Of a DNA stretch of 64,000 nucleotides, positions 1 through 64,000 are shown in pieces. The notes below the pieces were generated by a model. It made no database searches, was not told where the DNA came from, and saw only the letters and a list, made by a program, of their open reading frames with translations. The stretch is taken from the NCBI RefSeq assembly GCF_011405515.1, contig NZ_AP022671.1, positions 2,852,001-2,916,000 of the forward strand. The letters are read 5' to 3'. The stretch comes from Nitrospira sp. KM1. GTDB lineage: Bacteria > Nitrospirota > Nitrospiria > Nitrospirales > Nitrospiraceae. A program made the position numbers and the translations under genes. Positions within the stretch are counted from its first letter, which is position 1, and each line of letters opens with the position of its first letter.

Positions 1-55
1 CCTGAGGTGCCGCTATTCATGGCGGTAAGGGACAGGGTTGAAATCATGAGAGAGG

Positions 56-1312
56 CTACATGGCATTAATGGTCAATTGTGTAGGGGCGGATGAGCTTGT
101 CTGCTGCACGGGGGAGCTGGAATCTCGCACGGTAAAGGTATGAGTGGTCGTCCCGTTGCTTCCGGAGAGTGGAATGCCGCTGATCACACCCGAAGAAGGA
201 TTGAGAGTGAGACCGTTAGGAAGTGCAGGATTAACGGACCATGTATAGGGGCCAGTTCCACCGGTCGCCGCCAGTTGGATATTGGGATACGCCCGATTGA
301 CAGTACCGGCGGGCAGTGCAAACGGATTAATAACAGGCGCAGAGACGGCGCCTTCTATGAGCAGTTGCAGATTTTTTGTGACGCTTTGGGGAGTGGGAAG
401 CGTCTGATCGGTTACCGTTACGACTAGGGTCTGATCGCTTGCCGTGCTCGGCGTCCCGCTGATGAGGCCTGATGATGTATTGAGGGACAATCCGCTGGGC
501 AACGGGGGTGAACTGTTGGACAGCCCCCATGTGTACCCCCCCGTCCCGCCGATCGCGACGAGCTGGGCACTATAGTTTTGGCCAGCAGTGCCCCGCGGCA
601 AAGAATCCGTGCTGATTTGTAGGGACACCGCACTGATTGATAGCTGGAGCCCTCTTTCAATAGTCAGCGATGTCGCATCGGTCAACGTAAAGGTGTGTGT
701 CTCGCTGCTGACGACCGTAGGCGTCCCGACAATGGCACCCGTTGAAGGAGATAGAGTGAGCCCGTTCGGCAGTGGAGCAGAGCCCGGTTTCAAACCCCAT
801 GTGTACGGTGTCGTTCCTCCGTTTCCTCCTAGCGCCGTCGCATATGGTTGGTTGATGGTTCCAGGCGGGAGTGAAGAGGTCACAATCGTTAAGCTTGAAG
901 GTGCCGTCCGGGTGGAAATGGCCAGGGATTTGGTAATGGCTTGCGAGCCGCCTTCCGTGGAATCCTGGACTCGAATGACGAGATCGACCGGTCCTCCGAT
1001 CCCCGTGGGTGTTCCGCTGATAATTCCGTTAGAGTTCAAGGTAAGGCCAGCGGGAGCCTGAGGGGAATCTGACGCAAGACTCCATGTGTAACCGGGTGTA
1101 CCCCCGGAAACCGCGAGGGCAACGTTGTATGGAACATTCACAGTCCCGTCCGGAAGCGGTGAGACGGTCAAGATGGTCAGGGGACCGGGCTGAGCCGGCT
1201 GGGCCGGGGGCGTGCCAGTGGAGACGTCATTACACCCGGAGATCCCAAGACAAGTTGCATATAGAAGGGGGCTTATGGCGATCATCTTGGTGATTGACCG
1301 AAGACTTCCCAT
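56..1312 (-). CDS. Lipoprotein with four tandem He_PIG (Ig-like) repeats
   Basis: About 418 residues from the chosen ATG at 1312. The N-terminus is a lipoprotein signal ending in LGISGC, so the mature protein should be lipid-anchored at the cysteine. Four repeats of about 90 residues follow. Each opens with LPxGTxNxxY, carries GGTxxYTW in the middle and ends around GIISGTP, the signature of the putative Ig family He_PIG. These domains are common in bacterial surface proteins and usually serve adhesion or display; no enzymatic domain is visible. The frame stays open upstream to 1585, but the ATGs at 1327 and 1312 sit directly before the signal peptide, and 1312 has GGAAAAG a few bases ahead. 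The function is inferred from fold only. Confidence 0.8.
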   Translation of the reverse strand: MGSLRSITKMIAISPLLYATCLGISGCNDVSTGTPPAQPAQPGPLTILTVSPLPDGTVNVPYNVALAVSGGTPGYTWSLASDSPQAPAGLTLNSNGIISGTPTGIGGPVDLVIRVQDSTEGGSQAITKSLAISTRTAPSSLTIVTSSLPPGTINQPYATALGGNGGTTPYTWGLKPGSAPLPNGLTLSPSTGAIVGTPTVVSSETHTFTLTDATSLTIERGLQLSISAVSLQISTDSLPRGTAGQNYSAQLVAIGGTGGYTWGLSNSSPPLPSGLSLNTSSGLISGTPSTASDQTLVVTVTDQTLPTPQSVTKNLQLLIEGAVSAPVINPFALPAGTVNRAYPNIQLAATGGTGPYTWSVNPALPNGLTLNPSSGVISGIPLSGSNGTTTHTFTVRDSSSPVQQTSSSAPTQLTINAM

Positions 1313-1585
1313 GAAATTCTTTTCCATTCTTAGATTCCGGCGCTCTGTTCCCTCCAAGAGTCTCAAACCTGGAGCTGGAACATGAGGAGTACACGCCGTG
1401 CACGATCCGCCTTGATCGAGAGAATGCTTCCGCTGTGTGACTGCCAGTGGACTGCTCAATGCCATAATCCGCTCATTGTGCGTGTCATCCAAATGCGTGG
1501 TCTTCGAGATCGACGTCATTCCCATCCATGTGTAGAGCACGAATTGGAGTGTCCCTAAACACAGTCGGAGCTTAGGGGCACACAC

Positions 1586-1863
1586 TTGCCTTAAGCAAGT
1601 GGATGTATCCGGATATGAAATTGTGTGCTTCTACGTCTTGCGCTAGATCGGAGATGAAACGATAATCGCTGCCAAGACAAACGGGCGTATTGCGTAGTCG
1701 CTTCCAATGCCTCGGCGAGCGGTGAAAGCACGCTGCGAGGGGCAGCGCGTACACCTGTGCGGAATAGGCATACGGCAGGCGAGGTCTGAGTTTGCCAGCA
1801 TCGCTTTTTCGCCTTGAGAGGTGTACAAAGGCCTCTCTAGACTACTCGCGACCGGAGGAGCCG
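1586..1863. other. Intergenic region, no supported gene
   Basis: Reading frames here are short and on both strands, with no ribosome-binding site or recognisable motif. The stretch separates the divergent Ig-repeat lipoprotein from the hypothetical gene starting at 1864, so it should hold promoters for both. I could not identify convincing promoter boxes. Confidence 0.4.
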
Positions 1864-2271
1864 ATGTACGATTTTGACGCTCTGCTCTCATCATTCGAAG
1901 AGCCAGACTCGTCCAGTCGGGAAGACCTGTGCGACGTGTTCCTGGATCTGTGCCAGCAGAATGCACGTGTGAACGTCACGGAACGGGAAGAGCCTCCACT
2001 TTCAGTAGAACTTCGCAGGAGGCTGATTCAAGACATTGTCAAGTTGCTCGAGACCAATCAAGTCACGACCAATCAATCCCTTCAGCTCCTCGATGAGGTG
2101 CGCACCGTGATTCAGCCAAAGACTGCGCAGGCCGCCAGAGAGTTGGGGCAGCTCATGCGGGCCGCGCTAGACCTGAGAACGTCTGAATCGGCTCCATCCC
2201 CTCCGTATGGGACACATCGATCCCGGTTCGATGGGACTGACCAAGGAGAGCTACGCCCCTCCAGTTCTTGA
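1864..2271 (+). CDS. Hypothetical acidic protein
   Basis: About 135 residues. The ATG at 1864 is chosen because GGAGGAG lies at 1854-1860, three bases before it; the frame is open further upstream to 1792 but without such a site. The sequence begins MYDFDALLSSFEEPD, is rich in acidic residues and leucines and is probably helical in the middle (roughly residues 25-105, with several LxxLL-like stretches). The tail is low-complexity and rich in serine and proline. There is no signal peptide or membrane segment. I do not recognise the family. Confidence 0.6.
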   Translation: MYDFDALLSSFEEPDSSSREDLCDVFLDLCQQNARVNVTEREEPPLSVELRRRLIQDIVKLLETNQVTTNQSLQLLDEVRTVIQPKTAQAARELGQLMRAALDLRTSESAPSPPYGTHRSRFDGTDQGELRPSSS

Positions 2272-2343
2272 CAGTTTTGAAGAAAGAGGCGCGTTGTTGA
2301 TCCGGTGGTATGGCTGCCTTACAGCATCACCGCTTCGCTGGTC

Positions 2344-2604
2344 CTAAGCCTCTAACTCAAAGAGCAATTGATCATCCTTCGAGAGTTTTGATATTGGATC
2401 TGGTGAATAGTTGTAATTCGGATCCACCCATCGAATAAGCATACATGGAGTATCTGGGTTTTCTGCTGTCACGAGAACAGTGGCAATAGCGCCCTCTTTC
2501 CACGGCCAATAGTCTTGGAGAAGTCGGATTCGCGATCCGACTTTGAGAGCGTCAGGCAGCATATCTGGATGGTACGGAACCGTGACGGCTTGGGCAATGA
2601 CCAA
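2344..2604 (-). CDS. Small hypothetical protein
   Basis: 86 residues if started at 2604, or 72 from the internal ATG at 2562. The core reads like a small beta-rich domain: KVGSRIRLLQDYWPWKEGA is followed by alternating hydrophobic strands and a charged C-terminus. This looks like a compact SH3-like or KOW-like fold, but that is an impression only. There is no signal peptide and no operon partner. Composition is protein-like rather than shadow-like, which is the main reason for listing it. Confidence 0.5.
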   Translation of the reverse strand: MVIAQAVTVPYHPDMLPDALKVGSRIRLLQDYWPWKEGAIATVLVTAENPDTPCMLIRWVDPNYNYSPDPISKLSKDDQLLFELEA

Positions 2605-2783
2605 TCATCGCGGTCCCGGCATTCGCAGCGGCTGCTGACATTGACGTCGGGTCTGCTTCAGCTTGGAACATCAATTGTCGGGACATCCATTTGGCGCACG
2701 CCCCTCGCAATCGGCTTGCCGGTCCCACTCGATGTCGCCTATACTCTTTTGAACAACGAACCTCCCTTTGTGAGGCCATACGC

Positions 2784-3044
2784 ATGAAATCTATCGGCGT
2801 AGTTCTTGTTTCCTTCAGCCTCGCCGCTTGTATTGCGGCGCCTCAGACGGAATTTATGGGATCAAACGGCAAAATGATCTATCCCCTCACCTGTCAGACA
2901 TTGGATGGGTGCGAAGGAGAAGCACGCAAAGTCTGTCCAGGCGGATACGATACCGTACCCGTCGCTTCTGGGGCGGAAAACACTTCGACCATGGGCGGCA
3001 TTAGTCCTACGCCTGTGCAAAGACTCTCGGTGACGTGTAAATAA
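2784..3044 (+). CDS. Small cysteine-containing lipoprotein
   Basis: 86 residues. The ATG at 2784 follows GTGAGG and opens directly into a short signal peptide ending in SLAAC, a good lipobox. The mature part has two CxxxxGC-like features (LTCQTLDGC and KVCPGG) and a terminal TCK, so four cysteines besides the lipid-attachment one could form disulfides in the periplasm. The motif CPGGYDTV is seen in many small envelope lipoproteins of unknown role. Neighbours give no hint of function. Confidence 0.65.
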   Translation: MKSIGVVLVSFSLAACIAAPQTEFMGSNGKMIYPLTCQTLDGCEGEARKVCPGGYDTVPVASGAENTSTMGGISPTPVQRLSVTCK

Positions 3045-3245
3045 CCCGAACGTGCGAGGGAGTTGCAGACCAAGTATCTGGGATATGTGCAAGGCGAGGG
3101 GCAGAGGTTACATTATGCCGATTCGGCTGCCCACACATGGCAGGGGTGTTTAGCAGAAGTTAGAAGTGTCTTTCTCCGTATTGTGTTCTCAGGTTCTATC
3201 CTCCTCCTCAACGAGTTCTCTAGAGTGCAATTCGCCATAGCGCCA

Positions 3246-4208
3246 TCATCTGCCGGCTACACCCGTCTCTTTAGTAACTGGTCCGATTGCCTCCTTAATT
3301 GCTCTTGATTCTGCAGCGGTTTGGTCGAACCCTACCCCAACGTTTCCCGTTTCGGTGATGCTGATGCTTATCGAGAGAGGATGTGGCTGAGAGGGGTAGG
3401 GTATGAGATCAGAGCTTGGACAGTGGTATTTCTCTCGGGGCGTATCCCTTTCAGGTTGGCAGGTGTATGCCTTCCCAAACCACAGTTGATCCGGTTTGTT
3501 GCTGACCTTGATCAGATCTCCGAGTTCGACGCCGTGTACGGTGAACACTCCTCCGCCTGTTTCGGTGAGGCCGAGCATTCCCGAAGTGTGTTGTTCAAGA
3601 CTCTTGATTGCCACGGCTACGGACACATCGATTGACGGCTTGCTCACCGTCGCTTCATTGTCAGGCGGCTTGGGGGGAGTTTCCACGGTTACCGCCACAG
3701 ACTTCGCGAGTCTGATATAGGCAGGCTGAATCTGGAATGCGTTCTCGGTCAGATGATTAAATCGAATGAGGGCCACGAACTCCGAAGCCCTGTACTTTGG
3801 CCCTCTGACCACCAGGGCGCAGCGGTAATCCTGTAATCTGCTGTCTGCAAGAATAGCCCGAGCGGAATAGGAAGCTTGCCCGGACCTTCTTAGCTGCTCT
3901 TGCGCGGGAAGCTCCGCCTCAGGGTATTCGAACGATTCTTGCCCTCCGGCATTCACCATGGGTGTGGATACAGGCTGAAGTCCATCTCGATCCGTTAAAC
4001 AGGACGAGGTCAGGACCGTTTCAAAGTTACGGTCCTTCATCAATTGGGTCATCACCAGATCATTGGCTCGTGCATGGGTGATGTCGGTCTCGGGAATCAT
4101 CACGAGAGAAACGACGCCTTTCTTTGCGCCGCTCAGTTCCGATTTATCAAAATGAGAACAGGCTACCGGCATGAGGAGAAACGCAAGCATCAACAGCGCT
4201 GGATTCAT
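3246..4208 (-). CDS. Putative lipoprotein of unknown function
   Basis: About 320 residues from the ATG at 4208, chosen because it opens into a signal peptide (MNPALLMLAFLLMPVACS) with lipobox MPVAC. The frame is open upstream to 4412, and an alternative ATG exists at 4307. GAGG abuts the chosen start, so the translation signal is unusual. The mature protein has no known catalytic motif; it contains a proline-rich linker (TVETPPKPPDNE) around the middle and a C-terminal half rich in beta-forming residues. It probably acts in the periplasm or at a membrane surface. Family not recognised. Confidence 0.6.
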   Translation of the reverse strand: MNPALLMLAFLLMPVACSHFDKSELSGAKKGVVSLVMIPETDITHARANDLVMTQLMKDRNFETVLTSSCLTDRDGLQPVSTPMVNAGGQESFEYPEAELPAQEQLRRSGQASYSARAILADSRLQDYRCALVVRGPKYRASEFVALIRFNHLTENAFQIQPAYIRLAKSVAVTVETPPKPPDNEATVSKPSIDVSVAVAIKSLEQHTSGMLGLTETGGGVFTVHGVELGDLIKVSNKPDQLWFGKAYTCQPERDTPREKYHCPSSDLIPYPSQPHPLSISISITETGNVGVGFDQTAAESRAIKEAIGPVTKETGVAGR

Positions 4209-4502
4209 CCTCACAGGCCGTGAGGACGACCCGGTTGGCTGCTGTCTGTGGTTACTGATGTCGATGCGGCAGCGGAACCTTTCGGGGGAAGAGAGAAAGC
4301 CGGACATGGCAGCACCGCCTTTCTCACAAGCAGTCGGCGGTCGGCCCCCTTTTACGATGGCCGTCGGCAGGTTGTGTATATATATTGTGCGTCTCGGACA
4401 GTTATTGTTCAAGAGGGCGGCGCATCGAGATTTTGACCATGATCAGGCGGTCATTGCACTACCATCTTCTTCGTCGGCTTCCCGAATGCCCGCATTGAAA
4501 TC

Positions 4503-4805
4503 TCAGCTCTTGTCCAAATCCTCAATACCATCGGTCGTGACGAGGATGCGCTTCGATCGACGTGTGGAGTGAGCGACGTTCCATTGCTCGAGCTGCTGGA
4601 TCAGGCCGGATGAGGTAGTTTGCACCAAGAAGTCCGTCGTGCACTTGACGACATAGTTCTCCGCTGTGGCTTTATTCTCGATTGTGAAGACCTGTGTTCC
4701 TGTCCGCGCTTCGAACTGCGCAGTGATTTCGAAAAACGGGAACTGCACGCCCAAATAGGCGCGGACGGTATCGATGCCGGTGGGAACGCCTACATTATCG
4801 TTCAT
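4503..4805 (-). CDS. Small hypothetical protein
   Basis: 100 residues starting MNDNVGVPTG. Composition is protein-like, with alternating hydrophobic residues in the first two thirds (ITAQFEARTGTQVF, NYVVKCTTDFLV) suggesting a beta-rich fold, and a basic, helical C-terminal part. It has no signal peptide or known motif. Its ATG overlaps the stop of a possible 47-residue upstream ORF in an ATGA arrangement, which hints at translational coupling. Function unknown. Confidence 0.45.
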   Translation of the reverse strand: MNDNVGVPTGIDTVRAYLGVQFPFFEITAQFEARTGTQVFTIENKATAENYVVKCTTDFLVQTTSSGLIQQLEQWNVAHSTRRSKRILVTTDGIEDLDKS

Positions 4806-4945
4806 GGAAACCTCATAAGAAAATTATTCACCTGCGTCTTGATCCTGGGTGTGAAGCCGACGACTGGACTCAAGTTTCTAAGCGAACGATAAGAGCAATA
4901 AGAAGCAGAAAGAGCAGCAAGAAGCAGGCCGCCGGGCCTTAACAT
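4802..4945 (-). CDS. Possible 47-residue leader or membrane peptide
   Basis: A short frame from ATG at 4945 to TGA at 4802-4804, sharing ATGA with the following minus-strand gene. GAGG lies five bases before the ATG. The peptide starts MLRPGGLLLAALSAS, a short hydrophobic stretch, and ends in a basic segment. The good spacing and 4-base overlap support it, but it is short and has no recognised family. It may be chance. Confidence 0.3.
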   Translation of the reverse strand: MLRPGGLLLAALSASYCSYRSLRNLSPVVGFTPRIKTQVNNFLMRFP

Positions 4946-5258
4946 CAAGCCTCGATCGATGATGCAAATTAGTCTCTGGAAAATCAGAGAGATGACGATT
5001 CGCCGTTCTTAGACACAGCAATCAACGCATTTCGCCAAGAACAGTTTGTCTTCGGATGTCTTGATCGAGCGCAAGGACGAGAGACAAGATGTCACATCAT
5101 GCTACGCGTGCGTCATCGGAGCGCATGTTGGAAGCCGTGACGGCTCTATCTTGAAAGGGTGCCTGAAAACCCGGCTAATGGTCAAGAGCCACAGCCAAGT
5201 CTAGCAGTTGGAAAGGATTGAGGGAGTCATCTGGGCCGAGAGAGCGGGAAGCGGAGCA
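4946..5258. other. Intergenic region, no supported gene
   Basis: I see no convincing coding frame, hairpin or tRNA. It lies downstream of the antiporter gene on the minus strand, so it could hold that gene's terminator and the promoter of the small minus-strand genes. No strong stem with a T-run is visible. Confidence 0.35.
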
Positions 5259-6923
5259 TCATTGCTCGGCGCCTCTGCTGAGTGGCTCAAATCCCAGCAT
5301 CACGTACTCAATCATTCTTCGAGCGATTTCTCGTTCTCCCATAATGACTCGTTGGGCGCCGTGCTTCGTGAGATATTCGACTTCGGCGTCGGAGTGCGCG
5401 CGTGCCACAATCGATAGCGATGGATTCAGTGATCGGGCTCGCTCGATTGCGTGTCCGGCTTCAAACACATTGGGGATGGCACTGATCAGGAGGCCGGCAT
5501 CAGAAAGGCCGGCTGTCTCCAACACCCCTGCCTCACTCGCTTGGCCGAGAATCGCCGGCATTCCGTCAGTATTAAGGCGAGCGACGATGGAGGCATCGGT
5601 TTCGATGACGACCACGGATCGATTTGCTCCTCGTAGAGCAGCGCTCACGATCTGACCGACACGCCCATGCCCGATCAGGACGACGTGGCCTTTCTCGATG
5701 CCGTCTCGTTCCAGTTCAGAGGCAGATGTGGAAACCTGGGGTTGAAGGCGAGACAGCAGGGCAAACAGGAAGGGGTTCATCATGATGGACAAAATTGCGC
5801 CTGCCAAAATCACATCTCGTCCTTGGGACGACAGCACGCCGAGCGTCACGCCGAGTTGCGCGAGCATAAAGGCAAACTCTCCAATCTGAGCCAGGCTGGC
5901 AGAAATCGTCAGCGCAATCCGTTTGGAATAGCCAAACATCAGCACGATTAACCATGAGGCCGACGACTTGCCGAGGACGATAATGAGGAGCGTGGCCGCC
6001 ACTGCCCAGGGATGGGTGATGAGGATTCGCGGATCAAAGAGAATCCCGACGGATACGAAGAATAACACCGCAAACGCATCTCGGAGCGGAAGGGTGTCGG
6101 CCGCCGCCCGGTGACTGAGTTCGGATTCGTTGAGGATAAGGCCAGCAAAAAATGCGCCAAGTGCGAAGGATACGTTGAACAGCGCTGCGGAGCCGAACGC
6201 AAGACCGAGGGCGATGCTGAGAATGGCCAGCGTGAACAATTCGCGTGAACCAGTCTGCGCGACGCGATGCAGCGCCCAAGGGATGAATCGTTTGCCGATG
6301 ACGATCATCAGCGCGACAAATACGCCCATCTTGACGAGCGTGGTCGCAACCGCAGCGGCGAGTGATGCCAATGACGGAGATCCTCCGCCCGTGGCGTTGA
6401 GTGCGCCTGCCAGAGCCGGCACGATGAGCAACAAGACGACCATGGCGATGTCTTCGACGACGAGCCATCCCACCGCAATGCGCCCTTCTTGGGAGTTCAC
6501 CAAATGTCTGTCTTCGAGTGCGCGCAGGAGCACGACTGTACTGGCAGTGGACAGTGCAAGTCCGAACATGACCGCCGCCCCGTGAGTCCACCCCAATCCG
6601 TAATGGGCGAGCGCCCAACCCAGAATGGTGGCGCTGAGAATTTGGACCACAGCTCCTGGCACCGCAATTTTCCTTACGCCCCAGAGGTCCTTGATGGAAA
6701 TATGCAGGCCGACGCCGAACATCAGAAGAATCACGCCGACGTCAGCGAGTTCTTGGGCCAATCCGGAATCCGCGACAAAACCGGGTGTGAAGGGTCCGAT
6801 CACGATGCCCGCAAGCAAAAAACCGACAAGCGGGGCAATGCCCATACGTTTGGCGGCCATTCCGAAGACAAAGGCCGTGACAAACGCTCCGACGAGCATG
6901 GGAATGAGATGGTGAGTTTCCAT
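5259..6923 (-). CDS. CPA2-family cation:proton antiporter with RCK-N domain (YbaL/KefB-like)
   Basis: About 554 residues. The first roughly 390 residues hold a dozen hydrophobic helices typical of the Na+/H+ exchanger fold, including the conserved GFLLAGIVIGP near the start and a charged pair within WLVVEDIAMVV. A hydrophilic domain follows with a Rossmann nucleotide motif (VVLIGHGRVGQIV), the TrkA-N/RCK-N regulatory domain that senses NAD(H) or similar ligands. Such proteins exchange K+ or Na+ for protons across the inner membrane. The start METHHLIP at 6923 matches the family's usual N-terminus; the frame extends to 7007. The gene stands alone, upstream of no obvious partner such as KefF. 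Confidence 0.9.
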   Translation of the reverse strand: METHHLIPMLVGAFVTAFVFGMAAKRMGIAPLVGFLLAGIVIGPFTPGFVADSGLAQELADVGVILLMFGVGLHISIKDLWGVRKIAVPGAVVQILSATILGWALAHYGLGWTHGAAVMFGLALSTASTVVLLRALEDRHLVNSQEGRIAVGWLVVEDIAMVVLLLIVPALAGALNATGGGSPSLASLAAAVATTLVKMGVFVALMIVIGKRFIPWALHRVAQTGSRELFTLAILSIALGLAFGSAALFNVSFALGAFFAGLILNESELSHRAAADTLPLRDAFAVLFFVSVGILFDPRILITHPWAVAATLLIIVLGKSSASWLIVLMFGYSKRIALTISASLAQIGEFAFMLAQLGVTLGVLSSQGRDVILAGAILSIMMNPFLFALLSRLQPQVSTSASELERDGIEKGHVVLIGHGRVGQIVSAALRGANRSVVVIETDASIVARLNTDGMPAILGQASEAGVLETAGLSDAGLLISAIPNVFEAGHAIERARSLNPSLSIVARAHSDAEVEYLTKHGAQRVIMGEREIARRMIEYVMLGFEPLSRGAEQ

Positions 6924-7118
6924 AGGTACAGATTGGCCGAAGCCGTCCATCCATTTGTTATGAATCGAGTGCCGCCTATCTATAACCTGCTGCTGGTCTT
7001 GAGGCAACTGAAGACAGGAAAGGTCTTTAGCATACTCAGTACGCAGAGGTCACTCAGGACGGAAGATGCGGGGTTTCATCGTCGGGCAGAGATGTCGCCC
7101 GGTATGCAAGATCATCCG

Positions 7119-8396
7119 TCAGGCGTTGACGGTTTCCGCCTGATGAGGGTTCACGATCACGCGGCCGCTGAACCAGAGAGTCGCCACACCCAAAACGAAC
7201 AGCACCAAGCCAATTCCGCCCACACTGATGTATTCGTCGAATTGTTCTGTCAGCCAGCCGAAGAACGTCATGCCAGCCATCGACGTCGCTGTTGCGATTG
7301 CCGTGTAGATGGCCATGACGCGCCCCACCATCTCGGCCGGGGCAATTTCTTGAATCAAACCCCACGCGATCGGTGTCCACGTTCCGAAGCCAATCCCGAT
7401 GATGCCCATAAGCAGCATCGCAACTGGCAGATCTCGGGACCAGAGTAGTCCCCAGAGTGCTGCGGTGGCGATCATGCTCGAAATTGCCACTGCCCGGACA
7501 CGCATGCGGATGCGCCATTTTGTCAAAAAGACGAGCCACAATGAGGCCACAAGCAGACCGATTCCAAGACAGGACCAGATATAGCCAATCTCGATCGGTC
7601 CTACGCCGAGCATCTTTTTGCCGAATACCGGGAACAGTGTGGTGAACGCGCCTGTTCCAAAGGTGTACAGCGAGGCCAACAGAATGAGTATCAAGATAGT
7701 CCGCTGCGTGAAGAGGGAGTAGCGGAGCCCTTCCGTCATGTCGCCCAGCAAGGCGGTCGCCCAGTGCATTCGCGTACGAGCGCCGCGTGACGTATCAGGA
7801 AACCGGATTGGTATCAGACAGAGCGCCGAGGCGAGATAGGTCACCGCATTGATGCAGAGCACGTCCTGCGATCCCGAAAAAGCGATGCCTGCGCCGCTTA
7901 ACGCAGGTCCGATGATGATGCCGATGCTTGTGGTGCTTTGAAGCAATGCATTGGCCGCGGTGAAGCGTGGACGATCGACGAGAAACGGAACCGAGGAGGA
8001 CAAGGCCGGCACGAACATCGCTGTGGCAATCCCGTACAGAAAGACGAGCAAGTACAGCATCTCGACAGTGAAGAATTCGACCGACAATGCACAGGGGATG
8101 ACGCCGATCAACAGCGCGCGCGCCACGTCGCTGCCGATCAGGATGGCTTTCTTCGGAAGGCGATCGACGGTGACGCCGATCAAGGGGCCCAGCACGATGG
8201 GCGGGAGAGTCTGAAGTAATCCGATGATGCTGGTCTTCAATGCCGAACCGGTGACCGAATACACAAACCACAACAGTGCGAGCCGGCTCACGCCATCCGC
8301 GACCTGCGAGAGGATCTGACTCCACCAAATCAGAGCAAAATCCCGTGAGAGGAGCCATTTGCGTGTACCGGCGCCAGGAGACGTGCTGGTGTCCAG
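7119..8396 (-). CDS. MFS exporter (EntS/MFS_3-like), first of two tandem paralogs; non-standard start
   Basis: A major-facilitator transporter with about twelve helices and the loop motif DRLPKKA between helices 2 and 3. The first normal-looking start is a GTG at 8291, but the frame upstream is clearly coding. It encodes RDFALIWWSQILSQVADG, aligning residue by residue with RDFGLLWWGQVTSQVGEG in the neighbouring paralog. No ATG, GTG or TTG occurs between that segment and the next in-frame stop; CTG codons at 8396 and 8408 are the best candidates, and I used 8396. Either a CTG start or a lost start codon is implied. The substrate is unknown; relatives export siderophores or drugs. Confidence 0.85.
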   Translation of the reverse strand: MDTSTSPGAGTRKWLLSRDFALIWWSQILSQVADGVSRLALLWFVYSVTGSALKTSIIGLLQTLPPIVLGPLIGVTVDRLPKKAILIGSDVARALLIGVIPCALSVEFFTVEMLYLLVFLYGIATAMFVPALSSSVPFLVDRPRFTAANALLQSTTSIGIIIGPALSGAGIAFSGSQDVLCINAVTYLASALCLIPIRFPDTSRGARTRMHWATALLGDMTEGLRYSLFTQRTILILILLASLYTFGTGAFTTLFPVFGKKMLGVGPIEIGYIWSCLGIGLLVASLWLVFLTKWRIRMRVRAVAISSMIATAALWGLLWSRDLPVAMLLMGIIGIGFGTWTPIAWGLIQEIAPAEMVGRVMAIYTAIATATSMAGMTFFGWLTEQFDEYISVGGIGLVLFVLGVATLWFSGRVIVNPHQAETVNA

Positions 8397-8511
8397 TGTG
8401 GAAGTCAGAGGTATTCCGGGGTGAGGCTAGCCAAGTGCAAAGTCTGCGCGCTGATCCGGTATGCATGCCGGGAATGCTGTTTCTTCGGTGGATAACGACC
8501 TTGTGTCATGG

Positions 8512-9825
8512 TCAGGCTGCTGCCGCGTGCGTCCGTACGGTTGGAGTGCCAAGAGATTGTCGCGGGAAACGGGCTGCCACGCAAGCCGTTAACAGGAGGA
8601 CCAAGCCGAGCCCAATAAGGCTCGCGGCAGGCCCGATCGCATCTGCTATCCAGCCGAAGCTCGACATCCCTACCATCGCTGCCGCCATGGAACCGGTGCT
8701 GAAGGTTGTAAAGACTCGGCCCATCAGATGCTCAGGGGTAATTTCCTGTAGTAATGCCCATACGACCGGATTTAGAACTGCGGCACCGGCTCCAACCATG
8801 ATTACGAAGCCGCCTGCGATCAGCGGTGATTCTAGCAGGCTTAGGCTGCAAACGGCCATTCCGCCCACCGTCGTGCCGCCGACGAGAATCTGCATCCGGC
8901 TCCGCACATCGTTATTTCTACGCATGGCCAACCATGAGGATGCGCCAAGCATGCCTACTCCCAGCGCAGACCAGAGCCATCCAAGCTGAACCGGGCCGAC
9001 GTGCAGGGACTCTTTCGCATAGACCGGCAGAACAAACACGAATGCGCTCGCCCCGAGATTGTAAAGAGCGGAAATAATGACCAGGACGAAGACGGTCGAA
9101 TGGTCGCGGAAGACGAATCGGAAACCGATAGCGAGATCGTTCAAAATGGAAGACGTCGAGGCGGCTTCCCGCGCCCCGACCTTCTCGTCGCTCCGGATTG
9201 GTATGAGGCAGAGAGCAGAGATAAAGAACGTGACCGCGTTTACATAGAGTACATGCTGGGCCCCTATCAGCGCGATTAAGATACCGCTGACGGCGGGTCC
9301 GAGCAATGTCCCGATGTTATTCGTGCTTTGTATCAATGCATTCGCGGATACGAGTTCACGGCGCCGCACCAAGAGAGGGACCGCAGAACTCAGTGCGGGG
9401 CCGAACACCGTGGACACCATGGACGTTAAGAAGATCAGCACGAACAAACCCTCTAGGCTGAGCAAGTCCAGTCCATACAGTGCCGGTATCAGCAGTGTGA
9501 GCACGGTTCGGATCAAATCCACCCATACCATCACGATTTTCTTGGGAAGGCGGTCCAAGTACACACCGATGACGGGGCCAAAGACCAACGGCGGGATCGT
9601 CTGAAGCAAGCCGACCACAGCGAGCATGAGCGCTGATCCGGTCAGCTCATAGACAAACCACAATAGTGCAACCTTATTAAGACCCTCTCCAACCTGAGAC
9701 GTGACTTGTCCCCACCAGAGCAAACCAAAATCGCGAGTCCTGATCAACCTCCATCCTCTGCCATCCGATTCAGTTGATTGAACGTCCGTTGATTCGGGAT
9801 TTTGTTTCGATTCATGGGTGTTCAT
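8512..9825 (-). CDS. MFS exporter (EntS/MFS_3-like), second tandem paralog
   Basis: 437 residues with a hydrophilic N-terminus of about 30 residues, then roughly twelve membrane helices. The signature loop DRLPKKI follows helix 2, and the motif SANALIQSTNNIGTLLGPA marks helices 4-5. It is obviously homologous along its whole length to the product of the gene just downstream on the same strand (for example both share ALLWFVY and SALCLIPIR), so the pair arose by duplication and may act on related compounds. The family exports siderophores, antibiotics or metabolites using the proton gradient. The ATG at 9825 begins a normal-length protein. Confidence 0.9.
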   Translation of the reverse strand: MNTHESKQNPESTDVQSTESDGRGWRLIRTRDFGLLWWGQVTSQVGEGLNKVALLWFVYELTGSALMLAVVGLLQTIPPLVFGPVIGVYLDRLPKKIVMVWVDLIRTVLTLLIPALYGLDLLSLEGLFVLIFLTSMVSTVFGPALSSAVPLLVRRRELVSANALIQSTNNIGTLLGPAVSGILIALIGAQHVLYVNAVTFFISALCLIPIRSDEKVGAREAASTSSILNDLAIGFRFVFRDHSTVFVLVIISALYNLGASAFVFVLPVYAKESLHVGPVQLGWLWSALGVGMLGASSWLAMRRNNDVRSRMQILVGGTTVGGMAVCSLSLLESPLIAGGFVIMVGAGAAVLNPVVWALLQEITPEHLMGRVFTTFSTGSMAAAMVGMSSFGWIADAIGPAASLIGLGLVLLLTACVAARFPRQSLGTPTVRTHAAAA

Positions 9826-10203
9826 TCAGCCACCGTCTCAATTCTTATTAGGGGTAATGTAAATCCTATGATCTCCCTTTAAGCAATTGATAGACCAGAC
9901 GGGCTCTCGCACCGAGATAACCAAACCCATGAATTTATAAGGATCATCAAGAGGCAAGCGTTTGAAGGGGTCTTTCGAAAATATTTCCGGGAGACAATTG
10001 AGCCACAGTCTGAGACAAGCTGTCCTGGTCGCGACTGCTCAAACTGACGGAAGGCGGTTCTGGGGTGAGGTGTTATGAACGAGCGTCTCGTGCAGTCGAC
10101 CATCGTGTCGCCTTATAGATGAGAAAGAGATTAACCCATAAAGAAAGATCCTATTTCGGTTCTGATATGCCGGCATGAAATTGAGAGTGGCCGATTATTT
10201 GAA
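9826..10203. other. Intergenic region, no supported gene
   Basis: This separates zwf (converging from the right on the minus strand) from the MFS pair. The only sizeable frame (9879-10103, minus) lacks a ribosome-binding site and has shadow-like composition. I see no terminator with a T-run. Confidence 0.35.
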
Positions 10204-11640
10204 TCAAGTGCGTTGACGTTTTGGTCTCCGAGTATTTAAACCGCCCAACTCCGGATTGTGCCAACCTCTCTCCGGCTCGACGCCCTGATCTCTACCAACT
10301 GGGCCCCAACTGCCTCGCTTATAAGGAAGGACTTTGGAGTGGCGCTTCAATACGGGATCAACGACGGCCCATGCGGCCTCGACTGCATCCTGGCGGGTGA
10401 AGAGCGCGTTATCGCCCAATAAGGCATCCCCTAAGAGGCGTTCATATGGCCCTTCTTCTCCCGGGTGTTCATCCAACAGATACAGTTCCTGCTGATCCCC
10501 GACAAACTCATGCCCCGGCCGTTTCGTGCGCGCCGCCAGCGCGACGGCGGTCCTCGGCGAAAGCCGAAAGCGGAGATAGTTGGTCCGCTCCGCAGACAGC
10601 GTAGAATCCGAGAAGAGTTTTTGAGGCGGATCTTTCAACTCCACGAGTACTTCGGCGGCCGTTTCTGCCAAACATTTTCCTGAACGGAGGTACCAGGGCA
10701 CGCCGTCCCATCTCCAAGAATCGATAAATAGGCGAACCGCACAATAGGTTTCCACGTTCGATCCTTTAGCCACTCCTGGCTCGAGGCGATACCCCGCATA
10801 TTGACCTCGCACGACGTCCCTGGGCTTCAGGGAACGCATGGCCTGGAATACCTTGGCCTTCTCACTGTGGATCGCGGCATAGCCCTGATAGGCAGGAGGC
10901 TCCATGGCCAGCAATGCCACAACTTGCAACAGATGATTCTGAATCACGTCCCGAAGACAGCCGGCACTTTCGTAGAATGCACCGCGGGTTTTTACACCGA
11001 ACGCCTCGCTCAACGTGAGCTGTACCCCGGCGATGTAGTTGCGATTCCAGATCGGCTCAAGGAAGGAGTTGGCAAAGCGAAAATAGAGAATGTTCATGAT
11101 CGCTTCCTTCCCGAGGTAGTGATCAATGCGAAAAATCGAACTCTCCGGGAAGACGGATTGGGCGGTACGGTTGAGCGCTTGCGCTGAGGCAAGATCCCGC
11201 CCGAATGGTTTTTCTACGATCAGACGTGCCTCGTTTGCGAGACCTGCCGCTCCCAATCCCTGAATGACCGTCGCAAACAAGGTGGGGGGAATGGCGAGAT
11301 AATGCGCGGGACGCGAGGCCGATCTGAGTTCCCGTTTGATGGCCGCGAAGGTGGTTTCATCACGATAGTCACCTTTCACATAGCGCAGCAGCGAAAGGAG
11401 ACGACGGAAAGCCTGGTGATCCGTTACGCCTCCCGCAGCATCGATACTGTGCCGCACATGCTTTGTTAACCGATCTACATTCCATTCGGACGAGGCTACG
11501 CCAATAATCGGAATATCAAGATGGCCGCGGATGACCATGGCATAGAGAGAGGGGAAAATCATTTTATGGACCAAATCTCCGCTCACTCCAAACAGAACTA
11601 ACGCGTCTGATGGCATCACGCGGTCGGTGTTCACTCCCAT
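10204..11640 (-). CDS. zwf: Glucose-6-phosphate 1-dehydrogenase
   Basis: About 478 residues, the usual family length. It oxidises glucose-6-phosphate to 6-phosphogluconolactone with reduction of NAD(P)+, the entry to the oxidative pentose-phosphate pathway. The N-terminus carries the dinucleotide-binding motif in a variant form (GVSGDLVHKMIFPSLY), then VEKPFG near residue 145, and the active-site segment RIDHYLGKE near residues 170-180, whose Asp-His pair is catalytic. The start at 11640 is chosen because GGAGG lies at a proper distance; the longer frame to 11655 would place that site inside the gene. No gnd or pgl is adjacent. It sits next to malQ and the trehalose/GlgE genes, consistent with a sugar-phosphate block. 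Confidence 0.93.
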   Translation of the reverse strand: MGVNTDRVMPSDALVLFGVSGDLVHKMIFPSLYAMVIRGHLDIPIIGVASSEWNVDRLTKHVRHSIDAAGGVTDHQAFRRLLSLLRYVKGDYRDETTFAAIKRELRSASRPAHYLAIPPTLFATVIQGLGAAGLANEARLIVEKPFGRDLASAQALNRTAQSVFPESSIFRIDHYLGKEAIMNILYFRFANSFLEPIWNRNYIAGVQLTLSEAFGVKTRGAFYESAGCLRDVIQNHLLQVVALLAMEPPAYQGYAAIHSEKAKVFQAMRSLKPRDVVRGQYAGYRLEPGVAKGSNVETYCAVRLFIDSWRWDGVPWYLRSGKCLAETAAEVLVELKDPPQKLFSDSTLSAERTNYLRFRLSPRTAVALAARTKRPGHEFVGDQQELYLLDEHPGEEGPYERLLGDALLGDNALFTRQDAVEAAWAVVDPVLKRHSKVLPYKRGSWGPVGRDQGVEPERGWHNPELGGLNTRRPKRQRT

Positions 11641-11834
11641 AGCGACAACCTCCAATTTTCCTGTGCGATGGATTACTATGGCGGTCTACAGACCCGCTCC
11701 GTCCTGACTTCTCGGCATTCTAGACTAAGCCAGGCGAGGCTCAAAGATGTCGATCGACCTACTCGATGCGTCACCTTGATCCAGCCGGGTTCCAGGGGCT
11801 GGAATAGCATACCGAGCGCATGCATTCTAGAGCG

Positions 11835-12146
11835 ATGAAGTTGGACGTGGACCGATTGACGCAGCGGGCAAAGAAAGCTCTGTCCAAGGCGGGATTGCTC
11901 GACAATCCCCGCAAAGTATACGAACTCGTCAGTTCAGGAGAAATTTGCTATCTGTCAAACGTGGGAGCGAAAACCTATATGGAACTCTGCCGGTATTTTG
12001 GAATTCGCAATGATTCTAAACATCCGGTTCGACAATTCAAGCCGCTCAATCCGGTCTACCTCAATCAATGTATCAATTATCTCCAGGGTCATGGCTACAG
12101 AGTCATCAAACCCAATCGTCGTCGCAAGAAGGGAACGACCCCGTAA
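11835..12146 (+). CDS. Small protein resembling the RNA polymerase alpha C-terminal domain
   Basis: About 103 residues from MKLDVDRL at 11835. Residues 1-52 read like an alpha-CTD helix-hairpin-helix domain: DRLTQRAKKALSKAGL, then VYELVSSGEICYL, then NVGAKTYMELCRYFGI. This parallels the alpha-CTD pattern of helix, short helix and GxKSLxEI. The remaining half is basic, ending KPNRRRKKG, consistent with nucleic-acid binding. It is not fused to an alpha N-terminal domain and is far from any rpoA. It may be a free-standing DNA-binding or regulator-docking module. The fold match is my own reading and not tested; function unknown. Confidence 0.65.
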   Translation: MKLDVDRLTQRAKKALSKAGLLDNPRKVYELVSSGEICYLSNVGAKTYMELCRYFGIRNDSKHPVRQFKPLNPVYLNQCINYLQGHGYRVIKPNRRRKKGTTP

Positions 12147-12350
12147 TCGCCATGATGTTTGTTGGAATGGCAGGAGCATCTCTCGAGATAGACGGTACTC
12201 ATATTTTCTAAACTGTAGCCGGTGTTCCGTATCCGTCTGGCGCCTCATGGAAAGAGAGTCAACCTCAAAGATTCCGGGTCGATGGGGCCGAGGTCATACG
12301 CGTAGCCACACTATTCGCTCAAGTTATCCCAGTCACAATAACGCTGGAAA

Positions 12351-14216
12351 ATGAATACTGATCAGTGGGGAATAGACGGGAAGTATGTGGATGCGGGGGG
12401 AGAGATACGCACGGTTTCGAGCCAGGCCATCGATAGAATCAGGCAGACGATGGGGAAGCCGCCCGATCCTGAAGCATTCTTTTACGATGCGCCGGTACGG
12501 GTTGTCCGGCAGGGGATGCGTATCACGCTTCCCGAGCCGGCGGACTTGCGATTGGAAGACGGCTCTGTCGTCGTTGTAACCGATCATCTCCCCGATACGG
12601 TTCCCATCGGCTATCACGATCTCATCGCCGCATCCGGACATCATTCTCCTGTTCGCTTGATCGTCACTCCAGGCCGGTGCCATTTACCGGTGGGTCTACG
12701 AACGTGGGGTTGGAATGCTCAGGTGTATGCGGCGCGAAGCCGCACGAGCTGGGGAATTGGCGACCTGGCCGATTTGCGCCGTTTGGCTCGATGGTCGCAA
12801 GATCTCGGGGCAGGAATGGTACTCGTCAACCCTTTGGATGCTCCACTGCCGGTCGTCCCTCAGGAGGCCAGTCCCTATTCACCCTCTAGTCGCCGTTTCC
12901 TCAACCCTATGTATCTGCGGGTCGAAGACATGCCAGGCGCCGCATTCCTGGGGAAAGATCTTCAGCGCCTGGTGACTGCCGGACATGCGCTCAATCAAGA
13001 TCGGCACATCGACCGTGACCAGGTCTTCAAGCTCAAGCAGCAGGCTTTTCAATTGCTCTGGTCGCGATTCACCGGAAACCCAGAATTTGATGCGTTTCGT
13101 GCGGAGGGGGGAAGGACTTTGAACGAGTTCGCGGTATTCTGCGTGTTGACCGAGAACCATGGCACCAATTGGCGGCGATGGCCGGCTGCGTTCAGAAATC
13201 CTGCATCCGAGGAGGTTCTGCGTTTTGCGAAGACGCATCAGGACCGTGTGCGCTTCCATGAATGGCTCCAGTGGCAACTGCATGATCAATTGTTGGCCGC
13301 CAGCCGGTATATTCCTCTGATGCATGATCTTCCGATCGGATTTTCATCCGATGGGGCGGATGCGTGGGTTTGGCAGGATCTCATTGCCCAAGGCATGACG
13401 GTCGGCGCACCGCCGGATCTCTACAACACAGAGGGTCAGGATTGGGGCCTGCCCCCTTTTGTGCCCCACAAACTGCGGAAGGCGGCGTACAAGCCTTTTA
13501 TCCAGACGATCCGTAGCGCGCTCCGGTTTGGAGGAGGTCTCCGAATCGATCATGTCATGGGGTTGTTCCGACTTTGGTGGGTGCCGGATTCCGCCAAAGC
13601 CAGCGAGGGTGCCTACGTGCGCTATCCGGTGGATGAGCTATTGGCGATCTTGGAGGTCGAGAGTGAACGCGCGAAAGCCGTGATCGTCGGTGAAGACCTC
13701 GGAACGGTGGAGCCCGGAGTCAGGGAGAAACTGAGCGGCCACAATGTGCTCTCCTATCGGGTGTTCTGGTTTGAAGAAGAGGCACCCTCATCCTATCCTG
13801 AGAAAGCGCTTGCCGCGGTTACGACTCACGATCTCCCAACATTAGCCGGCGTCTGGACCGGAGCCGACTTCACGACGCAACAGAGTCTCGGGTTGAATCC
13901 CGATCAGCATGCGAGCGAGCGATTTCGAGATAAGCTACTCCAGACCACCGGCCTTGAAGCCGATGCCGATGTCACTCAGGCCATTACCAAAACGATTGAG
14001 CAATTGGCTGACGCGCCCTCTGCCATAGTCATGGCGATGATGGAAGCAGTCTGTGTGGTGAGCGAGCGGCCCAATATGCCGTCCGCGGCAGGCAAGTATC
14101 CCAATTGGTCGTTGGCGCTTCCACTTCCACTGGAAGACATCGAGGCATCGGAGCATCCACGCAGGCTCGCGGGGATCCTCAACCTGAGAAAGGTAAAACC
14201 ACCCTCAGCATCCTGA
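12351..14216 (+). CDS. malQ: 4-alpha-glucanotransferase (amylomaltase, GH77)
   Basis: 621 residues. It transfers glucan segments between malto-oligosaccharides, releasing glucose. Motifs appear in the expected order: a domain around VWQDLIAQGMTVGAPPD, the nucleophile aspartate in LRIDHVMGL, the acid/base glutamate in GEDLGTVEP, and the transition-state aspartate in THDLPT. The first 130 residues are an N-terminal extension present only in some bacterial MalQ. The ATG at 12351 is preceded by GGAAA. It lies upstream of the sigma54 activator and the treS-glgE run on the same strand, and probably recycles maltodextrins arising from GlgE-made glucan. Confidence 0.93.
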   Translation: MNTDQWGIDGKYVDAGGEIRTVSSQAIDRIRQTMGKPPDPEAFFYDAPVRVVRQGMRITLPEPADLRLEDGSVVVVTDHLPDTVPIGYHDLIAASGHHSPVRLIVTPGRCHLPVGLRTWGWNAQVYAARSRTSWGIGDLADLRRLARWSQDLGAGMVLVNPLDAPLPVVPQEASPYSPSSRRFLNPMYLRVEDMPGAAFLGKDLQRLVTAGHALNQDRHIDRDQVFKLKQQAFQLLWSRFTGNPEFDAFRAEGGRTLNEFAVFCVLTENHGTNWRRWPAAFRNPASEEVLRFAKTHQDRVRFHEWLQWQLHDQLLAASRYIPLMHDLPIGFSSDGADAWVWQDLIAQGMTVGAPPDLYNTEGQDWGLPPFVPHKLRKAAYKPFIQTIRSALRFGGGLRIDHVMGLFRLWWVPDSAKASEGAYVRYPVDELLAILEVESERAKAVIVGEDLGTVEPGVREKLSGHNVLSYRVFWFEEEAPSSYPEKALAAVTTHDLPTLAGVWTGADFTTQQSLGLNPDQHASERFRDKLLQTTGLEADADVTQAITKTIEQLADAPSAIVMAMMEAVCVVSERPNMPSAAGKYPNWSLALPLPLEDIEASEHPRRLAGILNLRKVKPPSAS

Positions 14217-14254
14217 CAATCAGGATTCAGAAATCGGCCAGGGTATCAGCGTTC

Positions 14255-14561
14255 CTAGCTCCGCGTGATTCCATGCGCGCGCATCTGTTGGAGCATGGGA
14301 TCGTAAGAAGTTTCCATGGCGGCGTGAATGGCCGCTGCATCCAATTCACTCGTTGTGAAGCTTTCGTATCCCAAGAAGAAGTGATGGCAAGCCAATCATG
14401 CATGCGGATTCCAGCGCATAGGGCACCTGCTGCGTCGTTGCCCAACCAATCGCGATGTCTGAGTCCTCATGAGCAATATGCTTCACGCTTGCCGGGCATG
14501 TCTGAATGGTGTCTACCGTGTTTGGAGATTGGTTGAAATTGATGGCGAGTGGTGCGCTCAG
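14255..14561 (-). pseudogene. Decayed gene of unknown family, at least one frameshift
   Basis: Two minus-strand frames join into about 100 residues of protein-like sequence. The first runs from about 14561 (NFNQSPNTVDTIQT, then IAIGWATTQQVPYALESAC) to a CTTCTTCTTGGG run near 14370-14382. There the coding signal shifts frame and continues (FTTSELDAAAIHAAM, then MRAHGITRS) to a TAG at 14255. No ATG, GTG or TTG opens the upstream part, and matching sequence may extend right to about 14650 in yet another frame. I do not recognise the family. It could instead be one intact gene with a sequencing error. Confidence 0.4.
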
Positions 14562-14707
14562 CTTATGTGCCCAACCTCATCGTGGATGGCAGCGGGGGAA
14601 GACCAAAAATATTCAGTGGCGTAAGGAATCGTTTTATCCGTAATATTTTCTGATCCGGCATTGATGCCCTCAGACAAATGCCGGCCTTTGATGGAGGGTC
14701 TAGGCCC

Positions 14708-16084
14708 ATGCTGCGACAATCGCGTGTCATGCTCGTCGACGATGATCTGGAAACCGTCAAGATGATTCAGGAGGTCCTCATCAAGGAAGGCTATGAAGTC
14801 GAGACTGCAAACGAAGCCGAATCGGCGCTGCGTCGCCTGACGGAGTGGCAACCGGAACTTCTCATCACCGACATTCACATGCCTGGAATGGATGGGCTGG
14901 CCTTGCTGGAAACAGTCCGTCAAAAGAGTCCTGATGTGCTCGTGATTTTGTTGACTGCCTTCGGATCGTTGAAGACGGCCGTGGACGCCATCAAAGCGGG
15001 GGCGTTCGATTATCTGAGCAAGCCATTCATCGTCGAAGACATCCGGCTTGTGGTCCGGCGGGCTCTCGAGCATAAAAAACTATTGAAGGAGAATCGCTCG
15101 TTACGGGATCAGTTGCGGCAGCGCTACTCGCTCGACAACCTGGTCGGGAGCAGTCCGGGCATGGTGACGGTGTATAAAACTGTCGCTCGTGTGGCCAAGA
15201 CTGATAGTACAGTTTTGATTCAAGGTGAAAGCGGGACGGGCAAGGAGTTGATCGCGCGTGCCATTCATGCCAACAGCCCTAGGAGCAGCGGTCCGTTCAT
15301 TCCGATCGACACAGGGTCATTGGCAGAGTCGCTGCTCGAATCTGAGCTGTATGGCCATGAGCGCGGAGCTTTTACGGGCGCAGTGTCGATGAAGAAAGGA
15401 CTGCTCGAGCAGGCGCACCAAGGAACCTGCTTCCTGGACGAAATAGCCGACCTGTCTCCCGTCGTCCAAAGCAAATTGCTTCGGACGCTTCAGGAGCGTG
15501 AGGTTCGCCGCGTTGGCAGCAATGTCACTCAAACCTTGGACGTCCGGATCATTGCTGCGACAAAAAAGGATTTGAAACCCCTGGTGGCGGCGGGCAAGTT
15601 TCGAGAAGATCTGTTTTATCGATTGGAAGTCGTCACCATTACCCTGCCCCCGTTACGAGAGCGCATTGACGACATCGCTCCGCTTAGCCAGTTTTTCGTG
15701 GATAAATTGGGCCGAACAAAGGAGCGCCCTGTCAGCGGACTGTCGCCGGAGACCCTTAAGCTGTTGAAAAATTATTCGTGGCCCGGGAATGTCAGAGAAC
15801 TCGAGCATGTGGTCGAACGCGCTATCGCGCTCACGCCCCATCCCGTCCTCCTTCCGGAGGATCTACCCGACGCGGTCCGCGTGGCGACTGTACAAGAGCA
15901 TGCGCAAGCTCGCGGCTGGACTACGTTGGAACAGTTGGAAAAAGAACATATCCAGCGTGTTCTCGATGCCCATCAACAGGACCACGGGCAGGCCTCCGCC
16001 ATATTGGGCATTCACCGGAAGACATTGCTTCGAAAAATTCGATCCTACGGCCTTAGCGAGCGGGGATCCGCCATTTCCCAGTAA
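14708..16084 (+). CDS. Sigma54-dependent response regulator, NtrC family
   Basis: About 458 residues with the classic three-part layout. A receiver domain occupies residues 1-120, with the acidic pocket VDDD and phospho-acceptor Asp55 in TDIHMPG. An AAA+ domain follows at roughly 140-380, with Walker A GESGTGKE and the sigma54-contacting loop GAFTGA. A Fis-type helix-turn-helix sits at the end (ASAILGIHRKTLLRKI). Phosphorylated, it should activate sigma54 promoters from upstream enhancers. The ATG at 14708 is preceded by GGAGGG at 14693-14698. No histidine kinase is adjacent, so it is an orphan here; the trehalose/GlgE operon starts 600 bases downstream and is a possible target, though I saw no clear sigma54 promoter. 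Confidence 0.92.
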   Translation: MLRQSRVMLVDDDLETVKMIQEVLIKEGYEVETANEAESALRRLTEWQPELLITDIHMPGMDGLALLETVRQKSPDVLVILLTAFGSLKTAVDAIKAGAFDYLSKPFIVEDIRLVVRRALEHKKLLKENRSLRDQLRQRYSLDNLVGSSPGMVTVYKTVARVAKTDSTVLIQGESGTGKELIARAIHANSPRSSGPFIPIDTGSLAESLLESELYGHERGAFTGAVSMKKGLLEQAHQGTCFLDEIADLSPVVQSKLLRTLQEREVRRVGSNVTQTLDVRIIAATKKDLKPLVAAGKFREDLFYRLEVVTITLPPLRERIDDIAPLSQFFVDKLGRTKERPVSGLSPETLKLLKNYSWPGNVRELEHVVERAIALTPHPVLLPEDLPDAVRVATVQEHAQARGWTTLEQLEKEHIQRVLDAHQQDHGQASAILGIHRKTLLRKIRSYGLSERGSAISQ

Positions 16085-16682
16085 TACCTATCGTATCAGA
16101 GGAAGCGTTGATGTTCTGCACGGCACCATCTCATAAACATACGGGACGGGCAGGCTCCGACGAAACGTGAACTCCCACAAAGAAGCCATTTCCTCGCCAT
16201 CCTAGAGATTTTCTGGTCCGCCGCATCAGGTCGGCTTGAGCTACGCGGGGAGCCTGCCTCAGGCAGGACTGGCTGGCGATATCCCTAATCCTTCTATCCA
16301 TCATGCGGCTCGAGAATCTCCGTTGAAGACCGGGCATCGCTACCGTTACCATAGGCCTGTGATCGACCGCAAACTGGCTATGGCGTAACCCATCGAAAAA
16401 TGGGATGGTGAGGAAAAAACGACGGCGATTGCTGATTGCGCACCACGTTTGATTGCATAAGAATCGTAAGCGCACGATGGAGGAGTGTTCCTCTAGGTCT
16501 CCAAAATAACATTCAAATCTCATGCATAAAATAATATTGTGACTCAGCGCCAGGGCCTCCAGCCACCGATGGACGGGGAATCCTTATCCAGGCTTTGCTG
16601 CACCGCATGTGACGCTCAAATTGTTCAGTGGAACGGGATACACGGTTTCACCTAGATAGGACCAACGACTAAGGGAGATTTT
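16085..16682. other. 598-base intergenic region with a short perfect stem-loop
   Basis: No supported gene: the longest frame (16131-16523, minus) has no start signal and shadow-like composition. A perfect 7-base inverted repeat, CCTGCCT-C-AGGCAGG, lies at 16254-16268; there is no T-run after it on either strand, so it is not a typical terminator. The region should contain the promoter of the DUF5752-treS-glgE run. I looked for a GG-N10-GC sigma54 element close to the first gene and found none that convinced me. Confidence 0.4.
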
Positions 16683-17351
16683 GTGTATACGGCAGAACGG
16701 CCTTTTGTATTCATGGAATGTTCGGAATTACGGGAGATACTCGGAGAAGAAGCCGAAGATGAACGTCGGCTGGCTGAGTTGCTCGAATCTGTCCCTCTCG
16801 ATTCCATCTATTTTCACACCCATAGTTATTTACTACGGCATAGCTATGTGGAACGGCCTTATCCCAATGATTTTGCGCAGTGGGTTGCCATGGAAGTTCG
16901 GGACCATGTACTGGGCGAAAGACTCGCCGTGGTCGATCCGTTTGAATTCTCGGAATTGGAAGCCTTGCGGGGAGAACTCATCTCGATTATCGATGACCAC
17001 CTCTCGCGCATGCCGATCGTTCCGCGGGTCATTTTTGGAGAGCCGTTTCATTTTAATAAATCTCGCATTCTCCAGGTGCCGACCGGCATTGCGGCCAAGA
17101 CATTGCAGGAATTTCGAAATGCCTTGGGCGAGGTTGAGGTAAGCGCAATCTATTTCCATGTCTTCGAATCGCGTCATCGCCTGCATCAGGATGACAGCGA
17201 TTTTGCCACGTGGATTGACAAGTGCCTCGGCATGCCGGACCTTGCGAACAGGTTTCGGTCCATTAATCCATATTTGGGCAGTCTCGAACGGTTACGGTCG
17301 GCACTCCTCACGGCCTGCGACGATGTACTCAGCCGTGAGCCGCAGACTTGA
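16683..17351 (+). CDS. DUF5752-like protein, first gene of the trehalose/GlgE run
   Basis: 222 residues from a GTG preceded by AAGGGAG. The protein contains two similar halves: [14 protein letters not shown] with [26 protein letters not shown], and [15 protein letters not shown] with [22 protein letters not shown]. Each half ends in a helical segment with LERLRSALL-like sequence, so an internal duplication is evident. I associate this pattern with DUF5752, whose biochemical role is not known to me. It sits ten bases before treS, so co-transcription and a link to trehalose or glucan metabolism are likely. No signal peptide or membrane segment is present. Confidence 0.8.
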
Positions 17352-17361
17352 GGAAGAAGAG

Positions 17362-19047
17362 ATGGCGGTGGTGATGACGGATCCAACCTGGTTCAAAGAC
17401 GCGGTATTCTATGAACTGCACGTCAAAGCCTTTTGTGACAGCAATGACGATGGGATCGGAGACTTCCGAGGCTTGATCGGGAAATTGGACTACATCGAAT
17501 GGTTGGGAGTGAACTGTATCTGGCTGCTCCCATTCTTTCCGTCGCCGCTGCGTGATGACGGCTACGATGTTTCGAATTACAGGGACATTTTCCCCGACTA
17601 CGGCTCGATGGCAGATTTTCGGGAGTTCCTGGACGAAGCGCATCGCAGAGGGATGCGAGTGATCGCTGATCTTGTGCTCAACCATACATCGGATCAACAT
17701 GCCTGGTTTCAATCTGCTCGTAGCTCACCGCAATCGCCGACCCGAGACTATTATGTCTGGAGCGACACTGATAAGCGGTATGAAAAGGCACGCATCATCT
17801 TTATCGACACGGAAAAATCCAATTGGACATGGGATCCTGTCGCCAACGCGTACTATTGGCATCGGTTCTTCAGCCATCAGCCCGATTTGAACTACGGCAA
17901 CCCCGAGTTACGGAACGCCATGCTGGACGTGATGTCCTTTTGGCTGGAACAGGGACTCGATGGGTTTCGATGCGATGCGGTGCCATATCTGTTTGAGCGC
18001 GAGGGGACGATCTGCGAGAATCTGCCGGAAACCCATACGTATCTCAAAGAAGTCCGCAAACGGATCGATACGGCCTATCAAGGGCGAATCCTGCTGGCTG
18101 AAGCCAACCAATGGCCGGCAGACGTACGCCCATATTTTGGCGACGGTGACGAATTTCACATGGCGTTTCATTTTCCGTTGATGCCCAGATTATTTATGGG
18201 TTTGCGAAGCGAGGATTGGCATCCGATCGTCGATATGTTCACCCATACGCCGCCCATACCGGAGAATTGCCAATGGTGCCTCTTCCTCCGGAATCACGAT
18301 GAACTGACATTGGAGATGTGCGCCGGTGAGGAACGAGATTACATGTACTACGCCTACGCACGTGATCCTCAGATGAGGCGGAATATCGGCATCGCCAGAC
18401 GCTTGGCGCCCCTGCTGGACAATGACCGCCGCAAGATCGAACTGCTCAATAGTCTGGTCTTCACATTGCCGGGAAGTCCGATCATCTATTACGGCGACGA
18501 AATCGGCATGGGCGACAACGTGCACCTCGGAGACCGTAATGGCGTCCGTACACCCATGCAGTGGACGGCGGATCGGAACGGAGGTTTTTCAAAGACTGAC
18601 CCCGCGAAACTCTACCTGCCGGCGAATTCCGATTCGGTATATGGCTATCAGGGTACGAATGTCGAATCCCAACGTCAGGCACAGCACTCTCTCCTACAAT
18701 GGATGAAACACATGATCGCCGTGCGAAGGAGGCAGCCTGCGTTTGGTCGCGGGACCATTACCTTTCTTCGCCCGCACACCGACAAGGTGCTGACCTATCT
18801 GCGTGAATACCGCGACACGACGTTATTGTTGGTGCACAACCTGGCGGGCTCGGCGCAGCCGGTGGAGTTGGACCTCTCACGGTTCGAAGGGATGGTGCCA
18901 CATGAGCTTTTCGGTGATTCGCGGTTTCCAGTTATCGGCAAACAGACCTATGCGTTGAGTCTGGCTCCCTACGGCTTTTACTGGTTCAAGCTTCACCCCA
19001 AAGCGGTTTCGGATTCTTCCTACGGCATCGAAGGCAGTGTGATCTGA
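17362..19047 (+). CDS. treS: Trehalose synthase / maltose alpha-D-glucosyltransferase (GH13)
   Basis: About 561 residues. It interconverts maltose and trehalose by intramolecular transglycosylation. GH13 motifs are all present: [11 protein letters not shown] (region I), [10 protein letters not shown] with the nucleophile aspartate (region II), LLAEANQW with the acid/base glutamate (region III) and [12 protein letters not shown] (region IV). The beginning, [19 protein letters not shown], is characteristic of TreS. Unlike many bacterial versions it is not fused to a maltokinase; the kinase is encoded separately at 24360. The ATG at 17362 follows GGAAGAAGAG; a second possible start is MTDPTWF at 17374. 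It should feed maltose to the kinase and GlgE, or make trehalose in the reverse direction. Confidence 0.95.
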
Positions 19048-19075
19048 CGAACCGGCAACGAGAGGAGCGCCAACG

Positions 19076-20275
19076 GTGGCCCGCGAACTGGACGAATATC
19101 GAGATTGTGCCCCCAAAGGAACGGTCGATTTCCTCTATCGACTAAGCGACGTGGTATCGGGACGCAAGTTTCTCCATGTCAGTGCTGTCCGCTACGGGAG
19201 CGGGATGGCTGAAATCCTGCGTCGGCTCGTGCCGATGATGAAGGCGTTGGGGGTTGACGCCCGGTGGGAGGTGTTGGCCGGCGATCAGGAGTTTTTCCGG
19301 GTCACCCGGCTTCTGGCAAATGCACTTCAGAGTCAGGACGAGCGTCTGACGGACCAAATGCAGGAAGTCTACCTTCGGATCAACCAGCGCAATGCCATGG
19401 CGCTCGATCTCGACGCGGACCTCGTCATGGTTCATGATCCTCAGCCTGCCGCGTTGATCGAATATCGAAAAGGCGGTAATTGGTTTTGGCGCTGCTACCT
19501 CGACGTGGGCACGCCGCGCCAACATGCGTGGAATTTTCTTCGGCGTTTTGTGGTCGCGTATGATGCCGCCATTTTTTCGTTGCCTGGGTTTGCCCACCGG
19601 CTGCCGATTCCCCAATTCCTGATCTATCCGTCCATCGACCCCTTGAGCGAGAAAAATCGGGAATTGAGCCGTGCAGAAATCAATGACGTGATGCAGCGTC
19701 TCGGCATTCCGCGGAATAAACCGATTTTGTTGCAACTTTCACGTTTCGAACGGTTTAAGGATCCGGTCGGGGCTATCACCGCCTATCGCTTGGTGAAAAA
19801 GCATCACGACTGTCGCGTGATCATCGCTGGGTCCGGCGTGACCCATGAGCCGGAAGGAGAAGCCGTGCTCGCTGAGATCCAGGAGGCCGCCGCGGAAGAC
19901 CCGGATATCCATGTCCTCCAGTTGCCTCCCGAGGCCGATCTCGAGATCAACGCTCTTCAGCGCGCAGCGACTCTGATTTTTCAGAAGTCGGTAAAGGAAG
20001 GATTCAACGTCTCGGTGGCAGAAGCCATGTGGAAGGGCAAGCCGGTCATCGGCAGCACGGCCGGTGGCATTGCGGCACAGATCATAGATGGAACGACGGG
20101 CTATACGGTCCATTCGGTTGAAGGAGTGGCATTTAGAGCCAGATATCTCCTCAACAACCCGGGAGTCATTCAGCGCATGGGAGGAGCGGGGCGCGAGCAT
20201 GTGAGGAGAAATTTTCTCATCACTCGAGACGTAAGCGATTTTTTGACCCTCATGCGGCTGTTCGCAAATCGATGA
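19076..20275 (+). CDS. treT: Trehalose synthase, glycosyltransferring type (TreT, GT4)
   Basis: 399 residues from a GTG with GAGGAG eight bases before it. It resembles TreT, which joins an NDP-glucose donor and free glucose to give trehalose. Evidence is the N-terminal GxGMAEILRRLVPM, the HDPQPAAL segment near residue 120 typical of TreT, LQLSRFERFKDPVGAI at the start of the nucleotide-binding domain, and the donor-site segment KEGFNVSVAEAMWKGKPVIG with the expected E-x7-E-like pattern. Lying immediately after treS, it gives this organism a second, independent trehalose route. A GT4 enzyme with another acceptor cannot be fully excluded. Confidence 0.82.
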   Translation: MARELDEYRDCAPKGTVDFLYRLSDVVSGRKFLHVSAVRYGSGMAEILRRLVPMMKALGVDARWEVLAGDQEFFRVTRLLANALQSQDERLTDQMQEVYLRINQRNAMALDLDADLVMVHDPQPAALIEYRKGGNWFWRCYLDVGTPRQHAWNFLRRFVVAYDAAIFSLPGFAHRLPIPQFLIYPSIDPLSEKNRELSRAEINDVMQRLGIPRNKPILLQLSRFERFKDPVGAITAYRLVKKHHDCRVIIAGSGVTHEPEGEAVLAEIQEAAAEDPDIHVLQLPPEADLEINALQRAATLIFQKSVKEGFNVSVAEAMWKGKPVIGSTAGGIAAQIIDGTTGYTVHSVEGVAFRARYLLNNPGVIQRMGGAGREHVRRNFLITRDVSDFLTLMRLFANR

Positions 20276-20329
20276 CCGCCCGCGTATGGTGGTTTGCAAT
20301 CCGACACTCGGAGCCTAAAGGAATCAGCA

Positions 20330-21607
20330 ATGCCAGCCGCAGCGTGGGAGCAAATTCAAGAGCAGTATCCTGGTCTCGACAAGATCGACATTCTGATCGG
20401 CCTTCCGACCTTCAATCTCGCAGCCACGATTGAAACTGTCCTGAGCGCCATTCTGGAAGGTCTCGACCGGTGGTTTCCTCAGGCGTCGGTCATCATCGTC
20501 GCAGCCGATGGAGGATCGAAGGACGGCACGCCGGAACTGATCAAGCGCAGCATTGGAAATCGCCGTCCTGTCGCGGTGATTCCCGCTATCGCCAATGGGA
20601 TGGTGGCCAATCCGTTCGCGATCAATCGATTGTCGTACTCCGGGATGCCCGCCCGGGAAGAATCATTCAGATCGCTCTTCATGATCGCCGAACAATCGCG
20701 GGCGCGAACCTGCATCTGTATCGACGGAGGCATCCGCTCCGTTATGCCGGATTGGGTGGAACTGCTTGCCAAGCCGGTATTGGAAAAGGATGCCGATTAT
20801 GTCGCGCCGGTCTTCCGTCGGCAACGCTATGAGGGAAGTCTCACCAATGGACTTGTCGCACCATTGACCCGAGCGCTCTATGGTAAGCGGATCGCCGGTC
20901 AAGCTGGCGGAGCATATGGTTTCTCTGGAAAGCTAATCAGCCGCTGTGTGCAAAAAGATCTCTGGGAAGGCGAGGCTGCGCGGTTCAGCATTGACACGTG
21001 GTTGACCACGGTCGCCATCGCTGAAGGATTTAATGTCTGGCAAGCGTCGCTCGGATCCAAGATTCAAGATGTCAAGGCAAACGGTCTGGACGTATCAATG
21101 GTGCTGACGCAGGCGGTGGGTGCGGTCTTTCATTATATGGAGCGCTATCAGGATGTCTGGGAAAAACAAGCTGAGTCGAGCGCGGTTCCGGTCAGCGGGC
21201 CTCCGTTTGAAGTACGGGCTGAGGCGGTGACGATCAATACCGAGCGAATGGTGCAAGGATTTCAGCAGGGACTACGGGATTTGCTCCCGATCTGGGAAAT
21301 CATTCTCGCCCCCGACACCTTGGAAGGCATCCTCGCGCTCGGATTGGCCGAGGAGGACGCGTTTACCTTTCCGCTCCCACTATGGGTTCAGACCGTCTAC
21401 GACTTCGCGATCGCGTACCGCGAAAAGGTCATCCATCGAGACCACCTCCTCAAATCATTGACCCCGCTGTATCTCGGCCGGACTGCATCGCTGGTACTTG
21501 AAACAAGGGGGGCCGGAACGGAAGAGGTAGAACGGGCGGTGGAACACGGTTGCACGACCTTCGAGCGCATGAAGCCGTATCTGGTCGAGCGATGGAGGTT
21601 CCAATGA
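20330..21607 (+). CDS. GT-A glycosyltransferase resembling glucosyl-3-phosphoglycerate synthase
   Basis: About 425 residues starting MPAAAWEQIQ. The opening strand IDILIGLPTFNLAATI, the ADGGSKDGT segment and CIDGGIRS form a GT-A nucleotide-sugar fold; the last is in the place of the metal-binding DxD motif. The closest families I can suggest are GpgS (glucosyl-3-phosphoglycerate synthase) and mannosylglycerate synthase, which make compatible solutes, but the acceptor is not settled. Its stop overlaps the next gene's ATG by four bases (ATGA), implying coupled translation with the channel-like protein. Its place between treT and glgE supports a role in stress solutes. Confidence 0.75.
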   Translation: MPAAAWEQIQEQYPGLDKIDILIGLPTFNLAATIETVLSAILEGLDRWFPQASVIIVAADGGSKDGTPELIKRSIGNRRPVAVIPAIANGMVANPFAINRLSYSGMPAREESFRSLFMIAEQSRARTCICIDGGIRSVMPDWVELLAKPVLEKDADYVAPVFRRQRYEGSLTNGLVAPLTRALYGKRIAGQAGGAYGFSGKLISRCVQKDLWEGEAARFSIDTWLTTVAIAEGFNVWQASLGSKIQDVKANGLDVSMVLTQAVGAVFHYMERYQDVWEKQAESSAVPVSGPPFEVRAEAVTINTERMVQGFQQGLRDLLPIWEIILAPDTLEGILALGLAEEDAFTFPLPLWVQTVYDFAIAYREKVIHRDHLLKSLTPLYLGRTASLVLETRGAGTEEVERAVEHGCTTFERMKPYLVERWRFQ

Positions 21608-22302
21608 ATGAAATGTGGCAGGAAGCGATGGTGGAAGGCTATCGGGAAATGATGCGGCGGGTTGCCCTATTCCTTCCGAAACTTATGGCGCTTCTGACGT
21701 TTCTGACCCTGGGGCTGATCGTCGGCGGAGTCATCAGAATGTTTCTGCAACGGGTCCTGAAAGCCGTCCATTTCGATGCCTTGTGTGAACGCATGGGAGC
21801 AGCTCCGGCGCTGAGAAGAGCCGGAGTGAAGCGTTCCCCGTCTCAACTGATCGGGCAACTCGCATTCTGGATCGTGTTCGTATTCTTCGCATTCATGGGA
21901 GTCGACGCGTTGGATCTCCCGGCCACCACCCATCTGATGAGCGCCATCGTAGGCTTCCTCCCCCATGTCATTGCGGCCGTGTTTGTCGCCCTTGTGGGTA
22001 TCCTGCTGGCGAACTTCAGCGGCGAAGCCGTTCTGATCGCGGCCGTCAATGCTCAAATCCACGGGGCGAGATTGATCGCCACGCTGGTTCGGTGGGGCGT
22101 AATCATCTTCACAGCGGCAATGGTTCTCACCCAATTGGGCATTGCGAAAGAAATTGTGATCGCGGCGTTTTCGATCATATTCGGAGGGATTGTGCTCGCC
22201 ATGGCCATTGCGCTGGGCTTGGGTGGGCGAATCATCGCACGAGAGGCGCTGGAACGGCGCTTGCGACGTGAGAAGGTGAACGATGAACTCACGCATATCT
22301 GA
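21604..22302 (+). CDS. MscS-related integral membrane protein (TM-helix repeat type)
   Basis: 232 residues with about five hydrophobic helices, including ALLTFLTLGLIVGGVI near the N-terminus, LAFWIVFVFFAFMGV, IVGFLPHVIAAVFVALVGILLA and a glycine-rich C-terminal helix ending ALGLGGRIIARE. This glycine-rich helix resembles the pore region of small MscS-related channels, and the repeated helix-loop pattern fits the conserved TM-helix family. It lacks the cytoplasmic beta domain of full MscS. It overlaps the glycosyltransferase by ATGA. In an operon making osmolytes, a role in tension sensing or solute release is reasonable but not shown. Confidence 0.8.
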   Translation: MNEMWQEAMVEGYREMMRRVALFLPKLMALLTFLTLGLIVGGVIRMFLQRVLKAVHFDALCERMGAAPALRRAGVKRSPSQLIGQLAFWIVFVFFAFMGVDALDLPATTHLMSAIVGFLPHVIAAVFVALVGILLANFSGEAVLIAAVNAQIHGARLIATLVRWGVIIFTAAMVLTQLGIAKEIVIAAFSIIFGGIVLAMAIALGLGGRIIAREALERRLRREKVNDELTHI

Positions 22303-22341
22303 TCTTGTAACTCGGCGTATCCAATAAGGACGATCACCGCT

Positions 22342-24336
22342 ATGTATCCGAAGAATGGAAGGCAACGGGTTGTCATCGAGCATGTTACGCCGGAAGTCGA
22401 TGCAGGTCGGTTCGCCGTCAAGCGAGTGGTTGGTGAGCAAGTTGTCGTGGAAGCAGATGCCTTTGCTGACGGGCACGATAGTCTGTCCTTGCGGCTCCGT
22501 TATCGTGCGGAAGAGGATAAACGCTGGACGGAGATCGCCATGGATTCAGTGGGAAATGACAGGTGGCGGGCCTCATTCCCAGTCACCATTCAGGGGTACT
22601 ATCGGTACACGGTTACTGGCTGGGTCGATCATTTTGCGACCTGGCGCCGAGATTTCATCAAGAAGCATGATGCCGGACAGGATATTCAAGTTGAGATGTT
22701 GATCGGGGCGAAATTGATGGAGGACGCAGCTGGCCGGGCAAAAGGGAAAGACAAAGATACGTTGTCGGCGTCTGTGCGGGCTGTGGGCGCACAGACGATC
22801 GACGTGTCAGAGCGTGTTCGGGAGGCGCTCAACCCGGTAACCGAAGCAGTTATGGCGAAATATCCGGATCGGGAATTCGCGACGACTTACGATCAGGAAT
22901 TGCGAGTGATATGTCAAAGGATACAAGCCCGGTTCAGTACCTGGTATGAAATGTTTCCTCGCTCCTGCAGCGGGACTGCCGGGCAGCACGGGACATTTAG
23001 AGACTGCGAGACTCGACTGCCCTATATCGCGTCAATGGGGTTTGACGTCCTATACCTTCCTCCCATTCATCCGATCGGGAAAACACACCGGAAGGGGAAA
23101 AATAATTCTCCGACTTCGGAGGCGACGGACCCGGGAAGTCCTTGGGCCATCGGGGCGATTGAAGGAGGGCACAAAGCGATTCATGCCCCGTTGGGGACGC
23201 TTCAGGATCTGAAGCATTTCATCGAGCAAGCCCGTGCACACGGCCTGGAAGTCGCTATGGACATCGCATTCCAATGCGCACCGGACCATCCCTATGTGAA
23301 AGAGCATCGCTCGTGGTTTCGGATCAGACCGGACGGAACGGTGCAATATGCGGAAAATCCTCCCAAGAAATATCAGGACATTGTGCCTCTCGAGTTTGAG
23401 AATGGCGACTGGGAAGAGTTATGGAATGAACTCAAGTCGGTGATCGACTATTGGATTGGACAGGATGTGCGGATTTTTCGAGTCGACAATCCTCATACGA
23501 AACCATTTGCGTTTTGGGAGTGGCTGATCGAGCGGATCCATCAATCTCATCCTGATGTGATTTTCCTCTCGGAGGCGTTCACTCGTCCCAAGATCATGTA
23601 CAGACTGGCCAAGCTGGGGTTTACACAGTCGTACAATTATTTTCCGTGGAGAACGACGAAGGCGGAGCTAACGGAGTACTTTACAGAGCTTACTCAGACC
23701 CCTGTACGGGAATTTTTCCGTCCGAATGTCTGGCCGAACACGCCGGACATTCTCACTGAACAGCTGCAGCAAGGAGGACGGCCGGCGTTCATGGCAAGGC
23801 TGATCCTGGCTGCCACTCTCGGCGCCAGTTACGGGATTTACGGTCCGGCTTTCGAACTCGGCGAGCATGTCCCGTTCAAGCCGGGGAGTGAGGAATACTT
23901 GAACTCTGAAAAGTATGAGATCAAACATTGGGACTTGGAGCAAGCCACGAGTCTCCGTGAATTGATCGGTCTGGTGAATCGCATCAGGCGAGAGAATCCG
24001 GCTCTCCAAAGCGATTGGAGTTTGCGATTCCACCAGATTCCAAATGACCAATTGCTGTGCTACAGCAAGCGCTCGCCGGATAAGTCGAATATGATTCTCG
24101 TGGTGGTCAACCTCAGCCACCAAGACGTTCATTCGGGCTGGGTCGAATTGGATCTCGACGAGCTGGGTCTGGAGGGGGGGTACCCGTTTGAGGTGGAGGA
24201 TCTCCTTACCAACGAGCGCTATGTCTGGCAGGGCCCGCGCAATTATGTCTCGCTTAATCCCCACTCCATTCCGGCACACATTTTCCGCGTTCATCGACCT
24301 GTGACGCTGCAAGCAACGATCGACAAGTCCCGCTGA
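22342..24336 (+). CDS. glgE: Alpha-1,4-glucan:maltose-1-phosphate maltosyltransferase (GH13_3)
   Basis: 664 residues, full length for the family. It adds maltosyl units from alpha-maltose-1-phosphate to the non-reducing end of alpha-1,4-glucans. The N-terminal beta domain begins RVVIEHVTPEVDAGRFAVKR. The catalytic barrel shows the GlgE substrate loops YLPPIHPIGKTHRKGKNN, the nucleophile aspartate in FRVDNPHTKP and the general acid in FLSEAFTRP. The ATG at 22342 follows an AAGGA site. TreS upstream and maltokinase downstream complete the trehalose-to-glucan route; the branching enzyme GlgB is not in this window. Confidence 0.95.
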   Translation: MYPKNGRQRVVIEHVTPEVDAGRFAVKRVVGEQVVVEADAFADGHDSLSLRLRYRAEEDKRWTEIAMDSVGNDRWRASFPVTIQGYYRYTVTGWVDHFATWRRDFIKKHDAGQDIQVEMLIGAKLMEDAAGRAKGKDKDTLSASVRAVGAQTIDVSERVREALNPVTEAVMAKYPDREFATTYDQELRVICQRIQARFSTWYEMFPRSCSGTAGQHGTFRDCETRLPYIASMGFDVLYLPPIHPIGKTHRKGKNNSPTSEATDPGSPWAIGAIEGGHKAIHAPLGTLQDLKHFIEQARAHGLEVAMDIAFQCAPDHPYVKEHRSWFRIRPDGTVQYAENPPKKYQDIVPLEFENGDWEELWNELKSVIDYWIGQDVRIFRVDNPHTKPFAFWEWLIERIHQSHPDVIFLSEAFTRPKIMYRLAKLGFTQSYNYFPWRTTKAELTEYFTELTQTPVREFFRPNVWPNTPDILTEQLQQGGRPAFMARLILAATLGASYGIYGPAFELGEHVPFKPGSEEYLNSEKYEIKHWDLEQATSLRELIGLVNRIRRENPALQSDWSLRFHQIPNDQLLCYSKRSPDKSNMILVVVNLSHQDVHSGWVELDLDELGLEGGYPFEVEDLLTNERYVWQGPRNYVSLNPHSIPAHIFRVHRPVTLQATIDKSR

Positions 24337-24359
24337 GAGATAACCAAAGGACTTCATCC

Positions 24360-26021
24360 ATGCGAACCGATGCGCAGACCTGGGAACAGCATTTCAAACA
24401 GGGGACGGCAGACACACTCATGAAAGTCCTGCCGGGAGTTCTGCCGACGCGTCGATGGTTCGGAAGCAAGTCGAGAAAGATTACGACGGTTCGTGTTGTC
24501 GAGACGATTCAGATTCCACCGGCTTCGATGACCCTGCTGCTCTTAGTACGTGTGGGCTACTCCGACGGAAGCAGCGAAATGTACACGTTGCCGCTAATCG
24601 CGGCAATTGGAGAAGAAGCGGAGCGGGTCAAACAGAATCACCCCCAGGCGGTCATTGCTCCCTTGACGGTTCAGATCAGTGAGAGTTTGCAAAGCGGTGT
24701 CCTGTACGAGGCCACCTGGAATCCTGATTTCATGCGCACGCTTCTCCAGGCCATGAGCCGAAGAACGACATTCAACGGTACCGCAGGGACTCTTCACGCG
24801 TCATGCACGGCTGTTCTGCCAAATCTCATGCCTGCGGGAACGGAATGGGAGCCAAACGTGATGAAGGGCGAACAGAGTAATACCTCGGTGGCATTCAACA
24901 AACGTGTGATCATGAAACTATTCAGAAGGCTGGAGGAAGGACTCAGCCCGGATGTGGAAATCAGCAATGCCTTAACCAAAATCGAATTCCCGTACAGTCC
25001 TGCTCTTGCCGGAATGCTGGAATATCAACCTGAGTCTGGGAACCGATTGAGCATTGGCGTCCTGCAGAAATTCGTGATCAACAACGGCGACGCTTGGAGC
25101 AATACGCTCGTGGCGATCGAGGAGTTTCTGGACCGTGTGTCGCGCGAAAATCTTTATGACGAACCTCCACCGGAACATCACATTCCAGTCCTTGATCGCG
25201 CGCAAGAGGAATTCCCGTTTCTGGCCCAGCGGATGATCGGTCCGTACCTTTCATCAGCGGAACGATTGGGCAGAAGAACTGCAGAACTCCACTTGGCCCT
25301 GAGTCGCATCCCTGATGACCCGGCATTTGCCCCTGAGGCCTTTACGACTACCTATCGTCAGGCTCAGTACGATTCTATGACCGCGGGTATGACCGCTGCT
25401 TTTACTCTGCTAAGAGACCGCATGGATACCTTATCCCTGCGAGGACAACTGAATGCCCGCCTCATATTCGATATGGAGCCGACATACCGTCGCACTTTCG
25501 AATCGTTTAGGAACATCCATGCATCCGTTAGTCGCATCCGATGTCACGGCGATTATCATCTCGGACAGGTGTTGTGTACGACAGATGGCGATTACATGAT
25601 CATCGATTTTGAAGGAGAGCCGGCTCGCCCGCTTGCCGAACGTCGGATGAAGCATCCTCCGCTGATAGATGTTGCGTCGATGATTCGGTCATTTCAGTAT
25701 GCTCCATTTGCATTTCTCAAAGGACGGGGGGCATCGCTCGGAACCGGGTCCGTGGACATTTCCGAAGATCAATATTACTGGGCGAGGTATTGGTCACACT
25801 GGACCAGCGCGGCATTTGTGAAGGGGTATATCAATACCGCGGCAGGTACCGAGGTCTGGCCGCGACAGGTCGAGCAGGTCAGTTTATTGCTTGATGTCTA
25901 TCGGATGGAAAAGGCAATGTATGAATTGCGTTACGAACTCAATAACCGTCCTGATTGGGTAGAAATCCCTCTGCACGGACTAGTGGATGTCCTTAGATCA
26001 AGAGCCAAAGCAAGTTCTTAG
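24360..26021 (+). CDS. Maltokinase
   Basis: 553 residues. It phosphorylates maltose to maltose-1-phosphate, the GlgE substrate. The N-terminal cap contains RRWFGSKSRKI, a segment typical of maltokinases. The kinase core, similar to aminoglycoside phosphotransferases, has the catalytic loop HGDYHLGQVL and the metal-binding IIDFEGEP, followed by RPLAERRMKHPPLIDVA. Length and order match free-standing or TreS-fused maltokinases. It begins 23 bases after glgE, the last clear gene of the run. The symbol varies in use (mak, pep2), so I leave it blank. Confidence 0.92.
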   Translation: MRTDAQTWEQHFKQGTADTLMKVLPGVLPTRRWFGSKSRKITTVRVVETIQIPPASMTLLLLVRVGYSDGSSEMYTLPLIAAIGEEAERVKQNHPQAVIAPLTVQISESLQSGVLYEATWNPDFMRTLLQAMSRRTTFNGTAGTLHASCTAVLPNLMPAGTEWEPNVMKGEQSNTSVAFNKRVIMKLFRRLEEGLSPDVEISNALTKIEFPYSPALAGMLEYQPESGNRLSIGVLQKFVINNGDAWSNTLVAIEEFLDRVSRENLYDEPPPEHHIPVLDRAQEEFPFLAQRMIGPYLSSAERLGRRTAELHLALSRIPDDPAFAPEAFTTTYRQAQYDSMTAGMTAAFTLLRDRMDTLSLRGQLNARLIFDMEPTYRRTFESFRNIHASVSRIRCHGDYHLGQVLCTTDGDYMIIDFEGEPARPLAERRMKHPPLIDVASMIRSFQYAPFAFLKGRGASLGTGSVDISEDQYYWARYWSHWTSAAFVKGYINTAAGTEVWPRQVEQVSLLLDVYRMEKAMYELRYELNNRPDWVEIPLHGLVDVLRSRAKASS

Positions 26022-26411
26022 TGGACATAATTCTGAATGCGGTCATGGATACATTCAACCCCCACAGAAATCTTATCGATTAGCTGAGCACAGAAGATAT
26101 TCACTTAGAATTCTCCGATGATGAACTGCAAAGGCATTGGTTGGTTTGCATCTATCCAATGACCGGCGAAGGTGCTTCCTGCCCAAAATTCCCAGCTCCA
26201 CACAACAACGCTGTACGGACCCGCTCTGCGGCAATGAAGTCGAGACTGTTCATCGCTTCCTATTGTCTAGCGATGTGAAGGCTTGGCGGTTGGTTCTTAA
26301 AATCGATCCGGCCTCTTTCCCTCGGTGAGTCTTTGACCCTTGGGCGTCGGAAAATGCTCGTCGCAACAGACGTGCGGGTTCTTCGCGGGTCACAACAGGA
26401 GGTCGACTTAA
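26022..26411. other. Intergenic region, no supported gene
   Basis: About 390 bases after the maltokinase stop. Frames are interrupted and lack start signals. No terminator stem with a T-run is evident. Upstream elements for the small gene at 26412 should lie at the right end. Confidence 0.35.
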
Positions 26412-26567
26412 ATGTTGTTTAAACGCATCAGGGAGGAAGTATTGCAAGAGGCGGAGCGGGGGTCATTCCGCTCCGGCTCTCACGACGCGGCGAAAAAACG
26501 GCCGAGTCAAGCACGTCTTAATACTAGTAAAGACGTGTCAGAAGACAAAACCCACACTCCAATTTGA
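26412..26567 (+). CDS. Possible small charged protein, 51 residues
   Basis: An ATG at 26412 lies nine bases after a strong AGGAGG. The product starts MLFKRIREEVLQEAERGSF and is highly charged with basic and acidic residues throughout; the first 20 residues look helical and amphipathic. No family is recognised. The DNA also contains two inverted repeats (GGAGCGG with CCGCTCC around 26453-26474, and CACGTCTT with AAGACGTG at 26512-26537), so the stretch may instead function as a structured RNA or operator. Confidence 0.4.
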   Translation: MLFKRIREEVLQEAERGSFRSGSHDAAKKRPSQARLNTSKDVSEDKTHTPI

Positions 26568-26591
26568 AAAATAATCTTTCACGGTCTTAGG

Positions 26592-26611
26592 TGTCCGAAA
26601 TAAATCGGACA
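26592..26611. promoter_or_regulatory. Perfect dyad, possible operator
   Basis: TGTCCGA at 26592-26598 and TCGGACA at 26605-26611 form a perfect 7-base inverted repeat around an A/T-only six-base centre. The A/T-rich centre with symmetric arms looks like a repressor site. It lies about 120 bases upstream of the Fur-family gene. No T-run follows, so it is unlikely to be a terminator. The binding protein is unknown. Confidence 0.35.
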
Positions 26612-26732
26612 ATCCAGGAATGCAGGCACAAAAAATATCAGTTAAGAGGGTGGGGAGTGATACCCGGTGATACGTCCTATATACAGAACGGTTGGCTCTC
26701 CAATGTAGTAGGGTTATTGATTTCCGTCTGCC

Positions 26733-27230
26733 ATGAAGAGTGCATCTTCCGCCTTTATTTCACTGAACAGAAAACCATCTGTTCATAAGACGATTGACCA
26801 ACTACGTTCACAGCTCACGCGGTTCCACCTCAAGTGGAGCTCACAAAGAGAGCGTATTGTCAGTACCTTCCTGCTTCAGGAACACGTGACCGTTCGTGCG
26901 CTCTATACCCAGCTCAACAAAGGGAGGCAGCGCACGCCCCTCGCCGCCGTCTATCGAACGGTCAAGGTGCTGTGTCAACTAGGGATAGCACGGCCGAGAT
27001 CATTCATGGGGGAAACTCATTACGATAATGTGTCAGCAAAGTCGGAGCATGATCATTTGATCTGTACCGGATGCGGCCATATTGTCGAGTTTGAAGACCG
27101 GACAATCGAGAAACTCAGACAAAAGGTTGCGGTGGCCAACGGCTTCAGCCTGACGGCGCGCAATCTTGAGCTATATGGTCTTTGCCGTCACTGTCGAGAC
27201 TATGGAGACCCTTCGCGGCAAGCCATTTGA
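26733..27230 (+). CDS. Fur-family metal-dependent transcriptional regulator
   Basis: 165 residues. The N-terminal winged-helix region (QRERIVSTFLLQEHVTVRALY then PLAAVYRTVKVLCQLGI) is typical of Fur/PerR/Zur. The dimerisation domain follows, with HDHLICTGCGHIVEF and a second CRHC pair close to the C-terminus, forming the structural zinc site. The histidine-rich metal-sensing segment is compact, so whether it senses iron, zinc, manganese or peroxide cannot be decided. No Shine-Dalgarno is obvious ahead of 26733. It stands alone on the plus strand between the small ORF and a convergent AraC-type gene. Confidence 0.88.
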   Translation: MKSASSAFISLNRKPSVHKTIDQLRSQLTRFHLKWSSQRERIVSTFLLQEHVTVRALYTQLNKGRQRTPLAAVYRTVKVLCQLGIARPRSFMGETHYDNVSAKSEHDHLICTGCGHIVEFEDRTIEKLRQKVAVANGFSLTARNLELYGLCRHCRDYGDPSRQAI

Positions 27231-27344
27231 GGTGGAGCTAACTTTCTTGCAAACGATATTCTATAGAAAGCCTGTCTCCACCCGCCTCTCCCCCTGTATC
27301 TGCCAAACCTTAGATGCTCCTGCCGCTTTAAGGAGCAAAACCAT

Positions 27345-27857
27345 TTATAGTGCCATCATCTTGTAGTTTAGATCGTAACGGGACGTCTGGCGTCTCTTAA
27401 AAGCACTCGGGGAGCACCCTTCGATGCGCTTAAAGAAGTGACTAAATGCAAAGGAATCACTGAAACCGAGCATTGTCGCCACATCGGTGACGGATAATCC
27501 TTCTCCTGTGAGCAGGAGTTTGGCTTTCGTAATCCGGATGCTAGTCAGGTACTGGGAGAACGGGATACCCATTTGGTGGCGAAAAAATTCAGAACTGTAT
27601 TTTTCTGAATACCCAAGGAATTGCCCCAAGTCTTTGAGAGTAATACGACTCTGGAGGTTCTCAAGGACGAATGCTTGGATTCGTTGAGCAGAAGAGCTTT
27701 GTCGATAGGGAAGGATAGAAAAGACAGGTGGAGATAACGCTCGATGAGCAGCAAGGTGGGGTATAGGGTGAGGGTTCTGTAAGCGCCCTTGGTCCTCTTG
27801 AACCAAAGGTGCCGCCTCCGATCGGCTTTGAACAGCAGGGTTGCTTTCGTACATCAT
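27345..27857 (-). CDS. AraC-family transcriptional regulator, short form
   Basis: 170 residues. The last 100 residues are two helix-turn-helix motifs: LKDLGQFLGYSEKYSSEFFRHQMG for the first, and VTDVATMLGFSDSFAFSHFFKRIEGCSPSAFKRR for the second, which carries the conserved family signature. The first 70 residues are low-complexity and contain no ligand-binding cupin domain, so effector control is not evident. It may be a minimal activator controlled by its own level. A strong terminator-like hairpin lies just upstream on the same strand, which could attenuate its expression. Confidence 0.85.
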   Translation of the reverse strand: MMYESNPAVQSRSEAAPLVQEDQGRLQNPHPIPHLAAHRALSPPVFSILPYRQSSSAQRIQAFVLENLQSRITLKDLGQFLGYSEKYSSEFFRHQMGIPFSQYLTSIRITKAKLLLTGEGLSVTDVATMLGFSDSFAFSHFFKRIEGCSPSAFKRRQTSRYDLNYKMMAL

Positions 27858-27884
27858 AAAAGAGAAACCATCCTTTCCGATCGT

Positions 27885-27919
27885 AAAAAAAGCCCACGAC
27901 CCTTTTCGGATCGTGGGCT
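27885..27919 (-). terminator. Rho-independent terminator or attenuator, minus strand
   Basis: Read on the minus strand, a perfect 9-base stem (AGCCCACGA with TCGTGGGCT) encloses an 11-base loop that can add two more pairs, and is followed directly by seven T residues. It lies 28 bases upstream of the AraC gene's start and on the same strand. No convincing minus-strand gene precedes it before 28 kb, so it may end a short RNA or act as a leader attenuator. Confidence 0.8.
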
Positions 27920-28219
27920 CTGGGAATCGGATTCCTCTGGCCTCCGTATGGCACCAGCCATATTCTTGTTGAGTATAGTTATCAATATCATGATAAGCGG
28001 AAATCTGTCAAGCAAGAGTAAAGGCGCGTAGGGATATTCAAGAGAAGGTTATGAAAGTCTTCCGTCTAAGCCGAGCCAACACCACGCCTTTCCCATGTAA
28101 TTCTTTAGCCGGATATTTGCCAGTGAAAGTCCCCACGAAAGCAGAATAGAATCTATACAGTTTGGGGATTACCCTTTGCGTATGACTCATACGGGACATA
28201 TGGAAGGAAGGTGATATCC

Positions 28220-28351
28220 TTGAAACATGTGAGCAGGATAAAGTCCGGCGAACGACGTGCCTGGACACGACACTGTCCTTGCTGCGGGCGTACATTAGAC
28301 AAGCAGGATCCCATTGCTCCATGGATCTGCGTCTGTGGGTGGCACAGTTAG
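28220..28351 (+). CDS. Tiny zinc-ribbon protein, 43 residues
   Basis: Frame from TTG at 28220 (a GTG at 28229 is an alternative) to TAG at 28349-28351. The product contains HCPCCGRTL and ICVCGWHS, two cysteine pairs about 16 residues apart, a classic zinc ribbon. GGAAGG and AAGGTG upstream supply a ribosome-binding site. The N-terminus is basic (KHVSRIKSGERRAW). The next gene, a small membrane protein, begins 36 bases downstream on the same strand. Function unknown; the Cys pairs are the main support. Confidence 0.55.
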   Translation: MKHVSRIKSGERRAWTRHCPCCGRTLDKQDPIAPWICVCGWHS

Positions 28352-28387
28352 ACCTATCAGAAGTTAGATCAATAGGGAGGCCGCCGC

Positions 28388-28555
28388 ATGAACCACATCA
28401 TTCCCCACGATGTTCGAGCAGGAGTCCTTTTGGTGGTCGGATTTGCTCTCTTGGCCATTATTTGTGCTGTGGCCGCCTTTAGTACGGTCATGCGTCCCGT
28501 TCGATGGGCTGACAGAAGGCATATCGACTTTAGGCAGCGGAGGAGGAGTTACTAA
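28388..28555 (+). CDS. Small single-span membrane protein, 55 residues
   Basis: The ATG at 28388 follows GGGAGG with good spacing. The product has one strongly hydrophobic span (AGVLLVVGFALLAIICAVAAF, about residues 11-31) and a basic tail ending RRRSY, predicting cytoplasmic C-terminus by the positive-inside rule. It probably forms a two-gene unit with the zinc-ribbon gene just upstream. No family recognised. Confidence 0.6.
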   Translation: MNHIIPHDVRAGVLLVVGFALLAIICAVAAFSTVMRPVRWADRRHIDFRQRRRSY

Positions 28556-28702
28556 CCGTTTTCTGTGCCTAAGCACTGCCTCGTCATAACACCTCGCAAT
28601 TTCTCACTCTTTATACGGCACGTGTTCCCTCCAAGCGCCTAATAATTTGGGTGCTATATTTGTTGTACGCAAGGAATTCCGCAACATATGGAAGGACGAT
28701 GC

Positions 28703-29392
28703 ATGCAACAACAACATTTGGGAACTAAGGCATTCATGCTTCTGAGCATCATTGTTCTCTTCAGTCAGGGCTGTGGAGTGAAATGGCTTCAATCCGATGG
28801 TGACTCTTCCAGAAAGGGCTCTCAAAGCAGCCGGTCGGGCGATATTTCAGGAACACCCTGGGATGGTAAAGGCATAAACCCCGCCTTTCCGCTCATGACG
28901 CAGAGAGAAAACGCCACAGAACTCAGCGGATTCTCCGGTAACCCGGCAGAAGAACGCCTGATGGAAGGCTCAGGCATTTCATCAAAGTATCAATCAGCAA
29001 GACGCGCGATGCAGCGCGCTGAACTAACTCAAGAGGAGAGGGCTGCCATCGAAGCAGGACTACAGGATGTATTCTTTGCCTATGATCAATGGTCGTTGTC
29101 AAAGAATAGCATGGAATCCTTGGACCATAATGCTGAGTGGCTGAAAGCACACCCCGGTGCTGTGATGCGGGTTGAAGGACATTGCGATGAACGTGGAACG
29201 GCAGACTATAACGTCGTGCTCGGTGAAAAACGTTCGAAGAGCGCCCGTGCCTATCTGCTGGAATTGGGAGTAAGTCAAACTCAACTTGGAACAGTATCCT
29301 ACGGCAAAGAGCGGCCGTTCTGTCTGGACCACACCGAGGCCTGTTATCGAGAAAATCGTCGGGGGCACATGTGGCTACGGGTCAAGAAATAG
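28703..29392 (+). CDS. Pal-like OmpA-family lipoprotein
   Basis: 229 residues. The ATG at 28703, preceded by GGAAGGA, opens a signal peptide ending in FSQGC, a lipobox, so the protein should be anchored in the outer membrane. A flexible linker of about 90 residues precedes the C-terminal OmpA domain: VFFAYDQWSLSKNSM, the peptidoglycan-binding VEGHCDERGTADYNVVLGEKRS, and YGKERPFCLDHTEACYRENRR. The DERGT motif is that of Pal. Tol genes are not adjacent, so it may be a second Pal-like protein rather than the Tol-Pal component. Confidence 0.88.
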   Translation: MQQQHLGTKAFMLLSIIVLFSQGCGVKWLQSDGDSSRKGSQSSRSGDISGTPWDGKGINPAFPLMTQRENATELSGFSGNPAEERLMEGSGISSKYQSARRAMQRAELTQEERAAIEAGLQDVFFAYDQWSLSKNSMESLDHNAEWLKAHPGAVMRVEGHCDERGTADYNVVLGEKRSKSARAYLLELGVSQTQLGTVSYGKERPFCLDHTEACYRENRRGHMWLRVKK

Positions 29393-29444
29393 ACAAATAG
29401 GATGCTTTTTTATGCTGGATATTCGAGGCAGTGGAGAAAAGAGC

Positions 29445-29819
29445 ATGGTCACCAAAGCACGTTCGGCGAAAATCGAACCCGTCGATCAGAGACGGCAGCC
29501 CCGATTCACAGCTCAATTTAGAAGTACATTTTCTGGAGGTCAGCGCGAGGGCCAAGGAAAAACAATAGATCTTTCCGATGGGGGCTGCAAGATCGAATCC
29601 AATCAAACAGTCGTCATTGGCGGCACCTTTGAATACCGCATTTATGTGCCAGGGCTCAGCTGGCCTATAAGAATTGATGAGGCCCAAGTTCGATGGGTTA
29701 ATGGGAAGATATTTGGCGTACAGTTCATTTCTATCCAAGCGGAAGAGCGTCAGAAACTCAAGCAACTCCTCATCAACCTAGAAACTGAACAGGTTCAAGA
29801 GTCGTGTCGTCGTCATTAA
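29445..29819 (+). CDS. PilZ-domain protein
   Basis: About 124 residues. The c-di-GMP-binding signature is visible: the arginine motif RRQPRF near residue 20 and the DLSDGGCKI motif near residue 50, with the usual spacing, then a beta-barrel ending RWVNGKIFGVQFI. A single PilZ domain with a helical tail suggests a c-di-GMP effector acting through partner proteins. The start at 29445 has GGAG upstream; an alternative ATG is at 29412. It lies between the Pal-like gene and msrA, with no motility genes nearby. Confidence 0.8.
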   Translation: MVTKARSAKIEPVDQRRQPRFTAQFRSTFSGGQREGQGKTIDLSDGGCKIESNQTVVIGGTFEYRIYVPGLSWPIRIDEAQVRWVNGKIFGVQFISIQAEERQKLKQLLINLETEQVQESCRRH

Positions 29820-29846
29820 ACTTTATGGTATATATGATCAAATCAT

Positions 29847-30383
29847 ATGGCTCACGAACTTGCCACTCTCGCAGGAGGCTGTTTCTGGTGTCTTGAAGCG
29901 GTCTATGATCAATTGCAGGGCGTCATCTCCGTCGAGTCTGGTTACTTAGGTGGACAAAAGGATAATCCTACCTACGAGGAGGTTTGTGCCGGCAGTACGG
30001 GTCACGCTGAAGCGATACGCATCACATTCGATCCCACTGTTGTGAGCTACCGGGAGTTGCTTGAAGTGTTTTTTTCAATTCATGATCCTACGACGTTGAA
30101 TCGACAGGGGCATGATGTCGGTACTCAGTACCGATCGGCTATTTTCTATCACGATCAGCTTCAGAAAAAGACGGCCGAGGAGATGGTCGCACTCTTGAAC
30201 AAAGATCGAACGTTTCCAGCGCCTATCGTGACTCAGATCACGCCTGCCACTTCTTGGTACGAAGCCGAGCCCTACCATCAGGAATACTATGCGAAGAATC
30301 CTTACCAGGGGTATTGCACGGCAGTCGTCGGGCCAAAGATGGTGAAGTTCCGAAAACTATTTTTGGCCAAGTTGAAATCCTGA
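29847..30383 (+). CDS. msrA: Peptide-methionine (S)-S-oxide reductase
   Basis: 178 residues, normal length. It repairs methionine-S-sulfoxide in proteins using thioredoxin. The catalytic Cys12 lies in GGCFWCLEAVY, followed by GYLGGQKDNPTYEEVCAGSTGHAEA and HDPTTLNRQGHDVGTQYRSAIF, which are the full set of family motifs. The protein is not fused to MsrB. The C-terminus has EYYAKNPYQGYC, with a cysteine that could be the resolving one. It stands as a single gene after the PilZ protein. Confidence 0.95.
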   Translation: MAHELATLAGGCFWCLEAVYDQLQGVISVESGYLGGQKDNPTYEEVCAGSTGHAEAIRITFDPTVVSYRELLEVFFSIHDPTTLNRQGHDVGTQYRSAIFYHDQLQKKTAEEMVALLNKDRTFPAPIVTQITPATSWYEAEPYHQEYYAKNPYQGYCTAVVGPKMVKFRKLFLAKLKS

Positions 30384-30484
30384 CGTTCCTGCTTTCATTC
30401 TTCTTCAACCGTAAGGCAGGTTCTCGCGACATCACAAGCGACAAAGCTTCTTGCTCGGTAACGGGCGACAGGGACATCCTTCAA

Positions 30485-31366
30485 TCAGGGAGCCTGCATT
30501 TCACCTTGATCCAACCATGCATCCTGGATTTCTGAGCCTACGGCGTTGACCCCGAGAGATTTAAAATCGAACAGTCCTCGGTCCAATAACAATGAGGGCT
30601 CGACGTTGGACAGCGCGGCGAACATGCTAGCTGTGCATCCCGGACATCGATCCTCCCACTCTCGTAAAAACTCTTTGACTTCTTTGCGCTTAAGTTCCTC
30701 CTGTGAACCGCAGAGGTCACAAGGAATGATCGGAAATGCCCTAAGGTTGGCATATCGTGCAAGGTCGCTCTCCCGAACAGCGATGAGCGGCCGGATGACG
30801 ACGTGACGTCCGGTCGTGGACAATAGCTTCGCTGGCATCGTTTTCAATTTTCCGGTAAACAGGAGGTTCAGAAGGAAGGTTTCGAGAACATCGTCGCGGT
30901 GATGTCCGAGGGCAATCTTGGTAGCGCCCAATTCGGTGGCTATCCTGTAGAGATGTCCACGGCGGAGTCGAGAACACAAAGAGCAGGTCGTCTGACCCGC
31001 TGGGATGAGTCGTTTAACTATTGAGTAAGTATCCCGCTCCTCAATATGAAAGGGGACACCAATACCTGTCAGATACTTGGGTAGGATTTCTGGAGGGAAT
31101 CCCGGCTGCTTTTGGTCCAGATTGACGGCAACCAAATCGAAATGGATTGGCGCTCGTTGTTGCAGAACAAGGAGCAGGTCCAGCAGGCCGTAGCTGTCCT
31201 TTCCGCCTGATAAGCAAACCATGATTTTATCGCCATTCTCTATTAGCCCATAGTCGACTATCGTTTTCCCCATCAGACGGAGCATGCGGGTCTGCAGTTG
31301 CTCGGTCGTCTCGTCTAGCCTGGAGGCTGGAGCTTTCGGTCCGGACTGTTGAAACATGACCGGCAT
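30485..31366 (-). CDS. ttcA: tRNA 2-thiocytidine biosynthesis protein
   Basis: About 293 residues from 31366 (the frame extends to 31423). It is an ATP-dependent enzyme that thiolates cytidine 32 of tRNAs using a [4Fe-4S] cluster. The PP-loop [10 protein letters not shown], cluster cysteines in [10 protein letters not shown] and a further cysteine in IPCDLCG, and the [13 protein letters not shown] segment are all characteristic. The length fits the family. No Shine-Dalgarno decides between the candidate starts. It is divergent from the metallopeptidase gene and shares a short intergenic region with it. Confidence 0.92.
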
Positions 31367-31525
31367 TGTATGCGGACAGGAATGACTCTGTCGATGGCAC
31401 ACTCCGGCAACGTTCCTCTTCATTCTTGACGGAATCCCTGGATGGCTTCATTCTGCTCCCTACAGGCCCCGTGCGGTCATCAGTGCCACTCTGGTTAGTG
31501 TGATCTGAACGGTAGGAGTTGCAAG

Positions 31526-32578
31526 ATGCTGAAGCTGGAAAAGCGGCATTCGTTGGCTTCCTCCACAGCTGAATCGCAACCTTGGTGGGTTCCTTGGCCT
31601 GATGACAAACTCTTGGACCTGCCGATGTGCCATCTAGAGGTCTCCCTCGCATCCCCCTTTCTCTCAAGTCTCATCCACCAGCTCTACAGTGAACTCGAAT
31701 CCAATCATTTGAAGTTCCGACCGCATTTCTGGTTATCCAACGAATGGTTTACTCCCGACGGTGTGCCGGGAATTGCCATCCCTTTCTATCTCTCGCATCC
31801 TCGCCTGATGAAGCTTGAGCTGGCACAGATGTTAGAAGTTGAAGGTGGAACGAACGAATGGTGCATGCGCATCTTGAGACATGAAGCCGGACACGCGATC
31901 GAAAATGCCTACCGAACAAGACGACTTCGAAGCCGTCAACAAATCTTCGGTCGTTCGTCTGAACCGTATCCGACTTACTATCGTCCCCGTCCCTACAGCC
32001 GCAGCTTCGTCAGACACCTCGATGTGTGGTATGCGCAAAGTCACCCGGATGAAGATTTTGCCGAGACGTTTGCAGTCTGGCTTACGCCGGGTGCAACGTG
32101 GGCTGATCGATATAAAGGATGGCCGGTCATTCGGAAACTCCAGTATATGGACGAACTCATGCGTGGGTTGTCTGATGTAGCGCCAGCGGTGACCAGCAAA
32201 GAAACGGTCGATCCTCTCGACACGATGAAGAAGACACTTCGTGAACATTACGAACGGAAACGAAGCCATTATCGGATTGAACGAACATCGTTCTTCGATC
32301 CCGATCTCAAACGGCTCTTCTCGGACGAGTCTGGCCCAATCAGCGCAGCAAGGTTTCTTAATCGTTTCCGACGCGAGGTTCGTCGAAAAGTTGCCGGGTG
32401 GACCGGTGAGTATCAATACACCATCGATCTCGTGCTCGAGGACATGATTCAACGCTGTCGACAACTCAACCTGCGCCTCCAAGGACCTGAGGAACAGGCG
32501 AAGCTGGACTTCACGATTCTTCTGACCGTCCATACCATGAATTATCTTCGTAGCGGACGGCATAAGGTGGCCGTATGA
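31526..32578 (+). CDS. Putative zinc metallopeptidase (HEXXH; Peptidase_Mx-like)
   Basis: 350 residues, cytoplasmic (no signal peptide). The zinc motif HEAGH is at about residues 119-123, and a downstream DEDFAETFAVWL near residue 178 supplies the third ligand region, as in the putative zinc-binding peptidase family. A helical C-terminal domain of about 120 residues follows. The stop overlaps the next gene's ATG (ATGA), so it is translated together with an ATP-grasp ligase. Peptidase plus ligase pairs suggest making and unmaking a peptide or amide bond. Substrate unknown. Confidence 0.82.
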   Translation: MLKLEKRHSLASSTAESQPWWVPWPDDKLLDLPMCHLEVSLASPFLSSLIHQLYSELESNHLKFRPHFWLSNEWFTPDGVPGIAIPFYLSHPRLMKLELAQMLEVEGGTNEWCMRILRHEAGHAIENAYRTRRLRSRQQIFGRSSEPYPTYYRPRPYSRSFVRHLDVWYAQSHPDEDFAETFAVWLTPGATWADRYKGWPVIRKLQYMDELMRGLSDVAPAVTSKETVDPLDTMKKTLREHYERKRSHYRIERTSFFDPDLKRLFSDESGPISAARFLNRFRREVRRKVAGWTGEYQYTIDLVLEDMIQRCRQLNLRLQGPEEQAKLDFTILLTVHTMNYLRSGRHKVAV

Positions 32579-33597
32579 AGCGTATGCGAGTTCTCGTACT
32601 TATGCACGAAGACTTGATTCCACCAGACCAATTAAACGGCCACAATCCTAAGGGTGCTGAGTGGAAGACGGAATTTGACGTCGTACGAGCGCTTCGCAAG
32701 CTGGGTCATGATGTGAAACCTCTTGGCGTGAGAAGCGACCTTGGCGTCATTCGTGCGGCCGTTGAGCAATGGAATCCTCAGATTGCGTTCAACCTCCTTG
32801 AAGAATTCGACGGCATGGCCGTTTTTGACCAACATGTCGTGTCATATCTGGAGCTGTTGCATGTCCCTTACACGGGTTGCAATCCTCGAGGATTGATGCT
32901 TGCACGAGACAAGGCACTCTCAAAACAATTGTTCTCATTTCATAGAATACCGTTCCCGGACTTCATGGTGGTCTTGCAAGGCCGGACGGTCCGGCGGCCG
33001 AAATGCCTCTCGTTTCCCCTCATCGTAAAATCAGTGACGGAAGAAGCCTCGCTCGGTATCTCACAGGCGTCGATCGTTCAGGATGATGAGAAGTTGCAGG
33101 AGCGGGTGTCGTTTATTCATCAGAGTGTCGGCACCGACGCCCTCATTGAACGATATGTCGAGGGCCGCGAGTTCTACGTCGGGGTTATCGGGAACGCTCA
33201 CCTTCAGGTGCTGCCCGTATGGGAACTGAATATGGATAATTTGCCGGATGATGCCAACCGCATCGCGACGCAACGGGTGAAGTGGAGCCGAACCTATCAG
33301 GACAAATATGGAATCAGATCGACGGAAGCCAAACACCTTCCGGATGGCAAGACGGAACAAATCCAGCACTTGGCCAAACGCGTATACCGGGCGCTCGGTC
33401 TGAGTGGATACGCCAGGATCGATTTGCGAATGGATTGCAGCGGACGTCTGTACATCTTGGAGGCCAATCCCAATCCGCAGATCGCACAGGACGAAGACTT
33501 TGCAGACTCTGCTGAGAAGGCTGGCTACCCGTATCCCGAATTGCTGCAGGAGCTACTGCATGTCGGGTTACGTTGGCGACCGGCAAAGGCCGCGTGA
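32575..33597 (+). CDS. ATP-grasp ligase, D-alanine-D-alanine ligase-like
   Basis: 340 residues. It has the three ATP-grasp parts: an N-terminal Rossmann-like domain (MRVLVLMHEDLIPP then IAFNLLEEFDG), the ATP-binding central region with LIVKSVTEEASLGIS, and the C-terminal metal site ARIDLRMDCSGRLYILEANPNP. It resembles D-Ala-D-Ala ligases but lacks a clear match to the D-Ala specificity segment, and it is coupled by ATGA overlap to a metallopeptidase rather than to cell-wall genes. The amide-bond substrates are unknown. The true ddl is probably elsewhere. Confidence 0.85.
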   Translation: MKRMRVLVLMHEDLIPPDQLNGHNPKGAEWKTEFDVVRALRKLGHDVKPLGVRSDLGVIRAAVEQWNPQIAFNLLEEFDGMAVFDQHVVSYLELLHVPYTGCNPRGLMLARDKALSKQLFSFHRIPFPDFMVVLQGRTVRRPKCLSFPLIVKSVTEEASLGISQASIVQDDEKLQERVSFIHQSVGTDALIERYVEGREFYVGVIGNAHLQVLPVWELNMDNLPDDANRIATQRVKWSRTYQDKYGIRSTEAKHLPDGKTEQIQHLAKRVYRALGLSGYARIDLRMDCSGRLYILEANPNPQIAQDEDFADSAEKAGYPYPELLQELLHVGLRWRPAKAA

Positions 33598-33651
33598 ACG
33601 TCACGCACAAGCCGTAGATCTATAGATGGTCGGTCGACGCGGACGAATCGA

Positions 33652-34197
33652 TCAGGGTCCCCAGTTGAATCCGAATAGAAGGGTGACGCTGGAATTATCG
33701 CTCTCCGTTAATGACGGAGAAAGATTGATGTCGTGTAAGTTGACCTGAAGCGTCGAATTCAGCGCCATGTTGGGAATGACCTGGTATTCGAGCGACACCC
33801 CAATGGGGATAAACCAGCTTGTATCGTTGCGATCGATGCGGGTTGGACCGGTTCCCTTGTCGAGATCCGCGTGAAGAAATCCAATACCGGTGAACGGAAC
33901 GAGGTTCACGTGATTGTTAAAACGGAAATGATAACGCCCCACCCCGGCGAAAGCGATCTGAAACAGATCCCCCATCGGGCTGATTTGCAGCATGGGACCC
34001 GCGGAGAAGTTTCTGTCGAAGTAGTAGTCGAGGTTAAAGCCCATCGTAAAAACCGTGTTATTGACGGTTCCCGATGTAAATCCCAGCCCCGTCCCGAATC
34101 CCCAACGATTCTCATCCGCATGTGCTGACGGCACCATGATGTACGTGCAGGCCATGAGGAGACATCCGGTTATGAATTTTTCTGCAATGCGAAGCAT
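33652..34197 (-). CDS. Outer-membrane beta-barrel protein
   Basis: 181 residues. A signal peptide (FITGCLLMACTYIMVPSAHA) is followed by alternating hydrophobic and polar residues with glycine-aromatic strands, for example GFGTGLGFTSG, FNLDYYFDRNFSAGPMLQI and GVGRYHFRF, ending in FGFNWGP. About eight strands are plausible, similar to OmpX/OmpW-type small barrels. Its C-terminal residue is Pro rather than the usual Phe or Trp, which is odd for BAM recognition. Function unknown. Confidence 0.8.
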   Translation of the reverse strand: MLRIAEKFITGCLLMACTYIMVPSAHADENRWGFGTGLGFTSGTVNNTVFTMGFNLDYYFDRNFSAGPMLQISPMGDLFQIAFAGVGRYHFRFNNHVNLVPFTGIGFLHADLDKGTGPTRIDRNDTSWFIPIGVSLEYQVIPNMALNSTLQVNLHDINLSPSLTESDNSSVTLLFGFNWGP

Positions 34198-34322
34198 GAA
34201 GCGAATCTAGCATGGGGGATTCTCCCTGAACAAGGCGCTTGAGCCCGTTTCGCTCCTGCGGTATTCTCGCGCCCTGTAGGTGGGATCTGATTTGACCAAG
34301 TAGACGGAACGGAAGACGGGCT

Positions 34323-34802
34323 ATGACACCGAATGAAGCTGCAGAGGCGGTGCTCCATGAGCTCCCCAGCCGTCTTTCTCCTTCCGGGCTCGAAGAGTAT
34401 GGAATCCACGCCACACCGGAACAGGCACAGGTTATTTGGCAGGAAATTCTTTCGCTCAACTTCTTCTGGATCACCATGGCGGTGGAGGCGCACATCCCCA
34501 AGGAATGCCGCGTTCTCGTCAAACAGCTCGTCCTCAACTCCATTGAACAGTCTTGGCCGGCGGATGAAGTAAAAACTGTTCCCGCGTGGAACCAGTATTC
34601 AATCGAACAGCAGGAACGCACACATCGCTACGAGCGACTCGCGAATGAAGGGATGAGCCCACTAGCCATTAGCGCCGAGCTTGGCATGATGTTGGAAGAG
34701 CAACGGATTGTGGAAGAGGAGAGCCGGCGGAATGTGCTGACGCTCCTCATCGATTCTGTGCCGGTCGATGCGTATGGTGAGGTGCTCAAGGATCTAGGCT
34801 GA
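34323..34802 (+). CDS. Hypothetical protein, largely helical
   Basis: 159 residues beginning MTPNEAAEAVLHELPSR. The sequence is rich in helix-forming residues, with amphipathic segments around residues 35-75 and 90-125. It has no membrane span, signal peptide, cysteine cluster or known motif. It converges on gpmA with eight bases between the stops. I do not recognise the family. Confidence 0.65.
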   Translation: MTPNEAAEAVLHELPSRLSPSGLEEYGIHATPEQAQVIWQEILSLNFFWITMAVEAHIPKECRVLVKQLVLNSIEQSWPADEVKTVPAWNQYSIEQQERTHRYERLANEGMSPLAISAELGMMLEEQRIVEEESRRNVLTLLIDSVPVDAYGEVLKDLG

Positions 34803-34809
34803 CTGACCC

Positions 34810-35415
34810 TCACAGATACCGGTGATCGAGGGTGCGGCCCTGGGCATCCAATTCGTACAGTAAGGGCGCGCCAGTCGGAATATTCAGTTCGAGTACCTGT
34901 TCTCTGGAGAGCTGTTCCAGTTCCATCACCAGCGCGCGCAAGCTGTTCCCATGCGCGGCGATCAAAATTGTCTCGCCTTTCAAAATGAATGGCTTGATGG
35001 TTTGTTCATAATAGGGCAGTACCCGCTCTGCGGTATCCTTCAAACTCTCACCGCCCGGAGGACGCACGTCGTAGCTTCGTCGCCAAATCTTGACTTGTTC
35101 GTCACCAAACTTCTTGGCCGTTTCCGCCTTATCCAGTCCTTGCAGATCGCCGTACATCCGTTCATTCAGGGCCCTATCTTTTTCTATGGGAATGGTTGAT
35201 TGGCCAATCGTCTCCAGCGCGAGTTGGAGCGTGTCATTGGCTCTCTTCAAGACAGAAGTGAACGCACGATTGAACGAAAATCCTCGCAGCTTTTCACCGG
35301 CCTGTTTTGCCTCCTGAACGCCTTTGGGCGATAGCGGCACATCGACCCAACCGGTGAAACGGTTTTCCAAGTTCCACTGCGACTGTCCATGACGGAGTAA
35401 AACCAGACGAGCCAT
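34810..35415 (-). CDS. gpmA: 2,3-bisphosphoglycerate-dependent phosphoglycerate mutase
   Basis: 201 residues. It interconverts 3- and 2-phosphoglycerate in glycolysis and gluconeogenesis. The phosphohistidine motif [11 protein letters not shown] is at the N-terminus, with [33 protein letters not shown] and the second catalytic histidine in [11 protein letters not shown]. The ATG at 35415 is preceded by GGAGGG; the frame to 35436 is rejected because it would include that site. It is shorter than the E. coli enzyme (about 250), as is common outside Proteobacteria. Confidence 0.9.
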
Positions 35416-35557
35416 CGATACCCCCTCCTTCGGCATCCGCCGCCCTTCCTGTATGCGGAGAGAATACTGGATCAGAGGCTCAAGTCAAGCGTTGCTTTCG
35501 ATGACCGCTGGCAGTACCATTCCCGCCAACTTTCTTCCAACGAAGACGCTCAATTTC

Positions 35558-36382
35558 ATGAACCCCGTTCCTCCGCACGACATCGATTGGCTCGTGGTCC
35601 AAAGCTGGTGGCAACGCATGGCGGAGCGTCTCCATGTCACCGACAAGGCGACTCCGTTCTTTCGACGCATTCAGACAGGCGATTTATTGGAGCGTATGGT
35701 CCAGGTGGGAGTGCAAGTTGATTATGTTCTCTTTGTGCTGATGCGGTATTGGGTGCCGACCGTGCTTCCGCCACCAGGCCGAGAACGACTCACCAAGAAT
35801 GATCCGGACTACTGGCTGGAATCTGAGCAAATCCTCAGGGCGGCTGCCGGTCGATTGCGTGAACTCAAGCCGTTGATTGAACTCCTGACGAGTCCCGGTC
35901 CCCTGTCCGACCAGCCCGGTCACAAACATCGCACGCAACCCGAGGTCATTGAATTGGAGTTGGCCAATGTCGTCGAGGGAATTGCCGAAGCGGCGGGAAC
36001 CTACGGAGGACCGGACTATACATCCATCGTCAAAGCGTTCGATCCGGTTCCACTCCGTCAAACCCAACCGTTTAAACACAACAAGAAGCACAGTGCGGAA
36101 CTATGGGTCGTCTTTCTGCTCCGTGAACACTTCCGGAGCCTGGGGTTAGGCAAGGACCGCTACTGGCCGCTCGTAGCGCCGATCTGTGAAGTCGCCGGCA
36201 TTCTAAACCAGTTCGGGCAACCCTACAGTCCCGATGAACTGAAATCCTGGTGGCAGAAAAACTGGCCAAGAACCTACACGCAGCTCGAACAACGGCAGGA
36301 GGCAACGGACGCAGGGGGGGCCGCCTACGAGCAGGACTTCTTATGGTTTCAGGCCTGGATTGGGTGGCAGCGCTCCATTTAG
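35558..36382 (+). CDS. Hypothetical protein
   Basis: About 274 residues from MNPVPPHDIDW at 35558. The protein is tryptophan-rich, with VQSWWQRMAERL near the start and WWQKNWPRTYTQL and FLWFQAWIGWQ near the end, and appears largely helical. There is no signal peptide and no known catalytic motif. The frame extends upstream to 35453 but only the later ATG begins the conserved-looking part. Neighbouring genes (gpmA and a zinc-ribbon membrane protein) give no functional clue. Confidence 0.6.
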   Translation: MNPVPPHDIDWLVVQSWWQRMAERLHVTDKATPFFRRIQTGDLLERMVQVGVQVDYVLFVLMRYWVPTVLPPPGRERLTKNDPDYWLESEQILRAAAGRLRELKPLIELLTSPGPLSDQPGHKHRTQPEVIELELANVVEGIAEAAGTYGGPDYTSIVKAFDPVPLRQTQPFKHNKKHSAELWVVFLLREHFRSLGLGKDRYWPLVAPICEVAGILNQFGQPYSPDELKSWWQKNWPRTYTQLEQRQEATDAGGAAYEQDFLWFQAWIGWQRSI

Positions 36383-36401
36383 CAAATTGGAGAGTGATGC
36401 G

Positions 36402-37046
36402 TCAGGTCGTAGTCGATGCAGCGGGTTTCACTGGTTTCGACGGTCCAGGTTTGAAGTCCGGCGGGCCTTCCTGAACCATTTTTGCCATGACCAGCGCAAA
36501 GAGCAGGTAAAAGAAAACTCCTACCCAGATAACATACGATTGGACGCCTCCGGTTTCCTTTAAGGCGACCTCCTGGCCGGCAGGATTATTCCACGCCTTT
36601 TGCTTGATCTCTCCGATCTGTTCTCGGCAATGCCAGAAATAGACATAGTTGCCGGTGGCCCCTGCCATGACGCTCCATACGATTCCCGATGTCATATCAC
36701 CGGTGAGATAGGCTGAGACCATAGGCCCAATCGCATACACCATGGCGTAGAGATACATTTTGCGATAAAGAAACCAGAGGAATGAAATGAACAAGAATGC
36801 CGGCCAATTCCACGTCAGTGCAAATTTCGGATTTTGCTCAGGCCCGAATTTCTTGAACTGCTGGAGATAACGATCCGCATTGGGACCGATGAATCGCCGC
36901 CAAAGATCCACATCGGCTTCTGTGGCACGGAAGGTCGGTTCCTCAAGAGTCTGACCTGTCGGCACGTCAGAGAGCCCGGTCCCGCATTGGTAGCAAAACC
37001 GCGAGTCGTCCTGATTCTGTTGTCGGCATTGCATGCAGACCTTCAT
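36402..37046 (-). CDS. Zinc-ribbon membrane protein with DUF2628-like domain
   Basis: 214 residues. A zinc ribbon occupies residues 1-24 (MKVCMQCRQQNQDDSRFCYQCG, with CxxC pairs), followed by a hydrophilic linker and a membrane domain of about three to four helices beginning WNWPAFLFISFLWFLYRKMY, which is characteristic of DUF2628. Further hydrophobic spans are VYAIGPMVSAYL and SYVIWVGVFFYLLFALVM. The C-terminus is proline-rich. Related proteins occur in many bacteria with unknown role. It converges on the previous hypothetical gene. Confidence 0.85.
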   Translation of the reverse strand: MKVCMQCRQQNQDDSRFCYQCGTGLSDVPTGQTLEEPTFRATEADVDLWRRFIGPNADRYLQQFKKFGPEQNPKFALTWNWPAFLFISFLWFLYRKMYLYAMVYAIGPMVSAYLTGDMTSGIVWSVMAGATGNYVYFWHCREQIGEIKQKAWNNPAGQEVALKETGGVQSYVIWVGVFFYLLFALVMAKMVQEGPPDFKPGPSKPVKPAASTTT

Positions 37047-37191
37047 TCGCCAGAGAGTACCATAATAGTCTCGCGGGAGTAGTGGCCAACAACATGACCT
37101 CGGGAAGAACCCGTCGCTCGGTTTGCGGTCAGGTTGATTTCATAGAGGAGCTATGCTAGCTTTCCTTTCTTTACAACGGGATACGACTGCC

Positions 37192-38403
37192 ATGCCTACC
37201 GAAGAGCTCAAGGAAGACGCCGAGCGCTTCCTCATGGATACCTATACCAGGCAACCCCTTTCGATAGTCAGGGGCCGGGGAACCAAGGTGTACGACTTGG
37301 AGGGCCGTGAATACATAGATTTCGTCGGGGGTATTGCCGTGAACCTGCTTGGTCACGGCCATGCGGATCTCGTTTCGGCGATTCAGCGGCAGGCCACGCA
37401 AGTCCTTCACGCGTCGAATCTCTACTACACGGAACCCCAGGTCAGACTTGCGGAAATCCTAGTGGATCATTCCTTTGCCGACAAAGTGTTCTTTTGCAAC
37501 AGCGGTGCGGAAGCCAACGAAGCCGCCATCAAGCTGGCTCGCCGGTACTCGTATGGCAAATACGGTCCCGGTCGGTTTGAAATTATTACCATGAACAACT
37601 CCTTTCATGGCCGAACCATGGCCACGCTCACCGCGACAGGCCAGGAAAAGGTCCAGAAGGGATATGAGCCTCTGGTTCCGGGATTTTTGCATGTCTCTCT
37701 GAACAACTTGCCGGAACTCGAACAGGCCGTTACCGATAAGACCGCGGCGATCTTGCTTGAGCCGATTCAAGGAGAAGGCGGGGTTCATGTGGCGGATCGG
37801 CGGTATTTGGCAGCCGTCAGAGAGCTCTGCACCAAGAAAGATATTCTGTTGATGTTTGATGAGGTGCAGACCGGCATGGGACGCACCGGCACGCTTTTCG
37901 CCTATGAGCAGCTTAGTGTCGAACCTGATGTGATGACATTGGCAAAGGGGCTTGGCGGGGGTGTGCCAATCGGTGCCTGCCTTGCGAAAGACGCTGTGGC
38001 GCAGGCGTTCGGTCGAGGCGCGCACGCCTCGACGTTCGGCGGCAATCCCCTGGCCTGCGCGGCGGCATTGGCGGTGTTTCGTGTTCTTCTCGAAGGGTGC
38101 GTCTTGGACCAGGGTAAACGAATGGGTGAGTATCTGAGCAAGGGCCTTATGGATTGCAAAGACCGACATCATGTCGTACGGGATGTTCGCGGTATGGGCC
38201 TCCTGCAAGGAATCGAAGTTGATATGGACGCCAAAGTCATCGTCAGCGACTGCTTGCGGCGTGGCATCCTCGTCAATGCGACCGGCGACCATGTCGTCCG
38301 ATTGGTCCCACCGTTGATCATCACGCAACCTGAGATCGATCGATTGCTCGACGTACTGTCACATACGTTTAATCGACATGCATTGGAAGTATCGGCCCAT
38401 TGA
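37192..38403 (+). CDS. argD: Acetylornithine aminotransferase
   Basis: About 403 residues. A PLP enzyme that converts N-acetylglutamate semialdehyde to acetylornithine in arginine synthesis, and often also acts in lysine synthesis. The class III pattern is intact: GREYIDFVGGIAV, CNSGAEANEAAIKLAR, the aspartate in LLMFDEVQTGMGRTG and the PLP lysine in LAKGLGGGVPIGA. The start at 37192 gives the usual MPTEELKEDAERF beginning; a start at 37153 with GAGGAG two bases ahead is possible. It is the first gene of the argDFGH-lysA-dapAB run. Confidence 0.94.
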   Translation: MPTEELKEDAERFLMDTYTRQPLSIVRGRGTKVYDLEGREYIDFVGGIAVNLLGHGHADLVSAIQRQATQVLHASNLYYTEPQVRLAEILVDHSFADKVFFCNSGAEANEAAIKLARRYSYGKYGPGRFEIITMNNSFHGRTMATLTATGQEKVQKGYEPLVPGFLHVSLNNLPELEQAVTDKTAAILLEPIQGEGGVHVADRRYLAAVRELCTKKDILLMFDEVQTGMGRTGTLFAYEQLSVEPDVMTLAKGLGGGVPIGACLAKDAVAQAFGRGAHASTFGGNPLACAAALAVFRVLLEGCVLDQGKRMGEYLSKGLMDCKDRHHVVRDVRGMGLLQGIEVDMDAKVIVSDCLRRGILVNATGDHVVRLVPPLIITQPEIDRLLDVLSHTFNRHALEVSAH

Positions 38404-38424
38404 GAGTGCAGCGACCGATTGACC

Positions 38425-39390
38425 ATGCCGACGAAACGACGCCACGCTTCCGAAAAGGATTTGATTGATGTCGCGACGCTCTCACGCCGCGAGATTGAAG
38501 ACCTGCTTGCCCTCGCTGCCAGACTGAAGGACAAACAGCATCGCGGTATTTCTCATCAGCTCCTGCAGGGGAAAACGCTCGGGCTGCTGTTTCAAAAGCC
38601 ATCCACACGGACCAGAGTATCGTTTGAGGCTGGCATGAATCAGTTGGGCGGCCATGCCTTAGTTCTGCCCATGAGTGACATCCAGCTCTCGCGCGGCGAA
38701 AGCGTGGCCGATACCGCGCGAGTTCTGTCACGCTATCTCGATGGCATCGTCATCCGCACCTATGACCATGCCACAGTCCAGGAGTGGGCGCGTGAATCGA
38801 CAATGCCGGTTATCAACGGATTGACCGATCTCAGCCATCCCTGTCAGGCTCTTTCGGATTTGCTGACCATCAGGGAGAAAAAAGGACGTTTAAAGGGGGT
38901 CAAGATCGCGTACGTCGGAGACGGCAACAATGTCGCAAATTCCCTGATTGAAGCTGCTGCAAAAACAGGAATGAGCGTCGCCCTGGGTTGTCCATCCGGT
39001 TATCAGCCGGATCAGCACGTCGTCGACCTCGCTCGGCTCGAAGCCGCAAAAACCGGAGCCACCATCGACCTCAGTCACGATCCACATACGGCAGTAAAAG
39101 AAGCGGATGTCATTTACGCGGACGTCTGGATCAGTATGGGGCGCGAGCGTGAACAGGCCAGACGGCTCAAAGTTCTTGCGCCGTATCAGGTCAATATGCG
39201 TCTGGTGGGACGTGCGAAGCCGGATGTCATCGTCATGCACTGCCTGCCGGCGCACCGGGGTGAAGAAATCACCGCCGATGTACTGGACGGCCCTCAATCG
39301 GTCGTTATCGATCAAGCGGAAAATCGGTTACACATGCAAAAGGCCATCTTGACCCAACTGTTAGGGGAGAGGAAACACCGTACATCATGA
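38425..39390 (+). CDS. argF: Ornithine carbamoyltransferase
   Basis: About 321 residues. It makes citrulline from ornithine and carbamoyl phosphate. The carbamoyl-phosphate motif is [22 protein letters not shown] and the ornithine-site [10 protein letters not shown] follow. The family's usual length is around 310. The ATG at 38425 starts 22 bases after argD. Its end overlaps argG by ATGA. Confidence 0.95.
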
Positions 39391-40601
39391 GTCGCTCCAT
39401 TAAAAAAGTCGTGTTGGCCTATTCCGGGGGGCTTGATACATCCGTCATCTTGAAATGGTTACAGGAGACCTATCAGGCGGAAGTCATCGCGTTCTGCGCC
39501 GATCTCGGTCAGGGAGAAGATCTCAAGGCCATAAAATCCAAAGCGCGGGCGTTGGGGGTCAAGAGAGTGTACGTGGAGGATCTTCGCGAAACGTTCGTTC
39601 GTGAGTACGTCTTTCCGATGTTGCGTGGGAATGCCATGTACGAAGGATGCTATCTGCTTGGCACATCCATCGCAAGACCATTGATAGCCCGCCGGCAGGC
39701 CGAGATCGCGCTCAAAGAGGGCGCGGAGGCCGTATCCCACGGCGCGACCGGGAAAGGCAATGATCAGGTGCGCTTTGAACTCACCTACATGGCGCTGGCG
39801 CCGGGACTGAAGATCATTGCGCCGTGGCGTGAGTGGACCATGCGGTCGCGCCGCGAGTTGATCGAATATGCGGATCGTCACGGCATTCCCGTCACGGCGA
39901 CCAAGGCCAAGCCGTACAGCATGGATTTGAATCTGTTCCACGTGAGCTACGAAGGAGGAATTCTCGAAGATCCTTGGGAGTCTCCGCCTGACGAGATTTT
40001 CCAAATGACTGTCTCACCGGAACGGGCACCGGACAAGCCGATCGAGGTCGAGATTGATTATGAAGCGGGCAATCCCGTCGCGGTCAACGGCAAGAAAATG
40101 AGTCCGGCGACTCTCCTGGCCACGCTCAATACACTCGGTGGCGCGCATGGCATCGGTCGCGTCGATCTTGTGGAAAACCGTTACGTGGGTATGAAGTCGC
40201 GCGGCGTCTACGAGACTCCCGGTGGGACCATTCTCCATGTCGCCCATCGGGGTCTCGAATCCTTGACGATGGACCGCGAAGTGCTGCATTTCAGGGACAG
40301 TCTCATCCCTCGGTTCGCGGATCTGATTTACAACGGCTACTGGTTCAGCCCGGAACGGGAAATGATCCAAACGGTGATCGATGAGGCCCAGAAAGACGTC
40401 ACAGGTACGGCGCGGGTCAAGTTATATAAGGGAAGCTGTACCCTCGCAGGGCGTAAATCAAATCGGTCGCTCTACCGGCTCGACATTGCCACGTTTGAAG
40501 AAGACGACGTCTATAATCAAAAAGACGCGGAGGGGTTCATCCGTCTCAATGCGTTGCGGCTGAAGATTCGGGCGCAGCGGAAAAAGGCACCATCCCGATG
40601 A
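39387..40601 (+). CDS. argG: Argininosuccinate synthase
   Basis: 404 residues. It condenses citrulline and aspartate using ATP. The N-terminal pyrophosphatase loop is [15 protein letters not shown], with [16 protein letters not shown] and [15 protein letters not shown] further on, all diagnostic. Its start overlaps the stop of argF and its stop overlaps the start of argH, each by four bases, so the three proteins are likely produced in a fixed ratio. Confidence 0.96.
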
Positions 40602-42010
40602 TCGAGCGGAGGGAGCGCGGACGGACCGGATCGACCGGCACCAAGGCCTGGGACGGCCGGTTCCGGGAAAAGACACACCGGCTCGTGGAAGCCTTCACCA
40701 TGTCGGTGGAGACCGACCGTCGTTTATACGCGCAAGATATTCAGGGCAGCATTGCCCATTGCAAGACGATGCGGAAGGCCGGTGTCCTCAAAGCAGTGGA
40801 GATGGCGACCATCGTGCGCGGTCTGGAATCCATCAAGCAAGAATTCAACCGAGGCAGGTTCAGGTTCAGGCCGACGGACGAAGACGTTCATATGGCTATC
40901 GAGCGACGTCTGACCGAACTCATCGGCCCATTGGGAGGCAAATTGCACACCGGACGAAGTCGGAACGATCAGGTGGCACTCGATATCCGCCTCTATCTTC
41001 GGGATCAACTCGATGTCCTTCGTACCCGCGTGCAGGAGTTCCAGCGCGCGTTGGTGGCATGCGCCAAAGCCAATCGTGCCGTGCCCATGCCGGGATATAC
41101 CCATTTGCAGCGAGCACAGCCGGTGTTGTTCGCACACCATCTGCTGGCCTATGTGGAAATGCTCGAACGTGACAAGGGTCGGCTTTGCGATGCCAGAACA
41201 CGACTGAATGTCATGCCGCTCGGGTCCGGGGCATTGGCCGGGACGAATTATCCCATTGACCGTGGCTATACGGCGCGGCTGCTCGACTTTCCGGCCGTGA
41301 CGGCGAACAGTCTCGATGCGGTGTCCGATCGAGATTTCATGATCGAGACGGCCGCAGCCCTCTCGATCGTCATGATGCACCTGTCACGTCTCAGTGAAGA
41401 ACTCATCGTCTGGTCGTCGCAGGAGTTTCGGTTCGTCGATCTACCGGACGGTTTTTGCACCGGCAGCAGCATGATGCCACAGAAGAAAAACCCTGATGTG
41501 CCGGAGCTGATCAGAGGAAGAACCGGCAGAATCTACGGGCACCTGATGAATCTTCTGACTACTCTCAAAGGTCTCCCGTTAAGTTATAATCGTGACTTAC
41601 AGGAGGATAAGCCGCCGGTCTTCGATGCGATCGATACAGTATCGGCCGCGCTTGAAATCATGACTGAACTGATGCGACGGGTAAAAGTCAATCATGCTGT
41701 TCTCCAACAGGCCGTTGAAGGCGGCGGATTGCTGGCGACCGAATTGGCCGATTATCTTGTCACTCGTGGGGTGCCGTTCCGCGATGCTCACGGGATCACT
41801 GGACGGGTCGTGCGGGCGGCGCTGGAGAGCAAACGGGAATTGGCCGACATGTCGCTTGAGGAATTACGGGGATTCTCCGATCGGATCCAGAAAGATGTCT
41901 TCGCGCAGCTGACGGTCGAGGGGGCGATCAATCGGAAAGCACAAGTTGGCGGAACGGCCCGCAGGCGGGTCGAACAACGGATCAAGGAGTTGGAACGGGC
42001 CTTATCGTGA
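40598..42010 (+). CDS. argH: Argininosuccinate lyase
   Basis: 470 residues. It splits argininosuccinate to arginine and fumarate, the last arginine step. The superfamily signature [19 protein letters not shown] with its catalytic serine is near residue 290; [13 protein letters not shown] and [16 protein letters not shown] are also present. The first 15 residues are basic and extra to the usual N-terminus. It overlaps argG by ATGA and the following small lipoprotein by GTGA. Confidence 0.96.
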
Positions 42011-42243
42011 GACAGGGTGTAATGGCGCTCGTCGTCTGTTCTCTTACGGCGTGCGGCGTGGTCGGTTCTCCAATTCCACCGGAGCATGTCGGCGTCGCTG
42101 TCACCATCGAAGAACAGAAACGTCAAGACGCATTGAACGGTCGGCAACCTCCGGTGTCAGATGTTGACCCGACTCAGTCAGACCCCGAGTTTCAAGGCCA
42201 AGACGTGAATTTGCCGTCATTGCATCCCGTGGGCACTCGGTAA
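42007..42243 (+). CDS. Small lipoprotein, possibly LptM-like
   Basis: 78 residues from a GTG that overlaps the argH stop by four bases. A signal peptide ends in SLTACG, a lipobox, and the residues just after it (CGVVGSPIPPEHVG) resemble the short conserved N-terminus of LptM/YifL-type lipoproteins. In many Proteobacteria that gene sits beside lysA or dapF, and here lysA is one gene away. LptM assists LptD maturation; the role here is inferred. The tail is polar and disordered. Confidence 0.65.
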   Translation: MRQGVMALVVCSLTACGVVGSPIPPEHVGVAVTIEEQKRQDALNGRQPPVSDVDPTQSDPEFQGQDVNLPSLHPVGTR

Positions 42244-42290
42244 GCGACGTACCCGATGCGTCACTCGCCACGCGAGGTCATGGAGGAACT

Positions 42291-44204
42291 ATGCAATTGA
42301 TCCAGCCGCTCAAACAGGGGTTGCCGATCAATCGTTCCACTGCGAATCGGCGGTTGCTCTTGGTCGACCCCTATCCGCGAAACAGCCAATACCATCTGAC
42401 CGCGTCGGAGCGACGTGCGGTCTGGTTCCCCAAGCTCAGCTTACCGACGATCGCGGCCTATACGCCGGAACACTGGGATGTCGCGCTTGTCGATGAGGCG
42501 GTTCAAGATATCGATTTCGACGACCCGTGCGACATGGTCGGGATTTCCATCATGACGTGTTATGCCCCGCGTGCCTACGAAATAGCCAAGGAATTCCATC
42601 GACGGGGGAAGACCGTCGTCATGGGCGGAGTGCATCCGACCTACTGCCCGGACGAATCGCTACGCTATGCCGACGCCATCGTGTGCGGGGAGGCGGAAGA
42701 TCTCTGGCCGCAGCTGGTTGCCGACTACGAAGCGGGACAGATGCAGCGCATCTACCGGATGACGTCGTTTCCTGCACTCGAGCGGTATAAGAGTCCGCGT
42801 GTCGAGCTCCTGAGCCCGGATTCGTACATGACCAGACAATGCAGCTTTACGACGCGGGGCTGCCATTTCGACTGTGAGTTTTGCAGCGTCTCCCCATTTA
42901 ACGGAAAGACGACGAGACGGCGTCCGGTTGAGGAAGTCGTCACCGAGCTGCAAAACATGCAGCGCTGGATCCGCGGCGAGCTGGTCGAGCGGATCAGAGA
43001 CGAACCGCTGTGGAAGGCGTTCATCCTCGGGCTCCGTATTCGTGTTGGGATCGAGGACGGCAGCATCGTGGCGTTTGTCGACGATCTGCACAACAGCAAC
43101 CGTGCATACTGTCGGGAATTGTGGGCAGCGCTGAAACCACTCAAGATCAAATGGGGATGCCAATCGACGCTGTTCCTGGCGGACGATGAGGAGATGGTTA
43201 AACTGGCGGCCGAAAGCGGTTGTGTGTCCGTCTTTGTGGGAATGGAGTCGCTCGACGAAGACTGTCTGGACGAAACCAACAAGCCATTCAATCGTGTGAA
43301 GAAGTTTTCGCAAGAGATCAAAATGTTTCACGATTATGGCATTATGGTGAATCCCGGCATCGTCTTTGGCTTCGACAATGACGATGAAGCCGTCTTTGAA
43401 CGGGCCGTCGAATTCCTGACGAACAACCAGGTGGAGCTGGCATATTTTAATGTCCTGACCCCTCTGCCCGGCACGGCGCTCTATGACCGCTACAATGCTG
43501 CCGGCCGCATCTTCGATCGGGACTGGTCAAAGTACGACGGAAAACATGTCGTGTTTCATCCCAGCCGTATGACGCCTGAACAGCTCCAAGAAGGATTCCA
43601 TTGGGCGAACCATCAATTCTATTCATTGCCCAACATCTGGCGGCGGTTGTCCGGAACGAAGCAGCGGTTCATTGCACGGTGGGAGATGAACCGGGAATTT
43701 CGCAAGCTGGTCAAACGAGGCTGTCCAAGGGGAAGGCTGTCCCCATTGGCGTCCGTGCTGAAGAACCTTCAGGCGAAACTGCCGGTCTTCGACACCGATC
43801 AGTTGATGCCCAGCGCATTGCACGCGCCCAAACAGCGTTCGGATCCCAAAACGCTTCCGGTCGAACATCTCGCGCTGAACATCAAGGTGAAGCGGCATGA
43901 CAAATTTGCAGCGCTGTTTGTCGATCTTGAAGGCACGCTGGATCGTCTCAACGCTCAGGAACTGATCAAGCGGATGACCATGGCCGCAGAGAAAGCGAAG
44001 ATGGACATCATTGTGAATTTTGAACATCTCAAGCTCGCGACCCCCGATGCCTTGAAGACATTGGTGGATCCGGAAGCGATCAAAGCAGCCATTCCGAACG
44101 TGAAAGTACGGTACCGAAAGTTTAAGGATGCCTTTGAGACGGCCCTCCAGGGGTTTTCCCTTGCCGGCCTCGAAATGCTCAGCGAGGACCTTCAGGATGC
44201 ATAA
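42291..44204 (+). CDS. B12-binding-domain radical SAM protein with STAS-like C-terminus
   Basis: 637 residues. Residues 1-170 look like a cobalamin-binding Rossmann domain (LLLVDPYPRNSQYH, IAKEFHRRGKTVVMGGVHPTYCPDE). The radical SAM cluster motif is Cys191-x3-Cys195-x2-Cys198 (GCHFDCEFCS), with FVDDLHNSNRAY and FVGMESLDEDCLDETNK typical of the B12 class. About 100 residues at the C-terminus, from ALFVDLEGTLDRLNAQELIK, resemble a STAS domain, an unusual addition. Such enzymes do methylations or ring rearrangements. It is embedded in an arginine/lysine operon, but the substrate is unknown. Confidence 0.85.
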   Translation: MQLIQPLKQGLPINRSTANRRLLLVDPYPRNSQYHLTASERRAVWFPKLSLPTIAAYTPEHWDVALVDEAVQDIDFDDPCDMVGISIMTCYAPRAYEIAKEFHRRGKTVVMGGVHPTYCPDESLRYADAIVCGEAEDLWPQLVADYEAGQMQRIYRMTSFPALERYKSPRVELLSPDSYMTRQCSFTTRGCHFDCEFCSVSPFNGKTTRRRPVEEVVTELQNMQRWIRGELVERIRDEPLWKAFILGLRIRVGIEDGSIVAFVDDLHNSNRAYCRELWAALKPLKIKWGCQSTLFLADDEEMVKLAAESGCVSVFVGMESLDEDCLDETNKPFNRVKKFSQEIKMFHDYGIMVNPGIVFGFDNDDEAVFERAVEFLTNNQVELAYFNVLTPLPGTALYDRYNAAGRIFDRDWSKYDGKHVVFHPSRMTPEQLQEGFHWANHQFYSLPNIWRRLSGTKQRFIARWEMNREFRKLVKRGCPRGRLSPLASVLKNLQAKLPVFDTDQLMPSALHAPKQRSDPKTLPVEHLALNIKVKRHDKFAALFVDLEGTLDRLNAQELIKRMTMAAEKAKMDIIVNFEHLKLATPDALKTLVDPEAIKAAIPNVKVRYRKFKDAFETALQGFSLAGLEMLSEDLQDA

Positions 44205-45459
44205 TTTTGAATATCGCCACGGCGAACTGTATTGCGAAGACGTGCCGGTCAGCCGGATCGCCAAGGAAGTCGGCACACCTTGCTACATCTATAGTCATGC
44301 GACCCTCATCCGGCATATCCGAGCCTACGACCAGGCATTCAAGAGCATCCCCCATGTCATGGCGTTTGCGATGAAGGCCAATTCCAATCTGGCCATCCTG
44401 AGACTCATGGCAAAAGAGGGAAGCGGTGTCGATATCGTGTCCGGGGGAGAATTGTTCCGCGCGCTCAAAGCAGGGGTGCCACCGGCGAAGATCGTCTTTG
44501 CGGGCGTCGGCAAAAGCGCCGAAGAGATTCGCGATGCGCTGAACGCCGATATCCTAATGTTCAATGTCGAGTCACCAGCCGAGATCCAGGCGATCCACGA
44601 CGTAGCATCTTCCATGAAGAAGAAGGCTCGGATCGCACTGCGGATCAATCCTGACATCGATCCGAAGACCCATCCTTACATCTCCACCGGTTTGAAGAAA
44701 AGCAAGTTCGGGATCGCAGCCGACCGCGCGTTGGAAGAATTTAAACAGGCTGCCTCGCTTACGCATGTCGAGGTGGTGGGTGTCCATGCGCATATCGGGT
44801 CACAATTGACCGAGGTATCCCCGTTTGTCGAATCGCTGAAGAAGGTGCTCGGTCTCGTCGAAGCACTCAAAGGACAGGGAATCAATATCCGCTACCTCAA
44901 TATCGGCGGCGGATTAGGGATTACGTATTCAGACGAGAAACCGCCGTTGCCCCGGGATCTCGCCGATGCCATCTCGCCTCAGCTCAAAGGGTTGGATATC
45001 ACGTTGGTCATGGAGCCCGGCCGCGTCATCGTGGGGAATGCCGGCATCCTTGTCACCAAAGCCCTATACGAAAAGGTCGGCGAAGCGAAACGATTTATCA
45101 TCGTCGATGCTGCAATGAACGACTTGATCAGACCGAGCCTCTACAGTGCCTATCACGACATTCGACCCGTCTCTGAGGTAATCATGCAGCGTGCGCGGCA
45201 TACCGTCGATGTCGTCGGACCCGTCTGTGAGTCGGGAGATTTCCTTGCCAAGGACCGCATGCTTCCGGAAATGAAGCCGGGCGATCTGTTGGCGGTCATG
45301 AGCGCTGGCGCGTATGGATTCGTCATGGCGTCCAACTATAATTCACGGCCGCGAGTGCCTGAAGTGCTCGTGAAGGATGGAGAAGTCCATGTCATCCGCG
45401 CGCGCGAAACGTATGACGATTTGATCCGAGGTGAAGCGGTTCCCGCATTCCTTGGATAG
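44197..45459 (+). CDS. lysA: Diaminopimelate decarboxylase
   Basis: About 420 residues. It decarboxylates meso-diaminopimelate to lysine. The PLP lysine lies in AFAMKANSNLAILRL; HIGSQLTEVSPF, NIGGGLGITY, the phosphate-binding EPGRVIVGNAG and the dimer-interface cysteine segment GPVCESGDFLAKDR are all present. The ATG at 44197 overlaps the radical SAM stop by eight bases and has GAGGA upstream, so it is preferred over the longer frame from 44128. Confidence 0.95.
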   Translation: MHNFEYRHGELYCEDVPVSRIAKEVGTPCYIYSHATLIRHIRAYDQAFKSIPHVMAFAMKANSNLAILRLMAKEGSGVDIVSGGELFRALKAGVPPAKIVFAGVGKSAEEIRDALNADILMFNVESPAEIQAIHDVASSMKKKARIALRINPDIDPKTHPYISTGLKKSKFGIAADRALEEFKQAASLTHVEVVGVHAHIGSQLTEVSPFVESLKKVLGLVEALKGQGINIRYLNIGGGLGITYSDEKPPLPRDLADAISPQLKGLDITLVMEPGRVIVGNAGILVTKALYEKVGEAKRFIIVDAAMNDLIRPSLYSAYHDIRPVSEVIMQRARHTVDVVGPVCESGDFLAKDRMLPEMKPGDLLAVMSAGAYGFVMASNYNSRPRVPEVLVKDGEVHVIRARETYDDLIRGEAVPAFLG

Positions 45460-45492
45460 TCGTGGAATGGAAATGATCAGGAAGGAGTGCCC

Positions 45493-46365
45493 ATGTTCAC
45501 CGGATCGTTAGTCGCCATCGTGACCCCGTTCAAGAACGGCAAACTGGACGAAAAGGCGTTTGCCGATCTCATCGAATGGCAGATCGAGAACGGCACGAAT
45601 GGCATTGTGCCCTGCGGAACCACAGGAGAATCCGCCACCCTGACGCATGAGGAACATCACCGGGTCGTCAAGTTGGCAGTTGAAGTGTCGAATGGGCGCG
45701 TGCCGGTCATCGCAGGAACCGGGTCTAATAGCACAGCTGAGGCTATCTCGCTGACCCGCCACGCCAAGGAAGACGGAGCCGACGGGGCGCTTCTCATCAC
45801 ACCCTATTACAATAAGCCGACTCAGGAGGGACTGTACCGACATTATAAGGCCGTTGCTGAAGCGGTGGACCTTCCGCAGGTCCTCTACAATATCCCCGGC
45901 CGTACCGGTGTCAATATGCTGCCGGCTACAGTCGCTCGACTATGCGGTCTTCAGAATATCGTCGGGATCAAGGAGGGAAGCGGATCGGTTCAACAAGCCT
46001 CCGACATCGTTCAGACCTGCGGCGAGCGGATGACGGTATTGTCGGGTGACGATGCGCTGACGTTACCGATGATGGCGGTCGGTGCCAAGGGCGTCATCAC
46101 GGTGACGGCCAATATCGTACCTGATGAAATGTCCGAACTGGTCAATGCTTTTCTCGCCGGGCGAGTCGAACAATCTCGCGCAGTGCATTTCAAACTCAGT
46201 CCCGTGTTCGCCGCGTTGTTTTATGAAACCAATCCGATCCCTGTGAAAGAGGCGTTGGGGCTGATGGGAAAGATCAATCCGGAACTTCGCCTGCCGCTCT
46301 GTCCGATGGGTTCTGATACCAAAGCGCAACTCACGCGAGTCTTGAAGGACGCCGGGTTGATTTAG
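45493..46365 (+). CDS. dapA: 4-hydroxy-tetrahydrodipicolinate synthase
   Basis: About 290 residues, family-typical. It condenses pyruvate and aspartate semialdehyde. Motifs are VTPFKNGKLDEKAF, PCGTTGESATLTHEE, the substrate-binding YYNKPTQEGLYRHY, the catalytic tyrosine in YNIPGRTGVNM and the Schiff-base lysine in IVGIKEGSG. AGGAG lies five bases before the ATG at 45493; a GTG at 45487 is rejected as too close to that site. Confidence 0.96.
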   Translation: MFTGSLVAIVTPFKNGKLDEKAFADLIEWQIENGTNGIVPCGTTGESATLTHEEHHRVVKLAVEVSNGRVPVIAGTGSNSTAEAISLTRHAKEDGADGALLITPYYNKPTQEGLYRHYKAVAEAVDLPQVLYNIPGRTGVNMLPATVARLCGLQNIVGIKEGSGSVQQASDIVQTCGERMTVLSGDDALTLPMMAVGAKGVITVTANIVPDEMSELVNAFLAGRVEQSRAVHFKLSPVFAALFYETNPIPVKEALGLMGKINPELRLPLCPMGSDTKAQLTRVLKDAGLI

Positions 46366-46391
46366 CGCTCTGCGCAGAAAGCTCATCACAC

Positions 46392-47195
46392 ATGGTGAAT
46401 ATCATTGTCGCGGGCGCGGCCGGTCGTATGGGCTGCCGTCTCGTGGCCCTCATCAAAGAAGCGGCCGAACTTCGATTGGCCGGGGCCGTTGAAGGCAAAG
46501 GACATCCGGCGGTCGGCCAGGACGCTGGTGAGGTCGCCGGCTGTGATCGCAGCGGTATCAGGATTACCGACGATCTTTCGGCAGTGATTGGCCAGGCCCA
46601 AGCGGTCATCGACTTCTCGGTACCCGAAGCCACTCTGAAGAACCTTCGCACAGCGGCGCAACACCAACGGGCTATGGTCATTGGTACGACAGGATTTTCC
46701 GCATCGGAGTTGGATGAACTGAAGACGTTGGCCGGCCGCATTCCCTGCGTCTTCTCGCCGAACATGAGTGTGGGGGTGAACCTCATTTGCAAGATCATCA
46801 GTGAAATGGCGAAGACGCTCGGAGAGGATTACGACATCGAAGTCATCGAAGCTCATCACCGGCTCAAGAAAGACGCCCCCAGCGGCACCGCGCTGAAGAT
46901 TGCCGAGGTCTTGGCCAAGGCCGTCAATCGAGATTTGAACCAAGTCGGAGTCTATTCAAGAAAAGGGGTGATCGGCGAACGCAAGAAATCTGAAATCGGC
47001 ATCCAGACAATTCGGGCCGGCGACATCGTCGGCGACCACACCATTCTCTTCGGCGGGGTGGGTGAACGCATCGAGGTCACGCATCGAGCCAGCAGCCGTG
47101 ATACCTTCGCCCAGGGAGCATTGCGAGCGGCACGGTGGGTGGCCGGTAGGCCCCCCGGACTTTATGACATGACGGATGTGTTGGATTTGAAGTGA
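46392..47195 (+). CDS. dapB: 4-hydroxy-tetrahydrodipicolinate reductase
   Basis: 267 residues. It reduces hydroxytetrahydrodipicolinate with NAD(P)H. The nucleotide-binding motif VAGAAGRMGCRLV opens the protein, VIGTTGFSASELDEL follows, and the active-site EAHHRLKKDAPSGTALKIAE closes the pattern. It is the last gene of the arg-lys run, after which a repeat element begins. With DapL elsewhere in the window (59648-60823) and LysA here, a DapL-type lysine pathway is implied. Confidence 0.96.
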   Translation: MVNIIVAGAAGRMGCRLVALIKEAAELRLAGAVEGKGHPAVGQDAGEVAGCDRSGIRITDDLSAVIGQAQAVIDFSVPEATLKNLRTAAQHQRAMVIGTTGFSASELDELKTLAGRIPCVFSPNMSVGVNLICKIISEMAKTLGEDYDIEVIEAHHRLKKDAPSGTALKIAEVLAKAVNRDLNQVGVYSRKGVIGERKKSEIGIQTIRAGDIVGDHTILFGGVGERIEVTHRASSRDTFAQGALRAARWVAGRPPGLYDMTDVLDLK

Positions 47196-47343
47196 TGGTC
47201 CATGCGCCTGAATGAATTGGCCTCTTCAATCACCACCTACGACTGGAGGCTTTCCAGTTTCCTCGCAGGCTTGTCGAAAACTGTTTTGGACTCCGGAAAA
47301 CACAGAGCCGAGTATGATCGCTGATCGGGTCGGAAGAGCTCAT

Positions 47344-47773
47344 AGGATGTTCAAAAAGGCCATTGTCTCACCCACCCAGCCCCGGCGATTCCATTTCCAC
47401 CCTCCCACCCACCGATTGCTTTGCAATCGTTATCCCGCAACGCGCCGTTCCGCGGGCAAGGCCGCAGCCAGGTCCGCGGCGCGAAGAATAATGAGCGCCA
47501 CGGTTGCGGACGGGCGCGAGTCGGTGAGCGCCCAGTGTCTTGAGGCGAAGCGTAACCTTTCTCACCGCCCGCCCACCGACTGTGGGAACAGTCGTTTTCC
47601 CGGGTCTCACCCGCCCGCCCCGAGCGGCCCAAGCCGCTCTTACCCGGGCAGTACGCTGAGCCTCTGAGGTTCACGCCGTGCCGAATAAGGCACGGCACGC
47701 CTGTGAACGCCGCCGAGATAGTGAGGCGGCAGTGTCCCGCGAGAACGCAGCCGGAGGAGTTTTTCAACATCCT
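47344..47773. mobile_element. MITE-like hairpin-rich element, about 430 bases
   Basis: The ends are imperfect inverted repeats: AGGATGTTCAAAAAGGCC at 47344 and the complement AGGATGTTGAAAAACTCC read from 47773, matching at 15 of 18 positions. The flanks GCTCAT (left) and GCTCGT (right) could be a six-base target duplication with one change. The interior is GC-rich and packed with stem-loops, including CGATTGC/GCAATCG, CGACTGT/ACAGTCG, GAGCGGC/GCCGCTC, GCCGTGCC/GGCACGGC and GCCGCC/GGCGGC. No transposase is encoded, so it would be non-autonomous. From memory, similar ends are very common in Nitrospira genomes; I could not check. Confidence 0.65.
47401..47648 (+). repeat. Tandem C-rich hairpin cassettes inside the element
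   Basis: Three similar units share a layout: a C-rich lead (CCCACCCACC, then GCCCGCCCACC, then CGCCCGCCCC), a hairpin, and a tail of the form GTTATCCCG, GTTTTCCCGGG or TTACCCGGG. The hairpins sit at 47413-47429, 47577-47594 and 47622-47639. Their stem sequences all differ, yet each pairs perfectly for seven bases, which implies that structure rather than sequence is conserved. Confidence 0.6.
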
Positions 47774-48071
47774 GCTCGTGGTCAAGGAAGGCGCATCGTT
47801 GACCTCCGTGGACAGTGAAGGCCCGCGATAATCTCTGCGTGCGATCTTTGAGTCTGAAGCGGATTACAGAATGAGTCGGCTGGAGGGTTGTAACGCAGGA
47901 CTGGGAAGATCGTCCGCCGGCGTTCGTTTTCCCTTCAGATTCTGCGTTCGTGTGCCGCGAGCGGATCGTTGATCATGCAAGTTTGCATGTTAGAGCTAGG
48001 AGGTCGTTCCGAGAAGTCGCTCGCCTGGAGGGTTTGGGGCCCCAGTGGTATCAAGCGCCCCTCTACGAGAA
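47774..48071. other. Intergenic region, no supported gene
   Basis: About 300 bases between the repeat element and the small zinc-ribbon gene. Short frames occur on both strands but none has a start signal. The sequence VVKEGASLTSV can be read just right of the element and may be the tail of a gene disrupted by it; support is weak. Confidence 0.3.
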
Positions 48072-48224
48072 TCAGTGTCTCGCTGTGAGGGGGCGAGGTT
48101 CCTGATCCGCAGCCTTGCGACGACCACAGTTCAAACAGGCGAACACCATGATCGCAAGTCCGGCATCAAGGTCGACTGCGCGCTCGGGGTACATTGTTCC
48201 GCGGCATTTGTCACATGTCTTCAT
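48072..48224 (-). CDS. Small zinc-ribbon protein, 50 residues
   Basis: A frame from ATG at 48224 to TGA at 48072-48074 encodes MKTCDKCRGTMYPE at the start and VFACLNCGRRK in the middle, two CxxC pairs about 23 residues apart, a typical zinc ribbon. Tiny proteins of this design are common in Nitrospira-like genomes. GTGGGG lies just before the ATG. An inverted repeat ATGGAT-GCAT-ATCCAT at 48249-48264, 25 bases upstream, could be its operator. Function unknown. Confidence 0.6.
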   Translation of the reverse strand: MKTCDKCRGTMYPERAVDLDAGLAIMVFACLNCGRRKAADQEPRPLTARH

Positions 48225-48439
48225 GGCCCCACTCTAGCACCACCATAAATGGATGCATATCCATCGGAAGTACGGTCTAACGTGGGAAATAGGTCCCGTG
48301 TGAGCGGCATGACATAGGCCATTCGATCTATGTGCTATCGGCAGTGATAATGTACCCGGGAAAGCATTTCAAGTTGGTCCATCCTTGACAGTGAGCGACA
48401 GCTCCCATAGGATTGTGGTATACGAACATTACCTCTACT

Positions 48440-48691
48440 ATGTATAGGATTCTCTTCGCACTAATCCTCCTCACCATCCTCTTCTTTCTAGTTCGGAGCG
48501 CCATACGGGATTTCAGGGGGCGTGCAGGACAAGGGATGCTTCCTCCCGACAAAGATCAGATGGTGCAAGATCCGGTTTGCCGTGCGTTTGTACCTAGGGG
48601 AACGGCTGTGACGGAAGTCGTGGGAGGGCAGACCTACTGTTTCTGTGGTCGGACTTGCGCGGACAAGTTTCAGAAGCAGATGTCCGCCTAA
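48440..48691 (+). CDS. Membrane-anchored YHS-domain-like protein
   Basis: 83 residues from MYRILFALILLTILFF at 48440, a single N-terminal membrane anchor. A short cytoplasmic or periplasmic domain follows with QDPVCRAFVPRGTAVTEVVGGQTYCFCGRTCADKFQ, the YHS pattern, carrying four cysteines suited to metal binding. YHS proteins are linked to copper or other metal handling. No clear Shine-Dalgarno is present. Its stop overlaps the convergent lipoprotein gene by four bases. Confidence 0.75.
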   Translation: MYRILFALILLTILFFLVRSAIRDFRGRAGQGMLPPDKDQMVQDPVCRAFVPRGTAVTEVVGGQTYCFCGRTCADKFQKQMSA

Positions 48692-48999
48692 CAGCCGGAG
48701 TAGTCGTAATCCGACAGCTTGTCTTCTTTATCGAACTTGAGGGTAATTTGACATTGATTCGGAGAGAAATTGAAGAGGGGAGCTCCTGTTTTCCCGCCAG
48801 CGATACGGTAATAGGTCCAGGTTTCTCCTCCGAAGAATCGAGGTGACTTTCCGTCCGGGGCGCCCCAATTCTTTTCAAACCAGGCTTTCTCCTTACCTTG
48901 CATTTCCGCCGGTCTCAAAGACGCTTCCAAATAAGGGTTGTTGCCCCCGCATGCCGAAAGTAGCAGAATCAGAAACAGCACCCAAAGGAATCGTCGCAT
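48688..48999 (-). CDS. Small lipoprotein of unknown function
   Basis: 103 residues. The ATG at 48999 is preceded by GGAGAGAC. The signal peptide MRRFLWVLFLILLLSAC ends in a lipobox. The mature domain contains WFEKNWGAPDGKSPRFFGGETWTYYRIAG, a beta-rich pattern seen in SmpA/OmlA-like lipoproteins, then two further strands ending SDYDYSGC. The resemblance to the BamE-type fold is an impression. It converges on the YHS gene. Confidence 0.7.
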   Translation of the reverse strand: MRRFLWVLFLILLLSACGGNNPYLEASLRPAEMQGKEKAWFEKNWGAPDGKSPRFFGGETWTYYRIAGGKTGAPLFNFSPNQCQITLKFDKEDKLSDYDYSGC

Positions 49000-49182
49000 T
49001 GTGTCTCTCCTGGAGGTCGATGAGATAGGGGAATACCGGGGGAATTGTAGCCCCCACCCTGGGGACTGTCAAACCCGGGAGACAGACATTGCGATGCAAG
49101 ACCGTTCTTCATAGAATGGTCAAAGCAATGGTCGAAGGACGTGGACAGCAACCGTCATATCCGGACATGAAAGGATCGACGC

Positions 49183-49833
49183 ATGAAATTCTATCTCGAT
49201 ACAGCGAGCGTGAAGGAAATTCAGGAAGCGGCGAGTCTCGGGCTGTTGGATGGGGTGACGACGAATCCTTCGCTTGTCGCGAAGGAGGGCCGTGTATTCC
49301 GCGAAGTCTTAGTCGAGATTTGTAACATTGTGGATGGTCCGATCAGTGCGGAAGTCGTCAGCATCGAGGCCGACGCCATGGTCAAAGAGGGTAAGGAGTT
49401 GGCCAAAATTCACAAGAATATCGTGGTGAAAGTGCCCCTGATCGCTGAGGGTCTCAAAGCCACAAAGCGACTGTCGTCAGAAGGCATCAGGGTCAACGTC
49501 ACGCTCTGCTTCTCGCCTACGCAGGCACTCTTGGCTGCGAAGGCCGGAGCCTGGTGTGTGTCGCCTTTCATCGGCCGGCTCGACGACATCAGCTCGAACG
49601 GCATGGAACTGATTCGACAGATCGTGACGATTTATAAGAACTATGATTACAAGACCAATGTGCTCGTCGCCAGCGTTCGGCATCCCCAGCATGTCGTCGA
49701 GGCGGCATTGGCTGGTGGTCACATCTGCACCATGCCCTTTGCGATCTTCCAACAGATGGTGAAACATCCGCTGACAGATATCGGCTTAAAAAAGTTTCTC
49801 TCCGATTGGGAGAGCCAGAACAAGAAGAAGTGA
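49183..49833 (+). CDS. Transaldolase / fructose-6-phosphate aldolase family
   Basis: 216 residues, the short TalC/FSA form. The N-terminal [16 protein letters not shown], the catalytic aspartate there, the Schiff-base lysine in [15 protein letters not shown] and the [14 protein letters not shown] segment are diagnostic. It acts in the non-oxidative pentose-phosphate pathway or cleaves fructose-6-phosphate; the two activities cannot be separated by eye. No obvious operon partner, but it is consistent with the zwf gene in the same window. Confidence 0.93.
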
Positions 49834-49869
49834 TGCCGCTTGCTCCTATCAGGTGTCTGCTCATTCGGG

Positions 49870-50553
49870 TCATACGTGCAGACGCCTACGGGCTTCTTGG
49901 AAGATGGTATCGAACATCGGCTTCGTGAGCTTGCCGGTAAATGTGTTCTGTTGGCTGGGATGATATGATCCGATCAGTGTCACATTCCATGGAAGCGGGT
50001 AGATGGCGGCGTGCCCGAATGCCGGTAGTGGAGAGGGAAGCCGGCATCCCTCTTCGCGGCAAGCTTTCAAGTACTGGTCGAACGCGACCTTGCCAAGGGT
50101 TACGACCACTTTCACATTGAGCAGCAGGCGGAGTTCTTCCCGCACATAAGGTCTGCAGGCTTCGAACTCGTCCGGTGCAGGTTTGTTGTCCGGAGGCGCG
50201 CAGCGGACCGACGCTCCGATATAGCAATTGGTGAGGATCAGCCCGTCATCCTTATGGTGCGAGAGCGGCTGATTGGCAAATCCATGACGATGTAACGCGT
50301 CATACAACCAGTCGCCGCTGCGATCTCCGGTAAAGACCCTTCCCGTTCGGTTCCCACCGTGAGCGGCGGGAGCAAGTCCCAATACATACAATTGCGCATC
50401 GGCGTCTCCAAAACCCGGCACCGGCTTTCCCCAATAGATCCATTCGCGATACTGCTTCCGTTTTTCCGCCGCCACGGTGTTTCTGTAACGCACCAATCGA
50501 GGACAAGCCGTGCAGGCTGTGATTCGATCATTCAATACCGTCAGAGGATGCAT
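49870..50553 (-). CDS. Type-5 uracil-DNA glycosylase (UdgB)
   Basis: 227 residues. It removes uracil and related lesions from DNA. The N-terminal CTACPRLVRYRN has cluster cysteines. The catalytic motif GLAPAAHGGNRTGRVFTGD and the C-terminal GSYHPSQQNTFTGKL are those of family 5, which lacks the usual Asp/Asn acid of other families. An iron-sulfur cluster is expected from further cysteines (SVRCAP and EACRPY). It is divergent from the lytic transglycosylase gene. Confidence 0.92.
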   Translation of the reverse strand: MHPLTVLNDRITACTACPRLVRYRNTVAAEKRKQYREWIYWGKPVPGFGDADAQLYVLGLAPAAHGGNRTGRVFTGDRSGDWLYDALHRHGFANQPLSHHKDDGLILTNCYIGASVRCAPPDNKPAPDEFEACRPYVREELRLLLNVKVVVTLGKVAFDQYLKACREEGCRLPSPLPAFGHAAIYPLPWNVTLIGSYHPSQQNTFTGKLTKPMFDTIFQEARRRLHV

Positions 50554-50662
50554 CGAAGGCAGTCTATCACGAAGACGAAAGCCGATCCTGCTTGCCGCAT
50601 GAGGTTCGAGCTGTTAGCATGGGCATCGTCCGCCAGTTCATTCGCCGGAGGGAACACACATC

Positions 50663-51736
50663 ATGAGGAGCTGGGTGCTGCGACATATGCTGTCAACCGG
50701 TCTGATCATTGCCTCGGTGTGTCCGATCTCGACGGCGGCGCAACCAGCGACCGATCCGGTGGACCTGAAGGATTCCGGCTTCCGTTCGATACTCAACGGG
50801 GAGACCGAACGTGAACTGCCTCTCCCGTCGCCGGATGCACTGGAGCCGGTGACTGACAATGAAGAACGCCTGGTCATCTTGCCCGAAATCAAACGTCAAG
50901 GTGAGCATTTCTACCTCAGCTCCTTCAGGCTACCCGACAAGATTACATTTGCAGGTCAGACCGTCCCATTGGACAACTGGCAGGTGCGAGAACGGATCGA
51001 GTACGAGTTCTATCAATTTCTCGAGGATCAGGGTGAAAGCATCATTCTGGCAAAGCGCACAGGGCGGTGTTTCCCACCTGCCGAACGACAACTGGCTGAA
51101 GCCGGACTTCCCGATGATCTGAAATATATGCTGCTCGTGGAAAGCAAGTGCATTTCGGCCGCCTATTCCAAGGCCAAGGCGTCCGGCCCATGGCAATTCA
51201 TCGGTTCAACGGGAAGGCGGTATCAACTCAAGAGCGATGCGATTCGCGATGATCGGCGCAATCTGGAAATGTCCACGGAAGCCGCGGTCAAGTATCTCCG
51301 GTATTTGAAGGAGTATCAGCAGAACGATTGGTTCCTTGCGATGGCCTCCTACAACGCCGGTGAGGACCGGGTCCGTAAGCTGCTCAAGGAGCAGAAGATC
51401 TCTGATTATTGGCGGATGCATGGTCCGCGCGAAACCATGCGATATGTTCCACGCATCATTGCCGCCAAAGAAATTTATTCACAGCCGGAGAAATATCTCG
51501 GGCTCAGCAAGAAGGATTTGTACGTGCCGTTGGAAACCGAGACCGTGACGGTCAACGTGAAGGACTCTCAGCGCGCGCTCACCTCGATCGCTGAGGAATA
51601 CGGGACATACTTTCTCGAACTCAAGATGCTGAATCCTGAATTCAAGAAAGACGTACTGCCGCGTGGTATCTATAAAATCAGGGTCCCTCGTCAAACCTGC
51701 CCGAGCCTCTGTTTCAAGCAGGACAAGACACCATAG
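50663..51736 (+). CDS. Lytic transglycosylase (SLT domain), MltD-like
   Basis: 357 residues with an N-terminal signal peptide (MLSTGLIIASVCPISTAAQ). The catalytic domain starts around residue 145; the glutamate is in LLVESKC at about residue 159, followed by ASGPWQFIGSTGRRY, MASYNAGEDRVRK and YVPRIIAAKEIYSQP. After residue 290 a region PLETETVTVNVKDSQRALTSIAEEYG resembles a degenerate LysM-like or peptidoglycan-binding repeat. It should cleave peptidoglycan glycan strands in the periplasm. The spacing is eleven bases to glycerate kinase downstream. Confidence 0.9.
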   Translation: MRSWVLRHMLSTGLIIASVCPISTAAQPATDPVDLKDSGFRSILNGETERELPLPSPDALEPVTDNEERLVILPEIKRQGEHFYLSSFRLPDKITFAGQTVPLDNWQVRERIEYEFYQFLEDQGESIILAKRTGRCFPPAERQLAEAGLPDDLKYMLLVESKCISAAYSKAKASGPWQFIGSTGRRYQLKSDAIRDDRRNLEMSTEAAVKYLRYLKEYQQNDWFLAMASYNAGEDRVRKLLKEQKISDYWRMHGPRETMRYVPRIIAAKEIYSQPEKYLGLSKKDLYVPLETETVTVNVKDSQRALTSIAEEYGTYFLELKMLNPEFKKDVLPRGIYKIRVPRQTCPSLCFKQDKTP

Positions 51737-51746
51737 TTAAACGTTC

Positions 51747-53084
51747 ATGACCATCCATCTGCCCGCTTCCCGGGCGTCTTCGTTGCTGAAAGTCATGGTC
51801 GGACGGGCATTGAAGGCCGTCGATGCCGGAGCTGCGGTGCGGCGGGAAGTTACTCGGAACGGCGATCGGCTGGCGGTGGGCAGCCGGCGTTACGATCTCC
51901 GGCGGTACGAACGCATCGTTGTTATCGGCGCCGGAAAGGCGACGGCGACGATGGCCCGTATGATCGAGCGCATTCTCGGTCCCAAACTCGACGGCGGGCT
52001 GGTCATCGTCAAATACGGCCACGGCTTGCCGACAAGACGGGTTCGTGTCGTGGAAGCCGCGCATCCCCTTCCGGACCGCGCCGGGCAGGCCGCGGCCCTT
52101 CGTCTGCTGGCCATGGCGGCCTCTCTCTCGAAACGTGATCTGCTGATCGTCCTGCTGTCCGGCGGGGCATCCAGCCTGATGCCGGCCCCTGTGCCGGGCG
52201 TCACGCTCGCCGACAAGCAACGCGTGAGCAACCTGCTCCTGAGAAGCGGTGCGACGATCAGTGAGATCAATACCGTTCGCAAGCATCTCTCCCGCCTCAA
52301 GGGAGGGCGTTTGGTCGAATCCACCGCAGCCACGGTGGTCACGATCATCCTGTCCGACGTCCTTGGCGACGATGTCAGTTCGATCGCGTCCGGTCCAACC
52401 GTGCCCGATCCGACGACGTATCAACAGGCGGTCGAATGTCTCAAGCGCTATCGTATCTGGACCGCGACGCCCCGCTCGGTACGGGCATATTTGGAGAAAG
52501 GTGCCAAAGGTCTGTTGCCTGAGACGCCCAAAGCGGGTAATCGAGCCTTCCGCCGTGCCAGACATCTTATCGTCGGGAGCAATGCGGTCGCGCTCGCAGC
52601 CGTCACCCGTGTGGCGCGCGAGGCCGGCCTCAGAACAGTCTTGCAGTCGCCCGCCGTCACCGGCGAGGCACGGGTGGCGGGCGCGCGCTTCGCGGCCATC
52701 GCGCAGCGAATCGTACGGCGGGATGATCCGGTCCGCAGGCCCTGCTGCGTCGTTGCGGGAGGAGAAACGACCGTGACCGTGAAGGGGAATGGAACAGGAG
52801 GACGGGCGCAGGAGTTCGCTGCCGGGGCTGCGCAGGGTATTGCCGGGTTGAAGAATGTGTGGGTTGCTGCGATTGGCACCGACGGCACCGATGGTCCGAC
52901 GGACGCCGCCGGGGCTGTCGTGTCGGGCGAGACGATCGCGCGCGCAAAACGCCTGCATGTCGATCTCGATCTGGCTCTTCGGCTGAATGACACCTACCCG
53001 GCGTTGTCCAACCTCAAATGTCTCGTCAAGACAGGTGCCACCGGAACGAACGTGAACGATCTTTACCTCCTTCTGCTGTTGTAG
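51747..53084 (+). CDS. Glycerate 2-kinase (MOFRL family)
   Basis: 445 residues. It phosphorylates D-glycerate at carbon 2. The nucleotide-binding RIVVIGAGKATATMARMIE near residue 60, LIVLLSGGASSLMPAPVPG near residue 140, and the C-terminal MOFRL segment GGRAQEFAAGAAQGIAG followed by GTDGTDGPTDAAGA are characteristic. Earlier annotations often call it hydroxypyruvate reductase. The frame of the downstream PEP-synthase-like gene begins 15 bases after its stop, suggesting they act together in three-carbon metabolism. Confidence 0.93.
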   Translation: MTIHLPASRASSLLKVMVGRALKAVDAGAAVRREVTRNGDRLAVGSRRYDLRRYERIVVIGAGKATATMARMIERILGPKLDGGLVIVKYGHGLPTRRVRVVEAAHPLPDRAGQAAALRLLAMAASLSKRDLLIVLLSGGASSLMPAPVPGVTLADKQRVSNLLLRSGATISEINTVRKHLSRLKGGRLVESTAATVVTIILSDVLGDDVSSIASGPTVPDPTTYQQAVECLKRYRIWTATPRSVRAYLEKGAKGLLPETPKAGNRAFRRARHLIVGSNAVALAAVTRVAREAGLRTVLQSPAVTGEARVAGARFAAIAQRIVRRDDPVRRPCCVVAGGETTVTVKGNGTGGRAQEFAAGAAQGIAGLKNVWVAAIGTDGTDGPTDAAGAVVSGETIARAKRLHVDLDLALRLNDTYPALSNLKCLVKTGATGTNVNDLYLLLLL

Positions 53085-53098
53085 GTACTATTCGGGCG

Positions 53099-55768
53099 AT
53101 GACCCGTCCGCTGATTCTCCCGCTCACGGACTGTACGGATCCCGCGTTGGCGGGAGGTAAGGCGGCAGGCTTAGGGCGCCTACTGGCCGCCGGCTTTCCA
53201 GTTCCTCCCGCCCTGTGTCTGACGACGCTTGTCCATCGCGAAGCGCTCATGCGTTCCGGATTTGATGCCGATGTGTGCTGGCTGGACGCTTGTCGCGTGG
53301 AAGGAGAGGAGCGACTGGCTAAGCTGCGCACAGGTCGGTCTGCGGTTTCGGCGTTGGACTACGGTCCCATCGTGGCGATCTGTCGTGAAGCCATGACTTT
53401 CCACCGCCTCACAAGCGAAGCAGGGTGGGCCGTACGGTCTTCGGCTACCGTCGAGGATGCCGGCGATGCGAGCTTTGCCGGACTGTTTAGCACTCGGCTC
53501 GGCGTGCAGTCGAAGGATCTTGCTGCCGCGATTCGGGACGTCTGGTCGTCGCTGTGGGACGAGCGAGTCCTGCAGTATGTGCGTGCTCGCGGCGCCGGAG
53601 GTCGGCCACCCGGCATGGCGGTGGTGATTCAGCCCATGGTCGCGGCTGATGCAGCCGGTGTGATGTATTCAATGCATCCTGTCACCGGCCGATCCCGTCA
53701 CATCCTGATCAATGCAATCCCAGGACTGGCTGCCCCGCTCGTCGACGGTCGGGCGGCTCCCGATCAATATGTCGTACAGGTGGATGATGCTGGCAAGCCC
53801 GTCTTGGTCCGATCCGCCGTGATCTCGGAGAAGTCACGAAAACTCTCGGTCGACCAAAACGGACTGCATACTGATTCGCTGACCGCTAAAAGGGCCCGTT
53901 CCGGTACGCTGTCAGAAGGACAACTCTTCGGCCTGGCCGAAATGGCAAAGGAGATTGAGAAGGCGCTTGGTTGTCCCGTCGATGTGGAATGGGCATTCGC
54001 ATCCGAGCGATTACGGATCCTCCAAGCGCGTCCTATTACGGGTATCGTCCCTACGGTGGCTACGACCAACGATGATTGTGAATGGACAAGGGCCAATTTT
54101 AGAGAAACGATGCCGGAAGTGCCGAGCCCATTGGGGATTTCGTTTCTCGAACATTTCATGGACATGTACATCATGTCGCATTACCGTCGGCTCGGATGCA
54201 GGGTTCCCGAGGGGATCTCAGCCGTGCGGGTGCTTCACGGCCGGCCCTATTTGAACGCCTCACTGTTCCATTGCCTCATCGGCCAGCTCCGAGGCGATCC
54301 CTCCATGAACATCGAGCAGCTCGGAGGTGAAGCGGTCCTCGATCCGCTGCCCACGAAGCCGATCGGCTGGGCCGCCTATGCTCGCGCTGGGTGGCTGATG
54401 TGGAAAGAGATGAAACTGGTCGATCGCATGGGCCCGGTGTGGTTTGCAGAAATGCGCGCCATGGCTTCCGACTACAACCTTGAACGAATCCGGCAATGGA
54501 CCGCCGAAGAACTGTCGAGGGCTCTCGACCGGCTTGGACGGTGGCTCGATACGCGCGAGGTGACGTTCGGTATTGCCGCGGCCGTGGGCCAATGCCTTCA
54601 AACATTCAGCGTGCTGCTGCCGGCCTGGCTTGGACCGGATTGGCGAACGCTTTTCAATGCGGCGCTTCAGGGACAGGGGACGGTCATCAGCGCAAATCAG
54701 ATCGTGCAATTGGCCGGGATCGTGGATGTTGCGCGGCAGGATCGCTCGCTGGTGCAAACGATCGCGACGTTGCAATGCGACATTCGGACCGTGCGCTGTC
54801 AATTTCCAGCACATCCCTTTCTTTCGGCGTTCGATCGCTACATGGAGGATTACGGCCATCGTGGAGTGGGCGAATCAGATGTCATGTCGCCGCGATTCAG
54901 GGATCAGCCGGATGCGGTGCTGGCGGTGATACGATCTCAATTGAACGGTCCCGCTGCCCGGCCCGAGGAGATTCTCACGCGGCAACGAACCACTCGAGCA
55001 GAAGCCTTGAAGGCCATCCAGAAAAGGATCGGCTGGCGCCTGGATCGGCAAGTGATCTTTCAATGGTGGTACCGACGCCTCTGTCGGTTTTTCTCTCTCC
55101 GTGAGGAGAACCGACATCACCTGATGCGGTACTCGACGGCAGCCCGCGCGCTGTTGCTTCGTCTGGGCGAACGCTTCGTCGAACGAGGCGTGCTGGAGAT
55201 GTCTGACGACATCTTCTTCTTGACGCTGGATGAACGGGAGGCGTTATCAGCGTTCGTCGACCGGGAATGGAAATCTATCGTGCGCTCGCGGCGATCCGAG
55301 CATGCTAGGCAGTGGGCGGTTAGCGTTCCCGATACGATCCGGGACTGGGGAAAACAGTCGCCGGTTGGACCATCTGCTGATGATAGTATCCGAGACGGAG
55401 TGCTTCACGGACTTCCCATCAGTGTCGGGCTCTCGACCGGGCCGGCCAGATTGATCCGCTCCATGGCTGATTGGATTCATGTCAAACCCGGAGATGTGAT
55501 CGTCGCACCGGTCATCGATCCAGGGATGGCGCCGCTGTTTGGGATCGCCTCCGGATTGATCGTCGAAATGGGAGGGACATTGTCGCACGGGGCGATCATC
55601 GCGCGCGAATACGGCATCCCAACTGTGGCCAATGTCGGCGATATCATGAGCCGGCTTCGAGACGGCGACATCATCACCGTGAATGCCAGCATGGGGGAGA
55701 TTATTCTTCAATCTGAGATGCCGTTGTCCGTGGCAGAGCCTAAAGGCCCTAGACTCTCAAGTACTTGA
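53099..55768 (+). CDS. PEP-synthase-like dikinase (rifampin phosphotransferase-type layout)
   Basis: About 889 residues from the ATG at 53099. The N-terminal ATP-grasp part has AGGKAAGLGRLLAAGFPVPP, AVRSSATVEDAGDASFAGLFST and VEWAFASERLRILQARPI. The C-terminal phosphohistidine domain carries the catalytic His near residue 830 in GGTLSHGAIIAREYGIPTV. The large PEP/pyruvate-binding barrel of true PEP synthase is missing; a middle helical domain stands in its place, as in rifampin phosphotransferases. Substrate unknown. It may form an operon with glycerate kinase. Confidence 0.82.
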   Translation: MTRPLILPLTDCTDPALAGGKAAGLGRLLAAGFPVPPALCLTTLVHREALMRSGFDADVCWLDACRVEGEERLAKLRTGRSAVSALDYGPIVAICREAMTFHRLTSEAGWAVRSSATVEDAGDASFAGLFSTRLGVQSKDLAAAIRDVWSSLWDERVLQYVRARGAGGRPPGMAVVIQPMVAADAAGVMYSMHPVTGRSRHILINAIPGLAAPLVDGRAAPDQYVVQVDDAGKPVLVRSAVISEKSRKLSVDQNGLHTDSLTAKRARSGTLSEGQLFGLAEMAKEIEKALGCPVDVEWAFASERLRILQARPITGIVPTVATTNDDCEWTRANFRETMPEVPSPLGISFLEHFMDMYIMSHYRRLGCRVPEGISAVRVLHGRPYLNASLFHCLIGQLRGDPSMNIEQLGGEAVLDPLPTKPIGWAAYARAGWLMWKEMKLVDRMGPVWFAEMRAMASDYNLERIRQWTAEELSRALDRLGRWLDTREVTFGIAAAVGQCLQTFSVLLPAWLGPDWRTLFNAALQGQGTVISANQIVQLAGIVDVARQDRSLVQTIATLQCDIRTVRCQFPAHPFLSAFDRYMEDYGHRGVGESDVMSPRFRDQPDAVLAVIRSQLNGPAARPEEILTRQRTTRAEALKAIQKRIGWRLDRQVIFQWWYRRLCRFFSLREENRHHLMRYSTAARALLLRLGERFVERGVLEMSDDIFFLTLDEREALSAFVDREWKSIVRSRRSEHARQWAVSVPDTIRDWGKQSPVGPSADDSIRDGVLHGLPISVGLSTGPARLIRSMADWIHVKPGDVIVAPVIDPGMAPLFGIASGLIVEMGGTLSHGAIIAREYGIPTVANVGDIMSRLRDGDIITVNASMGEIILQSEMPLSVAEPKGPRLSST

Positions 55769-55873
55769 CCTTTGAGTAAAACTTTCGTAGTCTCGCCGAA
55801 ATTTCCTGTCTTCACGAGCGACACCCTACAATTGATCTGATTCTAATCGTTAAGATGACGGGATCACGATCTC

Positions 55874-57265
55874 ATGATTGAGGGTACCGCCCTTACCATA
55901 GGCCTTGCGGCTGGCGTGCTTTTCGGAGCCGTCATTGCCGGTTTCATCACGTCTTCTCGCGTGCGTGCCCGGATGCAGGCGCAATTGCTCGCATCCGCGG
56001 AGCGTGCGCAGCGAGCCGAGACGCTCACGGAGGAATTCCGTCGCCGCGGAGACGAGGATCGTGCCGTGCTCGATCAGCTTCGTCAGGAACTAGCCAATGC
56101 CTCGCATGCCCGTGCCGTGGCCGAAACTCAGGCCGTGGAAACACTGCGGCAGGCGGATGAACAGAAAAATCTCTTGAGTCAAGCCCGTCACGAATTGATT
56201 GAAGCGTTTCAGGCCTTATCGGGAGAAGCGCTGAAGCACAACAATGAAGCCTTCTTGAATCTAGCCAAGACGTCCTTTCAAACGCTTCAGGCCGAAGCCA
56301 AGGGTGATCTCGCCCGCCGACAGCAGGCGATCGATGAATTGGTCAAGCCTCTTACGGAATCGCTGCATCGGTACGACGAGCAGCTCCGCCACATCGAACA
56401 ATCCCGGCAAGCCGCCTACGGCGGTTTAGACCAACACTTAAAGCTACTGGCGGAATCCCAGCAGCGGCTGCAAGAGGAGACCGGAAATCTCGTACATGCA
56501 TTGCGCTCTCCGACGGTGCGTGGCCGTTGGGGAGAAATTACTCTCAGGCGGGTGGCCGAACTGGCCGGCATGGTGGCGCATTGCGATTTTGTGGAGCAAG
56601 GATCGGTCACTGCGGAAGAAGGGCGTATCCGTCCAGATATGATCGTCAATCTTCCGGGCGGCCGTCAGATCATTGTGGATTCGAAAACGGTGCTGGCGGG
56701 CTATCTTGATGCGCACGAAGCGGAGAACGAGGAGCGCCGGCTTGAAGGCCTGCAACGCCATGCGGCACAGGTCAGGTCACGGATGGATCAACTGAGTCTC
56801 AAGGCCTATTGGAGCCAATTTGAACAGACGCCGGAATTCGTGGTGCTGTTTTTGCCGGGCGAGCAATTCCTAGGAGCCGCATTGGAACAGGACTCGAGTC
56901 TGATCGAGGACGGATTCGCACAAGGCGTGGTCCTGGCGACCCCGACCACACTCATGGCGCTGTTGCGGGCGGTGGCGTATGGTTGGCGGCAAGAGCGGCT
57001 GACGGCGCATGCGGAGGAGGCGGGAAGATTGGGCAGGGAGCTGTATGAACGGATGGCGGTGCTGGCCGAACATTTGAACGACGTGGGGCAGTCCCTGGGA
57101 AAGAGCGTGGTGGCGTACAATAAAGCCGTCGGCTCGCTGGAGACGCGGATTCTGCCGGCGGCGCGGAAATTTAAGGAGCTCGGGGTATCGTCGGAGAAGG
57201 AGACGCCGTCGCTGTCTCCGATCGAAACCGTACCGAGGAAGGCGCTGCCTCACGAATATGAATAG
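55874..57265 (+). CDS. rmuC: DNA recombination protein RmuC
   Basis: 463 residues. The N-terminus is one membrane span (MIEGTALTIGLAAGVLFGAVIAG), then about 170 residues of heptad-rich coiled coil, then the nuclease-like domain with SPTVRGRWGEITLRRVAELAGM, LPGGRQIIVDSKTVLAGYLDA and FLPGEQFLGAALEQD. RmuC limits inversions and large rearrangements. It precedes the MazG-like gene by nine bases. Confidence 0.93.
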   Translation: MIEGTALTIGLAAGVLFGAVIAGFITSSRVRARMQAQLLASAERAQRAETLTEEFRRRGDEDRAVLDQLRQELANASHARAVAETQAVETLRQADEQKNLLSQARHELIEAFQALSGEALKHNNEAFLNLAKTSFQTLQAEAKGDLARRQQAIDELVKPLTESLHRYDEQLRHIEQSRQAAYGGLDQHLKLLAESQQRLQEETGNLVHALRSPTVRGRWGEITLRRVAELAGMVAHCDFVEQGSVTAEEGRIRPDMIVNLPGGRQIIVDSKTVLAGYLDAHEAENEERRLEGLQRHAAQVRSRMDQLSLKAYWSQFEQTPEFVVLFLPGEQFLGAALEQDSSLIEDGFAQGVVLATPTTLMALLRAVAYGWRQERLTAHAEEAGRLGRELYERMAVLAEHLNDVGQSLGKSVVAYNKAVGSLETRILPAARKFKELGVSSEKETPSLSPIETVPRKALPHEYE

Positions 57266-57274
57266 GAGAGGGTC

Positions 57275-57706
57275 ATGACTGATGCACAAGGAATGGTCGA
57301 AGCGTTCCATCGCATGTTTCAGATCGTCGTGAACGACGTGCCCACCGCGGTCGACGATCGCACGCGGGCGTTGCGTATCCGGTTGATCGAGGAGGAGTTT
57401 CAAGAACTTCAGGAAGCCATGAAGACCGATGATCTGGCCGCCATCTCCAAGGAAATGGCGGACCTCCTGTACGTCGTGTACGGCACGGCTGTGTCGTTTG
57501 GCATCGATCTGGAACCCGTGTTCCGGGAGGTCCACCGCTCCAATATGAGCAAGATCGGAGGGTACAAACGGGAAGACGGGAAATGGGTGAAGCCAGCCAG
57601 CTATTCGCCGGCGGTGATCGAACCGATCGTGGAGGGGCAGGCGGCACGGCGACGAGGAGTGGTAGAATCGGCAGAGAAGCTTGAAAGGGTGCAACAAGAG
57701 GCATGA
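57275..57706 (+). CDS. MazG-like / PRA-PH superfamily nucleotide pyrophosphohydrolase
   Basis: 143 residues. An all-helical MazG-type fold is shown by the acidic metal motif LIEEEFQELQEAM near residue 38 and EMADLLYVVYGTAVSFG near residue 65, with VHRSNMSKIGG after it. Such enzymes hydrolyse nucleoside triphosphates to monophosphate and pyrophosphate, or related phosphoribosyl-ATP. Specificity is undecided. AGGAGAGGG lies before the ATG; the stop overlaps the next gene by ATGA. Confidence 0.8.
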   Translation: MTDAQGMVEAFHRMFQIVVNDVPTAVDDRTRALRIRLIEEEFQELQEAMKTDDLAAISKEMADLLYVVYGTAVSFGIDLEPVFREVHRSNMSKIGGYKREDGKWVKPASYSPAVIEPIVEGQAARRRGVVESAEKLERVQQEA

Positions 57707-58212
57707 GGACACTGCACTGTCCAAACTGCGGCACGCCGTTCGTTCGGGTGGCCTCGAACGAAGGGTCCGTCGAGCGCATGTTGAACCGTTTCAACATGTT
57801 TCCATTCCGCTGCCAGCTCTGCACAAATCGCTTCCGCGCGTTCTTTTCGGGAGGCAAACTCATCACGCAGGCGTACGACCGGCGACAGTTCAAGCGCCTG
57901 ACGGCATCGATCGAGGCCCAGATCCTCGACGAACGGCAGTTGCCCTTCGCTAACCGCGTCACCGATATTTCCATGGATGGCTGCACGCTCTTGATGACGG
58001 GATTTTCCAAGGGTACGTTTCTGGAACTTGTCCTGAAACCGGCATCGGAACTCGAAGAAATCCGGATCGAGAGTGCGATGGTCTGTTCAGTCCATTCGTC
58101 TTCCGTCGGTCTGAAATTTCTCGAAATGACCGATCCGGACAAGCAGCGCCTCAGCCAAGTCGTACTGGGTCTTCTCGTGAGCCAAGGGCAGCATCCCACC
58201 ACGAACGCGTAA
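57703..58212 (+). CDS. Zinc-ribbon plus PilZ protein
   Basis: 169 residues. The first 45 residues contain CPNCGTPFV and FRCQLCTNRFRA, a zinc ribbon. After it comes a PilZ domain with RRQFKRL and the variant DISMDGCTLLM motif. The typical c-di-GMP motif is RxxxR then D/NxSxxG; both are recognisable here (D-I-S-M-D-G). It overlaps the MazG-like gene by four bases. The combination suggests a c-di-GMP-controlled regulator, but partners are unknown. Confidence 0.8.
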   Translation: MRTLHCPNCGTPFVRVASNEGSVERMLNRFNMFPFRCQLCTNRFRAFFSGGKLITQAYDRRQFKRLTASIEAQILDERQLPFANRVTDISMDGCTLLMTGFSKGTFLELVLKPASELEEIRIESAMVCSVHSSSVGLKFLEMTDPDKQRLSQVVLGLLVSQGQHPTTNA

Positions 58213-58221
58213 CGTCTTCTC

Positions 58222-59079
58222 CTATCGACGCGGCTTGACCGCCACCATCATGTTATCCAGTAAGCGGACCGATCCGATGCGAACGGCCCCCAAAATGACG
58301 GCCCGCCGCTCGATGCGGGTCAATGGTTCAAGCGTCTCCGGGTCGCATATGGCGAGATAGTCCACGGACATGGTTGGTTCGCGCCCAATGACGTGTCGCA
58401 TGCGCTGTTCGATTGATCGGCTGTCGCGCAGGCCGGTTTCAACCGCGGTCCTGCCTATCAGCAATGCCTGATGAAATGTAGGCGCTGCGCGCCGTTGGAA
58501 AGGAGTCAGATAGATGTTGCGGGAACTCATGGCCAGGCCGTCTGGTTCCCGGATCGTGTCGGGCACGATGAGATCGATGCCGAGGTTCAGATCACGAATC
58601 AGACGTCTGATCAGCGCGGCTTGTTGAAAATCCTTCTGCCCGAACAGCGTGACATGTGGCCTGACGATACTGAACAGTTTGGTCACGACCGTGGCCACTC
58701 CGGCAAAATGATGCGGCCGCGACGCTCCCTCCCAGTGTTGCGCAACGACCGGGACCGTGACGATGGTTTGAAAGCCTTCCGGATACATCGCTCCGGCGTC
58801 AGGTTCGAAACAGACGTCCACGCCCTCCCCTCTACACAGTGCACGGTCTTTGGCAATCGGTCTGGGATAACGGGAGAGATCCTCGTTAGGGCTGAATTGG
58901 GTAGGATTGACAAAAATGCTGACGACCAGCGCGTCGCACTGCAATCGCGCCGCTTTGATCAAGGCACGATGACCGTCATGAAGAGCGCCCATCGTGGGCA
59001 CCAATCCGATCGTCACGCCCTCGCGCCGAAGACGGTCGCTCCAACGACTCATGGCGTGCGGAAGGCGGATGATCTTCAT
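58222..59079 (-). CDS. panC: Pantothenate synthetase (pantoate-beta-alanine ligase)
   Basis: 285 residues. It condenses pantoate and beta-alanine with ATP for coenzyme A. The motifs TMGALHDGHRALI, VSIFVNPTQFSPNEDLSRYPR and LFGQKDFQQAALIRRL, the last with DLNLGIDLIVPDTIREPDGLAMSSRN, are complete. It begins four bases inside the end of folK, so both are one transcription unit, and ends ten bases from the convergent PilZ gene. Confidence 0.96.
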   Translation of the reverse strand: MKIIRLPHAMSRWSDRLRREGVTIGLVPTMGALHDGHRALIKAARLQCDALVVSIFVNPTQFSPNEDLSRYPRPIAKDRALCRGEGVDVCFEPDAGAMYPEGFQTIVTVPVVAQHWEGASRPHHFAGVATVVTKLFSIVRPHVTLFGQKDFQQAALIRRLIRDLNLGIDLIVPDTIREPDGLAMSSRNIYLTPFQRRAAPTFHQALLIGRTAVETGLRDSRSIEQRMRHVIGREPTMSVDYLAICDPETLEPLTRIERRAVILGAVRIGSVRLLDNMMVAVKPRR

Positions 59080-59633
59080 GAATCGCCAGTCGAACTGCAG
59101 GCAGGTCTGGATCCGTAGCGCGTCGACGGTTGGGGGAACAGCAGACGGACTTCCGATGGATCGTCCGCTTCCGCCAGCAGTTGATTGACCGTGCGTCTCA
59201 TGGTCGGATGAACGAACAAAGGTTCCAACTCGCTTAGCGGCATGAGGACAAAGCGACGCCGGTGGAGACGCGGGTGGGGAACGGTGAGTCCGGGTTCGTT
59301 GATCACCCGATCTCCATAAAAGAGAATGTCCAGGTCCATCGTCCTGGGGCCTGAGCGATTCTCCTCATCGCGTCCGAGGGAGCGCTCGATCTCCCGAATG
59401 ACTGTCAACAGGGATTGCGGAGTCAGATCGGTCTCGATGTGGACGACGCCATTGAGAAACCAGTCGTTCCCCGGTTGAGCATGGTCGAACACCGGCTCGG
59501 ACTCATAGAGAAGCGAGACGCCGGCGAGCCTCGAATGGGGAAGCAAGCTCAGCAGAGTCACTGCCCGGTCGCAGAAGTCGATGCGGTTTCCGACATTCGA
59601 CCCGAACCCGATGAATACTGCTTCCCGGCTCAT
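59076..59633 (-). CDS. folK: 2-amino-4-hydroxy-6-hydroxymethyldihydropteridine pyrophosphokinase
   Basis: 185 residues. It transfers pyrophosphate to the pterin in folate synthesis. Evidence is FIGFGSNVGNRIDF at the start, RSGPRTMDLDILFYGDRVI with the metal-binding aspartates, and VPHPRLHRRRFVLMPLSEL. The C-terminal 20 residues extend past the usual end. It is coupled to panC by overlap of the stop and start. Confidence 0.95.
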   Translation of the reverse strand: MSREAVFIGFGSNVGNRIDFCDRAVTLLSLLPHSRLAGVSLLYESEPVFDHAQPGNDWFLNGVVHIETDLTPQSLLTVIREIERSLGRDEENRSGPRTMDLDILFYGDRVINEPGLTVPHPRLHRRRFVLMPLSELEPLFVHPTMRRTVNQLLAEADDPSEVRLLFPQPSTRYGSRPACSSTGDS

Positions 59634-59647
59634 TCGTTCTTCCGCCG

Positions 59648-60823
59648 TTAAAATCCTGCTTTCTTGATGCGCTCCACGGCTTCGGCCAGCCGCTCCTTCG
59701 ATGTACAGACGGTCATCCGGATATAGCCTTCTCCCGGCGCCCCGAATCCGTTGCCCGGAGTGGTCACGATGCCTGATTTTTCGAGAAGATGCGCTGTAAA
59801 TGAAGCGGAATTATATCCTTTCGGAACTGTGACCCATATGTAGAACGCAGCAGGGGGAGGATCGACTTCAAGCCCCAGCTTTTTCAAGCCCGGCACCAGG
59901 ATATCGCGTCGTTCCTGATAAACCTTTCGAAGCGCATCGGTCACGGAATCGTCAAGGTCAAGGGCAGTGATTCCTGCGGCCTGGACGGCCTCGAACACTC
60001 CTGAGTCCAGGTTGCTCTTGACCTTGCCGAGTCCAGCCAGCACGTCTTTGTTGCCGACGGCAAATCCGAGACGCCAGCCGGTCATATTGTATGTCTTGGA
60101 GAGCGAGTGGAATTCGACGCCGACATCCTTGGCCCCGTCCACTTCCAGAAAACTGGCCGGCCGTTTGCCATCGTAGAAGATTTCCGAATACGCGGCATCG
60201 TGGCAGACGATGATCTGATGTTCCTGCGCGAACTCCACGACGCGCTTGAAATAGTCTTTCGTCATGATCACGGAGGTCGGATTATTCGGCGAGTTGAGCC
60301 ACATGAGTTTGGCTTTCCTCGCGACATCCTTTGGGATTGCCGTGAGATCGGGCAGGAACCCGTTGGCCTTGGTCAGCGGCATGATGTGTGAAATCCCGCC
60401 GGAAAAACTGGTCCCAACCGGGTACACCGGATAGCCGGGGCTCGGCACCAGGACGATATCGCCGGGATCGACAAAGGCGAGATGGATATGTCCGATGCCT
60501 TCCTTCGAGCCAATCAGAGTCAGGACTTCATTCCCCGGATCGAGCGTCACGTTGAACCGTCGTGCGTACCAGCCGGCCACTGCCTTGCGGAACGTCAGCA
60601 TGCCTTCATAGGACGGATATTGGTGATGTTTGGGATTCTTGGCCGCGATGGCCAGGCTCTCGATGATTGGGCCCGGGGTCGGAAGGTCCGGATCACCGAT
60701 GCCGAGGTTGATGATGTCGACGCCCCTGGAGATCGCCTCCTGTTTCATCTTGTCGATGGCGGCGAACAGATACGGCGGCAGTGTCTTAATGCGGTTGGCA
60801 ACTTCGATTGGGAAACCGGCCAT
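59648..60823 (-). CDS. dapL: LL-diaminopimelate aminotransferase
   Basis: About 391 residues from the ATG at 60823, preceded by AGGAG. A class I/II aminotransferase: INLGIGDPDLPTPGPII near residue 35, WLNSPNNPTSVIM and the PLP lysine in FHSLSKTYNMTGWRLGF. The opening AGFPIEVANRIKTLPPYLFAAIDKMKQEA matches the DapL type, which makes LL-diaminopimelate directly from tetrahydrodipicolinate. It completes the lysine route with dapA, dapB and lysA found in the 44-47 kb operon. A general aspartate aminotransferase is the alternative. Confidence 0.88.
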   Translation of the reverse strand: MAGFPIEVANRIKTLPPYLFAAIDKMKQEAISRGVDIINLGIGDPDLPTPGPIIESLAIAAKNPKHHQYPSYEGMLTFRKAVAGWYARRFNVTLDPGNEVLTLIGSKEGIGHIHLAFVDPGDIVLVPSPGYPVYPVGTSFSGGISHIMPLTKANGFLPDLTAIPKDVARKAKLMWLNSPNNPTSVIMTKDYFKRVVEFAQEHQIIVCHDAAYSEIFYDGKRPASFLEVDGAKDVGVEFHSLSKTYNMTGWRLGFAVGNKDVLAGLGKVKSNLDSGVFEAVQAAGITALDLDDSVTDALRKVYQERRDILVPGLKKLGLEVDPPPAAFYIWVTVPKGYNSASFTAHLLEKSGIVTTPGNGFGAPGEGYIRMTVCTSKERLAEAVERIKKAGF

Positions 60824-60892
60824 GGTCTCACTGCTCCTTTGCTGAATGAATGAGAATCGAGTGACAAGAGTACAGCAGGACTGAGTTGTCAA

Positions 60893-61576
60893 TCAACGCT
60901 GTGAAGAGCTCAGATGACCGATCAGTCGATCGGCAAACTGGTGCAGGACAGGCAGATGAGGAAGTGCAGAAGCCTTCACATCCTGCGCGGTCAGGCGCGC
61001 CTTGATCAGATCCGGAGCGCATTCCCGGCACAGTGAATCAATGCCGGCTGGCTCCATTTCGATATGAAAAAGGAGCCCGTACGCAGCAAGCCCGTAGCGG
61101 AATGCCTGGAGCGGCGCAACGGATGATCGCGCCAGCGTAACGCAATGGCTCGGCAAGTCATAGATTTCGCCATGCCATTCGAAGACATCGAACGAGCGCG
61201 GCAAGGTCTTGAAGAACGGATCGTCGGACGCCTCAGGCGTGGCGGTAATCGTCGTCATGCCGAGTTCCAATTGCATTCCAGACCTCACGGTCGCCCCGAG
61301 CGCCTTGGCCATGAACTGACTACCGAGACAGACGCCGATGACCGGATTGCCGGCGAGAAGCACAGACCGGATGAAGGCCGTCTCCTCGGTGATCCAACGA
61401 TCAGAATCGTTGACCGACATCGGCCCGCCCATGACGATGAGCAGATCGCCGGCGTCTTGCGGCAGGCCCTCCTTGGGAACCAGGTACGGTTCAAGCGAGA
61501 CACCACGGTTGTGCAGTGCCGTTGCAAAGGCGCCGGGACCTTCGAATTCCACATGTTGGAGGATTACGGCGCGCAT
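60893..61576 (-). CDS. Class I glutamine amidotransferase-like protein
   Basis: 227 residues. The nucleophile elbow is GVCLGSQFMAKALGA with the catalytic cysteine near residue 85; the His-Glu pair is in LLFHIEMEP. The N-terminal MRAVILQHVEFEGPGAF is usual for stand-alone homologs near GMP synthase. No partner synthase is adjacent, so it may act as a free glutaminase or peptide hydrolase. Substrate unknown. Confidence 0.88.
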   Translation of the reverse strand: MRAVILQHVEFEGPGAFATALHNRGVSLEPYLVPKEGLPQDAGDLLIVMGGPMSVNDSDRWITEETAFIRSVLLAGNPVIGVCLGSQFMAKALGATVRSGMQLELGMTTITATPEASDDPFFKTLPRSFDVFEWHGEIYDLPSHCVTLARSSVAPLQAFRYGLAAYGLLFHIEMEPAGIDSLCRECAPDLIKARLTAQDVKASALPHLPVLHQFADRLIGHLSSSQR

Positions 61577-61817
61577 TGACAGTTCTGTGAAATCACACTA
61601 CGCTTCGTGCTTTAAATAAGATAAGGCGAGCTGGTGCCTGCTCCGATCAGAACGTAAACGAGATATAGTTGCGCATTCAGTCTGAGGTCGAGGACGTAGT
61701 GTTGTTATCAATGTACGCGAGGTCGATTTCAGTTACAAGGGAGTCGGGAAGGTTTGGCTCTCAGGGATTACCCACAAGGCATTCTAATAGGTTAACCAAG
61801 TTTGCAGGAGTTATCAT
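61577..61817. other. Intergenic region, no supported gene
   Basis: 241 bases between the divergent amidotransferase and the 167-residue hypothetical gene. Short frames on the plus strand (for example one with DFSYKGVGKVW) lack start signals. It should contain promoters for both flanking genes. Confidence 0.3.
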
Positions 61818-62321
61818 TTGAAGGAATCTGATCTCGACTGGCTGGTCCGCAACCGTTCAGCGATTCAAGAGTTGCTGCTCGAATTGTGGAAGGAATTTCC
61901 CGATACCCCTGCGCTTGATTCCCAGCCGAGGGCCATATTGCAGTTGCTTGTCGGTGCGGCATTTTCGCTATGGCGGGGCGCGTCCTTGGCGGGTACGGCG
62001 CGGGATTGGCAGGAGAACGCCAGCCATTCGAAAAAATTTCTGTATATGGTCGTGAAGGACAACGCGATCGGTTCGTCGCAGGAGCGGGAAACCGGATTCT
62101 GGACGGTGGGCTATTACTTGAACAATGCGTGTTTGCGTTTGGATATGGCCTATCGGATGCTGGACTATTCTCCACCGCTGCGCACCTCCATTGCCGATTT
62201 CCTCAAACTGCACACAGCCGCGACCGAATCACCTGCAGATCCGCGCGAACCTTGGGAACTTGCGCATCGTGCCGCCTATGATCTCTTGAACGAAACCAGA
62301 CGGCGGTTGACACAGTCGTAA
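61818..62321 (+). CDS. Hypothetical helical protein upstream of the macrodomain locus
   Basis: 167 residues from a TTG preceded by AGGAG. The sequence is mostly helical and aromatic, with LVGAAFSLWRGASLAGTARDW and WTVGYYLNNACLRLDMAYRML, and no membrane span of full length. No catalytic motif is recognised. It ends 18 bases before the first readable codon of the broken macrodomain gene on the same strand and could be part of the same unit. Confidence 0.65.
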   Translation: MKESDLDWLVRNRSAIQELLLELWKEFPDTPALDSQPRAILQLLVGAAFSLWRGASLAGTARDWQENASHSKKFLYMVVKDNAIGSSQERETGFWTVGYYLNNACLRLDMAYRMLDYSPPLRTSIADFLKLHTAATESPADPREPWELAHRAAYDLLNETRRRLTQS

Positions 62322-62339
62322 ATACTGTCCAGCCGTTGA

Positions 62340-62869
62340 AGTCACGTCACGCTCGACAGGGCAGTTGAACTTCTCGTTGTGTGGGCCGATATCACGACGC
62401 TTGCTGTCGACGCGATCGTCAATGCCGCGAATGAATCGTTGCTCGTGGGAGGTGGCGTCGACGGTGCGATTCATCGCGCTGCAGGGCCGACCTGTTGAAG
62501 GAATGCCGAATGCTCGGAGGCTGCCTCACCGGAGAGCCAAGGATGACTCAGGCATACCGTCTTCCCGCCCGCCATAATCATCCACACGGTTGGACCAGTC
62601 TGGTATGGAGGGACGCGAGGTGAGCCTGACCTTCTGGCGTCCTGTTATCGTTCTGCCATTGAAATTGCGGCTGCAGCCAGCTCAGTACGATCGCATTTCC
62701 AAGCGTCAGTACAGGCGTATATGGATATCCGGTCGAGCTGGCCGTCCCTGTTGCGGTGGCATCTGTGAGAAAGACAGTGGCAAGATACTCAATCATTCGG
62801 CAAGTCGTCTTCTGCTGTTTTTCACATCATGATCGCGCCGTCTATGAAAAGCCCCTCCTCGGAAATTAG
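62340..62869 (+). pseudogene. Macrodomain (ADP-ribose-binding) gene broken by three frameshifts
   Basis: Joining frames gives an almost complete macrodomain. The first part reads [20 protein letters not shown] then [14 protein letters not shown], the ADP-ribose phosphate loop. After a one-base loss near 62488 the frame continues [21 protein letters not shown]. After a one-base gain near 62576 it continues [12 protein letters not shown] and [17 protein letters not shown]. After a one-base loss near 62689 it reads [19 protein letters not shown] to the stop at 62869. The conserved residues are intact, so decay is recent or the errors are technical. No start codon is visible before residue 1. The 3' end overlaps the next gene. 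Confidence 0.85.
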
Positions 62870-63539
62870 TCCTTCGAACCGTAAGGCTGACCGTCCCGCG
62901 CTTCCTGACCGCATCTATCATCTCGCTGAAGCTTCAAACTGGCCAAAAATTCGACGAACGGGACTGCATAGCACCAGCGTGCTCCTCGACCGGGCGACAT
63001 ACTCCGGTGAACGGCGAGACGCACTGGAACGGCACCAACGGAAAACCTCTATTGTGTTGTCTGATGGTGCTCTCATCCGCGACCAGCGGCCCATGCCGTC
63101 TGATGCCTTGGCGTCATGCCTCGTGGGTCTGTCCCCGCCAGAATGGTACGCCATGATCAATGCCCGCGTTTTCTTCTGGATTGATCCTGACAGACTGAAC
63201 CGTCAGCGTGCGGCATGTGGTGCGCGGCCACAGATCGTCCTCACCGTTGACACGCAGCAATTAGTCACGGCGTATCATGACCGCATATCGGTGACGGCAA
63301 TCAATACCGGCAACGCCAGACGGCGGCCGGCGCAACGCGGCGCTGCCACGTTCGTGCCGTATCAAGAATGGCTGGCGGCGCGGTGGAGCTCTGAGAGCCG
63401 TGGGCTCGGCATGCATGAACGGAGCCGTTCACATCGACCGGTCGAGCTTACGGTGTTGGAGTCAGTTCCGGATATTATGCGGTTTATCGTCGGAACCAGG
63501 CGACTCGAGCCCGGCGAATTGCTCGCTCCCGGCGACTGA
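62829..63539 (+). CDS. DUF7002-like protein, possible ADP-ribosyltransferase-fold toxin
   Basis: 236 residues (231 from an ATG at 62844). The segment DRIYHLAEASNWPKIRRTGLHSTSVLLDR resembles the first strand and helix of the DarT/Tpt1-type ADP-ribosyltransferase fold, where a histidine opens the NAD site. Later segments ALIRDQRPM, LSPPEWYAMINARVFFWID, VLTVDTQQLV and AINTGNARRRPAQRGAATF are the features I recall from DUF7002. No ribosome-binding site precedes either start, so translation probably depends on the overlapping macrodomain frame. The biochemical activity is a guess. Confidence 0.7.
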   Translation: MIAPSMKSPSSEISPSNRKADRPALPDRIYHLAEASNWPKIRRTGLHSTSVLLDRATYSGERRDALERHQRKTSIVLSDGALIRDQRPMPSDALASCLVGLSPPEWYAMINARVFFWIDPDRLNRQRAACGARPQIVLTVDTQQLVTAYHDRISVTAINTGNARRRPAQRGAATFVPYQEWLAARWSSESRGLGMHERSRSHRPVELTVLESVPDIMRFIVGTRRLEPGELLAPGD

Positions 63540-63564
63540 GCGGGTGTGGTGAACGGGCTCTCGA

Positions 63565-64000
63565 TCAAGGCTGTTCGAAAAAATATTTGAAGCTGATGTT
63601 CGGATAGATCGCGCGCATGTCGTTGTCGCCGGCGATGGTGAACATCACGCCGATAGCACCTACCAGTTTGGCGCCGGACTCGTAGCGGGAAAATGTATAT
63701 TCAAGGCCCGGTTGGACGCCCAAGAGCCAGAACGTCTTGGTGGATGAATTAACCGGATGGCCGTCCAGCCGCGTGCCGAGCTGTTGGAGCGTCGTCAGTT
63801 CGACGAGATAACCTAGGCCGTTCTGTTCGTTCACGACGTGCTCGAGCGCAAGGTGCGTCGTGATCAGGTCCCCTCCGTAGACCGTTTCACCGGGAACTGA
63901 GCCGGATCCCGGGGCATTGTAGGTATAGAACACATTGCCGCTTACGCGAAACGGCTGAAGATTCTTACGGAACAGCAAACCCTCCGAAATCGCGGTGGAC
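63565..64000 (-). CDS. Outer-membrane transporter-like barrel, C-terminal part (partial)
   Basis: The frame is open to the right window edge, so this is the end of a larger gene. About 145 residues are visible: FRVSGNVFYTYNAP, DLITTHLALEHVV, FWLLGVQPGLEYTFSRYESGAKLVGAIGVMFTIAG and a last strand PNISFKYFFEQP. Alternating aromatic strands indicate a beta barrel, perhaps of the phenol-degradation-type transporter family. Function unknown. Confidence 0.65.
   Translation of the reverse strand, partial: STAISEGLLFRKNLQPFRVSGNVFYTYNAPGSGSVPGETVYGGDLITTHLALEHVVNEQNGLGYLVELTTLQQLGTRLDGHPVNSSTKTFWLLGVQPGLEYTFSRYESGAKLVGAIGVMFTIAGDNDMRAIYPNISFKYFFEQP

Follow-up and report, generated by a model that had tools for sequence, protein, structure and literature searches.

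We consider it likely that the three hairpin cassettes in the window (the whole stretch of 64,000 nucleotides analysed here) are exchangeable modules of a composite, non-autonomous, MITE-like and BOX/BIME-like repeat of the Nitrospirales, in which stem pairing is kept and which affects transcription according to its orientation. The repeat itself is real, lineage-specific and composite, with covarying hairpin modules, and is neither a plain repeat expansion nor a known RNA family. Nitrospira are the main nitrite oxidizers, comammox species included, and they carry a large lineage-specific repeat family that we found described nowhere beyond an automatic REP count.

By direct reading, the window holds three cassettes with a common C-rich lead, a TTxxCCCG tail, and a perfect 7-bp stem whose sequence differs in each, as the first-pass annotation had described. 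That annotation also described them as tandem cassettes at 47401-47648, which did not hold up. Cassettes 1 and 2 lie ~160 bp apart with another module between them, only cassettes 2 and 3 are adjacent, and the true repeat unit is a larger element that had gone unseen, a dispersed composite of 509 bp at 47266-47774 with a 4-bp direct repeat, CTCG, on either side (Table 1). Cassettes of the second type are present as zero to four tandem units in other copies of the element. The window element also holds the remnant of a fourth cassette, whose intact equivalent is GGCGCGCCAAGACGCGCC in L027, and thus contains a broken cassette copy along with three perfect ones. The cassettes lie in a non-coding stretch downstream of a dapA-dapB pair, and the window copy is C-sense after dapB. 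Long ORFs cross the element on both strands, at 47212-47667 (+, 151 aa) and 47351-47785 (-, 144 aa); a Pfam search with the former returned no match, and both are probably spurious.

Table 1. Features of the composite element and its hairpin cassettes, in window coordinates
Feature	Position	Strand	Sequence and parts	Basis or remark
Left target-site repeat	47262..47265	.	CTCG	same as 47775-47778
Whole dispersed composite element	47266..47774	+	inverted ends CAGGcTtGTcGAAAA ... TTTTTCAACATCCTG	own-genome matches, oriented copies
Left module, ~80 bp (78 here)	47266..47343	+	imperfect inverted repeat itself	solo elsewhere (L061)
Inner left arm end, partner of right end	47344..47358	+	AGGATGTTCAAAAAG	comparison of copies
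Fourth cassette remnant	47366..47398	+	lead TCTCACCCACCCAGCCCC (47366-47383); hairpin gone, GGCG joined to ATTCCATTTCC	
Hairpin cassette 1	47394..47437	+	lead TTTCCACCCTCCCACCCAC; stem CGATTGC 47413-47419 / GCAATCG 47423-47429; loop TTT; tail TTATCCCG	
Non-cassette spacer module	47470..47545	+	GGTCCGCGGCGCGAAGAATAATGAGCGCC... family	presence/absence varies among copies
Hairpin cassette 2	47560..47602	+	lead TCTCACCGCCCGCCCAC; stem CGACTGT 47577-47583 / ACAGTCG 47588-47594; loop GGGA; tail TTTTCCCG	
Hairpin cassette 3	47605..47647	+	lead TCTCACCCGCCCGCCCC; stem GAGCGGC 47622-47628 / GCCGCTC 47633-47639; loop CCAA; tail TTACCCGG	
Long-hairpin module	47668..47712	+	GGTTCACGCCGTGCC..GGCACGGC..GTGAACGCC	sequence, copies, fold
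Right end	47759..47774	+	GTTTTTCAACATCCTG	comparison of copies
Right target-site repeat	47775..47778	.	CTCG	same as 47262-47265

Across the ~40 copies read, the core of the element consists of the ~80-bp left module followed by a long imperfect palindrome that runs from AAAAAGGCC..GCAGCGAGCGAAGAGGCG..GTAC to GTACG..GAGCCTCTGAGCG..GAGAACG..CTTTTT. Cassettes occupy a site near the end of the left arm, a mirror-image site near the end of the right arm, and the apical loop. Copies vary from L050, whose core is nearly empty, to elements of over 600 bp that carry several cassettes and other modules. The inner end of the left arm and the right end co-vary across lineages (GATGT/ACATC, GCTGT/ACAGC, GATGC/GCATC), and the whole element folds better than its shuffles both as RNA (z -3.6) and as DNA (z -4.5).

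Within its own 4.5-Mb genome, that of a Nitrospirales bacterium, 49 stretches match the window element in part or in full, and ~40 relatives carry zero to five cassettes each. Its end motif occurs at 58 sites there with at most two mismatches, vs. none for the reversed control. One cassette-free core (L051 207-686, own genome 2556400-2557100) has the tmRNA gene ssrA immediately downstream of it (Rfam tmRNA match at 338-686), and the left ~80-bp module stands alone at L061 ~1978 (-), where it forms a short inverted-repeat element bounded on each side by CTAG.

To assess stem pairing, we selected cassettes by their lead alone and ignored the stems, which gave 321 distinct cassettes. Perfect 6/6 Watson-Crick stems were present in 200 of these (62%), 33 of them distinct stems, vs. 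only 2 of 321 (1%) after the downstream bases were shuffled, so the real pairing claimed for the cassettes is well above chance. A strictly unselected subset gave 58 perfect stems in 119 cassettes vs. 2 when shuffled, and fixing the register by the lead and a loop anchor gave 119 in 183 vs. 44. Variants that differ from the commonest stem by one compensated pair numbered 18, a 12-fold excess over the 1.5 expected (maximum of 6 in 1000 shuffles). Mutual information was maximal exactly where the bases pair, although the innermost pair was nearly invariant. Covariation, which the first-pass annotation had proposed to check, is therefore above background. Stem pairing is kept while the stem sequence drifts, and by our own definition, compensation in a selection blind to the stem, the cassette is a covarying hairpin module. 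Broken stems elsewhere, named in advance as evidence against selected structure, were found in part, as ~38% of the lead-selected copies fell short of 6/6 and many have decayed.

These stems make plain tandem expansion of a C-rich sequence an extremely improbable account of the cassettes. Same-stem cassettes do recur as one to four tandem units with a 46-bp period, indicating that tandem duplication also occurs, and an array of four 45-bp cassettes (L068 290-480, own genome ~880690-880880; stem TTCCGCG/CGCGGAA) stands alone outside the TIR element. However, the stems differ and all are paired, single copies are dispersed, and inverted copies lie in the other arm. As a source of the differing stems, expansion is refuted by the excess of compensated variants. 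The argument for structure over expansion thus stands for the differing stems, where compensation far exceeds background, and fails for adjacent copies with identical stems, which are tandem duplications. In the composite repeat that we favor, same-stem cassettes would multiply in tandem through slippage or recombination, while cassettes differing in stem would be old paralogues.

Compensation could also arise from mutation, if template switching in a quasi-palindrome copied one arm onto the other and left compensated pairs without any selection on structure. Such upkeep would match the strand-symmetric mismatches, which show no wobble excess, and the many perfect stems found beside decayed ones. 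It leaves unexplained the bias in gene orientation described below and the conserved parts of the cassette, namely the lead, the tail, and the loop CCRAGA, and we regard it as possible but somewhat unlikely. The suggestion of selection on structure is supported in part, by the compensated stems (18 vs. 1.5), with the reservation that palindrome-correcting mutation could yield the same pattern unselected. Because a single constant lead carries so many different stems, the cassette offers a natural experiment that sets hairpin selection against such mutation.

The first-pass annotation had suggested a structured RNA, and a non-coding or cis-regulatory RNA whose stems covary because the hairpin is bound or sensed would be in keeping with the stem covariation, the link between orientation and transcription, and the RNA fold of the whole element. 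Covariation does not single out RNA, however. One-sided mismatches were divided between G.T and A.C at 18 vs. 15 in the lead-selected set and 11 vs. 9 in the lead-and-loop set, where an RNA made from one strand should favor G.U; because no such preference was seen, pairing alone does not indicate RNA. The fold is equally extreme as DNA, gene context is not fixed, the ~38% of broken stems count against a maintained RNA, and a search of the element against the Rfam covariance models gave 0 matches at gathering score and E<=5. Overall, a structured RNA seems to us a quite unlikely explanation. The stem pattern is compatible with selection acting on a hairpin in DNA, with selection on RNA transcribed from either strand, and with correction of one arm by the other as the DNA replicates.

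Orientation relative to neighboring genes also bears on the composite repeat and its putative effect on transcription. With gene directions taken from a home-made codon-scored ORF caller, elements were rarer than expected between divergent genes and commoner than expected between convergent ones (p 0.005 and 0.003). In co-directional gaps, the G-rich strand was the coding strand in 76 elements vs. 18, summed over a first set (51 G-sense to 9 C-sense) and an independent set that was retrieved through the lead only (25:9). This G-sense bias was strong for cassettes in the left arm (37:3) and apical loop (11:0), followed by the right arm (9:3), with the others less biased (18:12), while cassette-free cores had no clear bias (6:10). 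Copies in the own genome, too small a set, showed none either (0 G-sense, 3 C-sense, and 5 mixed); this counts against our reading, as do the C-sense window copy and the weaker bias of the other cassettes.

Replication-linked insertion was rejected as the cause of this bias, as the ratio by replication strand in four genomes was 32:23 and not significant, with two genome lengths approximate and the terminus assumed to lie opposite dnaA. General GC skew was also rejected, since it reached only +0.035 in such gaps; too few other C-tract motifs occurred for a comparison. Given a gene-linked bias and no significant replication-strand bias, orientation follows transcription.

A cassette would therefore, we infer, matter when it is transcribed. 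The C-sense transcript would consist of a C-rich, G-poor lead, a GC hairpin, and a short U run, and may be disfavored between co-directional genes. It would probably attenuate or terminate transcription and so harm the downstream co-transcribed gene, possibly by way of a C-rich stretch that loads Rho together with the hairpin; surviving co-directional copies would hence carry the G-rich strand as mRNA. A canonical intrinsic terminator (a GC hairpin followed by at least 5 T in 8) was sought in 47150-48450 and rejected, with 0 found and a T run of 2-4 after the stems. Nor do we claim that the G-rich strand forms a G-quadruplex with a hairpin loop, as the G-tract of the tail is not conserved in every copy (TTTCACC and GTTCCGCG tails). 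The strong gene orientation means that an effect on transcription can be tested directly, and this is the part most deserving of a test.

Evidence on mobility came from the element ends and flanks. CAGG[CA]TGTTGAAAAA is found at both ends, giving the terminal inverted repeat of a MITE. Outer flanks are mostly CTAG. In a flank list compiled by hand from the copies read, 5 of the 14 copies with at least one non-CTAG flank had identical 4-bp flanks (CTCG in the window, CTAT, CTAA, and TTAG twice), vs. 0.6 expected by shuffling, which points to a 4-bp target duplication and agrees with a MITE. From its ends and target repeats, the outer element appears to have been mobile at one time; the target repeat is 4 bp long and YTAR-like, and the ends are inverted. 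The long imperfect palindrome inside it bears the C-rich-lead hairpins near each arm end, in mirror image, and in the apical loop. No transposase lay between paired element ends, only ordinary genes were present where end motifs stood far apart, and the genus contained no PF13751 and no matching PF01609 as an autonomous partner. Because no transposase with shared ends was found, we call the element MITE-like and not a proven MITE.

A RAYT, the Y1 transposase that would recognize the hairpin in single-stranded DNA and move it as a REP or REPIN, was also considered. The cassettes are small hairpins with a constant flank and a variable stem, occur in many copies and also alone, and Y1_Tnp genes are common in Nitrospiraceae. 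However, two near-complete, cassette-rich genomes (G009 and G024) lack Y1_Tnp; G009 has 39 cassette-model matches and no Y1_Tnp candidate at all. None of the 43 Y1_Tnp loci inspected was flanked by a cassette, and the two lead-pattern matches there were one sequence without the cassette hairpin. The 5' GTAG/GTGG guide (as in PMC6006769) is absent from the hairpin foot, where the 5' side of the cassette reads TCACCCRCCCRMCC and the foot on the complementary strand CGGGAAAA, and replication-strand bias is lacking. We therefore rejected RAYT as the mover and hold a REP/REPIN origin to be very unlikely.

Beyond the own genome, a covariance model built from nine own-genome cassettes had matches in 132 of the 147 Nitrospiraceae genomes, representing 20 of the 22 sampled genera. 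Among 395 genomes of the phylum, 83 contain the bare lead TYTCACCCRCCCRMCCC; a single one of these falls outside the order, control matches were zero, and the cassette is almost absent outside the order. Named records with a cassette belong to Nitrospira (N. moscoviensis, one MAG of N. defluvii, and numerous further MAGs) or to the rest of the Nitrospirota. One exception among these records, a 3-kb contig labelled Pyrinomonadaceae that carries the Nitrospira repeat (L246, JAMQPH010000357.1), is probably misbinned.

Stand-alone cassettes in other Nitrospira (L125, L177, and L192) have a different common upstream context, TCTTCCACTGCGCGCGACTTTC, which suggests that this cassette also has a second family of host repeats. 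Others lie in frame within long open frames (L144 1502-1548, L155 1502-1548, and L150 ~1470-1515), the host frame being DnaE-like in L144 and resembling a thioredoxin-type lipoprotein in L150. The 46-bp cassette could be viewed as an independently spreading hairpin that enters or is swapped among host repeats and even genes, and that attenuates transcription in one direction while compensatory change preserves it throughout the Nitrospirales, a reading that we hold to be doubtful.

Among known systems, the bacterial MITEs reviewed in PMC10969869 share inverted ends, a 4-bp target repeat, non-autonomy, and strong folding with the Nitrospira element, which differs in being GC-rich, in its nested modules, and in having no identified partner transposase. 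The cassettes found in frame inside genes (L144, L155) recall the Rickettsia palindromic elements (PMC10969869), but Nitrospira cassettes are 46 bp long and mostly intergenic, and we make no claim of conservation for a candidate peptide. RepRanger automatically called 635 REPs in N. moscoviensis (PMC12306157), and the available portion of that paper describes no repeat family like that of the element studied here; this automatic count was all we found in the literature on Nitrospira repeats. Like BIMEs, REPs, and REPINs with their RAYTs (PMC6006769, PMC12306157), the element has intergenic palindromic units in mosaic combinations with a constant flank and a variable stem, but its unit is larger, has a C-rich 17-nt lead, and is without the GTAG/GTGG guide or dependence on a RAYT. 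In build it resembles the BIMEs of Escherichia coli, and in sequence it is unrelated to them.

The BOX elements of Streptococcus pneumoniae (boxA-boxB-boxC) are modular, 67-637 bp long, and enriched between convergent genes, with an orientation-dependent effect of boxB, and have been described for streptococci only (PMC3049150). Our element is like BOX in its composite modular build, size range, inverted ends, target repeat, and convergent enrichment, and in the varying copy number of a hairpin module in its interior. It is set apart by description, being GC-rich, restricted to an order, and of a sequence that we call unrelated, with many covarying stems on one constant lead and modules mirrored in both arms. 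By analogy, then, the Nitrospira element may work in the manner of BOX and BIME sequences, a likeness that we do not extend to membership in either family.
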